Shown in pieces: positions 1 through 64,000 of a stretch of 64,000 nucleotides of DNA. Position 1 is the first letter of the stretch, and each line of letters starts with the position of its first letter. The notes beneath the pieces are model-generated. The model did not search any database, was not told the DNA's origin, and saw nothing but the letters and a program-made list of their open reading frames with translations. Made by a program: the position numbers and the translations under genes. Where the stretch lies: positions 186,001 through 250,000 of the forward strand of contig NZ_MUNT01000005.1 of assembly GCF_002001175.1 (NCBI RefSeq), read 5' to 3'. The stretch is from Rhodanobacter sp. C03 (GTDB lineage: Bacteria; Pseudomonadota; Gammaproteobacteria; Xanthomonadales; Rhodanobacteraceae).

Positions 1-723
1 GGGCGCTTCTTCATGCGCCTGGTCTTCCAGCCGCTGCCGTCCGAGATGATGCTGGTCCGCCGGCAGGCGGATTTCAGCGTCATCGCCGGCCCATTCGACA
101 TGCAGTGGCAGTTGCGTGACCGCAACGAGCGCCATCGTGTACTGCTGCTGGTGTCGAAATTCGACCACTGCCTGGTCGACGTGCTTTATCGCTGGCGCAT
201 CGGTGAACTGCCGATGGAGATTTCCGGCATCGTCGCCAACCATCCCCGCGAAACCTATCGGCACCTCGATTTCGACGACATCCCGTTCCATTACCTGCCG
301 GCCGATGCGGCCAGCAAGGATGCCGAGCTGTGGGCGTTGATCCAGCAAAGCCGCACCGACCTGATCGTGCTCGCCCGCTACATGCAGGTGTTGTCCAGCA
401 CCTTGGCGGCGAAGCTGGCCGGGCGCTGCATCAATATCCACCACTCCTTCCTGCCCGGCTTCAAGGGTGCCCGGCCCTACCATCAGGCACACCGGCGTGG
501 GGTCAAGCTGATCGGCGCGACCACTCATTTCGTCACCGCCGCGCTGGATGAAGGGCCGATCATCGAGCAGGACATCGAGCGCGTCAGTCACCATCACACC
601 CCCGAAGACATGATCCGCATCGGCCGCGACATCGAGCGGCGCGTGCTGGCGCGCACCCTGCGGCTCTATCTGGACGATCGCATCCTGCTCAACGGCAACA
701 AGACCGTGGTGTTCAGCTCGTAA
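1..723 (+). CDS. purU: Formyltetrahydrofolate deformylase, 3' part
   Basis: Hydrolyses 10-formyl-tetrahydrofolate to formate and tetrahydrofolate, supplying formate for PurT and balancing the one-carbon pool. The reading frame is open from base 1 ([10 protein letters not shown]), so the N-terminal ACT-domain part lies outside the window; the internal ATG at 13 is not a natural start. The visible 240 residues are the formyltransferase-type catalytic domain: the [20 protein letters not shown] stretch carries the catalytic Asn/His, and [17 protein letters not shown] the conserved Asp loop, both diagnostic of PurU/PurN-type enzymes. It ends with a normal stop and converges on radA with only 8 bases between the two stop codons. 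Confidence 0.93.
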
Positions 724-731
724 GCCAACCC

Positions 732-2117
732 TCAGCGACAGGCATCGATCGCCTCGGCCAGTCGCTCCACCCCGATCACCTCCATCTCGCCGACCTTGCC
801 CTTCTTTGGCGCATTCGCCTTCGGCACGATCGCGCGGCGGAAGCCATGATGCGCGGCCTCCTTCAGACGCTCCTCGCCATTCGGTACCGGGCGAATCTCG
901 CCGGACAGGCCAACCTCGCCGAACGCCACGGTGTGTTCCGGCAACGGCCGGTCACGCAGCGACGACAACACCGCCAGCAGCACCGGCAGATCGACCGCCG
1001 TCTCCTGCACGCGGATGCCGCCGACCACGTTGACGAACACGTCCTGGTCGTACGCCGCCACGCCGCCATGCCGGTGCAGCACGGCCAGCAGCATGGCCAG
1101 CCGGTTCTGTTCCAGCCCGAGGGTGACGCGGCGCGGATTGCCCAGCGAGGACTGATCCACCAGCGCCTGCACTTCGACCAGCAACGGGCGGGTGCCTTCG
1201 CGCGTCACCATCACCGCGCTGCCCGAGGTGGGACCGCTGTGCGAGGACAGGAAGATCGCCGAGGGATTCGGCACTTCGCGCAGGCCCTTGTCGGACATCG
1301 CGAACACTCCCAGTTCGTTCACCGCGCCGAAGCGGTTCTTGAACGCACGCAGGATGCGGAAGCGGCTGCCGGATTCGCCCTCGAAATACAGCACCGCATC
1401 GACCATGTGCTCGAGCACGCGCGGGCCGGCGATGCCGCCCTCCTTGGTGACATGACCGACCAGGAACACCGAGGTGCCGGTTTCCTTCGCGAAACGGGTG
1501 AGCTTGGCGGCGGACTCACGCACCTGGCTTACCGAACCGGGCGCCGCGGCGAGCAACTCGGTCCAGATCGTCTGGATCGAATCGATCACCAGCACGCGCG
1601 GCCGCGAGGCCATCGCCTGTTCGAGGATGCGTTCGATGCAGGTTTCGGCCAGCGCCTGCAACGGCTCCAATGGAAGGCCCAGCCGTTGTGCGCGCGACGC
1701 CACCTGCGACAGCGACTCTTCACCGGTGACATACACGCTGGGCAGATGCGCGCCCAGCGTGCCGAGCATCTGCAACAGCAAGGTCGACTTGCCGATACCG
1801 GGATCGCCGCCGATCAGCACCACCGAGCCTTGCACCAGACCACCACCGAGTACCCGATCCAGCTCGCCGATGCCGGTCAGCGTGCGCGCCTCGGTGGTCA
1901 ACGCCACTTCGGTCAGCGGCGTGATGCGCGCCACACCGGCGGCGTTGCCCGCGTAGCTGGAACGCTGCGCGCCGACGGACGACATGGCTGCTGACGCCGG
2001 CGTCAGCACGATCGCGCTGAGCGTGTTCCACACCCCGCATTCGACACATTGCCCCTGCCACTTGTTGTGCTCGGCGCCGCACTCGGTGCAGACGTAGGCG
2101 GTCTTGGCTTTGGCCAT
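732..2117 (-). CDS. radA: DNA repair protein RadA
   Basis: RecA-like ATPase that promotes branch migration of recombination intermediates. 461 residues, the family's normal length. N-terminal C4 zinc finger with Cys10, Cys13, Cys24 and Cys27; Walker A GGDPGIGKST near residue 100; the RadA-specific KNRFG motif near residue 260; and a C-terminal Lon-protease-like domain from about residue 290 (DLPVLLAVLSS). The gene stands alone, convergent with purU and about 85 bases downstream of the alr stop on the same strand. Confidence 0.97.
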   Translation of the reverse strand: MAKAKTAYVCTECGAEHNKWQGQCVECGVWNTLSAIVLTPASAAMSSVGAQRSSYAGNAAGVARITPLTEVALTTEARTLTGIGELDRVLGGGLVQGSVVLIGGDPGIGKSTLLLQMLGTLGAHLPSVYVTGEESLSQVASRAQRLGLPLEPLQALAETCIERILEQAMASRPRVLVIDSIQTIWTELLAAAPGSVSQVRESAAKLTRFAKETGTSVFLVGHVTKEGGIAGPRVLEHMVDAVLYFEGESGSRFRILRAFKNRFGAVNELGVFAMSDKGLREVPNPSAIFLSSHSGPTSGSAVMVTREGTRPLLVEVQALVDQSSLGNPRRVTLGLEQNRLAMLLAVLHRHGGVAAYDQDVFVNVVGGIRVQETAVDLPVLLAVLSSLRDRPLPEHTVAFGEVGLSGEIRPVPNGEERLKEAAHHGFRRAIVPKANAPKKGKVGEMEVIGVERLAEAIDACR

Positions 2118-2202
2118 GCGGGTTTCCGGCTGGATGGTAATGATGCAGGCAGCTTAGCTTGCGCCCATCGCAAACCACGAGACGCCGTGGCGTCAGATGC
2201 TG

Positions 2203-3291
2203 TCAGCTTTCGTCTTCGACGAACAGCACACGGCGGGTCATGCCACAGGTGAGGTCATAGGAGATCGTGCCGGCTTGCGCGGCGATGATTTCCACCGGCA
2301 GTTGCGGCCCCCACAGGGTGACGCGATCGCCCACCTTCGCCTGCGGCGCATCGCGCAGGTCCAGCGTAATCAGGTCCATCGAGACGCGACCGATCAACGC
2401 CACGCGCTGCTCGCCGACCAGTACCGGCGTGCCGGCTGCAGCACTGCGCGGATAGCCATCGCCGTAACCGACTGCAGCCACGCCGACCAGCATGTCTTCC
2501 GGACAGGTCCATATGCCGTTGTAGCCGATGCGCTCGCCCTTGCTGATCCGGTTAATCGCGATCAACCGCGTGCCCAGCGTCATTGCTGGACGAAAGCCGA
2601 GGTCGGCACCGCTTTTCCCTTCGACCACCGACAGACCGTAAAGCAGGCCACCGGTGCGCACCCAATCGCCGCGTGCATCCGGCCAGCCGAGTACAGCGGC
2701 GGAGTTGGACAGCGAACGCGGGCCACTGAACGTCTTGGTCGCCTCGACAAAGCAGGCGATCTGCTCCGCCGTCTGCTCACCTTCGAACACTTCGGATTCG
2801 GAAAAATGCGTGAGCAGGCCGATCTCGGGGTCGATGCCGGGCATCGCAGAAAGCCGCGCATGCACGTCGGTCACGCGCTCCGGTGCAAAGCCCAGTCGAT
2901 GCATGCCGCTGTCGACCTTCAGCCAGACACGCAGACGACCCCTTGCCGGCGAGGCCTGCGCCAGCCATTGCAACTGCGCCTCGTGATGAATCGCCGCATC
3001 CAGTTGCAGTCGCTGCATCTCGACCAGATCGCTGGCATTGTCCGGGCCGGACAGCACCACGATGCGCTGTCGGTGCCCGGCCGCACGCAGACGCAAACCA
3101 TCACCGAGCGCGGCCACCGCAAACGCCTCGGCCTCGTCATCGAGCGCGCGGGCAACCCGCTCCAGTCCGTGGCCGTAGGCATCAGCCTTGACCACTGCCA
3201 TCACCTTCGCCGGTGCAGCGAGCGCCTTCAGCCGCGCCAGGTTGTGGCGCAGCGCACCGAGATGGATGGTGGCGACGGTGGTACGGCTCAT
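2203..3291 (-). CDS. alr: Alanine racemase
   Basis: PLP enzyme interconverting L- and D-alanine for peptidoglycan. 362 residues. The PLP-binding Lys is K35 in VVKADAYGHG; the second catalytic Tyr lies in the IGYNG segment in the C-terminal beta domain, followed by VGYGDGYPR, a conserved signature. The gene follows dnaB by only 19 bases on the same strand, the common dnaB-alr arrangement of gammaproteobacteria, so co-transcription is likely. alr versus dadX cannot be told from sequence alone; the dnaB linkage favours alr. Confidence 0.96.
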   Translation of the reverse strand: MSRTTVATIHLGALRHNLARLKALAAPAKVMAVVKADAYGHGLERVARALDDEAEAFAVAALGDGLRLRAAGHRQRIVVLSGPDNASDLVEMQRLQLDAAIHHEAQLQWLAQASPARGRLRVWLKVDSGMHRLGFAPERVTDVHARLSAMPGIDPEIGLLTHFSESEVFEGEQTAEQIACFVEATKTFSGPRSLSNSAAVLGWPDARGDWVRTGGLLYGLSVVEGKSGADLGFRPAMTLGTRLIAINRISKGERIGYNGIWTCPEDMLVGVAAVGYGDGYPRSAAAGTPVLVGEQRVALIGRVSMDLITLDLRDAPQAKVGDRVTLWGPQLPVEIIAAQAGTISYDLTCGMTRRVLFVEDES

Positions 3292-3310
3292 CGTGAGCGG
3301 GAACCCGGCA

Positions 3311-4705
3311 TCAATCGAACGACCCGACGAAGGAATCCGGCGCGTAGTTCTCGAACTTGGTGTAGTGGCCGAGGAAGGTCAGCTTGCAGGTGTCGGTGGG
3401 GCCGTTGCGCTGCTTGCCGATGATGATTTCGGCCATGCCCTTGTCCGGCGATTCCTTGTTGTAGTAGTCGTCGCGGTAGATGAACATGATCACGTCGGCA
3501 TCCTGCTCGATCGCGCCGGACTCGCGCAGATCGGACATCATCGGGCGCTTGTCGGCACGCTGTTCCAGCGAACGGTTCAACTGCGAGAGGGCGATCACCG
3601 GCACGTTCAACTCCTTGGCGAGGCCTTTGAGTGAACGCGAAATTTCTGAAATTTCGGTGGCGCGATTCTCCTTGTTGCCGGGCACCTGCATCAACTGCAG
3701 GTAATCGATCACGATCAGACCCAGGCCGCCGTGCTCGCGGTGCAGCCGGCGCGAACGCGAACGCAGCTCCACCGGCGACAGGCTGGGCGTGTCGTCGATG
3801 AAGATCTTCGCCTCGGACAGGATCGAGATCGCGTTGGAGACGCGCGGCCAGTCCTCCTCCTGCAGGTCGCCGTTGCGCAGGTGCTGCTGGTGGATGCGGC
3901 CGACCGAGGAGATCAGACGGAACGCCAGCTGCGAGGCGGACATTTCCATCGAGAACACCACCACCGCCTTCTTGCTGCGGATCGCGGCGGTCTCGGCGAT
4001 GTTCAGTGCGAACGCGGTCTTGCCCATTGATGGACGCGCCGCCACGATGATCAGGTCCGACGGCTGCAGGCCGGAAGTCAGGTTGTCCAGGTCGGTGAAG
4101 CCGGTGGTGATGCCGGTGAGCTGGCCACGATTCTGGTAACGCTCGTGCAGCAGGCGGAACGCATCCTTCACCGCCTCGCGCATCGAGACCGAATCCTTCT
4201 TGCCACGCGCACCGGATTCGGCGATGTGGAACACGCGCTGTTCGGCACTTTCCAGCACCTCCTGCACGCTCTTGCCTTCGGGCCGGTAGCCGTCCTCGGT
4301 GATCGAGGTGCCGGCATCGATCAGCTGGCGCATCACCGACTTCTCGCGCACGATCTCCGCATACGCGGCGATATTGGCCGCGCTCGGCGTGCTGTTGGCC
4401 AGTTCGATCAGATAGCTGGCACCACCGACCATCTCGGCCAGACCGTTGCTCTCGAACCAGTCGCCCAGGGTCACCGCATCACACGGCATGCCCTTGTTCG
4501 CCAGCTCGTTGATCGCGCGCCAGATCAGGCGGTGATCCTTGCGGTAGAAGTCAGCCTCGGCCAGCCGGTCGGCCACCTTGTCCAGCGCATCCGGCGCCAG
4601 CATCAGGCCGCCGAGGACGGCCTGTTCGGCATCGATGGAATGCGGCGGTACCCGGAGCGCCTCGATGGCAGAGGACGAGGATTTGCGTTCGGGCACGAAG
4701 GACAT
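3311..4705 (-). CDS. dnaB: Replicative DNA helicase DnaB
   Basis: Hexameric 5'-3' helicase of the replisome; interacts with DnaG and the clamp loader. 464 residues: N-terminal DnaG-interacting helical domain (about 20-120), linker, and RecA-like C-terminal domain with Walker A ARPSMGKTAF near residue 225 and DYLQLM Walker B. No intein is present at the usual insertion sites. Start chosen at the ATG followed by SFVPERK; the Shine-Dalgarno GTGAGG lies in a duplicated leader unit (see repeat at 4710-4737). Confidence 0.97.
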   Translation of the reverse strand: MSFVPERKSSSSAIEALRVPPHSIDAEQAVLGGLMLAPDALDKVADRLAEADFYRKDHRLIWRAINELANKGMPCDAVTLGDWFESNGLAEMVGGASYLIELANSTPSAANIAAYAEIVREKSVMRQLIDAGTSITEDGYRPEGKSVQEVLESAEQRVFHIAESGARGKKDSVSMREAVKDAFRLLHERYQNRGQLTGITTGFTDLDNLTSGLQPSDLIIVAARPSMGKTAFALNIAETAAIRSKKAVVVFSMEMSASQLAFRLISSVGRIHQQHLRNGDLQEEDWPRVSNAISILSEAKIFIDDTPSLSPVELRSRSRRLHREHGGLGLIVIDYLQLMQVPGNKENRATEISEISRSLKGLAKELNVPVIALSQLNRSLEQRADKRPMMSDLRESGAIEQDADVIMFIYRDDYYNKESPDKGMAEIIIGKQRNGPTDTCKLTFLGHYTKFENYAPDSFVGSFD

Positions 4706-4709
4706 CGAC

Positions 4710-4737
4710 TTACCTCACGGAGGGTTACCTCACGGAG
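4710..4737 (-). repeat. Tandem 13-bp repeat containing the dnaB Shine-Dalgarno
   Basis: The unit TTACCTCACGGAG (plus strand) occurs at 4710-4722 and again at 4725-4737. Read on the gene strand each copy contains GTGAGG, so dnaB has two candidate ribosome-binding sites; only the proximal one is at normal spacing (about 7 bases) from the ATG. It looks like a small duplication. Confidence 0.7.
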
Positions 4738-4836
4738 AATGACTCCATGAAAGCGGGCAGCGCACCGACGTCGGTCGGGCGACTGCACCGATAACCATCA
4801 TACGCGGCAGCATCTCACCCGCCGAGACAATAACTC

Positions 4837-4845
4837 TGTGGATAA
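4837..4845 (-). promoter_or_regulatory. Consensus DnaA box upstream of dnaB
   Basis: On the minus strand the 9-mer TTATCCACA, the strict DnaA-box consensus, lies 132 bases upstream of the dnaB start. A weaker relative (TTTATCCCC) follows nearby at about 4857-4865. The 4706-5007 interval otherwise holds only the duplicated dnaB leader and the rplI terminator. Binding and regulatory use are inference. Confidence 0.45.
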
Positions 4846-4949
4846 GCTGTGGGTTGCTGGGGATAAAACGGGGCAAGGGGAACAGGGGCGAAAGCACCGC
4901 GTTGCTTCTTGCTGTCCCCGTGCCCCGTTCCCAGTGCTTCCGCATCACC

Positions 4950-4978
4950 AAAACAAACGGGCGCCTCGCGGCGCCCGT
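4950..4978 (-). terminator. Terminator of the rpsF-rpsR-rplI operon
   Basis: Perfect 9-bp stem ACGGGCGCC / GGCGCCCGT (4957-4965 and 4970-4978) with a 4-base loop, followed on the minus strand by TTTGTTTTGG. It lies 30 bases past the rplI stop, the expected place for an intrinsic terminator. Confidence 0.85.
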
Positions 4979-5007
4979 CGGTTTCCATCACGTGGATGGC
5001 GTATGGC

Positions 5008-5466
5008 TTATTTGTCGCTCTTGTCGCTGACCACGATCACCTTGACGCTGGTGTGTACGTCGGCATGCAAGTGGATCGCCACGTCGAATTCACCGGTGTG
5101 ACGCAGCGGGCCTTCACCCAGGATCACTTCGCCCTTGTGGACGGTGTGACCGGCGGCAGCCAGCGCTTCGGCGATATCACGCGGACCCACCGAGCCGAAC
5201 AGCTTGCCTTCCGCACTGGAATGCGCGGAGATCGTCACGGCAGCACCGTCGAGCTTGGTCTTGCGTGCCTCGGCATCGGCCAGTGCGGTGTTGGCCTTGG
5301 CTTCGTATTCGGCACGACGCTGTTCGAACGCAGCCAGGTTGGCGGCATTGACGCGTACGGCCTTGCCCTGCGGCAGGAGGAAATTGCGGCCGTAGCCCGG
5401 CTTCACGTTGACCTTGTCGCCAAGCGTGCCGAGGTTGCGGACTTTCTGCAGAAGAATGAGTTCCAT
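5008..5466 (-). CDS. rplI: 50S ribosomal protein L9
   Basis: Binds 23S rRNA domain V and extends from the large subunit. 152 residues; N-terminal domain begins [17 protein letters not shown] with the glycine-rich [13 protein letters not shown] rRNA-binding loop, then a long connecting helix (about 45-75) and the C-terminal domain. Last gene of the minus-strand rpsF-rpsR-rplI operon, followed by an intrinsic terminator. The 134 bases between rpsR and rplI hold no further gene. Confidence 0.97.
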
Positions 5467-5600
5467 GTTGATTCCTTTTCGTTAGCGCCGGTGTGGCCCG
5501 ACGCAGCCAGAGGACGGTTGTCCGAAGGATGTCCGAGATTTCGCCCAGCCAGGCCGGGCGAAACCACTGACCGCAACCCCAAGGCTGCGGTCAGTCACGA

Positions 5601-5831
5601 TCAGACGTCGTGGTTGTCGGTGTACGGCAGCAGCGAGAGGAAGCGTGCGCGCTTGATCGCGGTGGCCAGCTGACGCTGATAACGCGCCTTGGTACCGGTG
5701 ATGCGGCTCGGCACGATCTTGCCGTTCTCGGTGACGTACTGACGCAGGGTGTTGAGATCCTTGTAGTCGATCTCCTTCACGTCTTCGGCAGTGAAGCGGC
5801 AGAACTTGCGGCGGCGGAAAAACTTGGACAT
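5601..5831 (-). CDS. rpsR: 30S ribosomal protein S18
   Basis: Small-subunit platform protein that pairs with S6. 76 residues, full length for the family; [13 protein letters not shown] start, the [26 protein letters not shown] core and a short tail are all typical. It lies 12 bases downstream of rpsF. Confidence 0.97.
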
Positions 5832-5843
5832 GGTCTGGATTCC

Positions 5844-6293
5844 TTATCGGTCGTCGCTGTCGCGATCGTTGTCGCGGTCGTCGCGGTCACGCCCACGCGG
5901 GCGGCCCTCGCCTTCACCGTCGCTGTCATCGTCGTCGCGGCGACGCGAGGACTTGGCGTCATCCTTTTCCTTGGACTTCAGGATGAAGGACGGCTCGGTG
6001 TCGGCTTCGTCACGGCGCACAACCAGGTGGCGCAGCACGGCGTCGTTGAAGCGGAAACCCGACTCCAGCTCGTTCAGCGCGTTCTGGCTCACTTCGATAT
6101 TGAGCAGCACGTAATGTGCCTTGGCCAGGTTCACGATCGGATAGGCCAGCTGACGACGGCCCCAATCTTCCAGACGGTGGATCTTGCCGCCGTCGGTCTC
6201 GATCAGCGCCTTGTAGCGCTCGAGCATCGCCGGAACCTGCTCGCTCTGGTCAGGGTGGACCATGAACACAACTTCGTAATGACGCAGGGTCAT
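5844..6293 (-). CDS. rpsF: 30S ribosomal protein S6
   Basis: Binds 16S rRNA with S18. The correct start is the ATG at 6293 ([16 protein letters not shown]), which has an AGGAG Shine-Dalgarno 11 bases upstream; the frame is open further upstream but that stretch is unlike S6. 149 residues, longer than many S6 proteins because the conserved domain (about 1-100) is followed by a very charged tail made almost wholly of D, R, E, K, S and G ([14 protein letters not shown]...). In E. coli the S6 tail is modified by RimK with glutamates; this tail is far longer and mixed Asp/Arg. Confidence 0.96.
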
Positions 6294-6447
6294 TGTGGTT
6301 TGACTCCTTGTGGATGCGGCCTTGCGGCCTCGCAGCCTCCCGCCGATGCGGTGAGGCAAGTGCCCATCCATGACCTTTCGGGCATGGACAGAAGCGGAAT
6401 TGTAGGATGCCACAAGGGTTTAACGCAAGTGACTGAAAAGCAAAGGC

Positions 6448-6774
6448 TCAGCCGACCGTAAAACTCTCGCCGCAGCCGCATTCGCCGGTGGCATTGGGAT
6501 TGTGGAACACGAAGCTGGCGTTGAGGCCCTGGCGCTGGAAGTCGATGACGGTGCCCTCGACCAGGGCCAGGTTCTTGTCATTGACGATCAACGGCACGCC
6601 GTCCACGTCGACCAGCCGGTCGCCCTCACCGACTGCCTCGGCCAGATCCACCACATAGGCGAACCCGGAGCAACCGGTGCGCTTGACGCCGAAGCGCACG
6701 CCGGCCGCCGCCGGAGTGGCTGCCAGGAAGTGGCGCATGCGCTCGTTGGCGGCAGGGGTGATGCTGATGCTCAT
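6448..6774 (-). CDS. iscA: IscA-type iron-sulfur carrier protein
   Basis: A-type carrier that accepts and passes on Fe-S clusters. 108 residues from the ATG at 6774 ([10 protein letters not shown]); a TTG five codons upstream is possible but less likely. The three ligand cysteines of the family are present: Cys35 in RTGCSGFAY and Cys99/Cys101 in [15 protein letters not shown] and CGCGESF are closer to IscA than to ErpA, but it stands alone here without iscSU, so the exact paralogue (IscA, SufA, ErpA) is not settled. It is divergent from asnS. Confidence 0.85.
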
Positions 6775-6930
6775 GGTGGGTGGATCCAACCTCAGTTAAT
6801 GGCCTGGAAAGTCGCAGCCCAGGCAACAGCTACATTATCATGGAGGTCTTGCGCGTATGTTTTTACTGCGCGCGTCCTTCATCAACGACTCATGCGTCGA
6901 TATGCGGCGCCCCAGCAGGAGTTTCAATTC

Positions 6931-8331
<1,401 letters not shown>

Positions 8332-8345
8332 GTACCCCGCCTGTC

Positions 8346-9191
8346 ATGTCGCATCGATTTCCCACCATCCTCGCCGCACTGGCTTTCAGCGTGCTGCTGG
8401 GTGGCTGTCACACCGCCAAGGTACTGATCCCGCCGAACCTGCGGCCGCCCGAGGAAGACAACGGCAAGGCACTGAAACTGGCCCAGCAGCAGTTGCTGCA
8501 GGCCTCGCCATGCTGCAGCAGCTTCGCGGACTTCTCCTACAGCAGCATGCTGCCGTGGCAGCCGCAGAAGTTCGTCCTCGGCAGTGGCAGCATGGTCGCC
8601 AACCTCAATGGCGCGCACAGTTATTACCTTGCATTCCGCCTGCCGAGCGACGTCAAGCTGCCGTACCAGGTGGCCTTGAAATCGGAATTGAATGGTCGCT
8701 GGCTGCATGCCAGTTACCTATTCGCGCCCACCATCGTGCTGCTGGACGAAGGCTTCCAGCCGATTCGCTCCGACGACATCGAGTTGTGCGAACACATGGG
8801 CTGGAGCGATGAAACCACCGGCGCCTTCGGCAGCATCAAGATCGACAGCGACAAGGCGCGCTACCTGCTGGTCTACAGCTCGGCGGCGCAGCAATCGGGC
8901 AAGACCTACTGGGAACAGTCACCTGCGTCGATCTCCAACACGACCGCAGCGACGCTCCAGATGAACTCCGCGGGCAGCTTCAGCATTCCGCACGGCCCGG
9001 ATGGCACGCTGTGGGTCGGCATGATGAACAAGACCTACGCCAAGGCCGTCGACAGCGCGATCTGCAAGAAAGCAGCCAAAGGTGATGGCGTGCTCAATAC
9101 GCTGCGCACCGCGCTGCCGCTGCCCTGGAGCAGCAGCAATACCAGCAGCGGCAGCAGCAATGGCAGCAGCGCCAGCGGCAGTCACCCGTGA
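8346..9191 (+). CDS. Lipoprotein, MalM-like
   Basis: 281 residues with a lipoprotein signal: MSHRFPTILAALAFSVLLGGC, lipobox LGGC, lipidated Cys21. The following CCSSFADFSY segment, the beta-rich middle with SYYLAFRLPSD, and the RYLLVYSSA strand resemble the maltose-operon periplasmic protein MalM family; I make this call from motif recall only. The C-terminus is a Ser/Gly/Asn low-complexity tail (SSSNTSSGSSNGSS). It starts 14 bases after asnS and its stop overlaps the next start as GTGA, so asnS and these two genes may be co-transcribed. No maltose genes are nearby. Confidence 0.55.
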   Translation: MSHRFPTILAALAFSVLLGGCHTAKVLIPPNLRPPEEDNGKALKLAQQQLLQASPCCSSFADFSYSSMLPWQPQKFVLGSGSMVANLNGAHSYYLAFRLPSDVKLPYQVALKSELNGRWLHASYLFAPTIVLLDEGFQPIRSDDIELCEHMGWSDETTGAFGSIKIDSDKARYLLVYSSAAQQSGKTYWEQSPASISNTTAATLQMNSAGSFSIPHGPDGTLWVGMMNKTYAKAVDSAICKKAAKGDGVLNTLRTALPLPWSSSNTSSGSSNGSSASGSHP

Positions 9192-9502
9192 TCACTCTGT
9201 ATCTCGCGCTGCTGGCCGCCGGCATCGGTCTGTTCGTGCTGTCCTACGTGGCCCAGTTCCGGCTCGCGGCCCTGTTGCGCCAACGCTACCCGCAGCAATG
9301 GAAGATCATTGCCGAGCCCGAACAGGGCAAGACCACGGCATTTCGTATCTGGATTCGCATGCAGCATGTGTTGCGTTCACCTGCACTGCCTGCACTGGGC
9401 GATGCGACCATCAACCGCTGGCAACAGGTGTGGCGTTACAGCCCGTGGCTGGGCTGGGTGTGCTGGCTCGCCGCCTTGGCGATGCGTCTGCTGCTGCGCT
9501 GA
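9188..9502 (+). CDS. Small two-TM membrane protein
   Basis: 104 residues, GTG start overlapping the upstream stop (GTGA), implying translational coupling to the lipoprotein gene. One transmembrane helix at about 3-25, a basic middle containing LAALLRQRYPQQW, and a second helix at about 82-102. The topology, length and LRxxxPxxW element recall universal stress protein B (UspB), but the match is weak; function unknown. Confidence 0.7.
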   Translation: MITLYLALLAAGIGLFVLSYVAQFRLAALLRQRYPQQWKIIAEPEQGKTTAFRIWIRMQHVLRSPALPALGDATINRWQQVWRYSPWLGWVCWLAALAMRLLLR

Positions 9503-9521
9503 AATCCGACCGGAGAATCCC

Positions 9522-10313
9522 ATGCAACTGGATCTGAGTGGGCGCCATGCGCTGGTCTGCGGTGCGTCGCAAGGCATCGGCCACGCCAGCGCGATCGAAC
9601 TGGCGGAGCTGGGGGCCAACGTCACCCTGCTGGCGCGCTCGGTCGACGCGCTGCAGACGATAGCCGCGGGTCTGCCGCGGCCCCATGCCGGCCAGCGGCA
9701 CGACTGGCGCAGCGTCGACATGCTGGACATCACCAGTCTGCAGGCGGTGGCCAGCGAGATCGCCGCCGATCAACCCGTTCAGATCCTGATCAACAACACC
9801 GGCGGACCACCTGGCGGCCCGGCACATACGGCGACGGCGGCCGCGTTCGAGACGGCATTCCGCCAGCATCTGCTCGCCGGCCAGACCCTGCTGCAGACGC
9901 TGCTGCCCGGCATGCGCGCCAGTGGCTACGGGCGCATCGTCAACGTGATTTCCACCTCGGTGAAAGAGCCGATCGTCGGCCTCGGCGTCTCCAACACGGT
10001 GCGCGCCGCGGTCGCCGGCTGGGCCAAGACGCTGTCCGCGGAACTGGCTGCTGACGGTATCACCGTCAACAATGTGCTGCCCGGTTATACCCGCACCCAG
10101 CGTCTCGCTGGCCTGCTGGCCGCGCAAGCCGCGGCCAGCGGCCGCAACGAGGACGAGGTCGCCCAAGGCATGCTGGCCACCGTTCCGGCGCGCCGCTTCG
10201 GCGAAGCGAGCGAAATCGCGGCGGTGATCGCGTTCCTGTGCACGCCGGCGGCAGCCTATGTCAACGGCGTCAGCATTGCGGTGGATGGCGGCCGGACACG
10301 GGCGCTGAGTTGA
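9522..10313 (+). CDS. Atypical SDR-family oxidoreductase
   Basis: 263 residues. Rossmann start with GASQGIG (residues 14-20) and NNTGG (91-95) are short-chain dehydrogenase features, but the YxxxK catalytic pair is absent: the aligned positions read SNTVR (157-161). This matches the known subgroup of BKR-like SDRs that lack the normal catalytic tetrad. Start ATG at 9522 preceded by CGGAG. It is followed 60 bases later by an aldehyde dehydrogenase and then a RidA protein; members of such runs occur in 2-aminomuconate/3-hydroxyanthranilate clusters (recalled, not checked), so a role there is plausible but not shown. Confidence 0.85.
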   Translation: MQLDLSGRHALVCGASQGIGHASAIELAELGANVTLLARSVDALQTIAAGLPRPHAGQRHDWRSVDMLDITSLQAVASEIAADQPVQILINNTGGPPGGPAHTATAAAFETAFRQHLLAGQTLLQTLLPGMRASGYGRIVNVISTSVKEPIVGLGVSNTVRAAVAGWAKTLSAELAADGITVNNVLPGYTRTQRLAGLLAAQAAASGRNEDEVAQGMLATVPARRFGEASEIAAVIAFLCTPAAAYVNGVSIAVDGGRTRALS

Positions 10314-10373
10314 GGGGGCAGTCGCTCGCACAAGCCAGTGCATTTGCAGCACGCTGGTTTTAAGCTTGCGCGG

Positions 10374-11840
10374 ATGTCTATTCCGCGCCTAGCCAATCTG
10401 ATCGATGGTCGTCTGCAGGTGCCGCAGCACGACGCCTGGCTGAATGTGCATGAGCCCGCCACCGGTGCGGTGTTCGCACACTGCCCCGATTCCTCTTCCG
10501 CCGATGTCGAGATCGCCGTCGCGGCGGCCAGCCGCGCTGCCGCCAGCTGGGCGAACACGCCGGTCGAGCAGCGCGCACAGCGGCTGCAGCGACTGGCCGA
10601 TCTGATCGAGGCGCGACTGGAAGAATTCGCGCTGCTGGAATCACGCGACAGCGGCAAGCCACTCGCCCTCGCGCGCGCACTCGACATCCCGCGCGCGATC
10701 AGCAACCTGCGCCACTTCGCCGCCGCGGTCATGACCTGGGGCAGCGAATCGCACGCGATGGCCACCGGCACCACGGACACCGGCGCGATCAACTACACCT
10801 TGCGCCAGCCGCTCGGCGTGGTGGGCTGCATCAGTCCGTGGAACCTGCCGCTGTACCTGTTCACCTGGAAGATCGCCCCCGCGTTGGCCACTGGCAACAC
10901 GGTGGTGGCCAAGCCATCGGAAGTGACGCCGTGCACCGCCGCCCTGCTCGGCGAACTGAGCATCGAGGCGGGTTTTCCGCCCGGCGTGTTGAACATCGTG
11001 CAGGGCCGCGGCCCGAGCGTGGGCCACGCGATCGTGGAACATCCGCGGGTGAAGGCGGTTTCCTTCACCGGCAGCACCGCCACCGGCACGCAGATCGCCC
11101 GCGCTGCCGCACCGCAGTTCAAGAAAGTGTCGCTGGAGATGGGTGGCAAGAATCCGGCGATCGTATTCGCCGATGCCGATCTTTCCGAGGCGAACCTGGA
11201 CACTGTCGTGCGCTCAGGCTTCGCCAACCAGGGCGAGATCTGCCTGTGCGGCTCGCGACTGCTGGTGCAACGCTCGATTTACGAGACCTTCCGCGCACGT
11301 TATCTCGCGCGGGTGCAGGCGCTACGGGTCGGCGATCCGTCGGATGCTGGCAGCAATCTCGGTGCGATGGTTTCCCAGATGCATTACGACAAGGTGCTCG
11401 GCTGCATCGAACAGGCTCGTGCTGAAGGCGGCCACGTGCTGTGTGGCGGCCACGCGATCCATTTATCGGGCCGCTGTGCCGATGGCTGGTTCATCGCACC
11501 CACGGTGATCGAAGGCCTGCCGTCCGCGGCGCAGACCAACCAGCAGGAAATCTTCGGCCCGGTGGTCAGCCTGATTCCGTTCGAGGACGAGGCCGAAGCA
11601 TTGGCGATCGCCAACAACAGCCACTACGGCCTTGCCGCTTCGCTGTGGACGCAGGACCTGTCACGCGCGCACCGATTCGCCGCTCAGCTCGAGTTCGGCA
11701 TCGTCTGGATCAACTGCTGGCTGTTGCGCGATCTGCGCACACCGTTCGGTGGCACCAAGCAATCCGGACTCGGCCGCGAAGGCGGCAGTGATGCGCTGCA
11801 CTTCTTCACCGAGCCGAAAAATATCTGCATCCGCTATTGA
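10374..11840 (+). CDS. Aldehyde dehydrogenase, probably 2-aminomuconate semialdehyde type
   Basis: NAD(P)+-dependent aldehyde oxidation. 488 residues from the ATG at 10374 (MSIPRLANLIDG). Catalytic Cys290 in GFANQGEIC, general base Glu255 in LEMGGKN, the SPWNLPL motif and FTGSTATG cofactor loop are intact. QGEICLCGSR, together with IWINCWLLRDLRTPFGG near the C-terminus, is typical of the 2-hydroxymuconic / 2-aminomuconic semialdehyde dehydrogenase branch. The adjacent RidA protein of the 2-aminomuconate deaminase type supports that substrate. Confidence 0.85.
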   Translation: MSIPRLANLIDGRLQVPQHDAWLNVHEPATGAVFAHCPDSSSADVEIAVAAASRAAASWANTPVEQRAQRLQRLADLIEARLEEFALLESRDSGKPLALARALDIPRAISNLRHFAAAVMTWGSESHAMATGTTDTGAINYTLRQPLGVVGCISPWNLPLYLFTWKIAPALATGNTVVAKPSEVTPCTAALLGELSIEAGFPPGVLNIVQGRGPSVGHAIVEHPRVKAVSFTGSTATGTQIARAAAPQFKKVSLEMGGKNPAIVFADADLSEANLDTVVRSGFANQGEICLCGSRLLVQRSIYETFRARYLARVQALRVGDPSDAGSNLGAMVSQMHYDKVLGCIEQARAEGGHVLCGGHAIHLSGRCADGWFIAPTVIEGLPSAAQTNQQEIFGPVVSLIPFEDEAEALAIANNSHYGLAASLWTQDLSRAHRFAAQLEFGIVWINCWLLRDLRTPFGGTKQSGLGREGGSDALHFFTEPKNICIRY

Positions 11841-11908
11841 TCAGGTGTTACCAATCAGATGCTTTTGATCCACCCCGCGGCGCAAGCCGCACCGAAGAGT
11901 ACACAACC

Positions 11909-12577
11909 GTGACCAGTCCCCTGCAAGAACTGCTCGATGGCAACCGTCGCTGGTCCGCTGCCAGACATGCGGAAGATCCGCACTTCTTCGAACACCTGGC
12001 AAAGCAGCAATCGCCGAAATATCTGTGGATCGGCTGTTCCGACTCACGCGTGCCCGCGACCCAGATCGTCGACCTGCCACCAGGCGAGATCTTCGTGCAG
12101 CGCAATGTGGCGAACGTGGTCTCGCACAGCGACCTCAACTGCCTCAGTGCGATCCAGTTCGCGGTGGACATCCTCAAGGTCGAACACATCATCATCGTCG
12201 GCCATTACGGCTGCGGCGGCATCCAGGCGGTGCTGGACGAGCGCCGGCTCGGCCTGGTCGACAACTGGTTGCGGCATGTCGGCGATGTGGCGGAGAAACA
12301 TTCCTCGCTGCTCGCCTCCATGGACTTGATGTCGCTGCGCAATACCCGCCTGTGTGAACTCAATGCGATCGAACAAGTGACCAATACCTGCCGCACCACG
12401 GTGGTGATGGACGCTTGGGAACGCGGCCAGAAACTCGCGGTACATGCGTGGTGCTACAGCCTCGACAATGGTCATATGCACGATCTGAACATGCACGTCG
12501 ACTCGCGCACGGCGCTGGAGCCGGCTTACGAAAACGCCCTGCAGCGATTGACGCGGCTGCCGGCAGTGCGCGCATGA
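11909..12577 (+). CDS. Beta-carbonic anhydrase
   Basis: Zinc enzyme hydrating CO2 to bicarbonate. 222 residues from a GTG at 11909 (VTSPLQELLDGN). Zinc ligand Cys43 with Asp45/Arg47 in CSDSR, and the second His/Cys pair in GHYGCGG, are present, so it should be active. QRNVANVV and FAVDILKVEHIIIVGHYGCGG are typical of the Can/CynT clade. Its stop overlaps the start of the RidA gene (ATGA), so the two are translated together; this coupling to a catabolic deaminase is unusual. Confidence 0.93.
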   Translation: MTSPLQELLDGNRRWSAARHAEDPHFFEHLAKQQSPKYLWIGCSDSRVPATQIVDLPPGEIFVQRNVANVVSHSDLNCLSAIQFAVDILKVEHIIIVGHYGCGGIQAVLDERRLGLVDNWLRHVGDVAEKHSSLLASMDLMSLRNTRLCELNAIEQVTNTCRTTVVMDAWERGQKLAVHAWCYSLDNGHMHDLNMHVDSRTALEPAYENALQRLTRLPAVRA

Positions 12578-13002
12578 GCGGAGTCATTCGTACCGATGCC
12601 GCACCGGCGCCAGTCGGCGCCTACCCGCACGCGCGACGCGTCGGCGACCTGTTGTTCCTGTCCGGCGTCGGCCCGCGTCAGCCCGGCAGCAACACGATTC
12701 CCGGCAACGTGCACGATGCAGCCGGCCAGTTGGTCGAATACGACTTCGAGGCGCAATGCCGACAGGTCTTCACCAATGTACGCGCGGTGCTGGAGGCCAG
12801 CGGCGGCGCCTGGACCGACCTGGTCGACATCACCGTGTTCCTGACCGACATGCAGCGGGACTTCGCTAGCTACAACCGTTTGTACGCGGAGTATTTCGCC
12901 GGTGTCGACGCCTGTCGCACCACGCTGGGTATCACGGCATTGCCGACGCCGATCGCGATCGAACTGAAATGTGTGGCAGCGTTGACCGCGTCGACACGCT
13001 GA
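12574..13002 (+). CDS. RidA-family protein, probable 2-aminomuconate deaminase
   Basis: 142 residues, YjgF/YER057c/UK114 fold. The APVGAYPHARRVGDLLFLSGVGPRQPGS start and CRTTLGITALPTPIAIELKC end, with an insert around NTIPGNVHDA, are features of the deaminase branch that releases ammonia from 2-aminomuconate, rather than the short housekeeping RidA. The conserved Arg of the ligand pocket lies in CRTTLG. Overlaps the carbonic anhydrase stop (ATGA) and is followed by a strong terminator. Confidence 0.8.
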   Translation: MSGVIRTDAAPAPVGAYPHARRVGDLLFLSGVGPRQPGSNTIPGNVHDAAGQLVEYDFEAQCRQVFTNVRAVLEASGGAWTDLVDITVFLTDMQRDFASYNRLYAEYFAGVDACRTTLGITALPTPIAIELKCVAALTASTR

Positions 13003-13043
13003 GCGTCCACTACAACAAACCGCGACCACGGATCAGCCATGAA

Positions 13044-13075
13044 AAAACCCCGCCGGCGATGCCGACGGGGTTTTT
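13044..13075. terminator. Bidirectional intrinsic terminator
   Basis: AAAAAACCCCG ... CGGGGTTTTTG with an inner CCGGC/GCCG arm. There is an A-run on one side and a T-run on the other, so it can end transcription from the RidA side (plus) and from the small secreted-protein gene at 13100 (minus). Confidence 0.9.
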
Positions 13076-13099
13076 GATTCACAACAGCCGGGCCGACTA

Positions 13100-13354
13100 T
13101 CAGCCCGCGGTGCTGGCAGCAGCCGGAGCAGCAGCCTTCTTGTGGCTCTTGTGCTTCTTGTGGTGAGTCGTGGTGGTGGCAGCCTTCGGCGCATCGGCCT
13201 TCATCGCATCAGCCGGAGCAGCTGCGGGAGCAGCGGCCGGAGCGCTCTGCTGGGTCGCTGCCGCTGCCTGCGGGGCAGCAGCCTGAGCCAGTACAGAACC
13301 GGAAAGAGCCACGCCCGCCACGAGCAGGGAAGCGATCGCAAGTTTACGCATCAT
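13100..13354 (-). CDS. Small secreted Ala/Lys/His-rich protein
   Basis: 84 residues from the double ATG at 13354/13351 (MMRKLAIASLLVAGVALSGS), with GAGG upstream. A clear Sec signal peptide ends near VLAQA. The mature protein has low complexity: Ala/Gln/Pro-rich, then KAATTTTHHKKHKSHKKA, a basic His/Lys patch. Acid-shock (Asr-like) and metal-binding proteins have such compositions, but no family can be named. It shares a terminator with the RidA gene. Upstream 13355-13542 holds its promoter region and no other gene. Confidence 0.7.
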   Translation of the reverse strand: MMRKLAIASLLVAGVALSGSVLAQAAAPQAAAATQQSAPAAAPAAAPADAMKADAPKAATTTTHHKKHKSHKKAAAPAAASTAG

Positions 13355-13542
13355 GATGTTGAGCCTCGGATCATTGGATATCGCGAACCCGGCCGGAACC
13401 CGGCAACTCGGGTGGCGCGACGAGCCAACAATAGCAGCAGGAAGGACGTACGACGACTGAACGGAACACGGTATTTTCACGGCAACCGGATCGCTGGTTC
13501 TTGACATTCATTCGCGCCGATTTCACGCGCATAAACTTGCGA

Positions 13543-14331
13543 TTACTGCAGGCTGACCTGCAGCAATTGAGCGATCAGTTCCTGCACCACCGTCGCCCGA
13601 TCTTCGTCGTAGTCAAAGCTCTCCTCGTCCATGTAATTGAGCTGGGCGAGTTCCAGCTGCACTGCCTGCACACCCGCGGCGGGGTTGCCGTATTGACGGG
13701 TGATGTAGCCACCCTTGAAGCGGCCGTTGACGGCAAAACTGAAGCGCGACTGTGATTCCAGGCACGCCTGCAGTCGTCCCTGCAATGGCGCGTCGCAGCT
13801 TGCTCCAGAGACCGTGCCGAGATTGAAGTCCGGCAGCTGGCCGTCGAACAGCATCGGTACCCGGCTGCGGATGGAGTGACCTTCCCACAGCACCACGCGG
13901 CCATGCTCGGCATGCAGTCTCGCAAGTTCGTGCGTTATGGCCTGATGGTAGGGCTGCCAGTAATCGTTTATCCGCTGTTGAACTTCGGCGGCATCGGGCG
14001 AACCACCGTCCAGATACAGCGGCTCGCCATTGAAGCCGATGGTGGATACCAGGCCGGTTTCGCGCTGCCCCGGATACAGCGCATGGCCATCGGCCGGCCG
14101 GTTCAGATCGATCACATAACGCGAGGCCAGCGGCTTCAGCACGCTGGCGCCCAGCGCTTCGGCCAGCGGCCCGTACAAACGCCCCACATGCCAGTCGGTG
14201 TCCGGCGAGCGGCGTGCGGCCGGATGCATGCGCGCGGCGATGTCGTCGGGAATGAAGCTGCCGTCGTGCGGCAGGCTGATCAACAGCGGTACGCGACCGC
14301 GCTGCAAGGTGAAATTGGCCATGCGCGTCAT
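13543..14331 (-). CDS. hutG: N-formylglutamate deformylase
   Basis: Cleaves N-formyl-L-glutamate to glutamate and formate, the last step of the five-step histidine degradation route. 262 residues; LLISLPHDGSFIP, DTDWHVGRLY, SRYVIDLNRP, ETGLVST, WEGHSIRSRVP and NGRFKGGYITRQYG are successive signatures of the family, with metal-binding His/Glu in the last three. Start may be 14331 (MTRMANF) or 14322 (MANF). No other hut genes lie in the window. Confidence 0.93.
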   Translation of the reverse strand: MTRMANFTLQRGRVPLLISLPHDGSFIPDDIAARMHPAARRSPDTDWHVGRLYGPLAEALGASVLKPLASRYVIDLNRPADGHALYPGQRETGLVSTIGFNGEPLYLDGGSPDAAEVQQRINDYWQPYHQAITHELARLHAEHGRVVLWEGHSIRSRVPMLFDGQLPDFNLGTVSGASCDAPLQGRLQACLESQSRFSFAVNGRFKGGYITRQYGNPAAGVQAVQLELAQLNYMDEESFDYDEDRATVVQELIAQLLQVSLQ

Positions 14332-14352
14332 TCTACTGGCGCCGGCGCGCGT

Positions 14353-15699
14353 TCACCCCATCAGCACCAGTTCTTCCGCCGACGTCGGATGGATTGCCAC
14401 GGTCGCCTCCAGGTCGCGCTTGTGCAGGCCGAGCTTCAAAGCCACCGCGAAACCCTGCAGCATTTCATCGATACCGGGGCCCAGCGCATGGATGCCAACC
14501 ACCCGCTCCTCGGTGCCCACGCAGACCAGTTTCATCACACTCTGCTCGCGCCGACCGGCGAGGGCCCACTGCATCGGCGTGAACCGGCTGCAATGGACGG
14601 TCACCTGCCCCCCATACTGACGACGGGCCTGCGCCTCGGTCAGCCCGACCATGCCTAGCGGCGGCTCGGCAAAGACCACACTGGGGATGTTCTCGTAATC
14701 CAGCTGCGCATCCGGCTGACCGCCGAACAGCCGATCCGCCAGCCGCCGGCCGGCGGCGACCGCTACCGGCGTCAACGCCTTGCGCGCGGTGACATCACCT
14801 ACCGCATGGATGCCCGTAACGTTGGTGTCCTGCCGCACATTGGTCCGCACATGGCCGTGATCGTCGACTTGCACACCGGCTGCGTCGAGTCCCAATGCCT
14901 CGGTGTTGGGCACGCGGCCCACCGCCCACAGCAACGCATCGTAGGGACCGTGCGAACCAGCCGACGCATCGTCCAGCATGATGCCATCAGGCGTGCGGTG
15001 CGCGGCCTGGACTGCACTGTGATGGCTGAGGCGTATGCCCTGCACTTCCATCTGCTGCGTCAAGGCCTGCACCAGCTCCTCGTCAAAACCTTCCAGCAAG
15101 CGCTCATGCGCCAGCACCTCCACTTCGCTGCCGAGCGCACGCAGCAAGCCGGCGAATTCCACCGCCACATAGCCACCGCCCACGATCGCGATACGACGAG
15201 GCGGTGCCTCCAGCACAAACACGTCGTCCGAGACCATGCCCAGCTCGAAACCCGGGAGTGCCAGCCGACGTGGCCGTGCACCGGTGGCGATCACGATCTG
15301 CGCCGCCTGCAGTCGGCTGCCATCAGCCAGCTCGATCACATCCGTCGCTACAAAGCGTCCGGCCTGCCGCAACAGTTGCACGCCAGCTTCCTGCAGACGT
15401 TGTGCATAACGTTGATCGATCGCGTCGATGTAGCGCTGGCGCAAGCCGCGGAAGTGCTCCCAGTCGAGCGGTCCCGGCTGCGAGGCAAAACCGAATTCGA
15501 CGGCGAGCAGCTGTGACTGCGCCAGCTGCGCAGCAAACCACAACGCCTTCTTCGGCACGCAGCCGCGGTGCACACACGTGCCGCCCAACGCACCAGGGTC
15601 GAGCAGGGCTACGCGGGCACCATGCTGCGCGGCGCGGAAAGCGGTCGCCAGGCCCGCGGAACCAGCGCCCAGCACGATCAGGTCATGGCTTGCGGTCAT
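14353..15699 (-). CDS. gor: Glutathione-disulfide reductase
   Basis: NADPH-dependent FAD disulfide reductase keeping glutathione reduced. 448 residues. FAD motif GAGSAGLATAFRAA; redox-active cysteines in GGTCVHRGCVPKKALW; NAD(P) motif GGGYVAVEFAGLLRALG; and the C-terminal HPTSAEELV with the catalytic His. The DIGR-type loop here reads WAVGRVPNTEALGL. The sequence lies 21 bases from hutG on the same strand. Confidence 0.94.
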   Translation of the reverse strand: MTASHDLIVLGAGSAGLATAFRAAQHGARVALLDPGALGGTCVHRGCVPKKALWFAAQLAQSQLLAVEFGFASQPGPLDWEHFRGLRQRYIDAIDQRYAQRLQEAGVQLLRQAGRFVATDVIELADGSRLQAAQIVIATGARPRRLALPGFELGMVSDDVFVLEAPPRRIAIVGGGYVAVEFAGLLRALGSEVEVLAHERLLEGFDEELVQALTQQMEVQGIRLSHHSAVQAAHRTPDGIMLDDASAGSHGPYDALLWAVGRVPNTEALGLDAAGVQVDDHGHVRTNVRQDTNVTGIHAVGDVTARKALTPVAVAAGRRLADRLFGGQPDAQLDYENIPSVVFAEPPLGMVGLTEAQARRQYGGQVTVHCSRFTPMQWALAGRREQSVMKLVCVGTEERVVGIHALGPGIDEMLQGFAVALKLGLHKRDLEATVAIHPTSAEELVLMG

Positions 15700-15797
15700 C
15701 GCTTCGCCCTCGATAGTTCGGGCGAAGCTAGCAGCTAACCGCTGAAATCGCCGTCAAACGATCAGGCGGATATGCACCAGCCACAGCTAGACGTTGT

Positions 15798-17057
15798 CTA
15801 CAGTCCGAAGCGCGCCGGCGCATAAGGCGTCGCGTCGATCGGCGAAGCCGAGCCGCCCAGCATCGACGCAACCAGCTCGCCGGTCGCCGTCGACATGCTT
15901 ACACCGAGCATGCCGTGCGCTGTCGCCAGCAGCAGGTTCGACCAGCGTGTGCTGGGGCCGATGATCGGCACTTCATCCACGCTCATCGGTCGCCAACCCC
16001 ACCATTCCTCCAACAACTCCGGACCTTCCGGTTCGTGCAAGCCGGTCGCCGCGCCACGCCGCAACGCATCCAGCCGGGCCCGATTGAGCCCTTCGCTGTA
16101 ACCGGAAAACTCCATGGTGCTGCCCAGTCGATAACCGTCGGCCCAGGTGGTTACGCATACCGCGGCTTCGCGCAATGCCAGTGCATGCCGCGGCGCCAAT
16201 GCGGGTCGACTATAGGTCAACGAATAGCCCTTGCCCGGCTGCATCGGCAGACGCAGGTCCAGCTTTTTTGCCAACAATGGCGACCAGGCACCGAGCGCCA
16301 GCAGTACGCGCTCACCTTCGAAGGTGCCGCGGCTACTGTGCACCTGCGTGATACGACCGTCGGCGGTTCCGAAGTCTTCAATCCGCGTAGCCGTCTCGAT
16401 GACTCCACCAAGCTCGGTCACGCGCCGTGCCAGTTCGGCCGCATAACGATCCGGCCGCAACCGCGCATCGCCGGGATGAAACAGGCCGCCGCATACGCCA
16501 GGCTTCAGCGCGGGCTCCATCGCCTCCACTTCGTCGCCACGCAGGCGTTGCACGTCGATGCCTAGACGCTCCAGTACAGCGACATGATCACGTTGATCGG
16601 CCGCCTGCTTTTGTACCGAGCGGTAGACGTACAACGTGCCCGCTTCGCTGAATTCGCAATCCAGCGGCTCGTCGCGCACCAGCTCGGCCAGCAGCTGACG
16701 TGAACGCTGCAGGATCGCCGCCCGCGCCGTGGTCGCGCTGGCAAAGTCACGCCAATTGCAGTGCCGCGCAAAGCCCAGCAACCAGCGCAGCCGCGGCCCG
16801 TCGAAACGCGGATTGAGATACAGCGGCGCATCCGCCGTCAGCATCGAGCGCAGTGCCAGGCCGATCATGCCGGGCATCGCCAGCGGTGCTGCGTGACTGG
16901 GCGTGATCGTGCCGCAGTTGCCGTGCGAGCTGCCGCAACCGGGTGTGCCCTGTTCAAGCACCCGCACGCCGGCACCGGCCTTGAGCAGATACAGCGCACA
17001 CGCCAGGCCGATGACACCGCCGCCGAGGATCAACACATCACTGCGCGAAGCATTCAT
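15798..17057 (-). CDS. FAD-dependent D-amino-acid dehydrogenase-type oxidoreductase
   Basis: 419 residues from the ATG at 17057 (MNASRSDVLILGGG); the frame stays open 24 codons upstream but that part overlaps the operator region. N-terminal FAD Rossmann motif GGGVIGLACALYLLKAG, SSHGNCGTITPSH flavin loop, and the C-terminal GWRPMSVDEVPIIGPS / HGMLGVSMSTATG segments define the DadA/D-hydroxyproline dehydrogenase branch of the DAO family. It would oxidise a D-amino or secondary amino acid at the membrane. Substrate unknown; no dadX or hydroxyproline genes next to it. Divergent from blaI across a 107-base spacer. Confidence 0.85.
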   Translation of the reverse strand: MNASRSDVLILGGGVIGLACALYLLKAGAGVRVLEQGTPGCGSSHGNCGTITPSHAAPLAMPGMIGLALRSMLTADAPLYLNPRFDGPRLRWLLGFARHCNWRDFASATTARAAILQRSRQLLAELVRDEPLDCEFSEAGTLYVYRSVQKQAADQRDHVAVLERLGIDVQRLRGDEVEAMEPALKPGVCGGLFHPGDARLRPDRYAAELARRVTELGGVIETATRIEDFGTADGRITQVHSSRGTFEGERVLLALGAWSPLLAKKLDLRLPMQPGKGYSLTYSRPALAPRHALALREAAVCVTTWADGYRLGSTMEFSGYSEGLNRARLDALRRGAATGLHEPEGPELLEEWWGWRPMSVDEVPIIGPSTRWSNLLLATAHGMLGVSMSTATGELVASMLGGSASPIDATPYAPARFGL

Positions 17058-17109
17058 CCATTCATTGTAGCGGCCGAGCGTGCCGTACCAAGCCACTTGC
17101 ATCGCATAA

Positions 17110-17145
17110 ATTACGCGCGTAATCTTCATTACGACTACACGTGTA
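17110..17145. promoter_or_regulatory. Palindromic operator pair upstream of the BlaI-family gene
   Basis: A perfect 14-bp palindrome ATTACGCGCGTAAT lies at 17110-17123, followed by ATTACGACTACACGTGTAAT whose core TACACGTGTA (17136-17145) is also perfect. TACA-x-TGTA cores are the known BlaI/MecI/CopY operator form. The pair sits 20 bases before the blaI start and 53 bases from the divergent oxidoreductase start, so it could control both. Operator role is inferred. Confidence 0.65.
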
Positions 17146-17164
17146 ATCCATCCAGGGAACAGCC

Positions 17165-17551
17165 ATGTCGAATCCGCCAGTCACCATCAGCGATGCCGAA
17201 AGCCGGGTGATGGAAGTGCTGTGGCAGCAGGCACCACAGACTTCCGAAGACATCGTCGCCGCCCTGCTGGAACCCACGGGCTGGCATGAGAAAACCATCA
17301 AGACCCTGCTCAACCGCCTGCTCGGCAAGGGCGCAATCGGCGCCGAAAAGGATGGCCGGCGCTATCTGTATTCGCCGCTGCTGCGGCGCGAGGAGTGGCA
17401 ACAACAGGAAAGCCGCAGTCTGCTCGACCGCGTATTCGGCGGCAAGCTGACACCACTGCTGACGCACTTCAGCCAGCACGAAAAACTGAGCGCGAAAGAG
17501 ATCGCCGAGTTGCGCAAATTGATCGATGCAATCGACCGGAAGGGGCACTGA
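17165..17551 (+). CDS. BlaI/MecI/CopY-family repressor
   Basis: 128-residue winged-helix repressor (ISDAESRVMEVLWQQAPQTSEDIVAALL, then WHEKTIKTLLNRLLGKGAI as recognition helix and YLYSPLLRREEW wing), with a C-terminal dimerisation helix pair. In the known systems the repressor is inactivated by proteolysis triggered through a membrane M56 peptidase, and such a gene follows 2 bases downstream. The operator pair is just upstream, implying autoregulation. Confidence 0.93.
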   Translation: MSNPPVTISDAESRVMEVLWQQAPQTSEDIVAALLEPTGWHEKTIKTLLNRLLGKGAIGAEKDGRRYLYSPLLRREEWQQQESRSLLDRVFGGKLTPLLTHFSQHEKLSAKEIAELRKLIDAIDRKGH

Positions 17552-17553
17552 CC

Positions 17554-18789
17554 ATGTTCGTCATGCTGCTGTACGTCACCTTCGGGCTGCTTCTGGTGCT
17601 GACATTGCGCTGGCTGGCACGACAGTGGTTCGGCGCCGGGCCGGCATTCACGTTGTGGCTGTTGCCGCCACTGTTGGCGATGCTGCCGTGGCTACCGACG
17701 CTGCCATCCGCATGGGCCGTCACACCGACCCTGCTGGTGCTGCCCACCACGCCAAGCTTCGTCGCGCAGGTCATGCCGGCCTCCTCGAGGCTACCCTGGC
17801 CATTGCTGCTATGGCTGGCCGGCACGGTCTGCTGTCTGCTGCGACTGACATTCCACTACGGCCGATTGCGGCGGCAGAGCTGCCGACTGCCCGCTGCGAT
17901 GTGCCACACCCTGCAACGAGATTTGCACGGTCTGGACCCGCTCCGACTGCGGCTGCACCCGGCCGGGCCGGCCGTACTGTGGGCACCGCGCAGCCTGGTG
18001 CTGTTGCCGGCGAGTTTTCTCGAACGCTTCGATGCCGACGAACGGCGGCTGGTGCTGCAACACGAATACATGCACCTGCGTCGTGGCGACGCGCTGTGGA
18101 GCCTGCTCGCGGAGCTTGCGGTCGCGCTGTTGTGGTTCCACCCGCTGGCGTGGCTGGCGTTGCCGCGGCTAAGGCTGGATCAGGAACTGGCTTGCGACGA
18201 ACGCGTGCTGCGCCAGTCACCGCAGGATGAGACGAAGTACGCCTACACCCTGCTGCACAGCACCGGCATGGATGCCACGCCGGTACTCATCCCCTGGCTT
18301 GACCAGCCACAACTGAAGGAGCGATTGAACATGATCCAGCGTCATCGTCCCGGCGCCTTGCGTCGCCGTATCGGGTTTGTCGGCTTGACTGCATTGATCG
18401 CAGCGAGCGCCTTCGTGGCGCAGGCCGCCGTGCATACCAAGCCCGACCACCCGGCCTCCACCGATCTGAGCTTCAACACGAACATCAATCCACGCTATCC
18501 GGCAGATGCCATCAAGAATCATCAGCAAGGTACGGTCATCCTCGACGTGCTCGTAGGCACCGATGGCAAGCCGCGCGAAGTCAAGGTGAACCCCGCTACC
18601 CAGGCAGCGCCCAGCCTGATCAAGGCGGCCAGCGATGTGGCCATGCAGTGGCGGTTCAATCCAGCGACAAAGAACGGCAAACGGATCCAGAGCTATGCGC
18701 GGGTGCCGATCAACTTCAGCCTGACCGAAACGCCCACCGAAACGCCTGTACCGGCGACTGCGCCGCCGAAGTCGCCGGTTTCGTCATAG
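17554..18789 (+). CDS. BlaR1-like M56 metallopeptidase with TonB C-terminal domain
   Basis: 411 residues from the ATG at 17554. Transmembrane segments near 2-22, 33-50, 83-100, 184-204 and 276-293; zinc site HEYMH at 170-174 with the third ligand region ELACDE at 211-216, so the peptidase is expected to be active. In place of the penicillin-binding sensor of BlaR1 it ends in a TonB-like domain (about 318-388: NPRYPADAI ... GTVILDVLVGTDGKP ... WRFNPA) and a Pro/Thr tail. The family role is cleavage of the partner repressor on a periplasmic signal; the signal here is unknown. Confidence 0.88.
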   Translation: MFVMLLYVTFGLLLVLTLRWLARQWFGAGPAFTLWLLPPLLAMLPWLPTLPSAWAVTPTLLVLPTTPSFVAQVMPASSRLPWPLLLWLAGTVCCLLRLTFHYGRLRRQSCRLPAAMCHTLQRDLHGLDPLRLRLHPAGPAVLWAPRSLVLLPASFLERFDADERRLVLQHEYMHLRRGDALWSLLAELAVALLWFHPLAWLALPRLRLDQELACDERVLRQSPQDETKYAYTLLHSTGMDATPVLIPWLDQPQLKERLNMIQRHRPGALRRRIGFVGLTALIAASAFVAQAAVHTKPDHPASTDLSFNTNINPRYPADAIKNHQQGTVILDVLVGTDGKPREVKVNPATQAAPSLIKAASDVAMQWRFNPATKNGKRIQSYARVPINFSLTETPTETPVPATAPPKSPVSS

Positions 18790-18844
18790 TCATCATATGA
18801 CTCGTCCAATTTCTGAGGACTTTCTTCCAACCCATTGATTTGAT

Positions 18845-18871
18845 AACCTCGGCGCGACTCACGCCGAGGTT
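18845..18871 (+). promoter_or_regulatory. Perfect hairpin over the NlpC/P60 gene Shine-Dalgarno
   Basis: AACCTCGGCG / CGCCGAGGTT, a perfect 10-bp stem with a 7-base loop, ends 5 bases before the ATG at 18877. The only Shine-Dalgarno-like sequence (GAGG) is in the 3' arm. It may end transcription of the M56 gene, hold back translation of the lipoprotein, or both. It lacks a T-run. Confidence 0.6.
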
Positions 18872-18876
18872 GTTCC

Positions 18877-19452
18877 ATGCACCTGGAATCCGTTGCCAGC
18901 TTCGCGTCAACGTCATCACCATGGCGCACCGTGCGCCAGTCACTGTTGGCGACCACGTTCCTGCTGTTGGCCGCCTGTGCCAGCAGCTCGCATCGGCGCG
19001 AACCGACATTCACCGATTCGCATTCCTCGCTGGCCGATCTGCCGGCCCGTGCACCTTCGGCCGCCAGCGCTGGTGCCGCAAACGATGTGTTGTTCCGCGC
19101 CATGGCCCTGGTCGGCACGCCTTACCACTGGGGCGGCAATACACCGGCCGGTGGTTTCGACTGCAGCGGGCTGGTCGATTACATCTATCGACAGGCAACC
19201 GACATCTTGCTGCCGCACAGCTCACGAGAAATGGCCGCGATGAGCGGCCGCAAGGTGTCGCGGATGACCGAGCTGGCCAGTGGCGACCTCGTGTTCTTCG
19301 GCAGCCGCGCAGGCATCAGCCATGTCGGCGTGTACGTGGGCAAGGGCCGCTTCGTGCATGCGCCGAACAGCGGCGGCACGGTGCGGCTGGACGATATCGA
19401 CGGACCGTACTGGCGCGACCATTTCGAATACGGCAAACGACTGCTGGATTGA
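18877..19452 (+). CDS. NlpC/P60-family lipoprotein endopeptidase
   Basis: Predicted outer-membrane lipoprotein cutting peptide crosslinks in peptidoglycan. 191 residues; signal RQSLLATTFLLLAAC with lipobox LAAC (Cys34). NlpC/P60 domain from about residue 70: VGTPYHWGGNTPAGGFDCSGLV holds catalytic Cys96, ISHVGVYVG the catalytic His and RFVHAPNSGG the third polar residue. MepS/Spr-like. The N-terminal 19 residues before the signal are unusually long. Confidence 0.9.
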   Translation: MHLESVASFASTSSPWRTVRQSLLATTFLLLAACASSSHRREPTFTDSHSSLADLPARAPSAASAGAANDVLFRAMALVGTPYHWGGNTPAGGFDCSGLVDYIYRQATDILLPHSSREMAAMSGRKVSRMTELASGDLVFFGSRAGISHVGVYVGKGRFVHAPNSGGTVRLDDIDGPYWRDHFEYGKRLLD

Positions 19453-19515
19453 AATCAACGGTAATGAGGCAAAGCTGCCTTCACCCAACTCTCCGTGCAG
19501 CGGCGCGGCGAAACT

Positions 19516-19547
19516 ACAACAACGGCGCCTGCAGGCGCCGTTGTTGT
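19516..19547. terminator. Perfect 32-bp palindrome between convergent genes
   Basis: ACAACAACGGCGCCTG followed directly by its exact complement in reverse. It lies between the NlpC/P60 stop (19452) and the slyD stop (19566), which converge, so it probably serves as a bidirectional terminator; the flanking T-rich bases are TTGTTGTTTA. Confidence 0.75.
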
Positions 19548-19565
19548 TTACGCATGTACTCAAAC

Positions 19566-20051
19566 TCAGTGCGCTTCGGCACCCGGCGGATGCGCGTGAC
19601 CATGCTGGATCTCTTCCTCGGTGGCATCGCGAACGTCGTTGATGACGACGTCAAAATTCAGCGTCTTGCCGGCCATCGGGTGGTTCAGATCCACGTCGAT
19701 CGCGCTCATGCCGACCTTGTGCACCGTCACCGCGCGCTGGCTACCGTCCTTCAGCTTCAGCACGGTGACAATGCCCGGCTTGAGGCGATTCGCCTGTGGG
19801 AAATACTTTTTCGACATGCGCTGGATCTGGTCTTCCTGGCGCTCGCCATAACCATCGGCCGCCGCCACCTCGGCCTGCAGCGTCTCGCCGGCCTCATGGC
19901 CTTCCAGCGCCGCTTCCAGACCCGGGATCAGCTGGCCGTGGCCGAGCAGGACCCACAGCTGCTCGTCGCGATCATGCGAACTCTCGATCTTTTCACCGTC
20001 CACCGTCAGCGTGTAGTGGATCGCGATGACCTTGTCCTTGCCAGCCTTCAT
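19566..20051 (-). CDS. slyD: FKBP-type peptidyl-prolyl isomerase SlyD
   Basis: Cis-trans prolyl isomerase and chaperone. 161 residues: FKBP half (MKAGKDKVIAIHYTL, then VLLGHGQLIPGLEAALEGHEAGE), the inserted IF chaperone flap (about 70-120, GYGERQEDQIQRMSKKYF) and the return NHPMAGKTLNFDVVI. The C-terminal tail is short with only three His (HGHAHPPGAEAH), far less metal-binding than the E. coli tail. Its start is 51 bases from the native stop of the MFS gene as it was before transposon insertion. Confidence 0.95.
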   Translation of the reverse strand: MKAGKDKVIAIHYTLTVDGEKIESSHDRDEQLWVLLGHGQLIPGLEAALEGHEAGETLQAEVAAADGYGERQEDQIQRMSKKYFPQANRLKPGIVTVLKLKDGSQRAVTVHKVGMSAIDVDLNHPMAGKTLNFDVVINDVRDATEEEIQHGHAHPPGAEAH

Positions 20052-20119
20052 TGCCTGTCTCTCTGGAGAAATAAAAGAACCGATTCTATCAGCGCATCCC
20101 GATCATGGCCGCGCCTTCT

Positions 20120-20153
20120 CGAAATCCGGTAGTGTCTCAGTTTGAAATCTAGC
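20120..20153. repeat. Left target duplication and terminal inverted repeat
   Basis: CGAAATCC (20120-20127) followed by the 26-bp left terminal repeat (20128-20153). The last stop codon of the DUF2335 gene (20149-20151) lies inside this repeat. Confidence 0.9.
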
Positions 20154-20682
20154 CTTTTCTACTTCTTGTTTTAGGCTTCTTAGGCGTGGAAGGCTTAGGT
20201 TGTTCTGCCTTTTCCTCTTTGGCACCATAGTGCCGCGCGAGGATGAAGGCGCCTCCGAATACGGTGATGGCGCCTCCCCCGAACCCGGCGGCAGCTCCTG
20301 GCGATCCCAGATAGGCAATGATGCAAGTTGTGATCATCGCAGCAACAAACGAACACATGGCGAACTTTTGTCCGCGCGGGATCGCGTCAACATCGGTTTT
20401 CATACAATGATGCCGAATCTGCTGCTCGGCCTGAGCCATCTCTATGATCTTCAGCGCGGACCCGGGACTGACTTCCTCGTACGCCGCCAAACTTTCTGGG
20501 GAAGGTAGCGGTCCAGAATGCGACTTAACCTGAAGGATGTACTGCTGTACTGCCTTATAGATTTGGGGCTGACTTGCTTGGAGCCGCTGGACTTCAGGTG
20601 GCAGAGGAACAGGAGGATGCGCACTCGCTTGCATTGGCGAGTCCGCTTCCTCGTTTGACCTTGATTCTTCGTCCTTGTTCAT
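20149..20682 (-). CDS. DUF2335 membrane protein, transposon cargo
   Basis: 177 residues. A proline-rich N-terminal part, then LPSPESLAAYEEVSPGSALKIIEMAQAEQQIRHH, the helical signature of the DUF2335 family, then two transmembrane segments (about 112-130 and 134-152; AMCSFVAAMITTCIIAYLG and GGGAITVFGGAFILA) and a Lys-rich tail (KPSTPKKPKTRSRKG). Molecular function of the family is unknown. The stop codon is formed by the terminal inverted repeat, so the gene is fitted exactly to the element end and is cargo rather than a captured fragment. 20683-20914, between it and the transposase, shows no convincing gene. Confidence 0.8.
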   Translation of the reverse strand: MNKDEESRSNEEADSPMQASAHPPVPLPPEVQRLQASQPQIYKAVQQYILQVKSHSGPLPSPESLAAYEEVSPGSALKIIEMAQAEQQIRHHCMKTDVDAIPRGQKFAMCSFVAAMITTCIIAYLGSPGAAAGFGGGAITVFGGAFILARHYGAKEEKAEQPKPSTPKKPKTRSRKG

Positions 20683-20914
20683 CGAACGATCTTAACGCAA
20701 AGCGCAAGTCGTTTCCGACTGCTTGCCAATCGGAGGCCTGATCGCCATGCCAATAGTTCTTGGTCAGGCATTTTGTATCTGGATACAGTTCTAGAATGCT
20801 CGTGAAACCGTACCAGAAGTACGTTTTTCTTGGATTCTTCACTGTCTCTTCCTTCTGGACTTAAATCACCAGATGATGATAGCTCCATAGTAGACACGTT
20901 TTCCGTGTCTAAGT

Positions 20915-21793
20915 TCAAGCACAAGTTGGTTTTTTCTTGTACGGGCCACGAGCCTTGGCGGCCGGATCTGGCACCAGCGCCGCAATCTCTGCCAGTGACC
21001 ATACATGGTCAGACACGCCAGCTTCCATCGCAGGCGTGACGCGAAGCGTCTTGTGGATCCGGCCGAAGTTGTAGTGCATGAAGTGCAGCGCAACCGCGTG
21101 CATGTGATTGTCCACTTTCTTGCTGAAAGCATTAGAAAGACGCGTAAAGCGGCGCATGGACATGCGCATGGTCAGGTTCTGGCGCTCGACATAGCTTGTC
21201 GAGATATGGGCTGGATTCGGCTCGCCTTCAATGCGCACGGTCTTGGTGCCGATATGCTCGCTCGGGCTGTACTTGCGCTCTGGCGAGGATGGGCCTTCAC
21301 CGTAGACCTTCACGAGCATGGCGTAGTCGATATCCGAACCAAATGCCCGCTCTACCGCATCCACGTAGACCTTGTGGCCGTCCGTGGTGAGCTGGATGCG
21401 GTTAGAGAGACGTCCCGCCAGATCAGCGATAAAGGCGTTTGCAGCGGCAGCGCCACGATCACCAACCATCCATGAAGCAATGATCTTGGTATCGGCGCAA
21501 ATGGCCGTCCACGTCCACACATCACCGACGCCGAACTCACCTTCGCGCTCAGCCGGGACGTTCTTCTGCTTGGCACCGACGAACGACCAGATTTCGTCGC
21601 ACTGGACGCGCTTGCACGGCAGGTTGCGCAGGGTGCTGTCCTGGTACTCGGCGCAGGCCGAGCCTACGTCTACCAGCAGCTTCGTCACGGTATTAATGGA
21701 GCAGTCCGCTAAGCGGGAAGCCGCACGTAGGCTCATGCCTTCGACGAGGAAGCCGAGGATTTTGGCGCGTTCTGCAATGGACATGCGGTTCAT
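20915..21793 (-). CDS. IS1-family-type DDE transposase
   Basis: 292 residues. N-terminal helix-turn-helix (AERAKILGFLVEGMSLRAASRLADCSINTVTKLL), then CDEIWSFVGAKQKNV carrying the first Asp/Glu, a DVWTWTAICADTKIIASWMVGDR core, LTTDGHKVY with the second Asp, and TSYVERQNLTMRMSMRRFTRLSN with the final Glu. ERQNLTMRM and HAVALHFMHYNFGRIHKTLR are hallmarks of transposases usually annotated as IS1 family. The frame is intact. The 23 bases before the ATG form an inverted repeat AGTTCAG / CTGAACT (21794-21816) whose loop holds AGAGG, so translation may be self-limited. Confidence 0.93.
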   Translation of the reverse strand: MNRMSIAERAKILGFLVEGMSLRAASRLADCSINTVTKLLVDVGSACAEYQDSTLRNLPCKRVQCDEIWSFVGAKQKNVPAEREGEFGVGDVWTWTAICADTKIIASWMVGDRGAAAANAFIADLAGRLSNRIQLTTDGHKVYVDAVERAFGSDIDYAMLVKVYGEGPSSPERKYSPSEHIGTKTVRIEGEPNPAHISTSYVERQNLTMRMSMRRFTRLSNAFSKKVDNHMHAVALHFMHYNFGRIHKTLRVTPAMEAGVSDHVWSLAEIAALVPDPAAKARGPYKKKPTCA

Positions 21794-21937
21794 AGTTCAG
21801 CCTCTTAAACTGAACTATATGCCAGAGTAATGTTAAATGCAACTGTTTGTTTACGTAATTTGCCTTTTTATAGTTGCACATGTCTGCGGATGATGTATTC
21901 TTGCCTCACGCAGACTTGTCGAAGTCGGGAGCTGACC

Positions 21938-22750
21938 ATGGAAAGCACAACTACGGTCTTGCCACAGAGTGACGACCGGGCCACAACTCAAGGACGGTCT
22001 ACCGTTCAATTTCCATATTCCGATCTTGACGCGGCCATTGAAGTCGTGCGTGGCGTTCACAATGCCGGAGGAACGGCATGCGATTCGGATCAATTGGCTG
22101 CGGAAATGAAGATGGAAGCCAAGGGTGGCGGCTTCCGGATGCGTATCACTGGGGCGCAGACCTTCGGACTGATTGTGTATGAACGCGGAGGGCGCATATC
22201 CCTGACGGATCTCGGACGCCAAATTATTGATTCCGCCACTGAGCGGCAGGCGCGCGTGAGTGCGTTTCTGACAGTCGAGCTATACGCCAAGGTCTACGAG
22301 CAATTCAAGGGCGGCCCATTGCCCCCACAGGCAGGGCTGGAGCGTGCGATAGGCACTCTCGGGGTGGGGGCAAAAGTAAGAGATCGAGCGCGGCAGGTTT
22401 TGCTTCGAAGCGCAAAACAGGGCGGATTCTTCGAAGCCGCTGCCGATCGCCTTGTAAAACCAAGCATCAAAACTGATACCGGCATTAGCCAAGGCCAATT
22501 GGACGAGAAAGACAATCGAGACAAGGGCAGAAGTGGTGGTGGTGGCGGCAATGATGACGAGTTGCATCCTCTCATCCGCGGTCTTCTTCAAACACTGCCA
22601 GCGCCAGGGGGAGTGTGGGGTGTTAGTGACCGGCTAGATTGGCTAAATATGGCCAATAGCATCTTGAAAATGATCTACAAGTCTGGCCCGAATGCTGGTG
22701 ATATCAACATTACGATTGCCCAGAAGGAAGGGGGCGGAACGAACGGGTAG
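21938..22750 (+). CDS. Uncharacterised 270-residue protein, transposon cargo
   Basis: Start at 21938 (MESTTTVLPQ) with GGGAG 7 bases upstream, although the frame is open from 21830. No family can be named with confidence. Residues about 30-100 (FPYSDLDAAIEVVRGVHNAGG ... FRMRITGAQTFGLIVYERGGRISLTDLGRQII) look like winged-helix folds; 105-165 are helical (AFLTVELYAKVYEQFKGGPLPP). A glycine-rich linker (RSGGGGGNDDE) precedes a C-terminal part with HPLIRGLLQTLPAPGGVW and SRDRLDWLNMA-like helices. Divergent from the transposase across 144 bases. Confidence 0.75.
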   Translation: MESTTTVLPQSDDRATTQGRSTVQFPYSDLDAAIEVVRGVHNAGGTACDSDQLAAEMKMEAKGGGFRMRITGAQTFGLIVYERGGRISLTDLGRQIIDSATERQARVSAFLTVELYAKVYEQFKGGPLPPQAGLERAIGTLGVGAKVRDRARQVLLRSAKQGGFFEAAADRLVKPSIKTDTGISQGQLDEKDNRDKGRSGGGGGNDDELHPLIRGLLQTLPAPGGVWGVSDRLDWLNMANSILKMIYKSGPNAGDINITIAQKEGGGTNG

Positions 22751-22755
22751 AAATG

Positions 22756-22790
22756 AAAAACCCCGCAGCGCGCCAACGCTAACGGGGTCT
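22756..22790 (-). terminator. Intrinsic terminator inside the transposon
   Basis: CCCCG...CGGGG arms with inner AGCG/CGCT pairing, followed on the minus strand by TTTTTCATTT. It lies 6 bases past the stop of the 270-residue gene and faces the minus-strand gene at 23028. Confidence 0.75.
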
Positions 22791-22916
22791 AAATTTGGCA
22801 TGGTGGTGAAGGCACCCCTCTGCCACCTACAGCTTGTCGGTTAGGACACCAAAAGCATACGTTCTTTTGGGGCTGTAGGCAACTATTGCCTTCCAATCCT
22901 CTTAGGAGAATTGGCT

Positions 22917-23048
22917 ATGGAATCTTTCCATCGCAAGCCCAAGAGCGTATTTGTGCGCGCTTACGTGAGGTTCCGTTTCGGACGGATCGAGAACGTAATC
23001 CAGCACTTCCGCTCGCATCCGGGTCAGTTATCGTTCGCTTTTAACTGA
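22917..23048 (+). CDS. 43-residue basic protein, transposon cargo
   Basis: A short frame with a strong AGGAG Shine-Dalgarno (22904-22908) 8 bases before ATG. The product begins MESFHRKPKSVFVRAYVRF and continues RFGRIENVIQHFRSHPGQLSFAFN-type residues to a TGA; it is very basic (many Arg/Lys/His) and has no Cys or membrane segment. It is too short for ordinary gene calls and its 3' end overlaps the end of the convergent gene by 21 bases. No function can be assigned. Confidence 0.6.
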   Translation: MESFHRKPKSVFVRAYVRFRFGRIENVIQHFRSHPGQLSFAFN

Positions 23049-23306
23049 CGGCTTCACAGGAGCGCCAGCTTTCGCTGGCGCTCCCTTATTCCAGCGTGTC
23101 GCAGCGGCATGTTGCGCAAGCTTTACGCGATCTTCCGCTGAGAGAGCATCCATTCTAGATTTTCCACCCTTCATTCCACCCTTACTGCTCGCCACTTTCC
23201 TAGCGGATGTCTTCTCAGAAGTCGGAAGCGCCGCTTCACCCGTAGCTACATCAAGGATGAATTTCGCTAACTGGTTGGGATCGCGCGGGCGCTTAGGATT
23301 AGGCAT
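23028..23306 (-). CDS. Small KGGK-type basic protein, transposon cargo
   Basis: 92 residues from the ATG at 23306 (MPNPKRPRDPNQLAKFILDVATGE); seven more codons upstream are possible. The second half is ARKVASSKGGMKGGKSRMDALSAEDR, then LAQHAAATRWNK. The KGGKxR / A-ATRW pattern belongs to a widespread family of short basic proteins of unknown function, often near mobile elements (recalled, not checked). A nucleic-acid-binding role is a guess based on charge. Confidence 0.7.
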   Translation of the reverse strand: MPNPKRPRDPNQLAKFILDVATGEAALPTSEKTSARKVASSKGGMKGGKSRMDALSAEDRVKLAQHAAATRWNKGAPAKAGAPVKPSVKSER

Positions 23307-23356
23307 GGCTACAGTATGAAGCCGCATGCCTGACCGCTCAAGGAATCGGCGAGCAG

Positions 23357-23390
23357 CCTAGATTTCAAACTGAGACACTACCCGAAATCC
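23357..23390. repeat. Right terminal inverted repeat and target duplication
   Basis: Reverse complement of the left terminal repeat, ending ...GAGACACTACC, followed by the second copy of CGAAATCC. The TAG that now ends the MFS gene is inside this repeat. Position uncertain by one base. Confidence 0.9.
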
Positions 23391-24598
23391 AGCCCGCGCG
23401 CTTCCGGCCCCAGCCACACCAGCAAGGCCAGGATCAGCGCGACCACAGCGATCCACAACGACATCGCAAAGGCATAGTCGCCGCCGTGCCAATGCGCGAT
23501 CCAGGTCTGCGCTGTAGCCGTGCCGGCCGCCAGCAGGTTGCCCATCTGATAGGCAAAGCCCGGCAAGGTGGCGCGCATGGAGCTCGGCGAGAGTTCGTTG
23601 AGATGCGTCGGCACCACGCCCCATGCACCCTGCACCATCACTTGGATCAGGAACGCACCGAGGCCAAGCAGCAGCAACGAGCCGCCGTACGTCCATAGCG
23701 GGATCACCGGAATCGCGAGCAGCGCGGCAATGATCATCGCCTTGCGTCGACCGATCCGCTCCGACAGCGTGCCGAAGAACAAGCCGCCGGCCAGCGCGCC
23801 GAGATTGAGCAGCGCAACCAGCATGAACGCCGCACCCGAGCTGGTATCCAGGTGCAGGTTCACTTCCTCGAAGGTGTGGTACATGTCCTGCGAGCCGTGG
23901 CTGAACATGTTGAAGGCCGCCATCAGCAGCATCAGATAGATCGCCAGCTTCCAGTGGCCGCGCATGGATTCAAGCACGCCAACCTTCCGGTGCTGCGCCT
24001 GGCCGCTCTGCCACACCGGCGACTCCGGCACACTGCGACGGATGTACAGCACCAACAAGGCCGGTACCGCGCCCACCACGAAAAGCCCACGCCAGCCGAT
24101 GTGATCGAACAACAGCCAGTTGGCCAGCGCGGCGAGGAAAAATCCGCAGGGATAGCCGCTCTGCAGCAGGCCGGAGATCAGTCCACGCGACTTGGCCGGT
24201 ATCGATTCCATCGCCAGCGACGCGCCGATGCCCCACTCGCCACCCATCGCGATACCGAACAGGAAGCGCAACACCAGCAGCATGGTGAGTGAGGTCGAGA
24301 ACGCGGTGGCCAGCTCGAACAACGAGAACAGGATCACATCCAGCATCAGGATCGGGCGCCGCCCGTAGCGATCAGCCAGCCGGCCGAACAGCAAGGCGCC
24401 GATCGGCCGCGCCGCCAGGGTCAGGAACAGACCGTAGGTGACCTTGGCATTGTCGACCCCGAACTCTTTCGACACCGCGACGATGACGAAGGTGAGCAGG
24501 AAGTAGTCGAAGGCATCCAGCGTCCAGCCGAGGAAACTTGCCAGCACGGTATGCCGCTGGGTGGTATCGAGTTCACGCAAGGGTGCAAGCAGTGACAT
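23378..24598 (-). CDS. MFS transporter, lactate/sialate:H+ symporter type, C-terminus altered by the transposon
   Basis: 406 residues from the ATG at 24598 (MSLLAPLRELD); twelve predicted membrane segments. LGWTLDAFDYFLLTFV, GRLADRYGRRP between helices 2 and 3, and GGEWGIGASLAMESIP are typical of the SHS (sialate:H+ symporter/Jen-like) group, whose members carry lactate or other monocarboxylates. The transposon entered just before the stop: the gene now ends ...GLDFG with a TAG supplied by the terminal repeat. Joining the two target copies restores ...LDFEKARP and a TGA at 20103-20105, so only the last five residues were lost and the protein is probably still functional. Confidence 0.88.
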   Translation of the reverse strand: MSLLAPLRELDTTQRHTVLASFLGWTLDAFDYFLLTFVIVAVSKEFGVDNAKVTYGLFLTLAARPIGALLFGRLADRYGRRPILMLDVILFSLFELATAFSTSLTMLLVLRFLFGIAMGGEWGIGASLAMESIPAKSRGLISGLLQSGYPCGFFLAALANWLLFDHIGWRGLFVVGAVPALLVLYIRRSVPESPVWQSGQAQHRKVGVLESMRGHWKLAIYLMLLMAAFNMFSHGSQDMYHTFEEVNLHLDTSSGAAFMLVALLNLGALAGGLFFGTLSERIGRRKAMIIAALLAIPVIPLWTYGGSLLLLGLGAFLIQVMVQGAWGVVPTHLNELSPSSMRATLPGFAYQMGNLLAAGTATAQTWIAHWHGGDYAFAMSLWIAVVALILALLVWLGPEARGLDFG

Positions 24599-24736
24599 CA
24601 AGAGTTCCTTGAGCTGGACTGGCAAAGCGTCACTATCGTATGCCCGGCGTGCTCAAAAGATGCAACCCGCAGGCATGACATGCGGGCATCCAATGACCTA
24701 GGCTGACTGTCTGCATCGTCGACATGTGGAACCCGG

Positions 24737-25393
24737 ATGGATCGAACCACGTGCGCACGGATCGCCAGTCTGTATGACGGCCGGCTGCAGCGCGGCTATG
24801 TCATGGGCAAGCTGACCAACGATCCGGTCTACGCCGCCACGGTCGCGGCAATTGCCGGCACGCAGTTGCCGTTGCTCGATCTTGGCTGCGGGATCGGCCT
24901 GCTCGGACAGTATCTGAGCGCGCAAGGCCATCGACTGCCCTACGTCGGACTTGATCACGACGAACGCAAGATCGTGGCCGGACAACGGGCGGCACAACGC
25001 GCCGGACTGGATGCCATGATGACCTTGCGCCATGCCGACGCAGCCGAACTTCCCGCGCTGCACGGCCACGTCGCCTTGCTCGACATGCTGCACTACCTGC
25101 CGGCCAAGCGGCAGCCTGCGCTGCTGCAGGCAGCGATCCGGCACCTGGCACCACAAGGCTGCCTGATCATCCGCAATGTGCTGCGCGAACCGAACTGGCG
25201 TTTCCACGCGACCCGGATCGAGGAGTTTTTCCTGCGTGCCTCCGGCTGGATTCCCGGTGGGGCGCAACACTATCCGACTGCCGATGAACTACGTGACCCG
25301 CTGGAAAACGCCGGGCTTGATGTACGCATCGAACCGCTGCGTGGGCGTACCCCGTTCAACAGCTACCTGCTCGTGGCACGGCCGCATTGCTGA
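24737..25393 (+). CDS. Class I SAM-dependent methyltransferase
   Basis: 218 residues. Motif I LLDLGCGIGLLGQYL (about 46-60), acidic residue of motif II in YVGLDHDERK, and motif IV LLDMLHYL. The N-terminal DGRLQRGYVMGKLTNDPVYAATV segment resembles the small methyltransferase found in aryl-polyene/xanthomonadin gene clusters, but none of those genes is near. Substrate unknown. The upstream spacer (24599-24736) contains an imperfect inverted repeat with CCCGCA/TGCGGG arms at 24659-24690. Confidence 0.8.
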   Translation: MDRTTCARIASLYDGRLQRGYVMGKLTNDPVYAATVAAIAGTQLPLLDLGCGIGLLGQYLSAQGHRLPYVGLDHDERKIVAGQRAAQRAGLDAMMTLRHADAAELPALHGHVALLDMLHYLPAKRQPALLQAAIRHLAPQGCLIIRNVLREPNWRFHATRIEEFFLRASGWIPGGAQHYPTADELRDPLENAGLDVRIEPLRGRTPFNSYLLVARPHC

Positions 25394-25529
25394 GGGTGTT
25401 TCGCCATTCCATTCAGTTTGGTGACCATCGCACAAGCACTACACCGCAGGATCAGCTATACTTGGCGGCGCAGTCGTTCTGACTGCTGCGACACAAGTCG
25501 CCCTTTCCCTTAGTCTGCAACACGGTATG

Positions 25530-25555
25530 AACACTCCGGGTTGCTCAGGAGTGTT
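25530..25555 (+). promoter_or_regulatory. Hairpin masking the rhlE Shine-Dalgarno
   Basis: AACACTCC (25530-25537) pairs with GGAGTGTT (25548-25555) across a 10-base loop. The 3' arm contains the AGGAG ribosome site and ends 2 bases before the ATG at 25558. In this state the start would be closed; opening by the helicase itself or by temperature is inference. Confidence 0.6.
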
Positions 25556-25557
25556 AC

Positions 25558-26892
25558 ATGTCCTTCGATTCGCTGGGCCTTGCGCCCGCGTTGTTGCGTG
25601 CGCTTGCCGATTACGGCTACACCCAGGCCACCCCGATCCAGGCTGCCGCGATTCCACCGGCACTGGCAGGTCACGACCTGCTCGCCGCGGCGCAGACCGG
25701 CACCGGCAAAACCGCTGCGTTCGCGCTGCCGCTGCTGCAAAAACTTTCCACCAGTGGCCAGACCATGACGCGCCGTCCGCGCGCCCTGGTATTGACCCCA
25801 ACCCGCGAGCTGGCTGCCCAGGTGCATGAAAACCTGCGCGATTACGGCAAGCACATGCAGGTCAGCGCCACCACCATCTTCGGCGGCGTCAGCATGGGCC
25901 CGCAGATCAACGTGCTGCGCCGCGGCGTCGACATCGTCATCGCCACCCCGGGCCGGCTGATCGATCACATGCAGCAGCGCACGCTGGATTTGTCGGCCGT
26001 GGAAACGCTGATCCTGGATGAAGCGGACCGCATGTTGGACATGGGCTTCCTGCCCGCACTGAAGCGCATCCTGCAGTCGGTGCCGAAGAAGCGCCAGACG
26101 CTGCTGTTCTCCGCCACGTTTGCACCGGCGATCAAGACGCTGGCGATGGAGTTCATGCACAACCCGAAAGAGATCTCGGTTTCGGCGCCGAACACCGTCA
26201 CCACCCTGGTCAGCCATCAGGTGCACCCGGTCGATGCCTCGCGCAAGCGCGACCTGCTGCTGCACCTGCTGTCGGCCGACAGCCGCCGGCAGTCGCTGGT
26301 ATTCAGCCGCACCAAGCATGGCGCCGACAAGCTGGTGACCTTCCTCAACGCCTCCGGCCTGCGCAGCGCCGCGATCCACGGCAACAAGAGCCAGAACGCG
26401 CGTACCCGCGCACTCAGCGACTTCAAGAGCGGCCGCATCACCGTACTGGTGGCCACCGATATCGCTGCGCGTGGCATCGACATCGAGCAGTTGCCGATCG
26501 TGATCAACTTCGACCTGCCGTCAGTCGCTGAAGACTATGTCCATCGCATCGGCCGCACCGGCCGCGCCGGCATGGAAGGCCTGGCCGTATCGCTGGTCAG
26601 CCACGACGAATCCGGCCTGCTGTTCGACATCCGCAAACTGCTCAAGCAGGACATTGCAATCACGCCGATCGCCGGTTACGAGCCTTCGGCACCGCTGCGA
26701 CTGGATGCCGGTGCACCGCGCCCGAAGCAAGGCGGCGGTGGCGGTGGCGGGCAACGTCAATCGCGCGCACCGCGCCAGGGCAAGCCTGCTGGTTCGGCTC
26801 GGCCGAATGGCTACGCGCCGCAAGGCCGTGGCGAGCACGCCGCCGGCAACCAGCGTCGTCGCTCGAATTCGCGTCCGGCCGCCAAGGCCTGA
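25558..26892 (+). CDS. rhlE: ATP-dependent RNA helicase RhlE
   Basis: DEAD-box helicase involved in ribosome maturation and RNA turnover. 444 residues: Q motif ([17 protein letters not shown]), Walker [34 protein letters not shown], and the second RecA domain with [11 protein letters not shown] and [17 protein letters not shown] with a short Gly/Arg/Gln-rich tail (about 385-444) separates it from DeaD and SrmB. Translation start follows an SD-masking hairpin. Confidence 0.94.
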
Positions 26893-26908
26893 GTCCACAG
26901 GCCGCCAT

Positions 26909-26984
26909 GTAGGAGCGACGTCAGTCGCCAGGCTCTCCCGTTTCAGCTTCAGCAAAAAGCGTCGCGGCTGAAGCCGCTCCTACA
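26909..26984. repeat. REP-type inverted repeat pair
   Basis: TGTAGGAGCGACGTCAGTCG at 26909 onward faces GTCGCGGCTGAAGCCGCTCC at 26961-26984. Same family as the elements at 30868 and 60159. It lies between the convergent rhlE and fghA stops. Confidence 0.85.
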
Positions 26985-27002
26985 TTTGCTTTCGGATTGC
27001 CG

Positions 27003-27845
27003 CTACAGCAATCCGAGTGCCGTGGCGTGATGGCGCAGGTGATCGTCGATGAAACTGGCGATGAACCAGTAGCTGTGGTCGTAGCCGGCATGTCGGCGTA
27101 GCAGCAATGACTGGCCTGCTTCGGCACAGGCCTGGTCGAACAGTTCGGGCTTCAGCTGGACCTCCAGAAACTGATCGGCCTCACCCTGATCGATCAGGAT
27201 CGTGCCGGGAAAGGTTTGTCGCCGCACCAGTGCACAAGCGTCGTAACCGGTCCAGGTGTCCTGGTCGGCACCGAGGTAGCGCGGCAGCGCCTTGCGTCCC
27301 CACGGCACCTCACTCGGCGCCACGATTGGCGCGAACGCTGATACCGAGCGGTAACGCGAGGGATGTTTCAAGGCGATCGTCAACGCGCCATGGCCGCCCA
27401 TCGAATGACCGCAAATGCCGCTGCGCGAGACATCCACCGCAAAGTGGGTGGCGAGCAGTGCCGGCAATTCATCCACCACGTAGCTGTGCATGCGAAAACG
27501 TGACGACCACGGCGCTTCGGTGGCATCAACATAGAAGCCGGCGCCCTCACCGAACTCCCAGTCACCGGTGGCGCCGTCGATACCGGTGCCGCGTGGGCTG
27601 GTATCGGACATCACCAGTACCAGGCCAAGTTCGGCGGCCAGCCGCTGTGCACCGGCCTTGATCGTGGCGGTTTCCTCGCTGCAGGTCAGCCCGGCCAGGA
27701 AATACAGCACCGGGCAGCGTTGCTGCACGGCTTGCGGCGGCTGATACACGGCAACACGCATCGGGCCGCCGCAAGCGTCCGACTGGTGCCGGTAAAAGCC
27801 CTGGATGCCGCCATGCAGCCGCTGTTCGGAAATCGTCTCAAACAT
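27003..27845 (-). CDS. fghA: S-formylglutathione hydrolase
   Basis: Serine esterase releasing formate from S-formylglutathione in formaldehyde detoxification. 280 residues from the ATG at 27845 (MFETISEQRLHGG), which has AAGGA 8 bases upstream; an ATG two codons earlier is less well spaced. CPVLYFLAGLTCSEE, the nucleophile elbow GHSMGGHGA, and the C-terminal AGYDHSYWFI with the catalytic His are standard for the family. The partner formaldehyde dehydrogenase gene is not in the window. Confidence 0.94.
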   Translation of the reverse strand: MFETISEQRLHGGIQGFYRHQSDACGGPMRVAVYQPPQAVQQRCPVLYFLAGLTCSEETATIKAGAQRLAAELGLVLVMSDTSPRGTGIDGATGDWEFGEGAGFYVDATEAPWSSRFRMHSYVVDELPALLATHFAVDVSRSGICGHSMGGHGALTIALKHPSRYRSVSAFAPIVAPSEVPWGRKALPRYLGADQDTWTGYDACALVRRQTFPGTILIDQGEADQFLEVQLKPELFDQACAEAGQSLLLRRHAGYDHSYWFIASFIDDHLRHHATALGLL

Positions 27846-27993
27846 ACCCATCGTCCTTACATCCACCATTCCAGCATAACCACGCATCTGCCCTTCACGT
27901 TCAGCCAATACCGCAACGCGCAAGGCCGCAGACTGATAGAATGCACGACTTGCGCGTCGCATTCCCGATGCCGCTTCCCGTTTCGAGGTTCCC

Positions 27994-29952
27994 ATGTCAT
28001 CCCCCGCTTCCGACAACGCCCCGGTTCCGTCCGGCTTCGGCGCACTCGCGCTGCACCCCGACGTTTTGCGCGTACTGTCCGACGTCGGCTACGAATCGCC
28101 TTCGCCGATCCAGGCCGCCACCATCCCGCCGCTGCTCGAAGGCCGCGACGTACTCGGCCAGGCGCAGACCGGCACCGGCAAGACCGCCGCGTTCGCGCTG
28201 CCGATCCTGTCGCGGATCAGCCCGCGCGCCGGCAAGCCGCAGGCACTCGTGCTGGCGCCCACGCGCGAACTGGCGATCCAGGTCGCCGAGGCCTTCCAGC
28301 GCTACGCCGCACACATCCCCGGTTTCCAGGTGCTGCCGATCTACGGTGGCCAGAGCTACGGCCCGCAGCTGCACTCACTGAAGCGCGGTGTGCATGTGGT
28401 GGTCGGCACGCCCGGCCGCGTGATCGATCACATGGACAAGGGCACGCTGGATCTGTCCGAGCTGAAATATCTGGTGCTCGACGAAGCCGACGAGATGCTG
28501 CGCATGGGCTTCATCGACGATGTCGAGAAGGTACTGCAGGCGACTCCGCCGGAACGCCAGGTCGCGCTGTTCTCGGCGACGATGCCCAGCGTGATCCGCA
28601 AGATCGCCCAGCGCCACTTGAAGGATCCGGTCGAGGTCACGATCAAGTCCTCCACCAGCACCGCGCCGAACATCCGCCAGCGCTACTGGTTCGTCAGCGG
28701 CATGCACAAGCTCGATGCCTTGACGCGCATCCTCGAAGCCGAACCATTCGACGCGATGATCATCTTTGCGCGCACCAAGCAGGCCACCGAAGAACTGGCC
28801 GGCAAGCTGCAGGCGCGCGGCCTCGCTGCCGCCGCGATCAACGGCGACATCGCCCAGCCGCAACGCGAGCGCGTGATCCAGCAGCTGAAGGACGGCAAGC
28901 TCGACATCCTGGTCGCCACTGACGTGGCCGCGCGCGGCCTCGATGTGGAACGGATCAGCCACGTATTCAATTACGACATCCCGTACGACACCGAAAGCTA
29001 CGTGCATCGCATCGGCCGCACCGGCCGCGCCGGTCGCGCCGGCGACGCGATCCTGTTCGTCAGCCCGCGCGAGCGCGGCATGCTGAACGCGATCGAGCGC
29101 GCCACCCGCCAGCCGATCGAGCAGATGCAGCTGCCGTCGGTCGACGTCGTCAATGACGTGCGCATCGGCAAGTTCAAGCAGCGCATCAGCGACATGCTGG
29201 CGCAGGGCAACCTGGGCCAGTTCCAGCAGCTGATCGAACAGTACGAGCAGGAACACAACGTGCCGGCGCTCGAGATCGCTGCCGCACTGGCACGCATCGC
29301 ACAGGGCGACCAGCCGCTGCTGCTGGCACCGCCGCCGAAGCGCGAAAAATACGAACCCGCCTCACGTGAGCGTGTCGAGCGCGCGGCACCGCGCGAACGT
29401 ACCAGCAGCGAGCGCCGTCCGTCGTCCGACCGCGAGGGCGCGGCGAGTCGCCCCGTCCGTGAGCACAAACCACGCGAACACAGCGCGCATGAGCGTGCCG
29501 GACACGAGCAGGCACCACCGCGCGAATTCGGCCATCGTCCGGCACGCGCGCATGCCACCGAGGAAGGCAAGCGTACCTACCGCATCGAGGTTGGCCACGA
29601 GCACGGCGTAAAGCCGGGCAACATCGTCGGCGCGATCGCCAATGAAGCTGGACTGGAAAGCCAGTTCATCGGCCGCCTCAGCATCCGCGACCACTACAGC
29701 CTGATCGACTTGCCCGATGGCATGCCAAAGGAAGTGTTCGAGCACCTCAAGAAAGTATGGGTGGTACAGCAGCAGCTGCGCATCCACGAGTGGGACGGCA
29801 CCGACACCGACGCCGGCCATGCGGCGCCGGCGCACAAGCCGGGTGGCTTCAAGAAGCCCGGTGGATTCAAGCCGGGCGGCTTCAAACCCGGCGCTCCCAA
29901 GCTCGGTGGTTTCAAACCGCGGCACGCTGGCGGAAAACCGCCGCACAAGTGA
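27994..29952 (+). CDS. deaD: ATP-dependent RNA helicase DeaD/CsdA
   Basis: Cold-shock DEAD-box helicase for 50S assembly and mRNA unwinding. 652 residues: Q motif [69 protein letters not shown], and [13 protein letters not shown]; then a long Arg/Glu/His-rich linker (about 450-520), a DbpA-type RNA-binding domain (RTYRIEVGHEHGVKPGNIVGAIANE, about 528-600) and a tail of GGFKxPG repeats. Divergent from fghA; the 148-base spacer has a TAGAAT -10-like hexamer at 27937. Confidence 0.94.
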   Translation: MSSPASDNAPVPSGFGALALHPDVLRVLSDVGYESPSPIQAATIPPLLEGRDVLGQAQTGTGKTAAFALPILSRISPRAGKPQALVLAPTRELAIQVAEAFQRYAAHIPGFQVLPIYGGQSYGPQLHSLKRGVHVVVGTPGRVIDHMDKGTLDLSELKYLVLDEADEMLRMGFIDDVEKVLQATPPERQVALFSATMPSVIRKIAQRHLKDPVEVTIKSSTSTAPNIRQRYWFVSGMHKLDALTRILEAEPFDAMIIFARTKQATEELAGKLQARGLAAAAINGDIAQPQRERVIQQLKDGKLDILVATDVAARGLDVERISHVFNYDIPYDTESYVHRIGRTGRAGRAGDAILFVSPRERGMLNAIERATRQPIEQMQLPSVDVVNDVRIGKFKQRISDMLAQGNLGQFQQLIEQYEQEHNVPALEIAAALARIAQGDQPLLLAPPPKREKYEPASRERVERAAPRERTSSERRPSSDREGAASRPVREHKPREHSAHERAGHEQAPPREFGHRPARAHATEEGKRTYRIEVGHEHGVKPGNIVGAIANEAGLESQFIGRLSIRDHYSLIDLPDGMPKEVFEHLKKVWVVQQQLRIHEWDGTDTDAGHAAPAHKPGGFKKPGGFKPGGFKPGAPKLGGFKPRHAGGKPPHK

Positions 29953-29972
29953 TTCGCAAAACACTCGGCCGG

Positions 29973-29999
29973 GTCGCCTGATCGTTTCGATCGGGCGAC
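29973..29999 (+). terminator. Strong hairpin after deaD
   Basis: 12-bp stem GTCGCCTGATCG / CGATCGGGCGAC (one G-T pair) with a TTT loop, 20 bases past the deaD stop. It has no long T-run, so it may be a weak terminator or an mRNA 3' end. Confidence 0.65.
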
Positions 30000-30021
30000 A
30001 GCGTGTTTCCAGCGAGGTCTG

Positions 30022-30861
30022 ATGGAAAATACATTGGCGCCCATACTTCATGGGCAACCTTTGCCAATGGACGACGCCATGACCAGCCTGCCCAGTCTGT
30101 ACATCTCGCACGGTTCACCGATGACCGCGCTGCAACCCGGCCTGACCGGCGAACGGCTGGCCGAGCTGGCCGCCGTGCTGCCGCGGCCAAAGGCGATCGT
30201 GATGGCCAGCGCCCACTGGCTGTCACGGCGGCCGCAGGTCGGCAGTGCGACCAGACCCGAGACGATCCACGATTTCGGCGGCTTTCCCGCACCGCTGTAT
30301 CAGCTGCGCTATCCGGCGCCGGGGCATTCCGCCTTGGCCGACCGCGTCATGCAGCTGCTGGATCATGCGGGCCTTGCGCCCATCGCCGATCCCGACCGCG
30401 GCCTGGATCACGGCGCCTGGGTGCCGCTGCGCTTGCTGTATCCGGCAGCGGACATTCCGGTGGTACCGGTCTCGATCCAGCCCGAACTCGGCCCTGCGCA
30501 CCAGTACGCGCTGGGACAGGCGCTGGCACCGCTGCGCGACGAGGGCGTGCTGGTGATCGGTTCGGGCAGCATCACCCACAACCTGCACGATCTCCGCGCC
30601 GGCTACAGCGACGAGCGGCAGGCGCCGTACGTAAAACCATTTATCGACTGGATCGAACAGAAGCTCGCCGCTGGCGACATCGACGCGCTGCTCGACTATC
30701 GCCACCAGGCGCCATTCGCCGAACGCGCGCATCCCACCGACGAACATCTGTTGCCGCTCTTCGTGGCGTTGGGTGCGGCCGGTGCGAAAGCCCACGCACA
30801 ACGGATCGACGCAGGCATCGACATGGGCCTGCTGGCGATGGACATCTATCGGTTCGATTGA
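30022..30861 (+). CDS. ygiD: LigB-type dioxygenase, 4,5-DOPA-extradiol-dioxygenase-like (YgiD)
   Basis: 279 residues, close to E. coli YgiD. LYISHGSPM, SAHWLSRRPQV, DFGGFPAPLYQLRYPAPG, LDHGAWVPLRLLYP and GSGSITHNL are successive family signatures; the metal ligands are the His in SHGSP, SAHW and LDHGAW. Members open catechol rings (DOPA) in vitro; the natural substrate here is unknown. Starts at 30022, 30067 and 30079 are all possible; 30022 is kept because YgiD has a similar N-terminal extension. Confidence 0.85.
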   Translation: MENTLAPILHGQPLPMDDAMTSLPSLYISHGSPMTALQPGLTGERLAELAAVLPRPKAIVMASAHWLSRRPQVGSATRPETIHDFGGFPAPLYQLRYPAPGHSALADRVMQLLDHAGLAPIADPDRGLDHGAWVPLRLLYPAADIPVVPVSIQPELGPAHQYALGQALAPLRDEGVLVIGSGSITHNLHDLRAGYSDERQAPYVKPFIDWIEQKLAAGDIDALLDYRHQAPFAERAHPTDEHLLPLFVALGAAGAKAHAQRIDAGIDMGLLAMDIYRFD

Positions 30862-30867
30862 GCGGAA

Positions 30868-30895
30868 GCTTCGCGGCTGAAGCCGCTCCTACAGG
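30868..30895. repeat. Single REP-type element
   Basis: GCTTCGCGGCTGAAGCCGCTCCTACAGG, one half of the inverted pair seen at 26909 and 60159, between the convergent stops of the dioxygenase and the YkgJ-type gene. Confidence 0.8.
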
Positions 30896-30904
30896 GGGCG
30901 AGCT

Positions 30905-31291
30905 TCAAGCGATCTGCGGCAACGGCGGCGTGTCGGTATCGAATGGCTCGAGCCAGTCCTGCGGCGTCAGCACCGGCAGCCCATGCGCGAGGCGTCCCTT
31001 GTCGCATTGCAGACTGATCGTGCCGAACTCCCACGACGGCTGCACTTCTCGGCATACCGACGGCCGCCGTGCGTAGATACCACAATGCGCCGCCACACCT
31101 ATGGTTCCCTGCAGAGCCACGCAGCGTGGATGCGCGGCATCGGTGCCGAGCATCGCCAACCGGTGCGGATCAAGTTTCTCGGTGAGCTCCGGTGGTACGC
31201 ATCCACCGAGCGATGCATCCGCCTCCGACCAGTGGAATGACACGCGGAAGAAGGCACAACAGGCACCGCAACGCAGACAGGGGTGTTTCAT
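30905..31291 (-). CDS. YkgJ-family cysteine-cluster protein
   Basis: 128 residues from the ATG at 31291 (MKHPCLRCGACC). The N-terminal CxxCGACC and a later CGIYARRPSVCREVQ form the Cys-rich pattern of the YkgJ/UPF0153 family, a predicted zinc or Fe-S binding fold. PPELTEKLDPHRLAMLGTD is typical of the group with unknown function. Starts at 31357 and 31303 are possible but less like the family. Confidence 0.8.
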   Translation of the reverse strand: MKHPCLRCGACCAFFRVSFHWSEADASLGGCVPPELTEKLDPHRLAMLGTDAAHPRCVALQGTIGVAAHCGIYARRPSVCREVQPSWEFGTISLQCDKGRLAHGLPVLTPQDWLEPFDTDTPPLPQIA

Positions 31292-31343
31292 CAAGCTGAC
31301 CATGGCGCACCCCGAGGCACGCAGCCTGCGGAGTCTAGGGCGT

Positions 31344-31373
31344 AAAAGGCCTGCCATGTGGCAGGCCTTTCTT
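31344..31373 (-). terminator. Intrinsic terminator after ypfJ
   Basis: AAAAGGCCTGCC / GGCAGGCCTTT with a 4-base loop; on the minus strand the stem is followed by TTTTACG. It sits about 20 bases past the ypfJ stop. Confidence 0.8.
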
Positions 31374-31391
31374 CACAAACGCCGAATCGTC

Positions 31392-32261
31392 CTACGGCTC
31401 GCCGGCAAACGTGTCGCACTGGGCCATGTTGCCGCTGCTGAAACCGGTCTTGAACCACTTCACCCTTTGCGCGGAGGTGCCATGAGTGAACGAGTCCGGG
31501 ACGACCGTGCCGCGCGCCTCCTTTTGCAGGGTGTCGTCACCGATCTGGCTGGCGGCATTGAGTGCCGATTCCACGTCGCCTGCCTGCAGCCATTGCAGCC
31601 GTTGCTGGCTGCGGTTGGCCCACACGCCGGCAAAGCAGTCTGCCTGCAGTTCCTGCCGCACCGACAAGCCATCTGCGCCGTCCATGGGTTGCCCCTGCCG
31701 CTGCAACTGCTGCACCTTGTCGAACACACCGGTCAGCTTCTGCACGTGGTGGCCGACTTCATGTGCGATCACATAGGCGCGGGCGAAATCGCCGGAGGCA
31801 TGGAAACGATCCTGCAGTTCCTGAAAGAACGCGACATCCAGATACACCTTCTGGTCGCCCGGGCAATAAAACGGTCCGACTGCAGTCGAAGCAGCACCGC
31901 AGGCGGTATTCACACCACCGCTGAACAACTCAAGCTTGGGATCGACGTAAGTATTGCCATTCGCCGCGAAAATATCGCCCCAGGTCTTTTCGGTCGAACC
32001 GAGGATCTTTTTGACGAACAACTCCTGTTGGGGGTCGACCTGCGCGGGCACGCCTGTCTGGGTCGGTGCAGAAGATTGACCGCCGCCCTGGTCCAGCAGT
32101 GCCAGCGGATTCTTGAAGAAAACCCAACCAAGAATGGCGAGCACGATGAGACCGCCTATTCCCATGCGGCCACCGCCACCACCAAAGCCCCGACCTCCGC
32201 CGCCACCGCCGCCGCTATCGACCTCGACGTTGTCGCTGGTTTCGCCTTTCTGCCAATCCAT
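31392..32261 (-). CDS. ypfJ: Predicted neutral zinc metallopeptidase YpfJ
   Basis: 289 residues from the ATG at 32261 (MDWQKGETSDNVEVD), the length of E. coli YpfJ. A Gly-rich N-terminus (GGGGGGGRGFGGGGG) leads to one membrane helix (IGGLIVLAILGWVFF), then NTACG, PFYCPGDQKVYLD, and the zinc site HEVGHHVQKLTG; RQELQADCFAGVWA carries the third ligand. Predicted to be anchored with the peptidase in the periplasm. Substrates unknown. Confidence 0.9.
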   Translation of the reverse strand: MDWQKGETSDNVEVDSGGGGGGGRGFGGGGGRMGIGGLIVLAILGWVFFKNPLALLDQGGGQSSAPTQTGVPAQVDPQQELFVKKILGSTEKTWGDIFAANGNTYVDPKLELFSGGVNTACGAASTAVGPFYCPGDQKVYLDVAFFQELQDRFHASGDFARAYVIAHEVGHHVQKLTGVFDKVQQLQRQGQPMDGADGLSVRQELQADCFAGVWANRSQQRLQWLQAGDVESALNAASQIGDDTLQKEARGTVVPDSFTHGTSAQRVKWFKTGFSSGNMAQCDTFAGEP

Positions 32262-32383
32262 ATGCCCCTCGCTACTGATTGACGCACCGGACCCGGTGCC
32301 GCACAGCGACGATAGCGCCTTGTCCGGCATCACGCCACGCATGTGCTGCGGCTACAGTAGGCGATCTTTCCCGAGGATCCACC

Positions 32384-32776
32384 ATGACCCATCTGCCTGC
32401 CCTGGTTACCCTGCTCACCGTCCTGTTGCTGTTTGGCACCATGTGGGCCGTGGGCCGCGCCCGCGGCAAGTACGGCATCAAGGCGCCGGCAATCAGTGGC
32501 GATCCGGCGTTCGAGCGCGCTTACCGGGTGCAGATGAATACGCTGGAAAGCACGGTGATGTTCCTGCCCACGCTGTGGCTGGCGGCAAACTACGGTTTCA
32601 GCGGCTGGGCCGGCGTGGCCGGACTGGTCTGGATCGTCGGACGCGTCTGGTATGCGTTGACTTACCTGCAGGACGCCGGCAAGCGCGGCCCGGGTTTCGC
32701 GGTCGGCATGCTCAGCTGGGCCGCGACCCTGCTGATGGCCGGCGTCGGTGTCTTTCGCGTGCTGATGCTCGGCTGA
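32384..32776 (+). CDS. MAPEG-family membrane protein
   Basis: 130 residues from the ATG at 32384 (MTHLPALVTLLTVL). Four predicted membrane helices; between the first two ERAYRVQMNTLESTVMFLPTLWLA, the MAPEG signature (RxxxNxxE) involved in glutathione/lipid binding in the eukaryotic members. WYALTYLQDAGKRGPGF follows. Bacterial members are often of unknown substrate. Confidence 0.88.
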   Translation: MTHLPALVTLLTVLLLFGTMWAVGRARGKYGIKAPAISGDPAFERAYRVQMNTLESTVMFLPTLWLAANYGFSGWAGVAGLVWIVGRVWYALTYLQDAGKRGPGFAVGMLSWAATLLMAGVGVFRVLMLG

Positions 32777-32781
32777 CGCCG

Positions 32782-33558
32782 TCAGGCAAGCAAGCCAGGC
32801 GTCAGCGCGCTCAACACCCATACACGGTGAGGCACCGCCATCGGCTCGGTCGCATGTCGGGCTGTCAGCATGGTAGCCAGTTCGCTGTCGAAACGTTGCA
32901 CCCTGGCCCTGTCCAGCACCGCGCCGATGGCGGCACTGGCGCGAATGCGGCCGCGCCAGTCCACATGGCTGTACGGCACATCGAGGTCGAATGAATACGT
33001 GCGCAGACCGGTGAAGCCGGCCTCGGCCACGTCCTTCAACCATGCCGGATACAGGCCGCTGCCGCTGTGCATGGTCCAGCCCGGGTTGCAGGTCAGGATC
33101 AGCCGTTCGGTGTCCTGCACCAGGTTGCCGTTCAACGGCAGCCAGTCGAAATGCGCAATCACCAGTCGACCGCCAGGCTTCAGCCAGCTACGCGCGAGCG
33201 CCGCCGTGCGCTGCCGATCGAACCAGTGCCAGCATTGACCCGCGGTGATCACGTCAAACGAGGCTGCGGCGAAGTCGGCATTCTCGACGCGAGCACGCAC
33301 CTGCTTCACTTGTACGCCCGCCGCGCGATCGAGTTCCGCAGCCTCTGCCAGCAGCGAAGCGGAATGATCCAGCGCGGTCAGCTCGCAACCGCGCACGGCC
33401 AGTCCGCGGGCGACGGTCCCGGTGCCGCTGCCCAGGTCCAACACGAGGTTGCCCGGCTGCACCGTACCGTCGGCAAACAACCGCTCGAAGAAGGCATCAG
33501 GAAACCCGGCGCGATGGCGCGCGTAATCACTGGCAGTCCTGCCAAAATCGATAGCCAT
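32782..33558 (-). CDS. Class I SAM-dependent methyltransferase
   Basis: 258 residues from the ATG at 33558 (MAIDFGRTASDYARHRAGFP). Motif I LVLDLGSGTGTVARGLA, motif II acidic residue in LTALDHSASLL, motif IV VITAGQCWHWFD. The YARHRAGFPDAFFERL start and the QCWHWFD segment put it in the Methyltransf_11 group; substrate unknown. Only 5 bases separate it from the convergent MAPEG gene. Confidence 0.82.
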   Translation of the reverse strand: MAIDFGRTASDYARHRAGFPDAFFERLFADGTVQPGNLVLDLGSGTGTVARGLAVRGCELTALDHSASLLAEAAELDRAAGVQVKQVRARVENADFAAASFDVITAGQCWHWFDRQRTAALARSWLKPGGRLVIAHFDWLPLNGNLVQDTERLILTCNPGWTMHSGSGLYPAWLKDVAEAGFTGLRTYSFDLDVPYSHVDWRGRIRASAAIGAVLDRARVQRFDSELATMLTARHATEPMAVPHRVWVLSALTPGLLA

Positions 33559-33763
33559 CGATGTCCCCTGACCCGCTCGGTATCCGGATGTTACCGCGAT
33601 TTCTTGCGGCCGCAAGTCACCGATGGATACGGCGATTACAACGACGACCATGCCGATCGACCGATTGCGCCGATCGCCGGCAGGCAACTAGTTTGTGTGC
33701 GTTGAACGTCGCACGAGTCGTCCGGGCAAATCGTCTGCGCGACTGTCCAGGATCAGCTTCACC

Positions 33764-34603
33764 ATGGATGCCATGTACACCCAAACTTCCCTGTTGCCGT
33801 CTGCCACACCACCGGTGCCGCTGATGCCGCCGCTCGTCCGCGCGCCCAGCCTGTGGAGCGCACTGGGATTGATCGCACTGTATTTCCTGCTGCAGGCCGT
33901 CGGCAGCGCCCTGATCGCACTGGTAATGGGCCTGATGACCGGTTTCGTCCATTTGCAGCAAGGCGTGGCTCATGCCGGTGACGGAATCCGCGCCATGCTG
34001 GAACAACCCGGTACGCAGGCGTTGCTGGTGATACTCACGCTGGGCCTGGCTGCGGCATGGATCCTGCTGCTGACACAGCGTCGCTGGTCGCATCTGTGGT
34101 CGCTGGCACAACCACCGGGTTTCGGTTTCGTGCGCCCGGCACGCTCACGGTTCCTGCTGCTGGCGGTCGCGATCGGACTGGCTGCACCATTGCTCGGCGG
34201 ATGGCTGACCCAGTTGCTGGCGCATGGACACGTGGTGACCCAGGACATCCAGCAACTCGGCGCCGGCACCCCGTTGGCGTGGCGCCTTCCACTGGTGCTG
34301 GTCGTGGTGAGCTTGGGGCCGGTGGTGGAGGAACTGTTGTTCCGCGGCGTGTTGCTGTCGGCACTGCTGTGCCGCTGGCAGCCGGCCTGGGCGGTGGCGA
34401 TCAGTTCGCTGACGTTCGCCCTGGTGCACCTGCCCGGGCTGCAGTGGCAATGGTTCGCGTTGCCTGACCTGGTGTTGCTGGCACTGGCGCTGGCATGGCT
34501 GCGGCTGCACTCGGGTTCGATCTGGCCAGCGGTGCTGGCGCATGGCATCAACAATTTGCTGGCCGTGGCGGGTTGGTTTATCGCGGCCAATCTGCACGGT
34601 TGA
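33764..34603 (+). CDS. CPBP-family intramembrane glutamic protease-like protein
   Basis: 279 residues from 33764 (MDAMYTQ); 33773 is also possible. Eight or so hydrophobic segments. The three ABI/CPBP motifs are present: VVEELLFRGVLL (EExxxR with Glu-Glu and Arg), FALVHL, and HGINN. The family includes Rce1-like proteases that cut within membranes, and bacteriocin-immunity proteins. Substrate unknown. Its end overlaps the end of the convergent maf gene by 26 bases. The spacer 33559-33763 shows nothing definite. Confidence 0.85.
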   Translation: MDAMYTQTSLLPSATPPVPLMPPLVRAPSLWSALGLIALYFLLQAVGSALIALVMGLMTGFVHLQQGVAHAGDGIRAMLEQPGTQALLVILTLGLAAAWILLLTQRRWSHLWSLAQPPGFGFVRPARSRFLLLAVAIGLAAPLLGGWLTQLLAHGHVVTQDIQQLGAGTPLAWRLPLVLVVVSLGPVVEELLFRGVLLSALLCRWQPAWAVAISSLTFALVHLPGLQWQWFALPDLVLLALALAWLRLHSGSIWPAVLAHGINNLLAVAGWFIAANLHG

Positions 34604-35180
34604 GGCTCATGCCCGCGGTCGCATCGAAATCGCGCAGCAGGCGCGCGGTTTCGAATACCGGCAGTCCCATCACACCGGAATAGCTGCCCTGCAGATGCTC
34701 GACCAAGGCCGCACCGCATCCCTGGATCGCATACGCGCCAGCCTTGCCGAACGGCTCGCCAGTGGCCACATAAGCAGCGATGGTCGATTCGTCCAGTGGC
34801 GCGAAGCGCACCTGCGATAGGCACACCGCACACTGCTCGCGTGCGGCGCTGACCAGCCACACCACCGAGATCACCGCATGCGTGCGCCCGGACAGTCGCC
34901 GCAGCATCGCGGCAGCATCCTCTGCATCGTGCGGCTTGCCGAACACTTCATCGTCCAGCACCACCTCGGTATCCGCACCGAGCACGACAGCATCACTGGC
35001 GTGAGCCATACCGGCCAGTCCGGCATGCGCTTTGTCACGCGCTACCCGGCTCACGTACGCCTGCGGCGATTCGTCCGGCGCACGCTGCTCCGCCACTTCG
35101 ACATCGAGTACCACGAAATCGACACCGATCTGTTCCAGCAACTGGCGGCGGCGCGGCGACTGCGAAGCGAGATGAAGCAT
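34578..35180 (-). CDS. maf: Maf-type nucleotide pyrophosphatase
   Basis: Hydrolyses dTTP/UTP or modified nucleotides; older name septum formation inhibitor. 200 residues; MLHLASQSPRRRQLLEQIGVDF is the family start (SxSPRR), VLGADTEVVLDDEVFGKP carries the catalytic Asp and Lys, and EPFGKAGAYAIQGCGA ends the core. Part of the minus-strand rsfS-rlmH-maf set; a GNAT gene separates it from rlmH. YhdE versus YceF substrate class is unresolved. Confidence 0.93.
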   Translation of the reverse strand: MLHLASQSPRRRQLLEQIGVDFVVLDVEVAEQRAPDESPQAYVSRVARDKAHAGLAGMAHASDAVVLGADTEVVLDDEVFGKPHDAEDAAAMLRRLSGRTHAVISVVWLVSAAREQCAVCLSQVRFAPLDESTIAAYVATGEPFGKAGAYAIQGCGAALVEHLQGSYSGVMGLPVFETARLLRDFDATAGMSLNRADWPR

Positions 35181-35219
35181 GCGAATTCCGATCGATCATG
35201 AAGCTGCCAGCGTAACGGC

Positions 35220-35669
35220 TTACAGCGTGAGGCTGTACTCGCAGAACTGCCGCTCGCGCTGCCAGCCCAGCGATTCGTACAGCGCCTGCGCCGGCGCATT
35301 GTCCAGCGCGGTCGACAGCGACAGGCTGGCCGCGCCCAGCGCCCGTGCATGTTCCGTCGCCGCCGTGAGCAGCGCCGCCGCCACGCCCTGCCGGCGCGCC
35401 GATGGCACCACAAACAGGTCGTTGAGCAGCCACGTGCGCACCGTGCGCACCGAGGAAAACAGCGGATAGAGCTGGGTGAAGCCGAGTCCGCCCCCGTGTT
35501 CGTCGCGCGCCAGCAGGATCAGCGACTCATGGTGGCGGAAGCGTTCCGCCAGAAAATCGTGCGCTCGCGCCAGGTCCGCCGACTGGCCATAGAACTGGCG
35601 ATAACCGTCGAACAGCGGTGCCAGCGTATCGAGGTCGAGGATCGTGGCCTGACGGATCTGGAAGGACAT
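35220..35669 (-). CDS. GNAT-family N-acetyltransferase
   Basis: 149 residues. The acetyl-CoA binding segment VPSARRQGVAAALLTAATEHARALGA (R/QxxGxG/A) and the C-terminal YESLGWQRER are typical. GFTQLYPLFSSVRTVRTWLLNDLFV is shared with a group of uncharacterised acetyltransferases. It sits between maf and rlmH on the same strand, so it is probably transcribed with them, but nothing points to a ribosomal substrate. Confidence 0.88.
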   Translation of the reverse strand: MSFQIRQATILDLDTLAPLFDGYRQFYGQSADLARAHDFLAERFRHHESLILLARDEHGGGLGFTQLYPLFSSVRTVRTWLLNDLFVVPSARRQGVAAALLTAATEHARALGAASLSLSTALDNAPAQALYESLGWQRERQFCEYSLTL

Positions 35670-35699
35670 GACGAATGAGTTCCTTGGGCAGGACAGTGA

Positions 35700-36170
35700 T
35701 CAGGCTCGATGATAGGGATGTCCGGCCATGATCGTGGTAGCACGATACAACTGCTCGGCCAGTACCAGCCGCACCAGCATGTGCGGCAGGGTCAGCGAGC
35801 CGAGTGACCAGCGCTGGTCGGCACGCGCCAACACGTCGGCTGCGTGGCCGTCCGGCCCACCGATCAGGAACGCCAAATCGCGTCCGGCCATGCGCCAGCG
35901 CGCCAGTTGTTCGGCCAGCTCCTCGCTGGCCCAGGTCTTGCCGCGCCCATCAAGCGCAACCACGTGGCTGTCATGCGGCAGGGCAGCGAGTATCGCCGCA
36001 CCCTCGTCCTGGATCGCCCGCGCATCGTCGCGACCCTTGCCGCGAATGCCGGGTTTCAGTTCGACCAGTTCCAGCGGCAACTCATGCGAGAGCCGCTTGC
36101 GGTATTCGGCAAAGCCTTCGGCGACCCAGCCGGGCATGCGTTCGCCGACAGCGATCAGGCGTGCGCGCAT
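35700..36170 (-). CDS. rlmH: 23S rRNA pseudouridine-1915 N3-methyltransferase RlmH
   Basis: SPOUT methyltransferase acting on the 70S ribosome. 156 residues, full length; LDGRGKTWASEELAEQLA, FLIGGPDGH and the knotted C-terminus SLTLPHMLVRLVLAEQLYRA...HPYHRA are all conserved. It follows rsfS by 14 bases on the same strand. Confidence 0.96.
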   Translation of the reverse strand: MRARLIAVGERMPGWVAEGFAEYRKRLSHELPLELVELKPGIRGKGRDDARAIQDEGAAILAALPHDSHVVALDGRGKTWASEELAEQLARWRMAGRDLAFLIGGPDGHAADVLARADQRWSLGSLTLPHMLVRLVLAEQLYRATTIMAGHPYHRA

Positions 36171-36184
36171 GCCGAAGATTCAGC

Positions 36185-36571
36185 TCAGCCGGCTTGCATG
36201 GTATCGACTTCGTGCCCGTGGTCGCCCACCGTCCACAACCGCTCGAGACCATAGAACTCGCGGATGCGCGGCAGCATCACATGGACGATCACGTCGCCCA
36301 GGTCGACCAGTACCCATTCGCCTTCCACTTCGCCTTCCACGCCCAGCGGCATCACACCGGCCTTCTTGGCGAACCGGGCGACTTCGTCGGCAATGGATTT
36401 GACGTGGCGTGCCGAGGTGCCGGAGGCGATGACCAGCAGGTCGGCGATGGAGGTCTTGCCGCGAACGTCGATCTCGCGAACGTCCTTGGCTTTCAATTCT
36501 TCCAGCGCGTCGATGACGGACTTGCGCAGGGTGGCCGTGGTGACGGCCTTGTTCGTACGGGCAGTACTCAA
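36185..36571 (-). CDS. rsfS: Ribosome silencing factor RsfS
   Basis: Binds L14 and blocks 30S-50S joining in starvation. [29 protein letters not shown] and [25 protein letters not shown] are the family core. No ATG is available: a TTG at 36571 (LSTARTNKA) gives 128 residues with GAGG 9 bases upstream; a TTG at 36604 is also possible. The gene should follow nadD in the canonical order, but here about 13.9 kb separates them. Confidence 0.9.
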
Positions 36572-36656
36572 GAGGAGGAGCCTCAATGCGTGATCGCAGC
36601 GCAAAATGCCGCGGACGCAGTATAACCGCCTGCCGGCGAGGGTGCTTTGGACACGC

Positions 36657-37739
36657 TCAGGGTGCCTGCAACCGTCTGGCCAGCCGGTATTCGTGCATCA
36701 GGCGCGCCACCAGCTCGGCGGCCGGCTGCGGCCGCACCAGACCAGCGGCCTGCCCGCACCATTCGGACAGCAGATCGCCGCGCCCGGCGGCCGCAGCGGC
36801 CCGGCGCAACGGCGCAGTCAGCGCATTCAGCACCGGATACGGCAGTCCCTGTGCGGCGTGCGGCATGGCTTCGACGAAGCGGTTACGCAGGCCCCGGGCG
36901 GCGCGCCCTGAGAAACCCCGGATGGTGGTGACCCGGTGTTCCTCGACCCGAGGCAGATCCTGCTTCCACGCCTCGGCCGCCGAAGATTCCGGGCAAGTGA
37001 GGAAGGCGGTACCGAGTTGGCTGGCCGCCGCACCGAGGATTTCCGCCGCCAGCATGCCGCGGCCATCCATGATGCCGCCAGCGGCGATCACCGGAACATC
37101 CCACCCACAAGCCGCCAACGCACGCACGGTGAGCGGCAACAACGCAAACAGGCCGATCATGGCGTCCTCGGCCTCATGCAGGAAGGTGCCACGATGGCCA
37201 CCGGCCTCGGCGCCCTGCACGCAGACGGCATCCGCGCCGCCTTCGGCCCAGGCGCGCGCTTCGGCCACCGTGGTGGCAGTACCGATCACGTAAATGTCGC
37301 GCTGCTGCAGCTCGCGCAACTGCGCCGGGCTGATCACACCGAACGCAAAGCTCGCTACCGCCGGGCGAGCCTCGCACAGGGCGGCGAACTGATCGGAGAA
37401 ACGTGGCGCCCAGCGCACCGGCAGGCTGGTACGAACATCGAGACCTTCCTGCACCATCAGCGCATCGAGCTGCTCGCGCGCCTTCGCCACTGCCGCCATG
37501 TCGGCATCGAATTCATCCGGCAGCACGAAGAGACCGATCGCGTAAGGCCGGTCGCCAAGTGCACGTATCTGCGCCGCTTGCTCGAGGATAGCCTGCGGCT
37601 CCAGATAACCGGCACCCAGCGACCCAAGTCCGCCCGCATTCGATACCGCTGCCACCAAAGCCGGTGGTGTCGAGCCGGACATCGGCGCCTGGATCAGCGG
37701 ATGCTCGATGCCGAGACGCCGAACGAATGAACTATTCAT
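36657..37739 (-). CDS. Nitronate monooxygenase (2-nitropropane dioxygenase-like)
   Basis: FMN enzyme oxidising nitronates. 360 residues, TIM barrel: [30 protein letters not shown] at the N-terminus, [14 protein letters not shown] for flavin phosphate binding with the catalytic His, then [11 protein letters not shown] and [11 protein letters not shown]. The group includes class I nitronate monooxygenases that detoxify propionate 3-nitronate. Convergent with nothing; it is first in the segment that interrupts rsfS and nadD. Confidence 0.9.
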
Positions 37740-37813
37740 GCCAGGCGACCTGCAGCGGAATCATCGCCAAGTATGCACCTACGCCAGCAGCGCCGAAACT
37801 CACGGCACAAACC

Positions 37814-37845
37814 CGCGGGAGTCTCGTATAGGTGACACTCCCGCG
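37814..37845 (-). terminator. Hairpin after the MXKDX gene
   Basis: CGCGGGAGT / ACTCCCGCG, 9-bp perfect stem with inner partial pairing, about 20 bases past the MXKDX gene stop; followed on the minus strand by GGTTTGTG. Confidence 0.7.
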
Positions 37846-37865
37846 AAAGCCATCCGGCTTGCTGC

Positions 37866-38147
37866 TTAGCCGCCAGTGCTGGTCGAGCTCGCAGGAGTTT
37901 TCATCATCGAGTCGTGCTTCATCGAATCATGCTTCATGGAGTCGTGCTTCATCGAATCGTGCGACATGGAGTCGTGCTTCATGGAGTCGCCCTTCATCGA
38001 ATCGCCCTTCATGGAGTCATGCTTCATCGAGTCGTGCGACATCGCAGTGCTGGAGCTGGCGGGCATGGCGTCCTGCGCGAACACTGGAGCCGTGGCAAAA
38101 CCGCAGGTCATGGCGGCAACGAGAAGGGTGGCAAGGCGTGCGTTCAT
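37866..38147 (-). CDS. Secreted pentapeptide MXKDX/MKHDS-repeat protein
   Basis: 93 residues: signal peptide (MNARLATLLVAAMTCGFA...APVFAQ), then a run of about ten 5-residue units, M-K/S-H/G-D-S (SHDSM KHDSM KGDSM...), then a Ser/Thr tail. This is the pattern of the pentapeptide MXKDX repeat family, secreted proteins of unknown role. The Met/His/Asp content would suit metal binding, which is inference. CAGGAA precedes the ATG. Confidence 0.88.
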   Translation of the reverse strand: MNARLATLLVAAMTCGFATAPVFAQDAMPASSSTAMSHDSMKHDSMKGDSMKGDSMKHDSMSHDSMKHDSMKHDSMKHDSMMKTPASSTSTGG

Positions 38148-38261
38148 CGGAAGTTCCTGGCAAGAAAGGGATGAAGACGTTCATGCCGTCTCCATCGTTT
38201 CATTCGCCGCTCGTCTATCGACGGTTACATCGTCCACACACCCTGCACTATCAATGCCGGC

Positions 38262-38963
38262 CTAGCCGCCCAGCCCAGCCACGATGTTCACCGTGATCGC
38301 GATGATGAACACGTTGAAGAAGAACGCGATCACGCTCTGCAGCAAGGCCACGCGGCGCAGGTAACGGCTAGTGATCTGCACGTCGGAAACCTGGAACGTC
38401 ATGCCGATCACGATCGCGAAATAGGCAAAGTCCCAGTAATCCGGTTCCGCCGTGTCGGGAAAATCCAGCCCGGAGTGCTTCTCGCCAAAATCGCCGTAGA
38501 AGCCGTGCGCATAATGGATCGCGAACATGGTGTTGAGAAACAGCCAGCTCAGCACCACGCTGAGCGCGCCAACCACCACGGCCAGCGCGCCACCGCCCTT
38601 GGCCGCATGCAGCTCGTTGCTCAAGGCCACCAGCACTACCGACGACAGCACGATGCCGCTCCACAGGACACCCCAGCGCCCGGTGTCCTGTGCGCGTGCC
38701 TGGGTGCGCATGCTCGTCGGCGAGGCCCGGTTGAACATCCGCGCCAGAATGCCCAGAAACACCAGGGCAGCCAGATCGAAGCCAAGCAGGATCGACATGG
38801 CCGGACGCAACCCGCTGGCCACCAGCACGCCACTGGTGACGACGAAGATCGCCAACGACACAATCGTCCGCGGGCGGGTTTGCATGAAATGCAACGGTCG
38901 CCAGCGGCGTTTCCTGGCCTTCACCGCGACATTCACATCATCCGGCGACGCAGGGTTGTTCAT
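38262..38963 (-). CDS. DUF1345 membrane protein
   Basis: 233 residues from the ATG at 38963 (MNNPASPDDV); a GTG nine bases earlier is possible. Five predicted membrane helices (about 32-50, 55-72, 100-118, 128-150, 205-230), and HYAHGFYGDFGEKHSGLDFPDTAEPDYWDFAYFAIVIGMTFQVSDVQITSR, the conserved loop of the DUF1345 family (quoted in parts: DYWDFAYFA and QVSDVQITSR). Function unknown. Confidence 0.85.
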   Translation of the reverse strand: MNNPASPDDVNVAVKARKRRWRPLHFMQTRPRTIVSLAIFVVTSGVLVASGLRPAMSILLGFDLAALVFLGILARMFNRASPTSMRTQARAQDTGRWGVLWSGIVLSSVVLVALSNELHAAKGGGALAVVVGALSVVLSWLFLNTMFAIHYAHGFYGDFGEKHSGLDFPDTAEPDYWDFAYFAIVIGMTFQVSDVQITSRYLRRVALLQSVIAFFFNVFIIAITVNIVAGLGG

Positions 38964-39094
38964 GCATGCCACCGTGTCGACGCAACGCTCGGCGGCACGG
39001 CCATGCTGACTATCAATGGATCATCACGCTGAATCACGGAACCTCCGGCACGACCGGCGCAACGGCCAGCGATGCGGCGATGATAGCGGGAGTT

Positions 39095-39370
39095 TCACCG
39101 GCACAAATCCTGATACTCCGGATGCCGCGTGATCCATACCGAGGCATACGAACAGGCCGGCACCACCTTCCAGCCTTCGGCGCGCGCCGCGTCCATGGCT
39201 GCCTGCACGAGTGCAGACGCAATACCGCGCCCACCCACTTCAGCAGGCACCCCGGTGTGAGTGATCGTCAATGCACCAGCCACCAGCGTGTAATCGAGTT
39301 CGCAATACACACCCTCCACCACCGTTTCGAAGCGATGCGCGGCGCGATCGTGATGAATGGCAAACGGCAT
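39095..39370 (-). CDS. NATD1-type small GNAT acetyltransferase
   Basis: 91 residues from 39370 ([16 protein letters not shown]); 39382 is an alternative. [30 protein letters not shown] is the acetyl-CoA loop and [14 protein letters not shown] the end, both typical of the YjdJ/GCN5-related NATD1 group. Function unknown. Sits between the DUF1345 gene and the divergent OsmC gene. Confidence 0.85.
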
Positions 39371-39521
39371 GCAAGCACCCATCCGGACGGGATCAGCGCC
39401 CAGCATACGGCCTGCTGGTGGTAATCGGAGGTGAAGCGGAAACTTTGATCCCTTCGCGCGATCTGCATGAACGGGTCGCCACACTGATCGCTTGCCCACC
39501 ACCGCCCCACAGGAGAGCCCC

Positions 39522-39947
39522 ATGAAGAAATCCGCATCTGCCCATTGGTCCGGCGGCATCAAGGACGGCCAAGGCAGCATCTCGACCGAAACCGGCGCGC
39601 TGCGCGAGGCGCCGTACGGCTTCAAGTCACGCTTCGAGGACGGCCCCGGTACCAATCCGGAGGAATTGATCGCGGCGGCCCACGCCGGCTGCTATTCGAT
39701 GGCGCTGTCGCTCGGATTGGGCAACGCCGGGTTCACCGCCGACAGCATCGATACCAAGGCCGTGGTGACGCTGGACAAGGACGGCGACGGCTTCTCGATC
39801 ACCACGGTGGATCTCAGTTGCCGGGCCAAGATCCCAGGCATCGATACAGCCACTTTTGACCAGATCGCACAGGCAACCAAGCAAGCCTGCCCGGTCTCCA
39901 AGGTGTTGAAGGCGACGATCACGCTGGATGCCCGCCTGGACGGCTGA
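39522..39947 (+). CDS. osmC: OsmC-family peroxiredoxin
   Basis: 141 residues from the ATG at 39522 with AGGAG upstream. Reduces organic hydroperoxides. The two catalytic Cys are in [12 protein letters not shown] and [32 protein letters not shown] is the OsmC (rather than Ohr) start. It converges on the DAHP synthase gene. Confidence 0.93.
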
Positions 39948-39963
39948 TCCTCACTGCGGAAGC

Positions 39964-41061
39964 TCAGGTACCTGCGCTCGCGATGCGACGTGACGACATC
40001 GCGGCAGCGTCGGCTTGGCGACGTTGCCGCACCGCTTGTGCCAGCCGTTCCAGTACCTGGACGGAGCACTCCCAGCCAATGCAGCCATCGGTAATGCTCT
40101 GGCCATAGCGCAGCGTCTGCCCGGCCTGCAGTTCCTGGCGCCCGGCGAGCAGGTGGCTCTCTATCATTACGCCGAGGATGCGTCGCTCGCCGTCGGCGAT
40201 CCGCGTAGCGATGTCCTCGACCACATGTGGCTGGTTCTCGGGCTGCTTGCCGCTGTTGGCGTGACTGACATCGATCATCACTCGGCCCGGCAACCCGGCG
40301 CGGCCGATCGCCGCACACGCTGCATCGACGCTGGCCGCATCGTAGTTTGGTGTCTTGCCGCCACGCAGGATCACGTGACAGTCGCCGTTACCGTTGGTGG
40401 CGGCGATCGCCGCCTGGCCATCCTTGGTGACCGCCATGAAATGATGCGGCTGCGCGGCGGCCTGCACGGCATCCACCGCGATCTTCACGTTGCCGTCGGT
40501 GCCGTTCTTGAAGCCGATCGGGCACGACAATCCGGAGGCCAGCTCGCGGTGCACCTGGCTTTCGGTGGTGCGCGCACCGATCGCGCCCCAGGCGACCAGA
40601 TCGGCGATGTATTGCGGCGTGATCATGTCGAGAAACTCGCAGCCGGCCGGCACACCCAGCGCATTGATGTCGCGCAGCAGGCCGCGTGCCACCCGCAAGC
40701 CCTTGTCGATCTGGAAGCTGCCATCCAGGTCGGGATCGTTGATCAGCCCCTTCCAGCCCACGGTAGTCCGCGGCTTCTCGAAGTACACCCGCATCACGAT
40801 CTCCAGCGCATCGCCGAACTCACCACGCAGTGGCGCCAGCCGGGCGGCGTACTCCAGTGCGGCAACGGTATCGTGGATCGAGCACGGCCCGATCACCACC
40901 GCGAGCCGGTCGTCGGTGCCGCTGAGAATGCCGTGCAACGCCTGCCGCGAGGCATCCACGGTGGCAGCCCCCTGGTCGTCGACCCCGCAATCGCGCATGA
41001 CTTCGGCCGGCGTGCTGAGGCGGGTGATGGCGCGGATGCGCAGGTCATCGGTGGTGTGCAT
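39964..41061 (-). CDS. aroG: 3-deoxy-7-phosphoheptulonate synthase (class I AroG type)
   Basis: First step of the shikimate pathway: phosphoenolpyruvate plus erythrose 4-phosphate to DAHP. 365 residues from the ATG at 41061 (MHTTDDLRIRAI), AGGAG 8 bases upstream; another Met twelve codons earlier lies inside the leader terminator's tail and is unlikely. VVIGPCSIHD, VYFEKPRTTVGWKGL, GARTTESQVHREL and FKNGTDGNVKIA are AroFGH signatures. Tyr, Phe or Trp sensitivity cannot be read from sequence. Preceded by an attenuator whose leader peptide is rich in all three aromatic residues. Confidence 0.95.
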   Translation of the reverse strand: MHTTDDLRIRAITRLSTPAEVMRDCGVDDQGAATVDASRQALHGILSGTDDRLAVVIGPCSIHDTVAALEYAARLAPLRGEFGDALEIVMRVYFEKPRTTVGWKGLINDPDLDGSFQIDKGLRVARGLLRDINALGVPAGCEFLDMITPQYIADLVAWGAIGARTTESQVHRELASGLSCPIGFKNGTDGNVKIAVDAVQAAAQPHHFMAVTKDGQAAIAATNGNGDCHVILRGGKTPNYDAASVDAACAAIGRAGLPGRVMIDVSHANSGKQPENQPHVVEDIATRIADGERRILGVMIESHLLAGRQELQAGQTLRYGQSITDGCIGWECSVQVLERLAQAVRQRRQADAAAMSSRRIASAGT

Positions 41062-41097
41062 GGCGGCTCTCCTGATGGGGTTGTCAGTGGCGGCCAT

Positions 41098-41124
41098 AAA
41101 AAAACCGCCAGTGGTGCTGGCGGT
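41098..41124 (-). terminator. Attenuator terminator of aroG
   Basis: On the minus strand ACCGCCAG CACCA CTGGCGGT followed by seven T: an 8-bp GC-rich stem with a 5-base loop, ending 37 bases before the aroG start. It lies directly after the leader peptide, so it is the transcription-stop half of an attenuator. Confidence 0.9.
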
Positions 41125-41148
41125 CTGGTGTGGGATGTGTTGATCAGT

Positions 41149-41232
41149 TCAAGTTGATCGCGCCCGCGCCGCCGCCGTTGGCTTCGGATAGCCGTAAAAC
41201 CAGAAATACAGGCGGGCGGTGGCGGAATGCAT
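41149..41232 (-). CDS. Aromatic-rich leader peptide of aroG
   Basis: 27 residues, ATG at 41232 and TGA at 41149-41151. The middle reads LYFWFYGY (residues 8-15): three Tyr, two Phe and one Trp among eight. After it come PKPTAAARARST. A terminator lies 25 bases downstream. This is the classic arrangement in which ribosome stalling at scarce aromatic codons prevents terminator formation. TTGCTT and TATGTA occur upstream at 16-base spacing and might be the promoter. No strong Shine-Dalgarno is seen. Confidence 0.85.
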   Translation of the reverse strand: MHSATARLYFWFYGYPKPTAAARARST

Positions 41233-41282
41233 GATCACATACATAACACAATGGACATCCGAAGCAAATTTCCAGAACCAGC

Positions 41283-42224
41283 ATGGCGATAAACTGCGGC
41301 ATGCCCTCGCCCCTCTACCTGCTGACCCGGCCTGCCCGCGAACCGATCCGTCGCTGGGTTCTCAGCGCCTTTCCACGCTCCAACACGGGCAGTCTCGACT
41401 ATGACCACCCTCAGGGTGATCCGGGCCTGTTCGGGCCGAACAGCGCCACCTGGCGCGTGCACTCGGACTTCCCCGGCATGCTGGCCGGCGGCCTCGCTGC
41501 GCTGACCTTGCAGACCCTGCATCCGCTGGCATTGGCCGGCGTCTGGGATCATTCCAATTTCCGCGGCGACCTGCTCGGTCGGCTGCGGCGCACCACCGCG
41601 TTCGTGGGCGGCACCACCTATGCGCCGCGCACGCAGGCCGATGCGCTGATCGAACACGTGCGGCAGATCCACACGCATATCACCGGCCACGGCGAGGATG
41701 GACGCCCGTATGCCGCGGACGATCCAGCGCTGCTCACCTGGGTGCATGTCACCGAGGCGTACAGCTTCCTGCAGGGCTATCGCCGCTACAGCCATGTGGC
41801 ATTGCCGGGTGACGCAGCCGACCGTTATTACGACGAGGTGCGGCGGATCGCCGAGGCACTCGGTGCACACGCGGTGCCCGCTTCGGAACAGGCCGTCAAC
41901 GACTATTTCCAGCGGATCCGACCCGAACTGGTCTATACCAAACGCTCGCGCGTGGTGCTCGAACTGCTGGCGCAGGTGCGCCTGCCAATACCCGCTGCTG
42001 GCCTGTCACGCGACATGTTTCTGCACGCCGGTGCAGCCCTGCTGCCGGACTGGGCGACTGAACTGCTCGGCCGCACACCACGGCAGCAGCGCCAGGCACG
42101 ACTGGCGGCCCGTGCGCTGTGGACTGTCGCGCCAGTCTTTCGCGCCGCATTGAAGGATGGCATCGCCAGCCGCGCCTGCCGGCGCATGGACATGCCAGCG
42201 GAGCAGTTGCAGCACTGGGCGTAG
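41283..42224 (+). CDS. Oxygenase MpaB-family protein (DUF2236)
   Basis: 313 residues. SNTGSLDYDHPQGDPGLFGPNSATWRVHSDFPGMLAGGLAALTLQTLHPLALAGVWDHS is the conserved start (short pieces: GLFGPNSATWRVH and LQTLHPLALAGVWDHS), followed by TWVHVTEAYSFLQGY. The family is related to the mycophenolic-acid oxygenase MpaB and has haem-binding members such as latex-clearing protein Lcp. Substrate unknown. Divergent from aroG; its start is 50 bases from the leader ATG. Confidence 0.85.
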   Translation: MAINCGMPSPLYLLTRPAREPIRRWVLSAFPRSNTGSLDYDHPQGDPGLFGPNSATWRVHSDFPGMLAGGLAALTLQTLHPLALAGVWDHSNFRGDLLGRLRRTTAFVGGTTYAPRTQADALIEHVRQIHTHITGHGEDGRPYAADDPALLTWVHVTEAYSFLQGYRRYSHVALPGDAADRYYDEVRRIAEALGAHAVPASEQAVNDYFQRIRPELVYTKRSRVVLELLAQVRLPIPAAGLSRDMFLHAGAALLPDWATELLGRTPRQQRQARLAARALWTVAPVFRAALKDGIASRACRRMDMPAEQLQHWA

Positions 42225-42302
42225 AGCCATGGCGACCGGTGTGGCATTGACAGCCCCACGCTATCGGCTAACGTCCCATGGACACGTCAGTCAGGGGCGC
42301 CT

Positions 42303-44174
42303 GTGGCAACACTCATTCCGACCCGCAACAGCTGCCTGCCGCGCATGACCGGCGGCGAGAAACGCGTTTCCGAACGGCTGGAGCAAAAACTCGAAGACGA
42401 CTACCTGCTGTGGTACGACGTGCCCGTCGGACTGAAACAACGCCATCCGGACTTCGTGGTGTTCCATCCGCGCCGCGGCCTGCTGGTGCTGGAGGTGAAG
42501 GACTGGAAGGCCGACACCATCCGCCATGCCGACAGCACCCAGTTCACCCTGGTCACCGATCGCGGCCTGGTCAAGGAGGCCAACCCGCTGTTGCAGGCAC
42601 GCGCCTATGCGCTGGAAATCGGCGTGGTGCTGGAGCGCGATCCGGCGCTGCGCCACTCGCAAGGCTCGCGCCATGCCGGCAAGCTGATCATGCCGTGGGC
42701 GTGGGGCGTGGTGCTGGCCAATATCACCCGCAAACAATTCGACGAAGGCGCGCTGGGCGAAGTGCTGCCCGAGCATCTGGTGATCTGCCGCGACGAGCTG
42801 TACGAGACAGTCGACGCCGAAGCGTTCCAGGAACGGCTGTGGGCAATGTTCCCGCAGGTGTTCCCGGTGACGCTCACGCTGCCGCAGATCGACCGTGTGC
42901 GCTGGCACCTGTTCCCCGAGTTGCGAGTGGAGCCGGGCAGTGGCCAGTTCGGCCTGTTCGGTCCCACCGCTGCAGCGGTACGCCCACTGGAAATTCCCGA
43001 CCTGATCAAGGTGATGGACTCGCAGCAGGAGCAACTGGCGCGTTCGCTCGGCGACGAGCACCGGATCATCCACGGCGTCGCCGGCTCCGGCAAGACGATG
43101 ATCCTCGGCTTCCGCGCGATGCAGCTGGCACGCGAACTGGGCAAACCCATCCTGGTGCTCTGCTACAACAAGACCCTGGCCGCAAGGCTCGAACAGCTGA
43201 TCGGCGAGCGCGGGCTCAGCGAGAAAGTACAGGTCTACAACTTCCACAAATGGTGCCGCAAGATGCTGGTGGCCTATAACGAACCGCTGCCGCCAGGCAA
43301 CGGTAAAGCGTTCTTCGAGGCGTTGCCGCCGGCAGTGATCGCAGGCGTGGATCGCGGCCAGATTCCGCGCTTCCAGTACGGCGCCGTGCTGATCGACGAA
43401 GGCCACGACTTCGAACCGGACTGGTACAAGCTGATCGTGCAGATGATCGATCCGGCCACCAATTCGCTGCTAGTGCTGTACGACGACGCGCAGAACATCT
43501 ACGGCAATGCCGACCGCCGCAAGATCAGCTGGAAGAGCCTGGGCGTGCAGGCGCAGGGCCGTACCACCATTCTCAAGCTCAACTACCGCAACACACTGGA
43601 GATCCTCTCGGTCGCGCGCGGCTTCGCCCATGAACTCCTCGAATCGCGCGGCGACGATGACGACGGCGTGCCGCTGATCGCACCGGAAAGCGCCGGCCGT
43701 CGTGGCGCCCTGCCCGAACTGGTGCGCACCGACTCCGCCGGCGCCCAGCTCGATGTGCTGATCGCCCGACTGCGCGACGAGCACGCGCACGGCCGGCCGT
43801 ATTCCGACATGGCCGTGTTGTTCCGCAACCAGTGGGAAGGCGAGAAGCTGCATGAGGCACTGCAACGCACCAGCATTCCCAGTCGGCTTGCCGACAGCAC
43901 CGGCAAGCACACGCTGTTCGTGGTCGAGGACAGCGTGAAGCTGGTCACCATGCATTCCAGCAAAGGCCTGGAATTCCCGTTCGTGATCATCCCCGGCCTC
44001 GGCTCGCTGCCCAAGCCCGGTCAGACTGAGGCCGATGAAGCGCGTCTGCTCTACGTCGCGATGACCCGCGCCACGGAGCATTTGCTGCTGATCCATCACG
44101 ATGATTCGGTCTTCAGCAAACGCATCCGCGATTCGATCAATGAGGTGCAGGGGCAGCTGGAGCGTGGTGCGTAA
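42303..44174 (+). CDS. NERD-domain nuclease / UvrD-like helicase fusion
   Basis: 623 residues from a GTG at 42303; ATG at 42345 is an alternative. Residues about 15-120 form a nuclease-related (NERD) domain: GEKRVSERLEQ, HPDFVVFHPRRGLLVLEVKDWKAD (Asp/Glu/Lys in the PD-ExK-like pattern). A UvrD-type SF1 helicase follows: Q motif, Walker A GVAGSGKTM near 257, KWCRKM, Walker B LIDEGHDF, DDAQNIYG, LNYRNT, and the C-terminal VTMHSSKGLEFPFVII and LLYVAMTRA. Proteins of this architecture occur in repair and are also seen in defence islands; neither role is shown here. Confidence 0.87.
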   Translation: MATLIPTRNSCLPRMTGGEKRVSERLEQKLEDDYLLWYDVPVGLKQRHPDFVVFHPRRGLLVLEVKDWKADTIRHADSTQFTLVTDRGLVKEANPLLQARAYALEIGVVLERDPALRHSQGSRHAGKLIMPWAWGVVLANITRKQFDEGALGEVLPEHLVICRDELYETVDAEAFQERLWAMFPQVFPVTLTLPQIDRVRWHLFPELRVEPGSGQFGLFGPTAAAVRPLEIPDLIKVMDSQQEQLARSLGDEHRIIHGVAGSGKTMILGFRAMQLARELGKPILVLCYNKTLAARLEQLIGERGLSEKVQVYNFHKWCRKMLVAYNEPLPPGNGKAFFEALPPAVIAGVDRGQIPRFQYGAVLIDEGHDFEPDWYKLIVQMIDPATNSLLVLYDDAQNIYGNADRRKISWKSLGVQAQGRTTILKLNYRNTLEILSVARGFAHELLESRGDDDDGVPLIAPESAGRRGALPELVRTDSAGAQLDVLIARLRDEHAHGRPYSDMAVLFRNQWEGEKLHEALQRTSIPSRLADSTGKHTLFVVEDSVKLVTMHSSKGLEFPFVIIPGLGSLPKPGQTEADEARLLYVAMTRATEHLLLIHHDDSVFSKRIRDSINEVQGQLERGA

Positions 44175-44225
44175 ATCCATCTCCAGCTGGGATGATTTGG
44201 CTCGCTTCAGGAGCACACTTGCGCC

Positions 44226-45800
44226 ATGCAATCTTCATCGACAGGTGTCCATGACACGCAGGTACTGATCGCGGGCGCCGGTCCCACCGGGCTGGTACTG
44301 GCGCTGTGGCTGACCCGGATCGGCGTCAGCGTGCGCATCATCGACAAGACCGCCGAAGCGGGAACCACCTCGCGTGCGCTGGCCGTGCAATCGCGCACAC
44401 TGGAGTTCTACCGGCAGCTCGGCATCGCTGATGCAGTCGTCGACGGTGGCGTCACGATTGCCGGCATCAATCTGTGGGTCAGGGGTCGCAAGGCCGCACG
44501 GGTGCCTTTCCGACAGATCGGCGAAGGGCTGAGTTCGTTTCCCTCGGCGCTGGTGTTTCCTCAGGATGCCCACGAGCGCTTGCTGATCGAACGGCTGCAG
44601 ACGCTGGGCGTGGCCGTTGAGCGCCAGACCGAGCTGCTGTGCTTCGAGCAAACCGGCAATGGTGTACGCGCCACGCTGCGACAATCCGATGGCACCGAAG
44701 TGAGCTGCCGTGCTGCCTATCTTGCCGGTTGCGATGGCGCGCGTTCGATCGTGCGCGAGGTCCTTGGCATCACCTTTCCCGGGGGGACCTATACGCAGCG
44801 CTTCTACGTCGCTGACGTGGATGCCGAGGGCCCGGTCACCGATCATGAACTGCACATCGACCTCGACGATGCCGATTTCCTCGCGGTCTTTCCACTCAGG
44901 GGAAACGGTCGCATACGCCTCGTTGGCACCGTGCGCGAACCCGCCGATGAAAACAGCGAGCTGGCGTTCGACGACGTCAGCCCGCGCGCTATCACACAAC
45001 TCCAGCTCGTCATTGCGAAGGTGAACTGGTTCTCGACCTACCACGTGCACCACCGGGTCGCGCCCTCCTTTAGGCAAGGGCGCGCGTTCCTGCTGGGCGA
45101 TGCCGCGCATATCCACAGCCCCGCCGGTGGCCAGGGCATGAACACCGGCATCGGCGACGCGGTGAACCTGGCGTGGAAACTCGCCGCCGTATTGAACCAC
45201 CAGGCTGCCGACAGCGTGCTCGACACCTACGAAGCCGAACGCATCCGCTTTGCCCGACGACTGGTAGCCACCACGGATCGCGGATTCACCCTGGCCACCA
45301 GCGACGGTGCGCTCGCGCGGCAGGTGCGCACAAGGCTGATTCCTTTGATCGCGCCATGGCTGTTCCGATGGCCCACGCTGCGCCGATTCCTGTTCCGCAC
45401 GATGTCGCAGATCGGCATCGACTATCGGCACAGCGCACTGAGTGCAGGCAGGGCTGGCGCCGTGCATGGCGGCGATCGATTGCCATGGGTGCGCACGGCA
45501 ACGGCACACGACAATTTCGACCCGCTCACATCGCTGACGTGGCAAGTGCATGTCTACGGCGAAGCAAGCGCGGAGCTGACAGCGACCTGCGCCGAGCATC
45601 AGCTTCCGCTGCACGTCTTTGCCTGGAACGCCGATATGCCACGCGCTGGCCTCAAGCGCCATGCGTTCTATCTGATCCGGCCGGATGGCTACATCGCGCT
45701 TGCCGCTGGTGGTGACGGCTCGCGGCAACTACGCGATTACCTGGCCCGTTACAGCGACAACGTATCCATCTCCCCGGCCACGACCGCCGGCAATAGGTAA
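44226..45800 (+). CDS. Class A FAD-dependent aromatic monooxygenase
   Basis: 524 residues. GAGPTGLVLALWLTRIGV (FAD), LAGCDGARSIVREVLG (DG motif), GDAAHIHSPAGGQGMNTGIGDAVNLAWKL (GD motif). The family hydroxylates aromatic rings with NAD(P)H; the C-terminal thioredoxin-like segment (LTWQVHVYGE, LIRPDGYIALA) is typical of the larger polyketide or phenol hydroxylase branch. Substrate unknown. It is 51 bases past the helicase gene, with a separate start region. Confidence 0.88.
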   Translation: MQSSSTGVHDTQVLIAGAGPTGLVLALWLTRIGVSVRIIDKTAEAGTTSRALAVQSRTLEFYRQLGIADAVVDGGVTIAGINLWVRGRKAARVPFRQIGEGLSSFPSALVFPQDAHERLLIERLQTLGVAVERQTELLCFEQTGNGVRATLRQSDGTEVSCRAAYLAGCDGARSIVREVLGITFPGGTYTQRFYVADVDAEGPVTDHELHIDLDDADFLAVFPLRGNGRIRLVGTVREPADENSELAFDDVSPRAITQLQLVIAKVNWFSTYHVHHRVAPSFRQGRAFLLGDAAHIHSPAGGQGMNTGIGDAVNLAWKLAAVLNHQAADSVLDTYEAERIRFARRLVATTDRGFTLATSDGALARQVRTRLIPLIAPWLFRWPTLRRFLFRTMSQIGIDYRHSALSAGRAGAVHGGDRLPWVRTATAHDNFDPLTSLTWQVHVYGEASAELTATCAEHQLPLHVFAWNADMPRAGLKRHAFYLIRPDGYIALAAGGDGSRQLRDYLARYSDNVSISPATTAGNR

Positions 45801-45878
45801 TCCGGCTCGCACCGATCGCAAGCAGTTTGCGCATACGACCCAGCGAGCTTGCGCCGCAAGACGTACTCGCGGGCGGGA

Positions 45879-45921
45879 TTGCCGATCGGTCAATCCATCT
45901 ATATAATGAGAATCATTCTCA
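45879..45921 (+). promoter_or_regulatory. Promoter with overlapping Fur box
   Basis: TTGCCG (45879-45884), 17-base spacer, TATAAT (45902-45907). TGAGAATCATTCTCA (45907-45921) is a perfect 15-base inverted repeat matching a Fur operator and overlaps the -10 box and start point. The spacer 45801-46088 has nothing else but the 5' untranslated region. Confidence 0.85.
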
Positions 45922-46088
45922 CTTGGAGCGCAGTCTGCTCGGGGACTCGGTTTGCACCGACGACCAGCGACACCCAGTGCGGAAACACGATCCTCCCGCG
46001 ACGAAGGCCCGGTCAGTCTTTCAACTACGACCGGCGACGACAGGAGCGGATCAGTCCGATCCACACAAGTTTGTCCACAGGGCTCCCG

Positions 46089-48284
46089 ATGTCACCATTC
46101 CGCTGTCCGTCCGTTTCGCGCGATGTCGCCATGCACCGCCTTTTCGCACTGCCGCAGGCGATCCGCACGGCCTTGTGCGGCTTGCCGCTGCTGGTGGCGC
46201 TAGCCGTGCCGGCATATGCCGCCGATACGGCGACAACCAGCGACGCCAGCACGAACGCGCCACAGAAAACCGCGACCACGCTCGGCGGCGTGCAGGTGAC
46301 GGCGCCGATCGCCAAGGACAGCAATACGGTCACCAAGACCGATACCCCGATCATCGCGATTCCGCAGTCGGTGTCGGTGATCACCGATGAGCAGATGCGC
46401 GAACGCGGCATCCACGGCATCGAGGAAGCCGTGTGGTACACCGCCGGCGCGCAGGGCGGCGGTTACGGCAGCGACTCACGCAGCGACTGGCTGCTGGTGC
46501 GCGGCTTTACGCCTGCCATGTATCTGGATGGCCTCGCGCTGGCCAACGGCTCGGGCACCAGCATCACCCGCATCGAGCCGTATGGACTGCAGCAACTGGA
46601 AGTGCTCAAAGGCCCTTCGTCGGTGGTGTATGGCGCGATGCCGCCGGGCGGCATGGTCAACATGATCAGCAAACAGCCGACCGATCAACCACTGCATGAA
46701 GTGGAAGCCCAGGTCGGCAGCTTCGATCTGCGCCAGCTGGCGTTCGATTTCGGTGGCCCGCTGAATGACTCCGGCACCTTGCTCTATCGACTTACCGGCC
46801 TGGCTCGCAACAGCGACACCTCGACCCAGTACATCAAGGATGATCGCTACTACCTCGCACCGGCGCTGACCTGGAAACCCAGCAACTCGACATCGCTGAC
46901 CCTGCTCTCGCGCTTCCAGAAGGCCAACACTGCATCCGGCGCCGGTTTTCTGCCCGCCGACGGCACCTTGCTACCGAACCCGAACGGCAAGATTCCAGCC
47001 GACCGCTTCACCGGTGAGCCGGGCCAGAACGATTACAACAAGACGCTCGCCTCGATCGGCTACGCGTTCCATCACGACTTCGCCAGCGGCGTGGCGTTCA
47101 ACCAGAACCTGCGTTATGGCATCGCCAACGTCGACAACAATGGCGCCAACGTCGGCGCGTTCGGCCTGCTCGCCGATCAGCGCACCTTGCTACGCTATTA
47201 TTTCCCGAACGAGGATCACACCAAGACTTTCGGCGTCGACAACAACCTGCAATACGACTTCGACACCGGCAGCCTGCAGCACACCGTGCTGGCCGGGCTC
47301 GATTACCGTCGTTCGAAGGATGACTACGCCTCCGCGTTCGATTTCAACGCGCCCCCGCTGGATATATTCGACCCGGTCTACGGCAGCCCGGTGACGATTC
47401 CCGCCTACACCAGCCGTACCGTGCAAACCCAGACGCAATTGGGCGTATATCTGGAGGACCAGATCAAACTCGGCCGCTGGGGCATCATCATCGGCGGTCG
47501 CCAGGATCACGTGAAAACCGATACCGACAACCTGATCGGCAACGTCGGCACGGCGACCCAGACCGACAGCGCGTTTTCCGGCCGTGTCGGCGTCAACTAC
47601 CTGTTCGACAGCGGACTGGCGCCGTACGTCTCGTACTCGCACTCGTTCCAGCCGACCGTCGGCACCGGTTTCGCCGGCAACGCGTTCAAGCCCACCACCG
47701 GTGACCAGTACGAGGCCGGCATCAAGTACCAGCCGGTTGGCGGGAATGGGCTGCTCACGCTGGCCACCTATCAGATCACCCAGCAGAACTCGCTGACGAT
47801 CGATCCCAATCACACGTTGTTCCAGGTGCAACAGGGTGAAACACGTTTGCGCGGTCTGGAGCTGGAGGGTCGCTGGAACTTCAATCGCAACCTCACCGTC
47901 TACGGCGATTACACCTACAGCAACTCGAGAGTGACCCAGACCACTGACCTGCCATCACTCGGCAAGCAGATCGCCTTGCTGCCGAAACAGCAGGCCTCGC
48001 TGGGCCTCGACTACACCATCGTGGACGGGGCACTGGCTGGCCTCGGCTTCGGTGGCGGCATGCGCTATGTCGGCGTCCATTACGGCGACATCTACAATCA
48101 GTGGAAGACGCCGGAATACACGCTGTTCGATGCCGCCGTGCATTACGACGTGGCTGGCTGGCGGCTGCAGTTGAACGCCAGCAACCTGTTCAACAAGGAA
48201 TATGTCTCGGTCTGCAACAGCGCCGTCTGGTGCTACTACGGCTACCAGCGCAACGTTACCCTCAGCGCGCGTTACCGCTGGTAA
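46089..48284 (+). CDS. TonB-dependent siderophore receptor
   Basis: 731 residues from 46089 (AGGG 7 bases upstream); the signal peptide proper starts at Met15 (46131: MHRLFALPQAIRTALCG...AYAADT). Plug domain from about 60 (TPIIAIPQSVSVITDEQMRER, GFTPAMYLDGLALANG, YGLQQLEVLKGPSSVVYGAMPPGG), then a 22-strand barrel ending in ...VTLSARYRW with the terminal aromatic residue. FhuA/FecA-type siderophore receptors have this layout; ligand unknown. Under a Fur-box promoter, first gene of the iron operon. Confidence 0.93.
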   Translation: MSPFRCPSVSRDVAMHRLFALPQAIRTALCGLPLLVALAVPAYAADTATTSDASTNAPQKTATTLGGVQVTAPIAKDSNTVTKTDTPIIAIPQSVSVITDEQMRERGIHGIEEAVWYTAGAQGGGYGSDSRSDWLLVRGFTPAMYLDGLALANGSGTSITRIEPYGLQQLEVLKGPSSVVYGAMPPGGMVNMISKQPTDQPLHEVEAQVGSFDLRQLAFDFGGPLNDSGTLLYRLTGLARNSDTSTQYIKDDRYYLAPALTWKPSNSTSLTLLSRFQKANTASGAGFLPADGTLLPNPNGKIPADRFTGEPGQNDYNKTLASIGYAFHHDFASGVAFNQNLRYGIANVDNNGANVGAFGLLADQRTLLRYYFPNEDHTKTFGVDNNLQYDFDTGSLQHTVLAGLDYRRSKDDYASAFDFNAPPLDIFDPVYGSPVTIPAYTSRTVQTQTQLGVYLEDQIKLGRWGIIIGGRQDHVKTDTDNLIGNVGTATQTDSAFSGRVGVNYLFDSGLAPYVSYSHSFQPTVGTGFAGNAFKPTTGDQYEAGIKYQPVGGNGLLTLATYQITQQNSLTIDPNHTLFQVQQGETRLRGLELEGRWNFNRNLTVYGDYTYSNSRVTQTTDLPSLGKQIALLPKQQASLGLDYTIVDGALAGLGFGGGMRYVGVHYGDIYNQWKTPEYTLFDAAVHYDVAGWRLQLNASNLFNKEYVSVCNSAVWCYYGYQRNVTLSARYRW

Positions 48285-48294
48285 GGTCGCTGGT

Positions 48295-48591
48295 ATGAAT
48301 CTGCTGTTGAGCAGCCTGGCCCTCGCGCTGACAGCCTTCTCCGCCGTCGTGTTGTATGCCGCATCGCCGCACTGCATGTGGCAGGCCTGTCGTCGCTGGC
48401 GGCGACAAGCGCCTGTGTCAGGCGGGCTGTGCGCGATGCTGGCGCTGGCCGTGTGGATCATCGCACTGGGTGTCGCCGTCGGGCTGTGCGCGATGCTGGC
48501 CACATGGATGCTGGCTCTGATCTCACTTCCGTACCTGGCCCTGCTCAGCGGCACGCCGAGTGCCGATGCCACCGTCGCGGAGAACGATTGA
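48295..48591 (+). CDS. Small membrane protein of iron operon (DUF3325-like)
   Basis: 98 residues, ATG at 48295, 10 bases after the receptor stop. Three hydrophobic helices (about 3-22, 45-62, 67-85) with a basic loop WQACRRWRRQ. Position after a TonB receptor and before DUF3649- and PepSY-type genes is typical of DUF3325 proteins. Its stop overlaps the next start as TGATG. Confidence 0.7.
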   Translation: MNLLLSSLALALTAFSAVVLYAASPHCMWQACRRWRRQAPVSGGLCAMLALAVWIIALGVAVGLCAMLATWMLALISLPYLALLSGTPSADATVAEND

Positions 48592-48854
48592 TGTGGGGAC
48601 GTGCCAGCGCCGGCGTGTTGCCGGGTTTCTTCGTGGCGGCAGCACTGCTGGGGCTGGTCTGCTGGATGCTGCCCGGGTCATGGGAACAGACGCTGGTGCC
48701 GGGCCTCATCGCATTCTTTCCGATCTGGATCGGCGTGATCTGCGCAAGCTTCCTGTTTTCCAGCGGCCAGCGCGCCTGGAGCTGGCTGAGCGCGCTGGCC
48801 TTGCTGGGATTCGGCCTGCTGTGGCTCCTGCAAACGCTCGACCGCGTCCGCTGA
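48591..48854 (+). CDS. Small membrane protein of iron operon (DUF3649-like)
   Basis: 87 residues, start 48591 overlapping the previous stop (TGATG). Three hydrophobic helices: LPGFFVAAALLGLVCWML, TLVPGLIAFFPIWIGVICASFLF, AWSWLSALALLGFGLLWLL. Resembles DUF3649 partners of PepSY iron-uptake proteins; weakly conserved, so the family call is tentative. Confidence 0.65.
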   Translation: MWGRASAGVLPGFFVAAALLGLVCWMLPGSWEQTLVPGLIAFFPIWIGVICASFLFSSGQRAWSWLSALALLGFGLLWLLQTLDRVR

Positions 48855-48864
48855 GGTTGATCGC

Positions 48865-50448
48865 ATGAAACTGAAATCAACCACCATGCGCACCTTCACC
48901 ACGCTGCACTCCTGGGTGGGCCTGGTTGCTGGCTTCGCGCTGTTCGTAGCGTTCTATGCCGGCGCGATCACGGTGTTCCAGCACGCCTTGCAGCAGTGGG
49001 CGACACCGCACGCCGTCGATGCCCGCAACGGCACGCTGGATGACGCCCAGCGCCTGCTCGACAGCATGCTGGCGCAGCACCCGGAAGCCCGCGATCACCT
49101 CGGCATGACCTTCCCCGGTTACGAGTTGACCCAGGCTACGGCATACTGGCAGGACAGCCATGGCACCTGGCTGTTTGCCACCCAGGACAATCTGGCCGGC
49201 AGTCCGACTCCGCTGGTGGCCGCGCTGCCCGAGCTCGTCAACGAACTGCATTACTCGCTGGGCATCCCGCCGGTCGGCACCTGGCTGATGGGCATCGTCA
49301 GCCTGCTGTACGGCGTGGCCCTGGTATCCGGACTGGTGATCCATCTGCCGCGACTGACGAAAGATTTGTTCGCGCTGCGTCCCGGTCGCAACCTCAAGCG
49401 CTTCTGGCAAGACGCGCACAACGTGATCGGCGTGCTGAGCCTGCCGTTCCATCTCATGTTCGCAGTCACCGGCGCTGTGCTGTGCCTGCTGTTTGCGCTG
49501 ATGCTGGCGTTGAACCCGCTGATTTACCACGGCAAGCTGATGGCGGCATCGTCCGCTGCGATGAATACGGCGCCCGTGCTGCAGCAAGCCGATATCGCCA
49601 AACCGCTCAGCCCGCTGGCGCTGTGGCATGCACGCTCGATCGCGGTGGCGCGCAGCCAGGGCCTCGCCGATTTCCAGCCGGCCTATCTCAAGCTTGCCCA
49701 TGCCGACGACGCCCATGCGGTGGTCGAAATCACCGGTACCTCACCGCGCGCACTGGGCGGCGGTGCCGTGGCGCTCGATGCCACCACCGGTGCCTTGCTC
49801 AGTGCCCAGTTGCCTGGCGCCCGCGATGCCAACCACGCCACGCTGGCGGCGACGTATGCGTTGCACTTCGGCGATTACGGCAAAATCACCATCAAGTGGC
49901 TGTATTTCCTGTTGGGGCTGGGCGGCGCGTTTCTGTTCTATTCCGGCAATCTGTTGTGGATCGAATCGCGCCGCAAGCGCCGACAGCCGGCACAGGGCCG
50001 TGCGCAGATCGCCATGGCCCGAGCCACTGTCGGCATCTGCATCGGCGTGTGCGTCGCCATCTCCGCCGCCTTCGTCGCCGCACAACTGCTGCCGTTGCTG
50101 TCCGCACGCTTCGACTGGAACGTAGGCACCGGTGAACGCTGGGTCTGTTTCGTCAGCTGGGCGCTGTGCGCGTTGTGGGCAGCATGGCGTCCGCCGGTGC
50201 ATGTTGCACACGAGCTACTGTGGTTGGCGGCCATCGTCACCGCCTTGATTCCGGTTGCCCATGGCGTCGCCAGCGGCTGGTGGTTCTGGCGCAGTGCGGC
50301 GGCTGGGCATGGCGCGTTGTTCGGCATCGATATCGGTGCGCTCGCGTTGGCCATCGGCTTCGCCGCGATGGCGCGTGCCACCGCGCGCCGTGGTCGCCAT
50401 GGTGAGCCGAACAGTGTCTGGGCGAATACGTCGGCCACTGCGCGCTGA
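48865..50448 (+). CDS. PepSY-associated membrane protein of iron uptake
   Basis: 527 residues. FTTLHSWVGLVAGFALFVAFYAGAITVF, HYSLGIPPVGTWLMGIVSLLYGVALVSGLVIH, and WQDAHNVIGVLSLPFHLMFAVTGAVLCLL mark the PepSY-TM (PiuB/FoxB-type) fold, with His in each membrane segment. Members reduce or release ferric siderophore in the periplasm or inner membrane. Last gene of the Fur-box operon. Confidence 0.9.
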   Translation: MKLKSTTMRTFTTLHSWVGLVAGFALFVAFYAGAITVFQHALQQWATPHAVDARNGTLDDAQRLLDSMLAQHPEARDHLGMTFPGYELTQATAYWQDSHGTWLFATQDNLAGSPTPLVAALPELVNELHYSLGIPPVGTWLMGIVSLLYGVALVSGLVIHLPRLTKDLFALRPGRNLKRFWQDAHNVIGVLSLPFHLMFAVTGAVLCLLFALMLALNPLIYHGKLMAASSAAMNTAPVLQQADIAKPLSPLALWHARSIAVARSQGLADFQPAYLKLAHADDAHAVVEITGTSPRALGGGAVALDATTGALLSAQLPGARDANHATLAATYALHFGDYGKITIKWLYFLLGLGGAFLFYSGNLLWIESRRKRRQPAQGRAQIAMARATVGICIGVCVAISAAFVAAQLLPLLSARFDWNVGTGERWVCFVSWALCALWAAWRPPVHVAHELLWLAAIVTALIPVAHGVASGWWFWRSAAAGHGALFGIDIGALALAIGFAAMARATARRGRHGEPNSVWANTSATAR

Positions 50449-50472
50449 CTGGTGCACCGGCACCGCACACGT

Positions 50473-51105
50473 CTAGCGCCGATAGGGGGCCAGCAGGGCG
50501 GATTCATCGAACAGCCCCGCCGGCAGCAGATAACGCGGATCACGTCCGGCAGCGAGCAGCTCGCGAATGCGCGTAGCGGAAATTTCCAGCGGGGTCACCA
50601 CCAGCTCGATGAGCTTGCCGGCAGAAAGCCCTTGCGAGGCAGACGCGTCGGCCGTGCGACGGTCAGCCACCTCGCGTTCCAATTCGTCCGGCAACGTGGC
50701 GTCCACGCCCGGCCGGCTCAATACGCCGATGTGCGCGACATCGAACAGCTCGCGCCAGCGATGCCATGTCGCCAGATTCGCAAATGCATCCGCACCGATC
50801 AGCAGCACCAGCGGGCGATCGCCCTGCTCGGCCCGCAGCTCGATCAAGGTATCGATCGTGTACGACGGGCCTTCACGTTCCAGCTCGCGCGTGTCAAGCA
50901 TGAGGCGGGACTGGCCTTGCAGCGCGGCGCGCAGCATCGCCACACGCTGTTGTGCCGAAGCAGTCGGTGGCGGTCGATGTGGTGGCACGCTCGCCGGCAT
51001 CAGGCGTACATCGGCGTCGAGCAGTTCGGAGGCTTCCCACGCCACGCTCAAATGACCCAGGTGCACCGGATCGAAGGTGCCCCCGAAAATCGCGAGCGGT
51101 TTCAC
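50473..51105 (-). CDS. nadD: Nicotinate-mononucleotide adenylyltransferase
   Basis: NAD synthesis. 210 residues from a GTG at 51105 (VKPLAIFGGTFDPVHLGHL; the HxxH of the nucleotidyltransferase is HLGH). PPHR, PSYTIDTL, LIGADAFANLATWHRW and ISATRIREL are conserved. GTG overlaps the holA stop (GTGA). The frame continues upstream through holA but is not coding there. Last gene of the leuS operon; the expected next gene rsfS is at 36.6 kb. Confidence 0.95.
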   Translation of the reverse strand: MKPLAIFGGTFDPVHLGHLSVAWEASELLDADVRLMPASVPPHRPPPTASAQQRVAMLRAALQGQSRLMLDTRELEREGPSYTIDTLIELRAEQGDRPLVLLIGADAFANLATWHRWRELFDVAHIGVLSRPGVDATLPDELEREVADRRTADASASQGLSAGKLIELVVTPLEISATRIRELLAAGRDPRYLLPAGLFDESALLAPYRR

Positions 51106-52111
51106 GCCAGCGCCTTGGCCACGCGCGGTTCGGCGATCGCGGCGATCAGCCGTTCGGCTTCCTGCCACGGATTGCCGCTCTCGCGGCCTTTGACCATGCG
51201 GTCGATACGCGAGGCACGTGCGAGGCATTGCAGCCAGTGCTCGCGCGGCGCACGGCGCAGCGCCTGGCGGAACAAAGTCTCGCGTGCCTGCCACAGGTGT
51301 TCGGCACGGAACTGGGCGGCAAGGTCGTGCGCGTTGGCGAGGCGCAAGGCCAGTTGCAATTGATTTACCAGCCAGCCCATCAGAGCGAGCAGTTCGTCGC
51401 CCTCGGAACGCAGCCCGGCGAGGATGCGCAGCGCGCGCGGGCCATCGCCAACAAACGCGGCATCGGTGAGCTTGAACACGTCGTAGCGGGCGCTGTCGGC
51501 GACCAGGTTTTCCATCTCGATGGCGTCGATGCGGCCCTCTCCATGCAACACGGCGAGCTTGTCGATTTCCTGCGCGGCGGCGAGCAGGTTGCCTTCGACG
51601 CGCTCGGCCAGCAGGGCGACGGCGTCGAGCGTGGCGGACAGTCCGCGCGAGGCCAGCCGCGCACCGATCCACGCACTCCACTCGTTCGGCCGCGGCGCGT
51701 TGAACACCACCATCGTGCCGCTGGCGTCGAGCTTCTTGCTCCACGCGCCATCGTGCTTGTTGCTCCACTCCATCGCGGTAATCAGCAGAGTGACATCCGG
51801 CGGCGGATCGGCACAGAACGCGTTGATCGCCTTGGCACCCTCGGTACCCGGGCGACCAGTAGGCAGGCGCAGGTCGATCAGCCGGCGGGTGGCGAACAGC
51901 GACATGCCGGCGGCGGAACGCGCCAGATCGTCCCAGTCGAAATGCTGGGTGACGTCAATCACCTCGCGTTCGCTGTAGCCGAGTTTCTTCGCCTGTGCGC
52001 GCAACGCATCAGCGGCCTCCAGTACCAGCAACTCCTCGCCGGCGAGCAGGTATACCGGCGCCAGGCGGTCAGCCGCCAACGCTTTCTGCCACTGACCGGA
52101 ACTGAGCGGCA

Positions 52112-52112
<1 letters not shown>
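51102..52112 (-). CDS. holA: DNA polymerase III delta subunit
   Basis: Clamp-loader wrench opening the beta ring. 336 residues: LAADRLAPVYLLAGEELLVLEAAD at the start (degenerate nucleotide-binding domain), ATRRLIDLRLPTGRPG, then LVADSARYDVFKLTDAA and ALMGWLVNQLQLALRLA. ATG overlaps the lptE stop (TGATG). Confidence 0.94.
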
Positions 52113-55500
<3,388 letters not shown>

Positions 55501-55543
55501 TCAGACTAGCCCAGCACGGGCCGGGCGCCAAGCCTGCCGCGGC

Positions 55544-56167
55544 TTATCCGGCCGGGCACGCGGCGCCCTGGCCGTTGCCAAGCGCCCGCGCCGCGCTGGC
55601 AATCTGCGCCGCCAGCTGGCCGATCGCGCGCTGGTGTCCCTGCACCAGCGCCGCATAGCCCGGCCCCACGGTTTCGTTGATACGACTGCTGCAGGCTAGT
55701 GCGCCGGCATGGGCGCCATGCAGCAGCCGCACGCTCCAACTGCCCTCGATCAGGGCATAGCCGCCGGGCTGCGAGTCGAAGCGACGCAGGTCCAGCTTGA
55801 TCCGCAGCAGCGGCTGCTCGTTGCCGGGCAGGCCGCTGACGTCCTGGCTGTGCAGTTCTCGCGCGAGATCGCCCGACAGCGCGCTGCGCACCTCGTCACC
55901 GAGTGGAGCGATCCAGCGCTCGCTGTTGAGCATGGCCACCGCCTGACCGCCCTCGCGCACCACCAGCTGCGGTTGGTCGACCTGGGCCGGGATGCCGACC
56001 GGCAACAATTCGAACGGCAGCGACGGCGTTGCCGACTGCGCCATCAGCCCACCGGCCGGCTCGCCGACCGGTGCAACAAGCGTGTAGTAATGCAGCGGCG
56101 CCGAAGCGCAGGCTGTGAGAGCCAGCACAGCACCGAGGCCCAACAGACGCATTCCGATACGGATCAT
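55544..56167 (-). CDS. pqiC: PqiC-type outer-membrane lipoprotein
   Basis: 207 residues; signal MRLLGLGAVLALTACAS with lipobox LTAC. HYYTLVAP, LPVGIPAQVDQPQLVVR, and RIKLDLRRFDSQPGGYALIEGSW are family features. In E. coli PqiC forms an octameric ring at the outer-membrane end of the PqiB tunnel. ATG overlaps the pqiB stop. Confidence 0.92.
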   Translation of the reverse strand: MIRIGMRLLGLGAVLALTACASAPLHYYTLVAPVGEPAGGLMAQSATPSLPFELLPVGIPAQVDQPQLVVREGGQAVAMLNSERWIAPLGDEVRSALSGDLARELHSQDVSGLPGNEQPLLRIKLDLRRFDSQPGGYALIEGSWSVRLLHGAHAGALACSSRINETVGPGYAALVQGHQRAIGQLAAQIASAARALGNGQGAACPAG

Positions 56168-57876
56168 GGCGGATTCCCTTGCGACGGTGGGGTGGTCGAT
56201 GCCGGCGGCGCGGTTATCGCGGCCGCTGGCGTATCGACAGGTTTGGCATCGGGGCGGCGTCCACGGATCAGCGCCTCCGGATGACCGCTCAGATAATCGG
56301 TCAGCACGCGCAGCGACCGCGCCATGCGCTGCAGTTCCCCCAGCGTGCTGCCCAGGTTCTGCTGCAGCGGCGAGTCGCCGGACAGCGCCTCGTTGGCGGT
56401 GCCCATGGTCTTTTGCACGCCCTTCAAGGTGTTCTTGAATTCCGGCAGGGTCTGGCCGTTGACCTGTTTCATCGTGGCGTTGAGCCCGGCCAGGGTCTGG
56501 TCGAGGTTCTTGCCGATGCTCTCGAACGGGATCTTGTCGAGCTTGTCGACGATATCGGCCAGTTGCTCCTGCAGCTTGTCGAAGCTGCCGGGCACGGTTG
56601 GGATCATCAGCGGCTTGGCATTCGGATCGAAGTCCACCTTCGGCGTCTTCGGCACGAAATCCAGCGCCACATACAGCTGGCCAGTCAGCAGATTGCCGCT
56701 GCGTGCCTGCGCACGCAGACCATGCTCGACCAGGCGTCCCATCAACTGCGACAGGTCCGGATTCTCGCCGCGCGCCTTGGCCAGCGCCTCCAGCTTGTCA
56801 TAGGCATTGCCCAGGCGCTGCGGATAGACCACCGCCCCCACCACCACCGGGAAGCGCTGCGCCTTTTCGTCGTAATCCAGCTTGATCGAGACCACCTTGC
56901 CGATGTTGATGCCGAGGAACTCCACCGGCGCGTCCACCGCCAGCCCGCGCACAGACTGCTCGAAGCGCATGCGGATGTAATGCGGCTCGCCATCCGGCGG
57001 CGCCATCGCGCTGGCCTGGTCGCCGAACAATGTGTACTCGGTTTCTTCCGGCGCCGGCGTGCTGTCATGCGGGCCAGCCGGATCCTGGAACGCCAGGCCA
57101 CCGGCCAGCACGGACGCCAGCGACTGCGTATTGACTTTCAGCCCGCTCGCGCCGACCGACACATCGATGCCGCTGGCATTCCAGAAGCGCGTGGCGGTGG
57201 TGACGAACTTGTCATTGGGACCGTCCACGAAGATCTGCAACGAGACGCCCTTGCCGCTCGAATCCAGCTGGTAGGACACCACCCGGCCCACCTGGATACG
57301 CCGGTAATACACCGGCGAGCCGATATCCAGCGAACCAAGGTCGTCACTGTGCAGCACGAAGCTGCGCCCGGGCGCGCCATGGTTCACCGCCGGCGGCGTC
57401 TCCAGCCCCTTGAACTCGTCCGCCGGCGCGTTCGAATCACCCACGTCGACGCCGATGAAGGCACCAGACAGCAAGGTATCGATGCCCGACACGCCGCCCA
57501 GTCCGATCCGCGGCCGCACCACCCAGTAGCGTGTGCCCTGGGTGGCGAAGCTCTCGGCACTCTTTTCCAGCGCCACCTTGACCAGCACATGGCTGTGATC
57601 GCCGCTGAGATGAATCTTGTTGACCCGGCCGATCACCACGTTCTTGTATTTCACCGGCGTCTTGCCGGCGTCCAGGCCCTCGGCACTCTGGAAGCTGATG
57701 GTGATGGTCGGGCCGGCCTGCAGCCAGCTGTTGACCACCAGCGAAAGGCCGACCAGTGCGGCCAGCGCCGGCACCAGCCAGATCAGCGAGGCATTGAAAC
57801 GACGATGCCGCACCACCGGTCGCGGCAGTTCGCTGCCGTCCGGGCCATCCTGTTCAGTGCGGCGGTCGTCAGTCAT
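56164..57876 (-). CDS. pqiB: Intermembrane lipid-transport protein PqiB
   Basis: 570 residues from the ATG at 57876; 57891 is possible. One N-terminal helix (LIWLVPALAALVGLSLVVNSW), then three MCE domains: SAEGLDAGKTPVKYKNVVIGRV (about 60), DDLGSLDIGSPVYYRRIQVGRVV (about 170), FEQSVRGLAVDAPVEFLGINIGKVV (about 290), then a coiled-coil C-terminus. Builds a needle across the periplasm for lipids. Confidence 0.95.
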   Translation of the reverse strand: MTDDRRTEQDGPDGSELPRPVVRHRRFNASLIWLVPALAALVGLSLVVNSWLQAGPTITISFQSAEGLDAGKTPVKYKNVVIGRVNKIHLSGDHSHVLVKVALEKSAESFATQGTRYWVVRPRIGLGGVSGIDTLLSGAFIGVDVGDSNAPADEFKGLETPPAVNHGAPGRSFVLHSDDLGSLDIGSPVYYRRIQVGRVVSYQLDSSGKGVSLQIFVDGPNDKFVTTATRFWNASGIDVSVGASGLKVNTQSLASVLAGGLAFQDPAGPHDSTPAPEETEYTLFGDQASAMAPPDGEPHYIRMRFEQSVRGLAVDAPVEFLGINIGKVVSIKLDYDEKAQRFPVVVGAVVYPQRLGNAYDKLEALAKARGENPDLSQLMGRLVEHGLRAQARSGNLLTGQLYVALDFVPKTPKVDFDPNAKPLMIPTVPGSFDKLQEQLADIVDKLDKIPFESIGKNLDQTLAGLNATMKQVNGQTLPEFKNTLKGVQKTMGTANEALSGDSPLQQNLGSTLGELQRMARSLRVLTDYLSGHPEALIRGRRPDAKPVDTPAAAITAPPASTTPPSQGNPP

Positions 57877-58510
57877 CACTATCCCTGCCATCCCAGATCA
57901 ACCGGGGGTCAAAACTCATCGAGGCCAGCATGGTCAGCACCACGGTCAGGCCGAAAAAAATCACACCGGGCAGCGGCTCGACCAGGCTCAGCAGGCCGAA
58001 GCGCACCAGGGCCGTCAACAGCGCCACCACGAACACATCCAGCATCGACCAGTAGCCGATGAACTCGACCAGCCGATAGAGTTTTGCACGCTGCGGCCGT
58101 GCCCAGCCGCTACCGCGCTGGCTGCTCAGCAGCAGCGTGCCTAGCGAAAGGAATTTCAGCACCGGCACCACGATGCTGGCGGTGAACACGATGATCGCCA
58201 GATCCGGCGATCCCTTGACCCACAGCTCCACCACGCCGCTGATGATGGTGTTGTCGTCGATGTCGTTCAAGCTGGCCGTGCGCATGATCGGCAGCACATT
58301 GGCCGGGATGTACAGCAGGAACGCAGCGATCATCAATGCCCACGTGCGCATGTAACTGTATGGCTTGCGCCGGTGCAGTACGGAACCGCAGCGCGGGCAC
58401 GCCAGCTCGTCGGCGACATCAACGCGAGCGGGCGTGTCTGCGGAAATCACCAGCTTGCACACATGGCAACCGATCAGGCCGAGGTCGGCGGCACGTGGGA
58501 ACGCACTCAT
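57869..58510 (-). CDS. pqiA: PqiA second half (PqiA-domain membrane protein)
   Basis: 213 residues from the ATG at 58510 (MSAFPRAADLG). Zinc-ribbon CHVCKL...CPRCGSVL, then four helices with the PqiA signature (LYIPANVLPIMRT, FIGYWSMLDVFVVALL). Corresponds to the C-terminal half of E. coli PqiA; its start overlaps the stop of the first-half gene (ATGA). The open frame far upstream is spurious. Confidence 0.9.
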   Translation of the reverse strand: MSAFPRAADLGLIGCHVCKLVISADTPARVDVADELACPRCGSVLHRRKPYSYMRTWALMIAAFLLYIPANVLPIMRTASLNDIDDNTIISGVVELWVKGSPDLAIIVFTASIVVPVLKFLSLGTLLLSSQRGSGWARPQRAKLYRLVEFIGYWSMLDVFVVALLTALVRFGLLSLVEPLPGVIFFGLTVVLTMLASMSFDPRLIWDGRDSDD

Positions 58511-59124
58511 GCCGGACCCTCCGGCGTGAGTTCCCACAACTGGCGCAGGTCGACGCCGGCAAAGATGGTGATCAGCAAGGTCAGCGCTGCGTAGGCATAG
58601 ATGCCCGGATCCGCCACCACGTCGAAGTAGAGATGCGCCTTGACGATCGCCACCAGCGCACCGAGCACGAACACCTCGCTCATCGTCCACGGTTGCAGGT
58701 AGTGCAAGGTCACCATCATCGGCACGAAACCCGGTGCGCGGCGGCCAAGGCGGCCAAACCACAGCAGCCATCCGAGCAGAAACATCTTGAGCAGCGGAAA
58801 AAAGAACAGCGTGCCGGCAGCCAGCACCGCAACCACCTGTGCCTGCTGCTGCCACATCACGATGATCGTGCCCCACAGCGTGGCACCACTGAGCTGGCCA
58901 TTCAGTCCGAGGGTGACGATCGGCCACATGTTCGCCTGCACGAACACGATCATCGCCGTCATAACCAACGCCAGCATGACATTCACGCTCAACCCGTGAT
59001 GCCGTTCCAGCACCGCATGGCAGCACGCACATTGCGCCACGTCGCCACGCGCCAGCGGTCGCCGGCGATAGACCGTGTCGCAGTGCTCGCAGATCAGCAG
59101 CGCTTCGGATGAGGTCGTACCCAT
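58507..59124 (-). CDS. pqiA: PqiA first half (PqiA-domain membrane protein)
   Basis: 205 residues. CEHCDTVY...CACCHAVL zinc-ribbon, four helices with NMWPIV, LQPWTMSEVFVLGALVA. Corresponds to the N-terminal half of E. coli PqiA. The single E. coli gene is here two overlapping genes, a known arrangement; it is not a frameshift because each half has its own start and zinc-ribbon. Confidence 0.9.
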   Translation of the reverse strand: MGTTSSEALLICEHCDTVYRRRPLARGDVAQCACCHAVLERHHGLSVNVMLALVMTAMIVFVQANMWPIVTLGLNGQLSGATLWGTIIVMWQQQAQVVAVLAAGTLFFFPLLKMFLLGWLLWFGRLGRRAPGFVPMMVTLHYLQPWTMSEVFVLGALVAIVKAHLYFDVVADPGIYAYAALTLLITIFAGVDLRQLWELTPEGPA

Positions 59125-59251
59125 AGGCTCGCGGTCGGGTTCCGGCGTGACGATCCGTGGATTCTCGCAAATCTATCGTGAACGCGCTGCACCGCTTGAT
59201 ATGCTGGTGATTGCCCTGATCTGAACCGCATCCGCCGAACTGGAGTTTCCC

Positions 59252-60121
59252 GTGACTGATGCCACTGCTGCCCCCGCCCATGTCTTCGACGTGGAACAGC
59301 AAAGTTTCGAAGCCGATGTGCTGCAGGCATCCCTGACCACGCCCGTGCTGGTGGATTTCTGGGCGACCTGGTGCGAGCCGTGCAAGACCCTCGGGCCGAT
59401 GCTGGAAAAGCTGGCCGCCGAGTACAACGGCGCGTTCCGGCTGGGCAAGGTCGATGTGGATACGCAGCAGGAACTGGCCGGCATGTTCGGCATCAAGAGC
59501 ATCCCGACCGTGGTGCTGGTGAAGGACGGCCAGGTGCTCGACGGTTTCGCTGGCGCGTTGCCGGAAGGCCAGTTGCGCGAATTCCTGTCGCGCCATGTGC
59601 AGCCGCTGGAAGCGCCCGCCGAGGCGGGCGGAGCCGAGATCGTGCCGGAAACGCCCGAACAGGCGATCGACCGCCTGCAGCAGGCGATCGCCGCCGAACC
59701 GGGCAAGCCCGACTTGAAACTCGATCTGGCGCTGGCACTGATGCGCGCCGGCCAGGTGGACGCCGCTGCCGCGGAGCTGGCTGCGCTGCCGGCCAATCTC
59801 GCCACCGACGCACGCGCCGTGCGCCTGCGCAGCGAACTGGAACTGGCCCATGCGCTGAAAGACGCCCCCGCGAAGGCACAGTTGCAGCAGCGCGTGCAGG
59901 CCGACGCCAACGATTGGGCCGCGCATGACCAGCTCGGCGTACGGCTATTGCTGGAAGGCGACGCCGAGGCCGGGCTCGAGCAGTTCCTGATGATCCTGCA
60001 GAAAGCCCGCGACTGGAACGACGGCCAGGCGAAGAAGCGCCTGCTCGCCGCGTTCGCCACGCTCGACGATGCTGAGCTGGTCAGCCGCTACCGTCGCAAG
60101 ATGGCTTCGCTGCTGTTCTGA
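59252..60121 (+). CDS. cnoX: CnoX/YbbN-like thioredoxin with TPR domain
   Basis: 289 residues from a GTG at 59252. Thioredoxin domain (1-110) with active site WCEPC (Cys41, Cys44), SIPTVVLVKDG, then TPR-like repeats from about 125 (ETPEQAIDRLQQAIAAEP, PDLKLDLALALMRAGQVDAAAAELA...) and KRLLAAFATLDDAELVSRYRRKMASLLF, typical of YbbN. E. coli CnoX has Ser in place of the first Cys; this one keeps both. Confidence 0.92.
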   Translation: MTDATAAPAHVFDVEQQSFEADVLQASLTTPVLVDFWATWCEPCKTLGPMLEKLAAEYNGAFRLGKVDVDTQQELAGMFGIKSIPTVVLVKDGQVLDGFAGALPEGQLREFLSRHVQPLEAPAEAGGAEIVPETPEQAIDRLQQAIAAEPGKPDLKLDLALALMRAGQVDAAAAELAALPANLATDARAVRLRSELELAHALKDAPAKAQLQQRVQADANDWAAHDQLGVRLLLEGDAEAGLEQFLMILQKARDWNDGQAKKRLLAAFATLDDAELVSRYRRKMASLLF

Positions 60122-60158
60122 ATATGGCTACACAGCGGCTCCTGCCAGATCCAGATCA

Positions 60159-60228
60159 TGTGGGAGCGGCTTCAGCCGCGATGCCTTTTTGATCCTGCAA
60201 GAGCATCGCGGCTGAAGCCGCTCCTACA
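60159..60228. repeat. REP-type inverted repeat pair
   Basis: TGTGGGAGCGGCTTCAGCCG at 60159 onward pairs with the reverse element ending at 60228 (GCATCGCGGCTGAAGCCGCT...). Long, strong stem; may stop or protect the cnoX transcript. Confidence 0.85.
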
Positions 60229-60262
60229 GCCGCCTCTACAGAAAACCGGATTCCAAAGCATC

Positions 60263-60715
60263 ATGCGTGCATCCACCTTCCGCCGCCTGCTCAACCTGTG
60301 GCCGCCGTTCCTGTGCAATTCCATCCGCGTGCAATCGATCAGCGCCGACTGGAGCGAGGCGAAGGTGGTGCTGCGGCTGCGCCCATGGAACCACAACTAC
60401 GTACGCACCCAGTTCGGCGGCAACCTGTTCGCGATGACCGATCCGTTCTGGATGCTGCTGGTGATGCACCAGCTCGGCGACGACTACTACGTGTGGGACA
60501 AGGCCGGCGCGATCGACTTCGTCGCGCCGGGCCGCGAGGATGTCTACGCGCACTTCAATCTGGAAAGCAGCGTCGTTGACGAATTGCGTGCAGCGGCGGC
60601 CGGTGGCGAGAAAGTGCTGCGCTGGTTCGAGACCGAGGTGGTCACCGCGAGCGGCGAAGTGATCGCCCGCGTGCGCAAGCAGATCTACGTGCGGCTGAAA
60701 CCGAAGGCGCGCTGA
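60263..60715 (+). CDS. DUF4442 hotdog-fold protein
   Basis: 150 residues from the ATG at 60263 (MRASTFRRLLNLWPPF). VVLRLRPWNHNYVRTQFGGNLFAMTDPFWMLLVMHQLGDDYYVWDKA is the conserved core (short parts RTQFGGNLFAMTDPF, DKAGAIDFV), matching the DUF4442 family, thioesterase-like. Reaction not known. Its stop is 4 bases from the convergent sigma-factor partner gene. Confidence 0.85.
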   Translation: MRASTFRRLLNLWPPFLCNSIRVQSISADWSEAKVVLRLRPWNHNYVRTQFGGNLFAMTDPFWMLLVMHQLGDDYYVWDKAGAIDFVAPGREDVYAHFNLESSVVDELRAAAAGGEKVLRWFETEVVTASGEVIARVRKQIYVRLKPKAR

Positions 60716-60719
60716 GCGC

Positions 60720-61391
60720 TCATTCGCTCTCGAAGCGCTTGAGCTCGGCCAGTACGGACTCGGCCTTCTGCACGCTGCGGCCGGCAAAGTTGTTCTCCAG
60801 CCAGCGCCGGTGACCCGCCCAGCGGATCAGGCCATACGCCAATCCAACCACGCCCAGCGAAATGACGCCGCAAAGCACCATCCACAGCACCAGCCCCGGG
60901 GCTCTGCTCCACCAGTCGGCGTAACCCATCCGATCCCAGTCGTACTGGATCAGCATGAGCATGACCGGAATCCAGATCAGACTCCCCAGCACAGCGAACA
61001 CCGGAGCCTCCACTTTGATCCGCCATGCGCGCAGCGTCGCCAGCCGACGCTGGATCACCAGCACCGGCGCCGCATAGTCGATACCCTGTACCAGGGATAG
61101 CACCCGCGCCGAGAACACGATCGTCAGGATGCCGAACACCTGGACAGCGATGCCGCAGGCCATCGCTTGCCATATGCGCGTATGCGTACTCCAGAACGCG
61201 ACTCCCCACAGCATCACCCCGATGCCCAGAGCAATCTGCGCCCCCTGCCCCCACACCAGTGGCCGCAGACCGCGGCGCAGGCGATCCAGCCTGGTATCCC
61301 TGAATATCTGCACGTTCAACGCGTGCTGCTGCTCCAGTCGATGATCGAGCGCCTGCCAAGCCAGCTTCATCTCATCCAGTTCCATGCTCAT
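60720..61391 (-). CDS. Membrane partner of ECF sigma factor
   Basis: 223 residues; start overlaps the sigma stop (ATGA). MSMELDEMKLAWQALDHRLEQQ is an N-terminal helix with LDEMKxxW, typical of proteins next to sigma factors of this group; then four helices (about 47-65, 75-95, 130-150, 168-190) and a C-terminal cytosolic helix. It could be an anti-sigma factor but shows no zinc-anti-sigma motif. Confidence 0.75.
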   Translation of the reverse strand: MSMELDEMKLAWQALDHRLEQQHALNVQIFRDTRLDRLRRGLRPLVWGQGAQIALGIGVMLWGVAFWSTHTRIWQAMACGIAVQVFGILTIVFSARVLSLVQGIDYAAPVLVIQRRLATLRAWRIKVEAPVFAVLGSLIWIPVMLMLIQYDWDRMGYADWWSRAPGLVLWMVLCGVISLGVVGLAYGLIRWAGHRRWLENNFAGRSVQKAESVLAELKRFESE

Positions 61392-61915
61392 GCTCCCATG
61401 GTTGCCGCCGCGGTCATCTGCCCGCGCAGCTTTTGCTTGATGCGACCGATCTTGGTCGCCACGTTGGTTTCGCTGATGCCGAGGATCTCGGCGATCTCGA
61501 TGTAGCTGCGGTCTTCCAGGTACAGCAGGATCAGCGCGCGATTGAGCGGATCGAGCTGGCCGATGAAGGCGTACAGCGCGGTCAGCCGCTCGTCCTGTTC
61601 GGGTATCGCCTCGCCGCCGCCGACGGTTTCCAGGTGATGCGCCTCCAGCGGCTCGAAACGATCCGCCTCCGACCGGCGCTCGCGCCGCGCCTGCGAGATC
61701 GCCACGTTCAGCGCGATGCGATACATCCAGGTGGAAAACTTCGCCCGTGCCGCGTCATAGCCAGCGAACGAACGCCACAGCTGCGCACTGATCTCCTGCA
61801 CCAGATCATCGCGATCGGCCGCATTGCGGCTGTACAGGCCAGCCACCTTGAACACGATCCGGCGATGTTCGTGCAGCAACGACTCGAAGCGTTGCTGGTG
61901 TTGCCTGGCAGTCAT
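61388..61915 (-). CDS. ECF-type RNA polymerase sigma factor
   Basis: 175 residues from the ATG at 61915 (MTARQHQQRFESLL). Region 2 DRDDLVQEISAQLWRSFAGYDAARAKFSTWMYRIALNVAISQARRERR; region 4 LNRALILLYLEDRSYIEIAEILGISETNVATKIGRIKQKL. (Quoted in parts: DDLVQEISAQLW, STWMYRIALN, YIEIAEILGISETNV.) Regulon not visible; coupled to the membrane-protein gene. Confidence 0.93.
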   Translation of the reverse strand: MTARQHQQRFESLLHEHRRIVFKVAGLYSRNAADRDDLVQEISAQLWRSFAGYDAARAKFSTWMYRIALNVAISQARRERRSEADRFEPLEAHHLETVGGGEAIPEQDERLTALYAFIGQLDPLNRALILLYLEDRSYIEIAEILGISETNVATKIGRIKQKLRGQMTAAATMGA

Positions 61916-62048
61916 GGACGTCGTTTCCCCTCCGTTCCACCCATGATTCGCAGGGTACGGAAAAAAATCACAGGACGCGTCCACGCACCCGGCCAGGCAT
62001 GCTTAGCCCACAGCACACGGGATCGACACGGAAGAGCTCGCGAAGCGC

Positions 62049-62414
62049 CTACGGAATGTTCTGCGCCACCCGCCAGAGCACGCCACTGGGATCGAACAGC
62101 GTGAAGTCACGCATGCCCCAGGGCTGGTCAGTCGGCTCGCCCACTTCCACGCCGAAACGCGCAGGCACACCGGCCGCCAGCACGTGGACATGCCAGTCAT
62201 CGACGTTCTCGACCAGCAGATGCATCTGGAAATTCCTGATGAACGCCGGCTCATTGAACGCTTGCAGCAGAAAACTCGTCTCCCCATGGCGGACGTAGGC
62301 AAGACCATCTTCCGACCACGGCACCTCGAAGCCGAGCGCCAGATAGAACTGCTCGGACAACGCAAAATCGAGCGCCGGCACGAACGCCTTGATTTCGACT
62401 GCCGTGAGATTCAT
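62049..62414 (-). CDS. VOC/glyoxalase-fold protein
   Basis: 121 residues from the ATG at 62414 (MNLTAVEIKAFVPALDF). YLALGFEVPWSEDGLAYVRHGETSFLLQ, then MHLLVENVDDWHVHVLAAGV and GMRDFTLFDPSGVLWRVAQNI, the double beta-alpha-beta of the family. It could be a resistance protein, a glyoxalase-like enzyme or a dioxygenase; metal ligands (His, His, Glu) are not complete. Confidence 0.85.
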   Translation of the reverse strand: MNLTAVEIKAFVPALDFALSEQFYLALGFEVPWSEDGLAYVRHGETSFLLQAFNEPAFIRNFQMHLLVENVDDWHVHVLAAGVPARFGVEVGEPTDQPWGMRDFTLFDPSGVLWRVAQNIP

Positions 62415-62540
62415 CGCAGGCCTCGGCACACACCCGGATCGGGAAGTCGAACCTTACGACAAAACTGCGCGATACCATCGCGGACGCTGGCGGCTTGTTC
62501 GGGCTGATCACTGAGCATGCGCAGGTCAATCGCCTCTTGT

Positions 62541-62594
62541 TCGTCATTCCGGCCTTCGCTGGAAGGACGACGGCGCGAGGGTAACCTCGCGCCG
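62541..62594. repeat. Double hairpin repeat
   Basis: TCGTCATTCC / GGAAGGACGA (62541-62550, 62561-62570) and then CGGCGCGAGG GTAA CCTCGCGCCG (62571-62594), a perfect 10-bp stem. The first belongs to the GTCATTCC-type dispersed repeats common in proteobacteria. Confidence 0.75.
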
Positions 62595-62677
62595 GAACCT
62601 TGCACCCAAGCCGCAGCACAACCACCACCCTCCCCTACAATGCGAAATCCCCTAAACCAAATCCACCGGATTACCCC

Positions 62678-63355
62678 ATGCGCCCGCTGCGCTTCAAACG
62701 CTATCTGCTGACCGGCCTGCTCACCTTCATTCCATTATGGGTGACTTGGGCCGTCTTCAAACTGGTACTGGGCACGCTGGCCGATATCGGCGCACCGCTG
62801 GTCAATGCGTTCCTCGGCGCGCTGGCCTTGGTGGCACCCCGTGCCGCAGCCACACTTGGCACTCAATCGCTGACCTTCATCGTCGCGCTGCTGATCACGC
62901 TCGGTGCGCTTTACCTGCTCGGCTGGATAGCCACCCGGGTGATCGGCCAGCGTTTCATCAATGCGTTCGACGGCCTGCTCGCACGCATCCCGGTAGTGCA
63001 GACGATCTACGGCGGCACCAAGAAACTGATGGCGGTGCTGCAGAACAAGCCGTCCGGCGTGCAACGGGTGGTGCTGGTGGAGTTTCCGCGCCGTGGCATG
63101 AAGGTGGTCGGCTTCGTCACCCGGGTGATGACCGAGGACGGCAGCGGCCGCGAGATGGCGGCGGTGTTCATCCCGACTACGCCGAACCCCACCGGCGGCT
63201 ATCTCGTCGTGCTCCCACTGGACGAGCTGACCCCGACCGACTGGACGATGGACCAGGCGATGGCCTTCATCATCTCCGGTGGCGCGGTGGCGCCCGATAC
63301 CCTGCCTGCCTCGCCCCCGACGCTACGGCATGACAGCGCCGGAGAACAGGCATGA
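62678..63355 (+). CDS. DUF502 membrane protein
   Basis: 225 residues from the ATG at 62678 (MRPLRFKRYLLTGLLTF). Two membrane helices with LLTFIPLWVTWAVFKLV, then IPVVQTIYGGTKKLMAVLQ, VVLVEFPRRGMKVVGFVT and VFIPTTPNPTGGYLVVLPLDEL, the DUF502 signatures. Function unknown. Stop overlaps the next start (ATGA). Confidence 0.9.
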   Translation: MRPLRFKRYLLTGLLTFIPLWVTWAVFKLVLGTLADIGAPLVNAFLGALALVAPRAAATLGTQSLTFIVALLITLGALYLLGWIATRVIGQRFINAFDGLLARIPVVQTIYGGTKKLMAVLQNKPSGVQRVVLVEFPRRGMKVVGFVTRVMTEDGSGREMAAVFIPTTPNPTGGYLVVLPLDELTPTDWTMDQAMAFIISGGAVAPDTLPASPPTLRHDSAGEQA

Positions 63356-64000
63356 GTCTGCGTCACGTCCTGCTGGCCGCCCTGCTCGGGGTTGCCGCCA
63401 TAACCGCACACGCCGCCGATCCGACTGCCACCGACTGGACCACACCGGCCGAGGCGGCGCAGTTCCGCACCACGCCGAGCTATGCCGATACCTTGGTCTA
63501 CCTGAAACGGCTGCAGCAGGCGGCACCGGGCGTCATTCGCCTGGGAACCTACGGCACCACGCCGGAAGGGCGACCGATGACGGTAGTAATCGCCAGCGGC
63601 GACGGCACGTTCGATCCTGTCGCTGCACGCAAGGCCGGCAAGCCGATCGTGCTGCTGCAGGCCGGCATCCATCCGGGTGAGATCGAGGGCAAGGACGCCG
63701 GCCTGATGCTGCTGCGCGATATCGCGATCACCCACAAGTACCCGCACGTGCTCGATCATCTGGTGCTGGTCTATGTCCCGGTGTTCAGCGTGGACGGCCA
63801 TGCGAACTCGTCGCCGTATCACCGCATCAACCAGAACGGCCCGGACAGCATGGGCTTCCGCGGCCAGTCGCAATACCTCAACCTCAACCGCGATTACGTG
63901 AAAGCCGACGCGCCGGAGATGCTGGCGTGGCTAAAGCTGTGGCAGCGCTGGTTGCCGGATTTCCTGATCGACGTGCATACCACCGACGGTGCCGACTACC
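63352..64000 (+). CDS. M14-family zinc carboxypeptidase, 5' part
   Basis: Starts at 63352 (ATGA overlap) and runs off the window. Signal peptide MSLRHVLLAALLGVAAITAHA. Zinc ligands His and Glu in QAGIHPGEIEGKD; further on, VDGHANSSPYHRINQNGPD and DVHTTDGADY (third ligand His). LGTYGTTPEGRPM is the family's early motif. Exported peptidase; specificity unknown. Confidence 0.88.
   Translation, partial: MSLRHVLLAALLGVAAITAHAADPTATDWTTPAEAAQFRTTPSYADTLVYLKRLQQAAPGVIRLGTYGTTPEGRPMTVVIASGDGTFDPVAARKAGKPIVLLQAGIHPGEIEGKDAGLMLLRDIAITHKYPHVLDHLVLVYVPVFSVDGHANSSPYHRINQNGPDSMGFRGQSQYLNLNRDYVKADAPEMLAWLKLWQRWLPDFLIDVHTTDGADY

Follow-up and report, generated by a model that had tools for sequence, protein, structure and literature searches.

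A cargo-carrying IS1-type transposon of Rhodanobacter sp. C03 and its relatives

The window analysed here is a stretch of 64,000 nucleotides of Rhodanobacter sp. C03 (contig NZ_MUNT01000005.1, positions 186,001 to 250,000), and positions below are counted from its first letter. The element spans 20128–23382 (3,255 bp) and has the following features, where acc denotes a core accessory gene and slots A and B are the intervals that hold cargo.

20120–20127, no strand: 8-bp target duplication, copy 1, CGAAATCC
20128–20152, plus strand: terminal inverted repeat of the transposase/slot-B end, 25 bp, GGTAGTGTCTCAGTTTGAAATCTAG
20149–20682, minus strand: slot B cargo, DUF2335 membrane protein, 177 aa (PF10097 over the cut-off, E 1.2e-10; phrog_3996, E 5e-22; homologue in element L006)
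20594–20842, minus strand: slot B cargo, a frame of 82 aa whose sequence overlaps the beginning of the DUF2335 frame (homologue at the same place in L006)
20915–21793, minus strand: transposase, 292 aa, DDE type, IS1-like
21938–22750, plus strand: slot A cargo, 270-aa protein divergent from the transposase, predicted tandem winged-helix (also in elements L021 and L033)
22796–22910, plus strand: structured leader that precedes the 43-aa frame and is conserved in both L021 and L033
22917–23048, plus strand: slot A cargo, 43-aa frame (phrog_21154, E 4e-10; homologues in L021 and L033)
23028–23306, minus strand: acc, 92 aa plus stop, frame open from 23327
23327–23344, no strand: 18-bp palindrome upstream of acc and a putative operator, differing at 2 of the 16 defined bases
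23358–23382, minus strand: terminal inverted repeat of the acc end, 25 bp, exact reverse complement of GGTAGTGTCTCAGTTTGAAATCTAG
23383–23390, no strand: 8-bp target duplication, copy 2, CGAAATCC

The original prediction, an IS1-type transposon of about 3.26 kb with both ends intact, is borne out. The inverted ends pair at 25/25 bases, so that the near-perfect repeats proposed at 26 bp are perfect over 25 bp with base 26 mismatched, and the predicted 8-bp duplications are identical (8/8 bp). The transposase frame is open without a stop, as had been read. Cargo is present as proposed, while the four other genes of the prediction become five frames with relatives, the 82-aa frame being added. The element sits at the tail of a transporter-like frame and about 69 bp before the start of an FKBP-like frame, two names given by eye. 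Its own draft assembly, of 21 contigs, holds it once. The empty-site search suggested earlier found four genomes of the same genus (G023, G013, G015, and G016) in which the flanks are continuous with a single CGAAATCC. Because the duplication is exact and relatives keep empty sites, the element is, judging from its sequence, intact and recently inserted, as had been supposed.

We surveyed relatives in two sets. The genome set consists of 81 loci, namely the window and 80 relatives. An end pair flanked by 8 identical duplication bases is found at 59 of the 81 loci but in none of 1,599 cross-locus pairings of left and right ends, and the signal is thus not due to chance. No end pair is found at 8 loci, and the exact duplication is missing at 14 more, partly because contigs end. 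With the window element included, 60 distinct elements are delimited by exact ends, in which end positions 1–2 and 6–7 are invariant at both ends. The ends are common to relatives of the transposase, supporting the earlier view that the terminal repeats are the ends on which it acts. Read from one end to the other, these elements usually hold acc, cargo slot A, the transposase, and, optionally, slot B. Transposase alignment A2 holds 33 of the 60 transposases, and A1 excludes L009, L037, and L073 (frame or filter). Insertions of relatives are biased toward gene starts and positions 54–65 bp upstream of tRNA genes. The second set, from viral contigs, consists of 80 loci, 45 of which have exact duplications; with duplicates among these 45, the distinct elements number 42. 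Control pairs of this set are also exact in 4 of 1,581 cases, probably because several contigs share one element.

The transposase belongs with IS1, as predicted. PF03400 matches it over the cut-off (32.5 bits versus 24.1), and D66, D138, and E203 are invariant in an alignment of 33 sequences. The NCBIfam IS1 model NF033558 gives 64.4 bits, under its cut-off of 100. IS1595 elements carry passenger genes and have 8-bp duplications, as the window element does, whereas the transposase fits IS1 models far better (E 1.3e-17 versus 4e-4 for IS1595); membership of IS1595 was ruled out, NF033547 giving 20.3 bits against a cut-off of 75. Members of the IS1 family have target duplications of 8–9 bp and are short, about 0.7–1.2 kb, with the transposase only. 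The duplications here are 8 bp, but the 60 delimited elements span 1,964–5,278 bp and exceed the short transposase-only layout, so that we call them a variant lineage rather than plain IS1. The lineage shares with IS1 the PF03400 DDE domain, the 8-bp duplication, and the ends, GGTAGTG in the window element, which match the GGnnnTG form described for the family (PMC6807381). It differs in its length of 2–5 kb, its single transposase frame, its second core gene acc, its cargo slots, and a recurrent palindrome. A title cited in ISsaga (PMC3129680) relates the IS1595 family itself to IS1, and the same source cites Siguier et al. (2009) for transporter ISs, in which IS ends and a transposase surround passenger genes unrelated to transposition. 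Such passengers lie inside the ends here, as cargo frames and Pfam matches, and are absent from element L207, whose ends and duplication are exact; the proposed transporter IS layout is thus supported. Unlike transporter ISs, the sampled lineage has cargo throughout, its accessory gene is conserved, and the content of its slots is exchangeable. That a passenger-carrying IS of this type is uncommon does not hold, since the 60 delimited elements (1.96–5.28 kb) have varied cargo. The literature searched, as titles and abstract openings, contains no description of the lineage and no mention of the group name "ISMhu11".

Among the cargo of the window element, the 270-aa protein matches no Pfam family, and fold comparison places it closest to winged helices and DNA-recognition domains, so that it looks like a DNA-binding protein in the model. 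It has 234 database relatives, and the gene was not found in the viral contigs. The original prediction held that cargo at fixed chromosomal places without the transposase would speak against it; none was found, in a thin test with the 270-aa gene, which among 369 genomes of the class occurs only in that of the window, the sole other match being 18% identical. In the leader before the 43-aa frame, both sides of the inner stem are changed in L021 with pairing kept. No known RNA reaches the gathering threshold in the window. Other members carry HigB-like, HicB, SocA/Panacea, XRE plus M78 peptidase, GmrSD, and MmeI-type genes; cargo genes were called from mechanically defined frames, a part of which is probably spurious, and one of two Pfam tallies lists 25 of 34 families. 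This repertoire, and the moron category of the PHROG matched by the DUF2335 protein, would fit a reading in which the cargo is a defence or addiction system and slot A holds a toxin–antitoxin-like or anti-phage pair that retains the element. We regard this as a tentative reading with the balance against it, since PADLOC, run on five proteins, gave a single weak match (LmuC, E 0.053) and the 270-aa protein resembles DNA-binding folds rather than any Pfam family.

The frame at 23028–23327 had been counted as a passenger, which was not borne out. The acc gene is present in 57 of the 60 elements, and in 50 of these its start is less than about 110 bp away from the tip; L079 is without acc, and L052 and L063 retain only its start. 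In the viral set, acc is found in 39 of 45 elements (some duplicates) and none is shown in 6. The two smallest elements of this set are 1,365 bp (L207), in which only acc and the transposase are shown, and 1,323 bp, with a partial acc and a tRNA. Because the 1.37-kb relative holds only acc and the transposase, acc is, on sequence evidence, a core gene of the family. Among 397 genomes of the phylum, 11 of 15 strong acc matches (E < 1e-13, that of the window included) are followed within 2.2 kb by transposase sequence on the same strand, in one case by a remnant only, and 4 have no transposase beside them. Conversely, near full-length transposases in these genomes (n = 12, two with a stop) have a strong acc upstream in 10 cases and a partial one in another, while the full-length transposase of G103 has none. 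Codon-position differences in acc of 761/480/2121, over 50 close, non-independent pairs, indicate coding constraint.

The acc protein is small, basic, and helical. Its structure model is weak (pLDDT 75, pTM 0.34); PDB searches gave nothing under E 0.001 with the fold and no match with the sequence. The acc profile matched 7,999 of 8,000 scored candidate proteins, and wherever a protein name is given among the 120 matches listed, it is "hypothetical". A weak match to BjrC68 RNA (E 0.015) falls on a hairpin within acc and was attributed to chance.

The 18-bp palindrome has 65 matches in the 60 elements, compared with 0.6 in shuffles and 1 in the reversed control. Thirty of the 65 lie within 115 bp before the transposase gene, and 22 lie wholly before acc, mostly at −28/−29 or −37 to −39, the commonest register before the transposase gene being the same. 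Another 12 (of the 34 at acc) cover the first acc codons and read M-P-K/N/T-R-S-S; protein constraint may explain these, owing to the overlap. A single match is near the far end and none is inside the transposase gene. The palindrome is found at the acc end or before the transposase gene in 36 of the 60 elements, and at these places in 10 and 10 of the 42 distinct viral-set elements; it was not found before the transposase of the window element. Since it recurs at both gene starts, acc is probably an autoregulator. We think it rather unlikely that acc is instead a transposition helper or target-site factor working with the transposase and that the palindrome is a site for the transposase or a host factor. 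The place of acc in the smallest complete element seen, its usual position beside one end, and its small, basic, helical protein would suit a helper, and a targeting factor could cause the insertion bias described above. However, the distribution of the palindromes, at acc and the transposase gene with one near the far end, would suit promoter rather than end sites. Furthermore, in L043, where acc lies 1.36 kb inward, a palindrome lies 29 bp before it, the only inward-lying acc with a palindrome clearly before its start.

Cargo is unlike between transposases 94% alike in protein. On the transposase tree, cargo class changes 28 times versus 29.2 with shuffled labels, for 47 of the 60 elements with classes assigned from clusters and by eye, and with a bootstrap that had not settled. 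The predicted fixed set of passenger genes was ruled out on these two grounds. The window element and L004 are 89.7% identical in DNA over the transposase gene and 82% over bases 1–150, whereas their cargo is unrelated. The window element has slot A in common with L021 and L033, and slot B with L006, an element of Rhodanobacter FW104-R8; a single clade for the three sharers of slot A was rejected (p-AU 0.00066). Judging from these comparisons, the window element is a visible mosaic. An ordinary IS1-family IS that enclosed host genes by accident would have an IS1-type transposase and a single genome copy as here, but such a one-off transporter IS is highly improbable and was rejected, because the architecture is common across phyla, the other delimited elements, also of 2–5 kb, fill these slots with further frames, acc is shared by 57 of 60, and the window element's cargo lies inside related elements of other bacteria.

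We consider it likely that the window element is an intact member of a large IS1-superfamily lineage with a two-gene core, the transposase and the putative regulator acc, and exchangeable cargo slots. The core would consist of the DDE transposase and the small basic protein acc, encoded toward the opposite end. Judging from the anatomy and the empty sites, the transposase would recognise the GGTAGTG..TCAGTTTGAA ends, move everything between them, and leave 8-bp duplications. The acc protein would regulate itself and the transposase, probably via the palindrome at both promoters. The slots are the interval between acc and the transposase gene and that between the latter and the far end, and their content, mosaic as observed, may be exchanged by recombination at conserved core blocks. 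In the window copy they hold the DNA-binding-like 270-aa protein, the 43-aa frame, the DUF2335 membrane protein, and the 82-aa protein; the likeliest role of such cargo may perhaps be to help the element persist in its host.

Elements of relatives also carry tRNA genes, none of which is found in the window element. In 16 such genes, the nearest body type differs from the anticodon; with the anticodon masked, the two disagree in 16/16 element tRNAs versus 22/99 control tRNAs. The bodies are mostly Ser, Arg, or Leu, those of L023, L061, and L224 (3/16) being unclear, and 5/16 lie in copies without two exact ends. L186 and L237, whose nearest bodies are also unlike the anticodon, were dropped before this count for poor position or shape, and low-threshold ARAGORN scans were excluded for too many spurious calls. 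No consistent pattern was found in the fit of the tRNAs to the codons of their own transposases. These tRNAs look built to misread the genetic code. The tRNA-ProX of Streptomyces and Kitasatospora, for which mistranslation is reported, likewise has a body of one identity and an anticodon of another (PMC11415595, PMC10365949); it is described as having Pro bodies beside a ProRS variant, whereas the element tRNAs are carried by transposons, most of them with Ser, Arg, or Leu bodies.

Opinion is evenly poised on a wider reading, in which these would be widespread, cross-phylum, cassette-carrying IS1-type transposons that have their own regulator acc and operator, prefer insertion sites a short way upstream of gene starts and of tRNA genes, and include dedicated mistranslating tRNAs in their cargo. 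If so, mobile genes would locally rewrite the meaning of codons, for example by placing Ser at codons for Leu or Arg, Arg at the AGY codons of Ser, or Leu at ochre stops. Small cargo transposons of this type escape routine annotation: their transposase is labelled IS1, no family name exists for acc, and their cargo has the look of chromosomal genes. By recognition of the ends and acc, elements can be delimited and their cargo (toxin–antitoxin, restriction-like, and uncharacterised genes and mixed-identity tRNAs) collected from sequence alone. The lineage also makes testable the movement of several kilobases by an IS1-type transposase and the route of cargo exchange.

A phage or plasmid origin was rejected: no similar DNA was found among 50,697 phage records, and plasmid matches are limited to pieces of the transposase part, at 65–74% identity in 8 of 72,556 records. 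By tblastn, the transposase is found in 4 plasmids at E 1e-50 and in one phage at 32% identity (E 1e-20).

The element in the window spans 20128-23382 (3,255 bp). Its inverted ends are perfect over 25 bp and the 8-bp duplication CGAAATCC flanks it, so that the original prediction of an element intact at both ends holds. Empty sites, which had been proposed as a check, were found. The flanks are continuous without the element in same-genus genomes (45 searched with the region and its flanks), and the four inspected (loci L322-L325) each have joined flanks with a single CGAAATCC. The element is real, intact and recently moved, in agreement with the predicted recent insertion. It is single-copy in its own genome, though assembly of this draft (21 contigs) may have merged identical copies into one. 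The insertion point lies upstream of an FKBP-like frame, about 69 bp from its start, and a transporter-like frame on the other side is terminated by a stop supplied by the element; both names were given by eye from the translations.

Frames in and around the element (window positions)
19566-20051, minus strand, FKBP-like frame
23028-23306, minus strand, acc, the small accessory gene
23378-24625, minus strand, transporter-like frame

The 292-aa transposase frame matches the IS1 DDE domain of Pfam above the cut-off, while in NCBIfam IS1 is under the cut-off and IS1595 is a poor match. All 33 transposases of an alignment have Asp66, Asp138 and Glu203. The predicted IS1-family type stands as far as transposase, ends and duplication are concerned, yet the lineage is a distinct, cargo-carrying one with a second core gene.

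Related loci were collected by scanning genomes, one for each species. The best 80 belong to Dyella, Rhodanobacter, Lysobacter and further Proteobacteria, and also to metagenome-assembled genomes labelled Acidobacteria, Nitrospirae, Omnitrophota, Verrucomicrobia and Actinomycetota, among others. Of 81 loci (these 80 plus the window), 59 have ends flanked by 8-bp duplications that are identical on both sides, against none of 1,599 control pairings of the left side of one locus with the right side of another. Sixty distinct elements were delimited, L043 among them through a slightly different search. They measure 1,964-5,278 bp (median 3,041) and share the end sequence GGTAGTG nn TCAGTTTGAA, most positions of which are more than 85% conserved. 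The 8-bp duplications are all different. In 27 elements at most 45 bp follow the transposase match; the other 33 have a second cargo slot of 120-1,521 bp there.

The second core gene, acc, lies upstream of the transposase gene (tnp) on the same strand in 57 of the 60 elements, and in 50 of these its start is no more than 110 bp away from the tip. It is reduced to its start in L052 and L063 and is absent from L079. The consensus is MxxxPKRPRDxNQLAxxIVxxATGE...KxPAAVALGRxGGLKGGKARAxKLSAxxRxxIAKKAAxARW. Its profile is matched by thousands of database proteins; no match was found in PDB, and Pfam gives nothing beyond weak, chance-like matches for 2 of 53 members. Differences in close pairs, which are not independent, are mostly at third codon positions. 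Separate searches of 397 genomes of the phylum gave 15 strong acc matches and 12 near full-length transposases, both counts including the window's own. For 11 of the 15 acc genes and 10 of the 12 transposases (11 counting a partial acc), the partner gene stands on the same strand and in the expected order. Among 80 viral-contig loci, 45 have exact duplications and 39 of these carry acc. One of this set, L207 (1,365 bp), contains acc and the transposase alone, which indicates that acc is part of the core. The P63C-type cargo proteins of L028, L039, L055, L006, L010 and L080 begin with GG.ARA..L...R..IA..AA.RW, resembling the C-terminal half of acc.

The 60 elements hold 65 copies of the palindrome TGCTTGAnCGnTCAAGCA, counted with up to three mismatches (0.6 in shuffled and 1 in reversed sequences). 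Thirty copies lie inside the 115 bases preceding tnp, most commonly in registers -28/-29 and -38/-39; 29 are in the first 110 bases, five farther in at acc starts, and one near the far end. Of the 34 at acc, 22 are entirely upstream of the start, the same two registers again predominating; the other 12 overlap the first codons, read as M-P-K/N/T-R-S-S. The start codon is uncertain in L009 and L073. Protein constraint may contribute to these 12. Counted per element, the palindrome is present at the left end in 29, before tnp in 29, and at both in 22. Acc is a putative binder of the palindrome. In the window it is located before acc (23327-23344) and was not found before tnp, where by eye a different inverted repeat, GTTCAG..CTGAAC (21795-21815), stands instead. 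The regulator tied to this repeat may be the divergent 270-aa gene.

Cargo lies between acc and tnp (slot A) and optionally between tnp and the far end (slot B). Among 132 mechanically called frames of at least 85 aa from the 59 elements other than the window's, matches to Pfam (E 1e-4) included HTH_3 in 20 proteins, Peptidase_M78 in 10 and P63C in nine; HigB-like, proteasome-like and DUF3467 in three each; NYN, dCTP deaminase, SocA/Panacea, Clp protease and SDH protease in two each; and HicB, DUF1902, GmrSD, MmeI, AAA_21 and 3-dehydroquinase once each. The window's slot A (a 43-aa frame and the 270-aa protein) is common to L021 and L033, and its slot B (an 82-aa frame and a DUF2335 protein) to L006. 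The L004 transposase is 94% identical to that of the window in protein, and the two elements are similar in DNA only in tnp (89.7%), the ends and bases 1-150 (82%). Similarity is lost within acc, whose first part is 70% alike; the remainder, at 40%, does not resemble that of L004. Seven slot-A classes in 47 elements require 28 changes on the transposase tree versus 29.2 (25-32) in 300 label shuffles. Cargo is probably exchanged by recombination in the conserved blocks. A single clade of the three transposases with the window's slot A, a group picked for its cargo, was rejected (p-AU 0.00066). The leader upstream of the 43-aa frame (22796-22910, plus strand) has a strong fold (z -3.4 for 22752-22916). 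The inner stem of this leader reads CCAAAAG/CTTTTGG in the window and CTTGAAT/ATTCAAG in L021, both sides being altered with pairing kept; L033 is less clear.

Insertion sites were counted for 104 delimited elements of the genome and viral-contig sets, a few viral duplicates among them. Six are 54-65 bp from a tRNA gene, an interval noticed after the fact, and always on its 5' side, whereas chance would place about 0.5 within 100 bp.

Elements 54-65 bp upstream of tRNA 5' ends
L033
L055
L056
L067
L071
L080

L049, delimited through its ends alone, is a seventh case at 55 bp. Among the 91 elements with enough flank, 31 are inserted inside long frames, where random points would give 67.6; 26 are within 150 bp ahead of a start, versus 7.9% of random points. 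This bias may come from the choice of target or from selection against insertions that do harm.

ARAGORN detected tRNA genes inside related elements, upstream of tnp, and none in the window.

tRNA genes in related elements (locus positions)
L007, 4305-4399
L017, 4241-4333
L022, 4697-4786
L023, 4842-4916
L030, 2818-2893
L032, 4241-4335
L043, 4746-4820
L049, 4589-4662
L056, 4783-4856
L061, 939-1014
L070, 4821-4897
L110, 1298-1373
L164, 4776-4859
L173, 4781-4866
L217, 4798-4871
L224, 4820-4894

When 16 element tRNAs were compared with 103 other tRNAs with the anticodon masked, the isotype of the nearest body was unlike the anticodon in 16/16, versus 22/99 leave-one-out controls (Fisher 1.5e-9). 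In the clearer cases, Ser bodies carry Arg TCG or Leu TAG/TAA anticodons in L007, L022, L032 and L017 (L032 was also compared with seven whole genomes). Arg bodies carry Ser GCT/ACT anticodons in L030, L043, L049, L070, L110 and L217, in tRNAs of only 74-77 bases (L070 was also compared with nine whole genomes). The ochre anticodon TTA is found on Leu bodies in L164 and L173, and a Pro AGG anticodon on a His body in L056. Dual-identity tRNAs are described as occurring naturally in Streptomyces and Kitasatospora (PMC11415595; PMC10365949). A recurrent slot-A protein (L004, L008, L013, L030, L032, L056 and others) looks, by eye, as if it began with a coil and ended in a winged helix, with no Pfam match over the cut-off in the five tested; it adjoins the odd tRNA genes in several elements.
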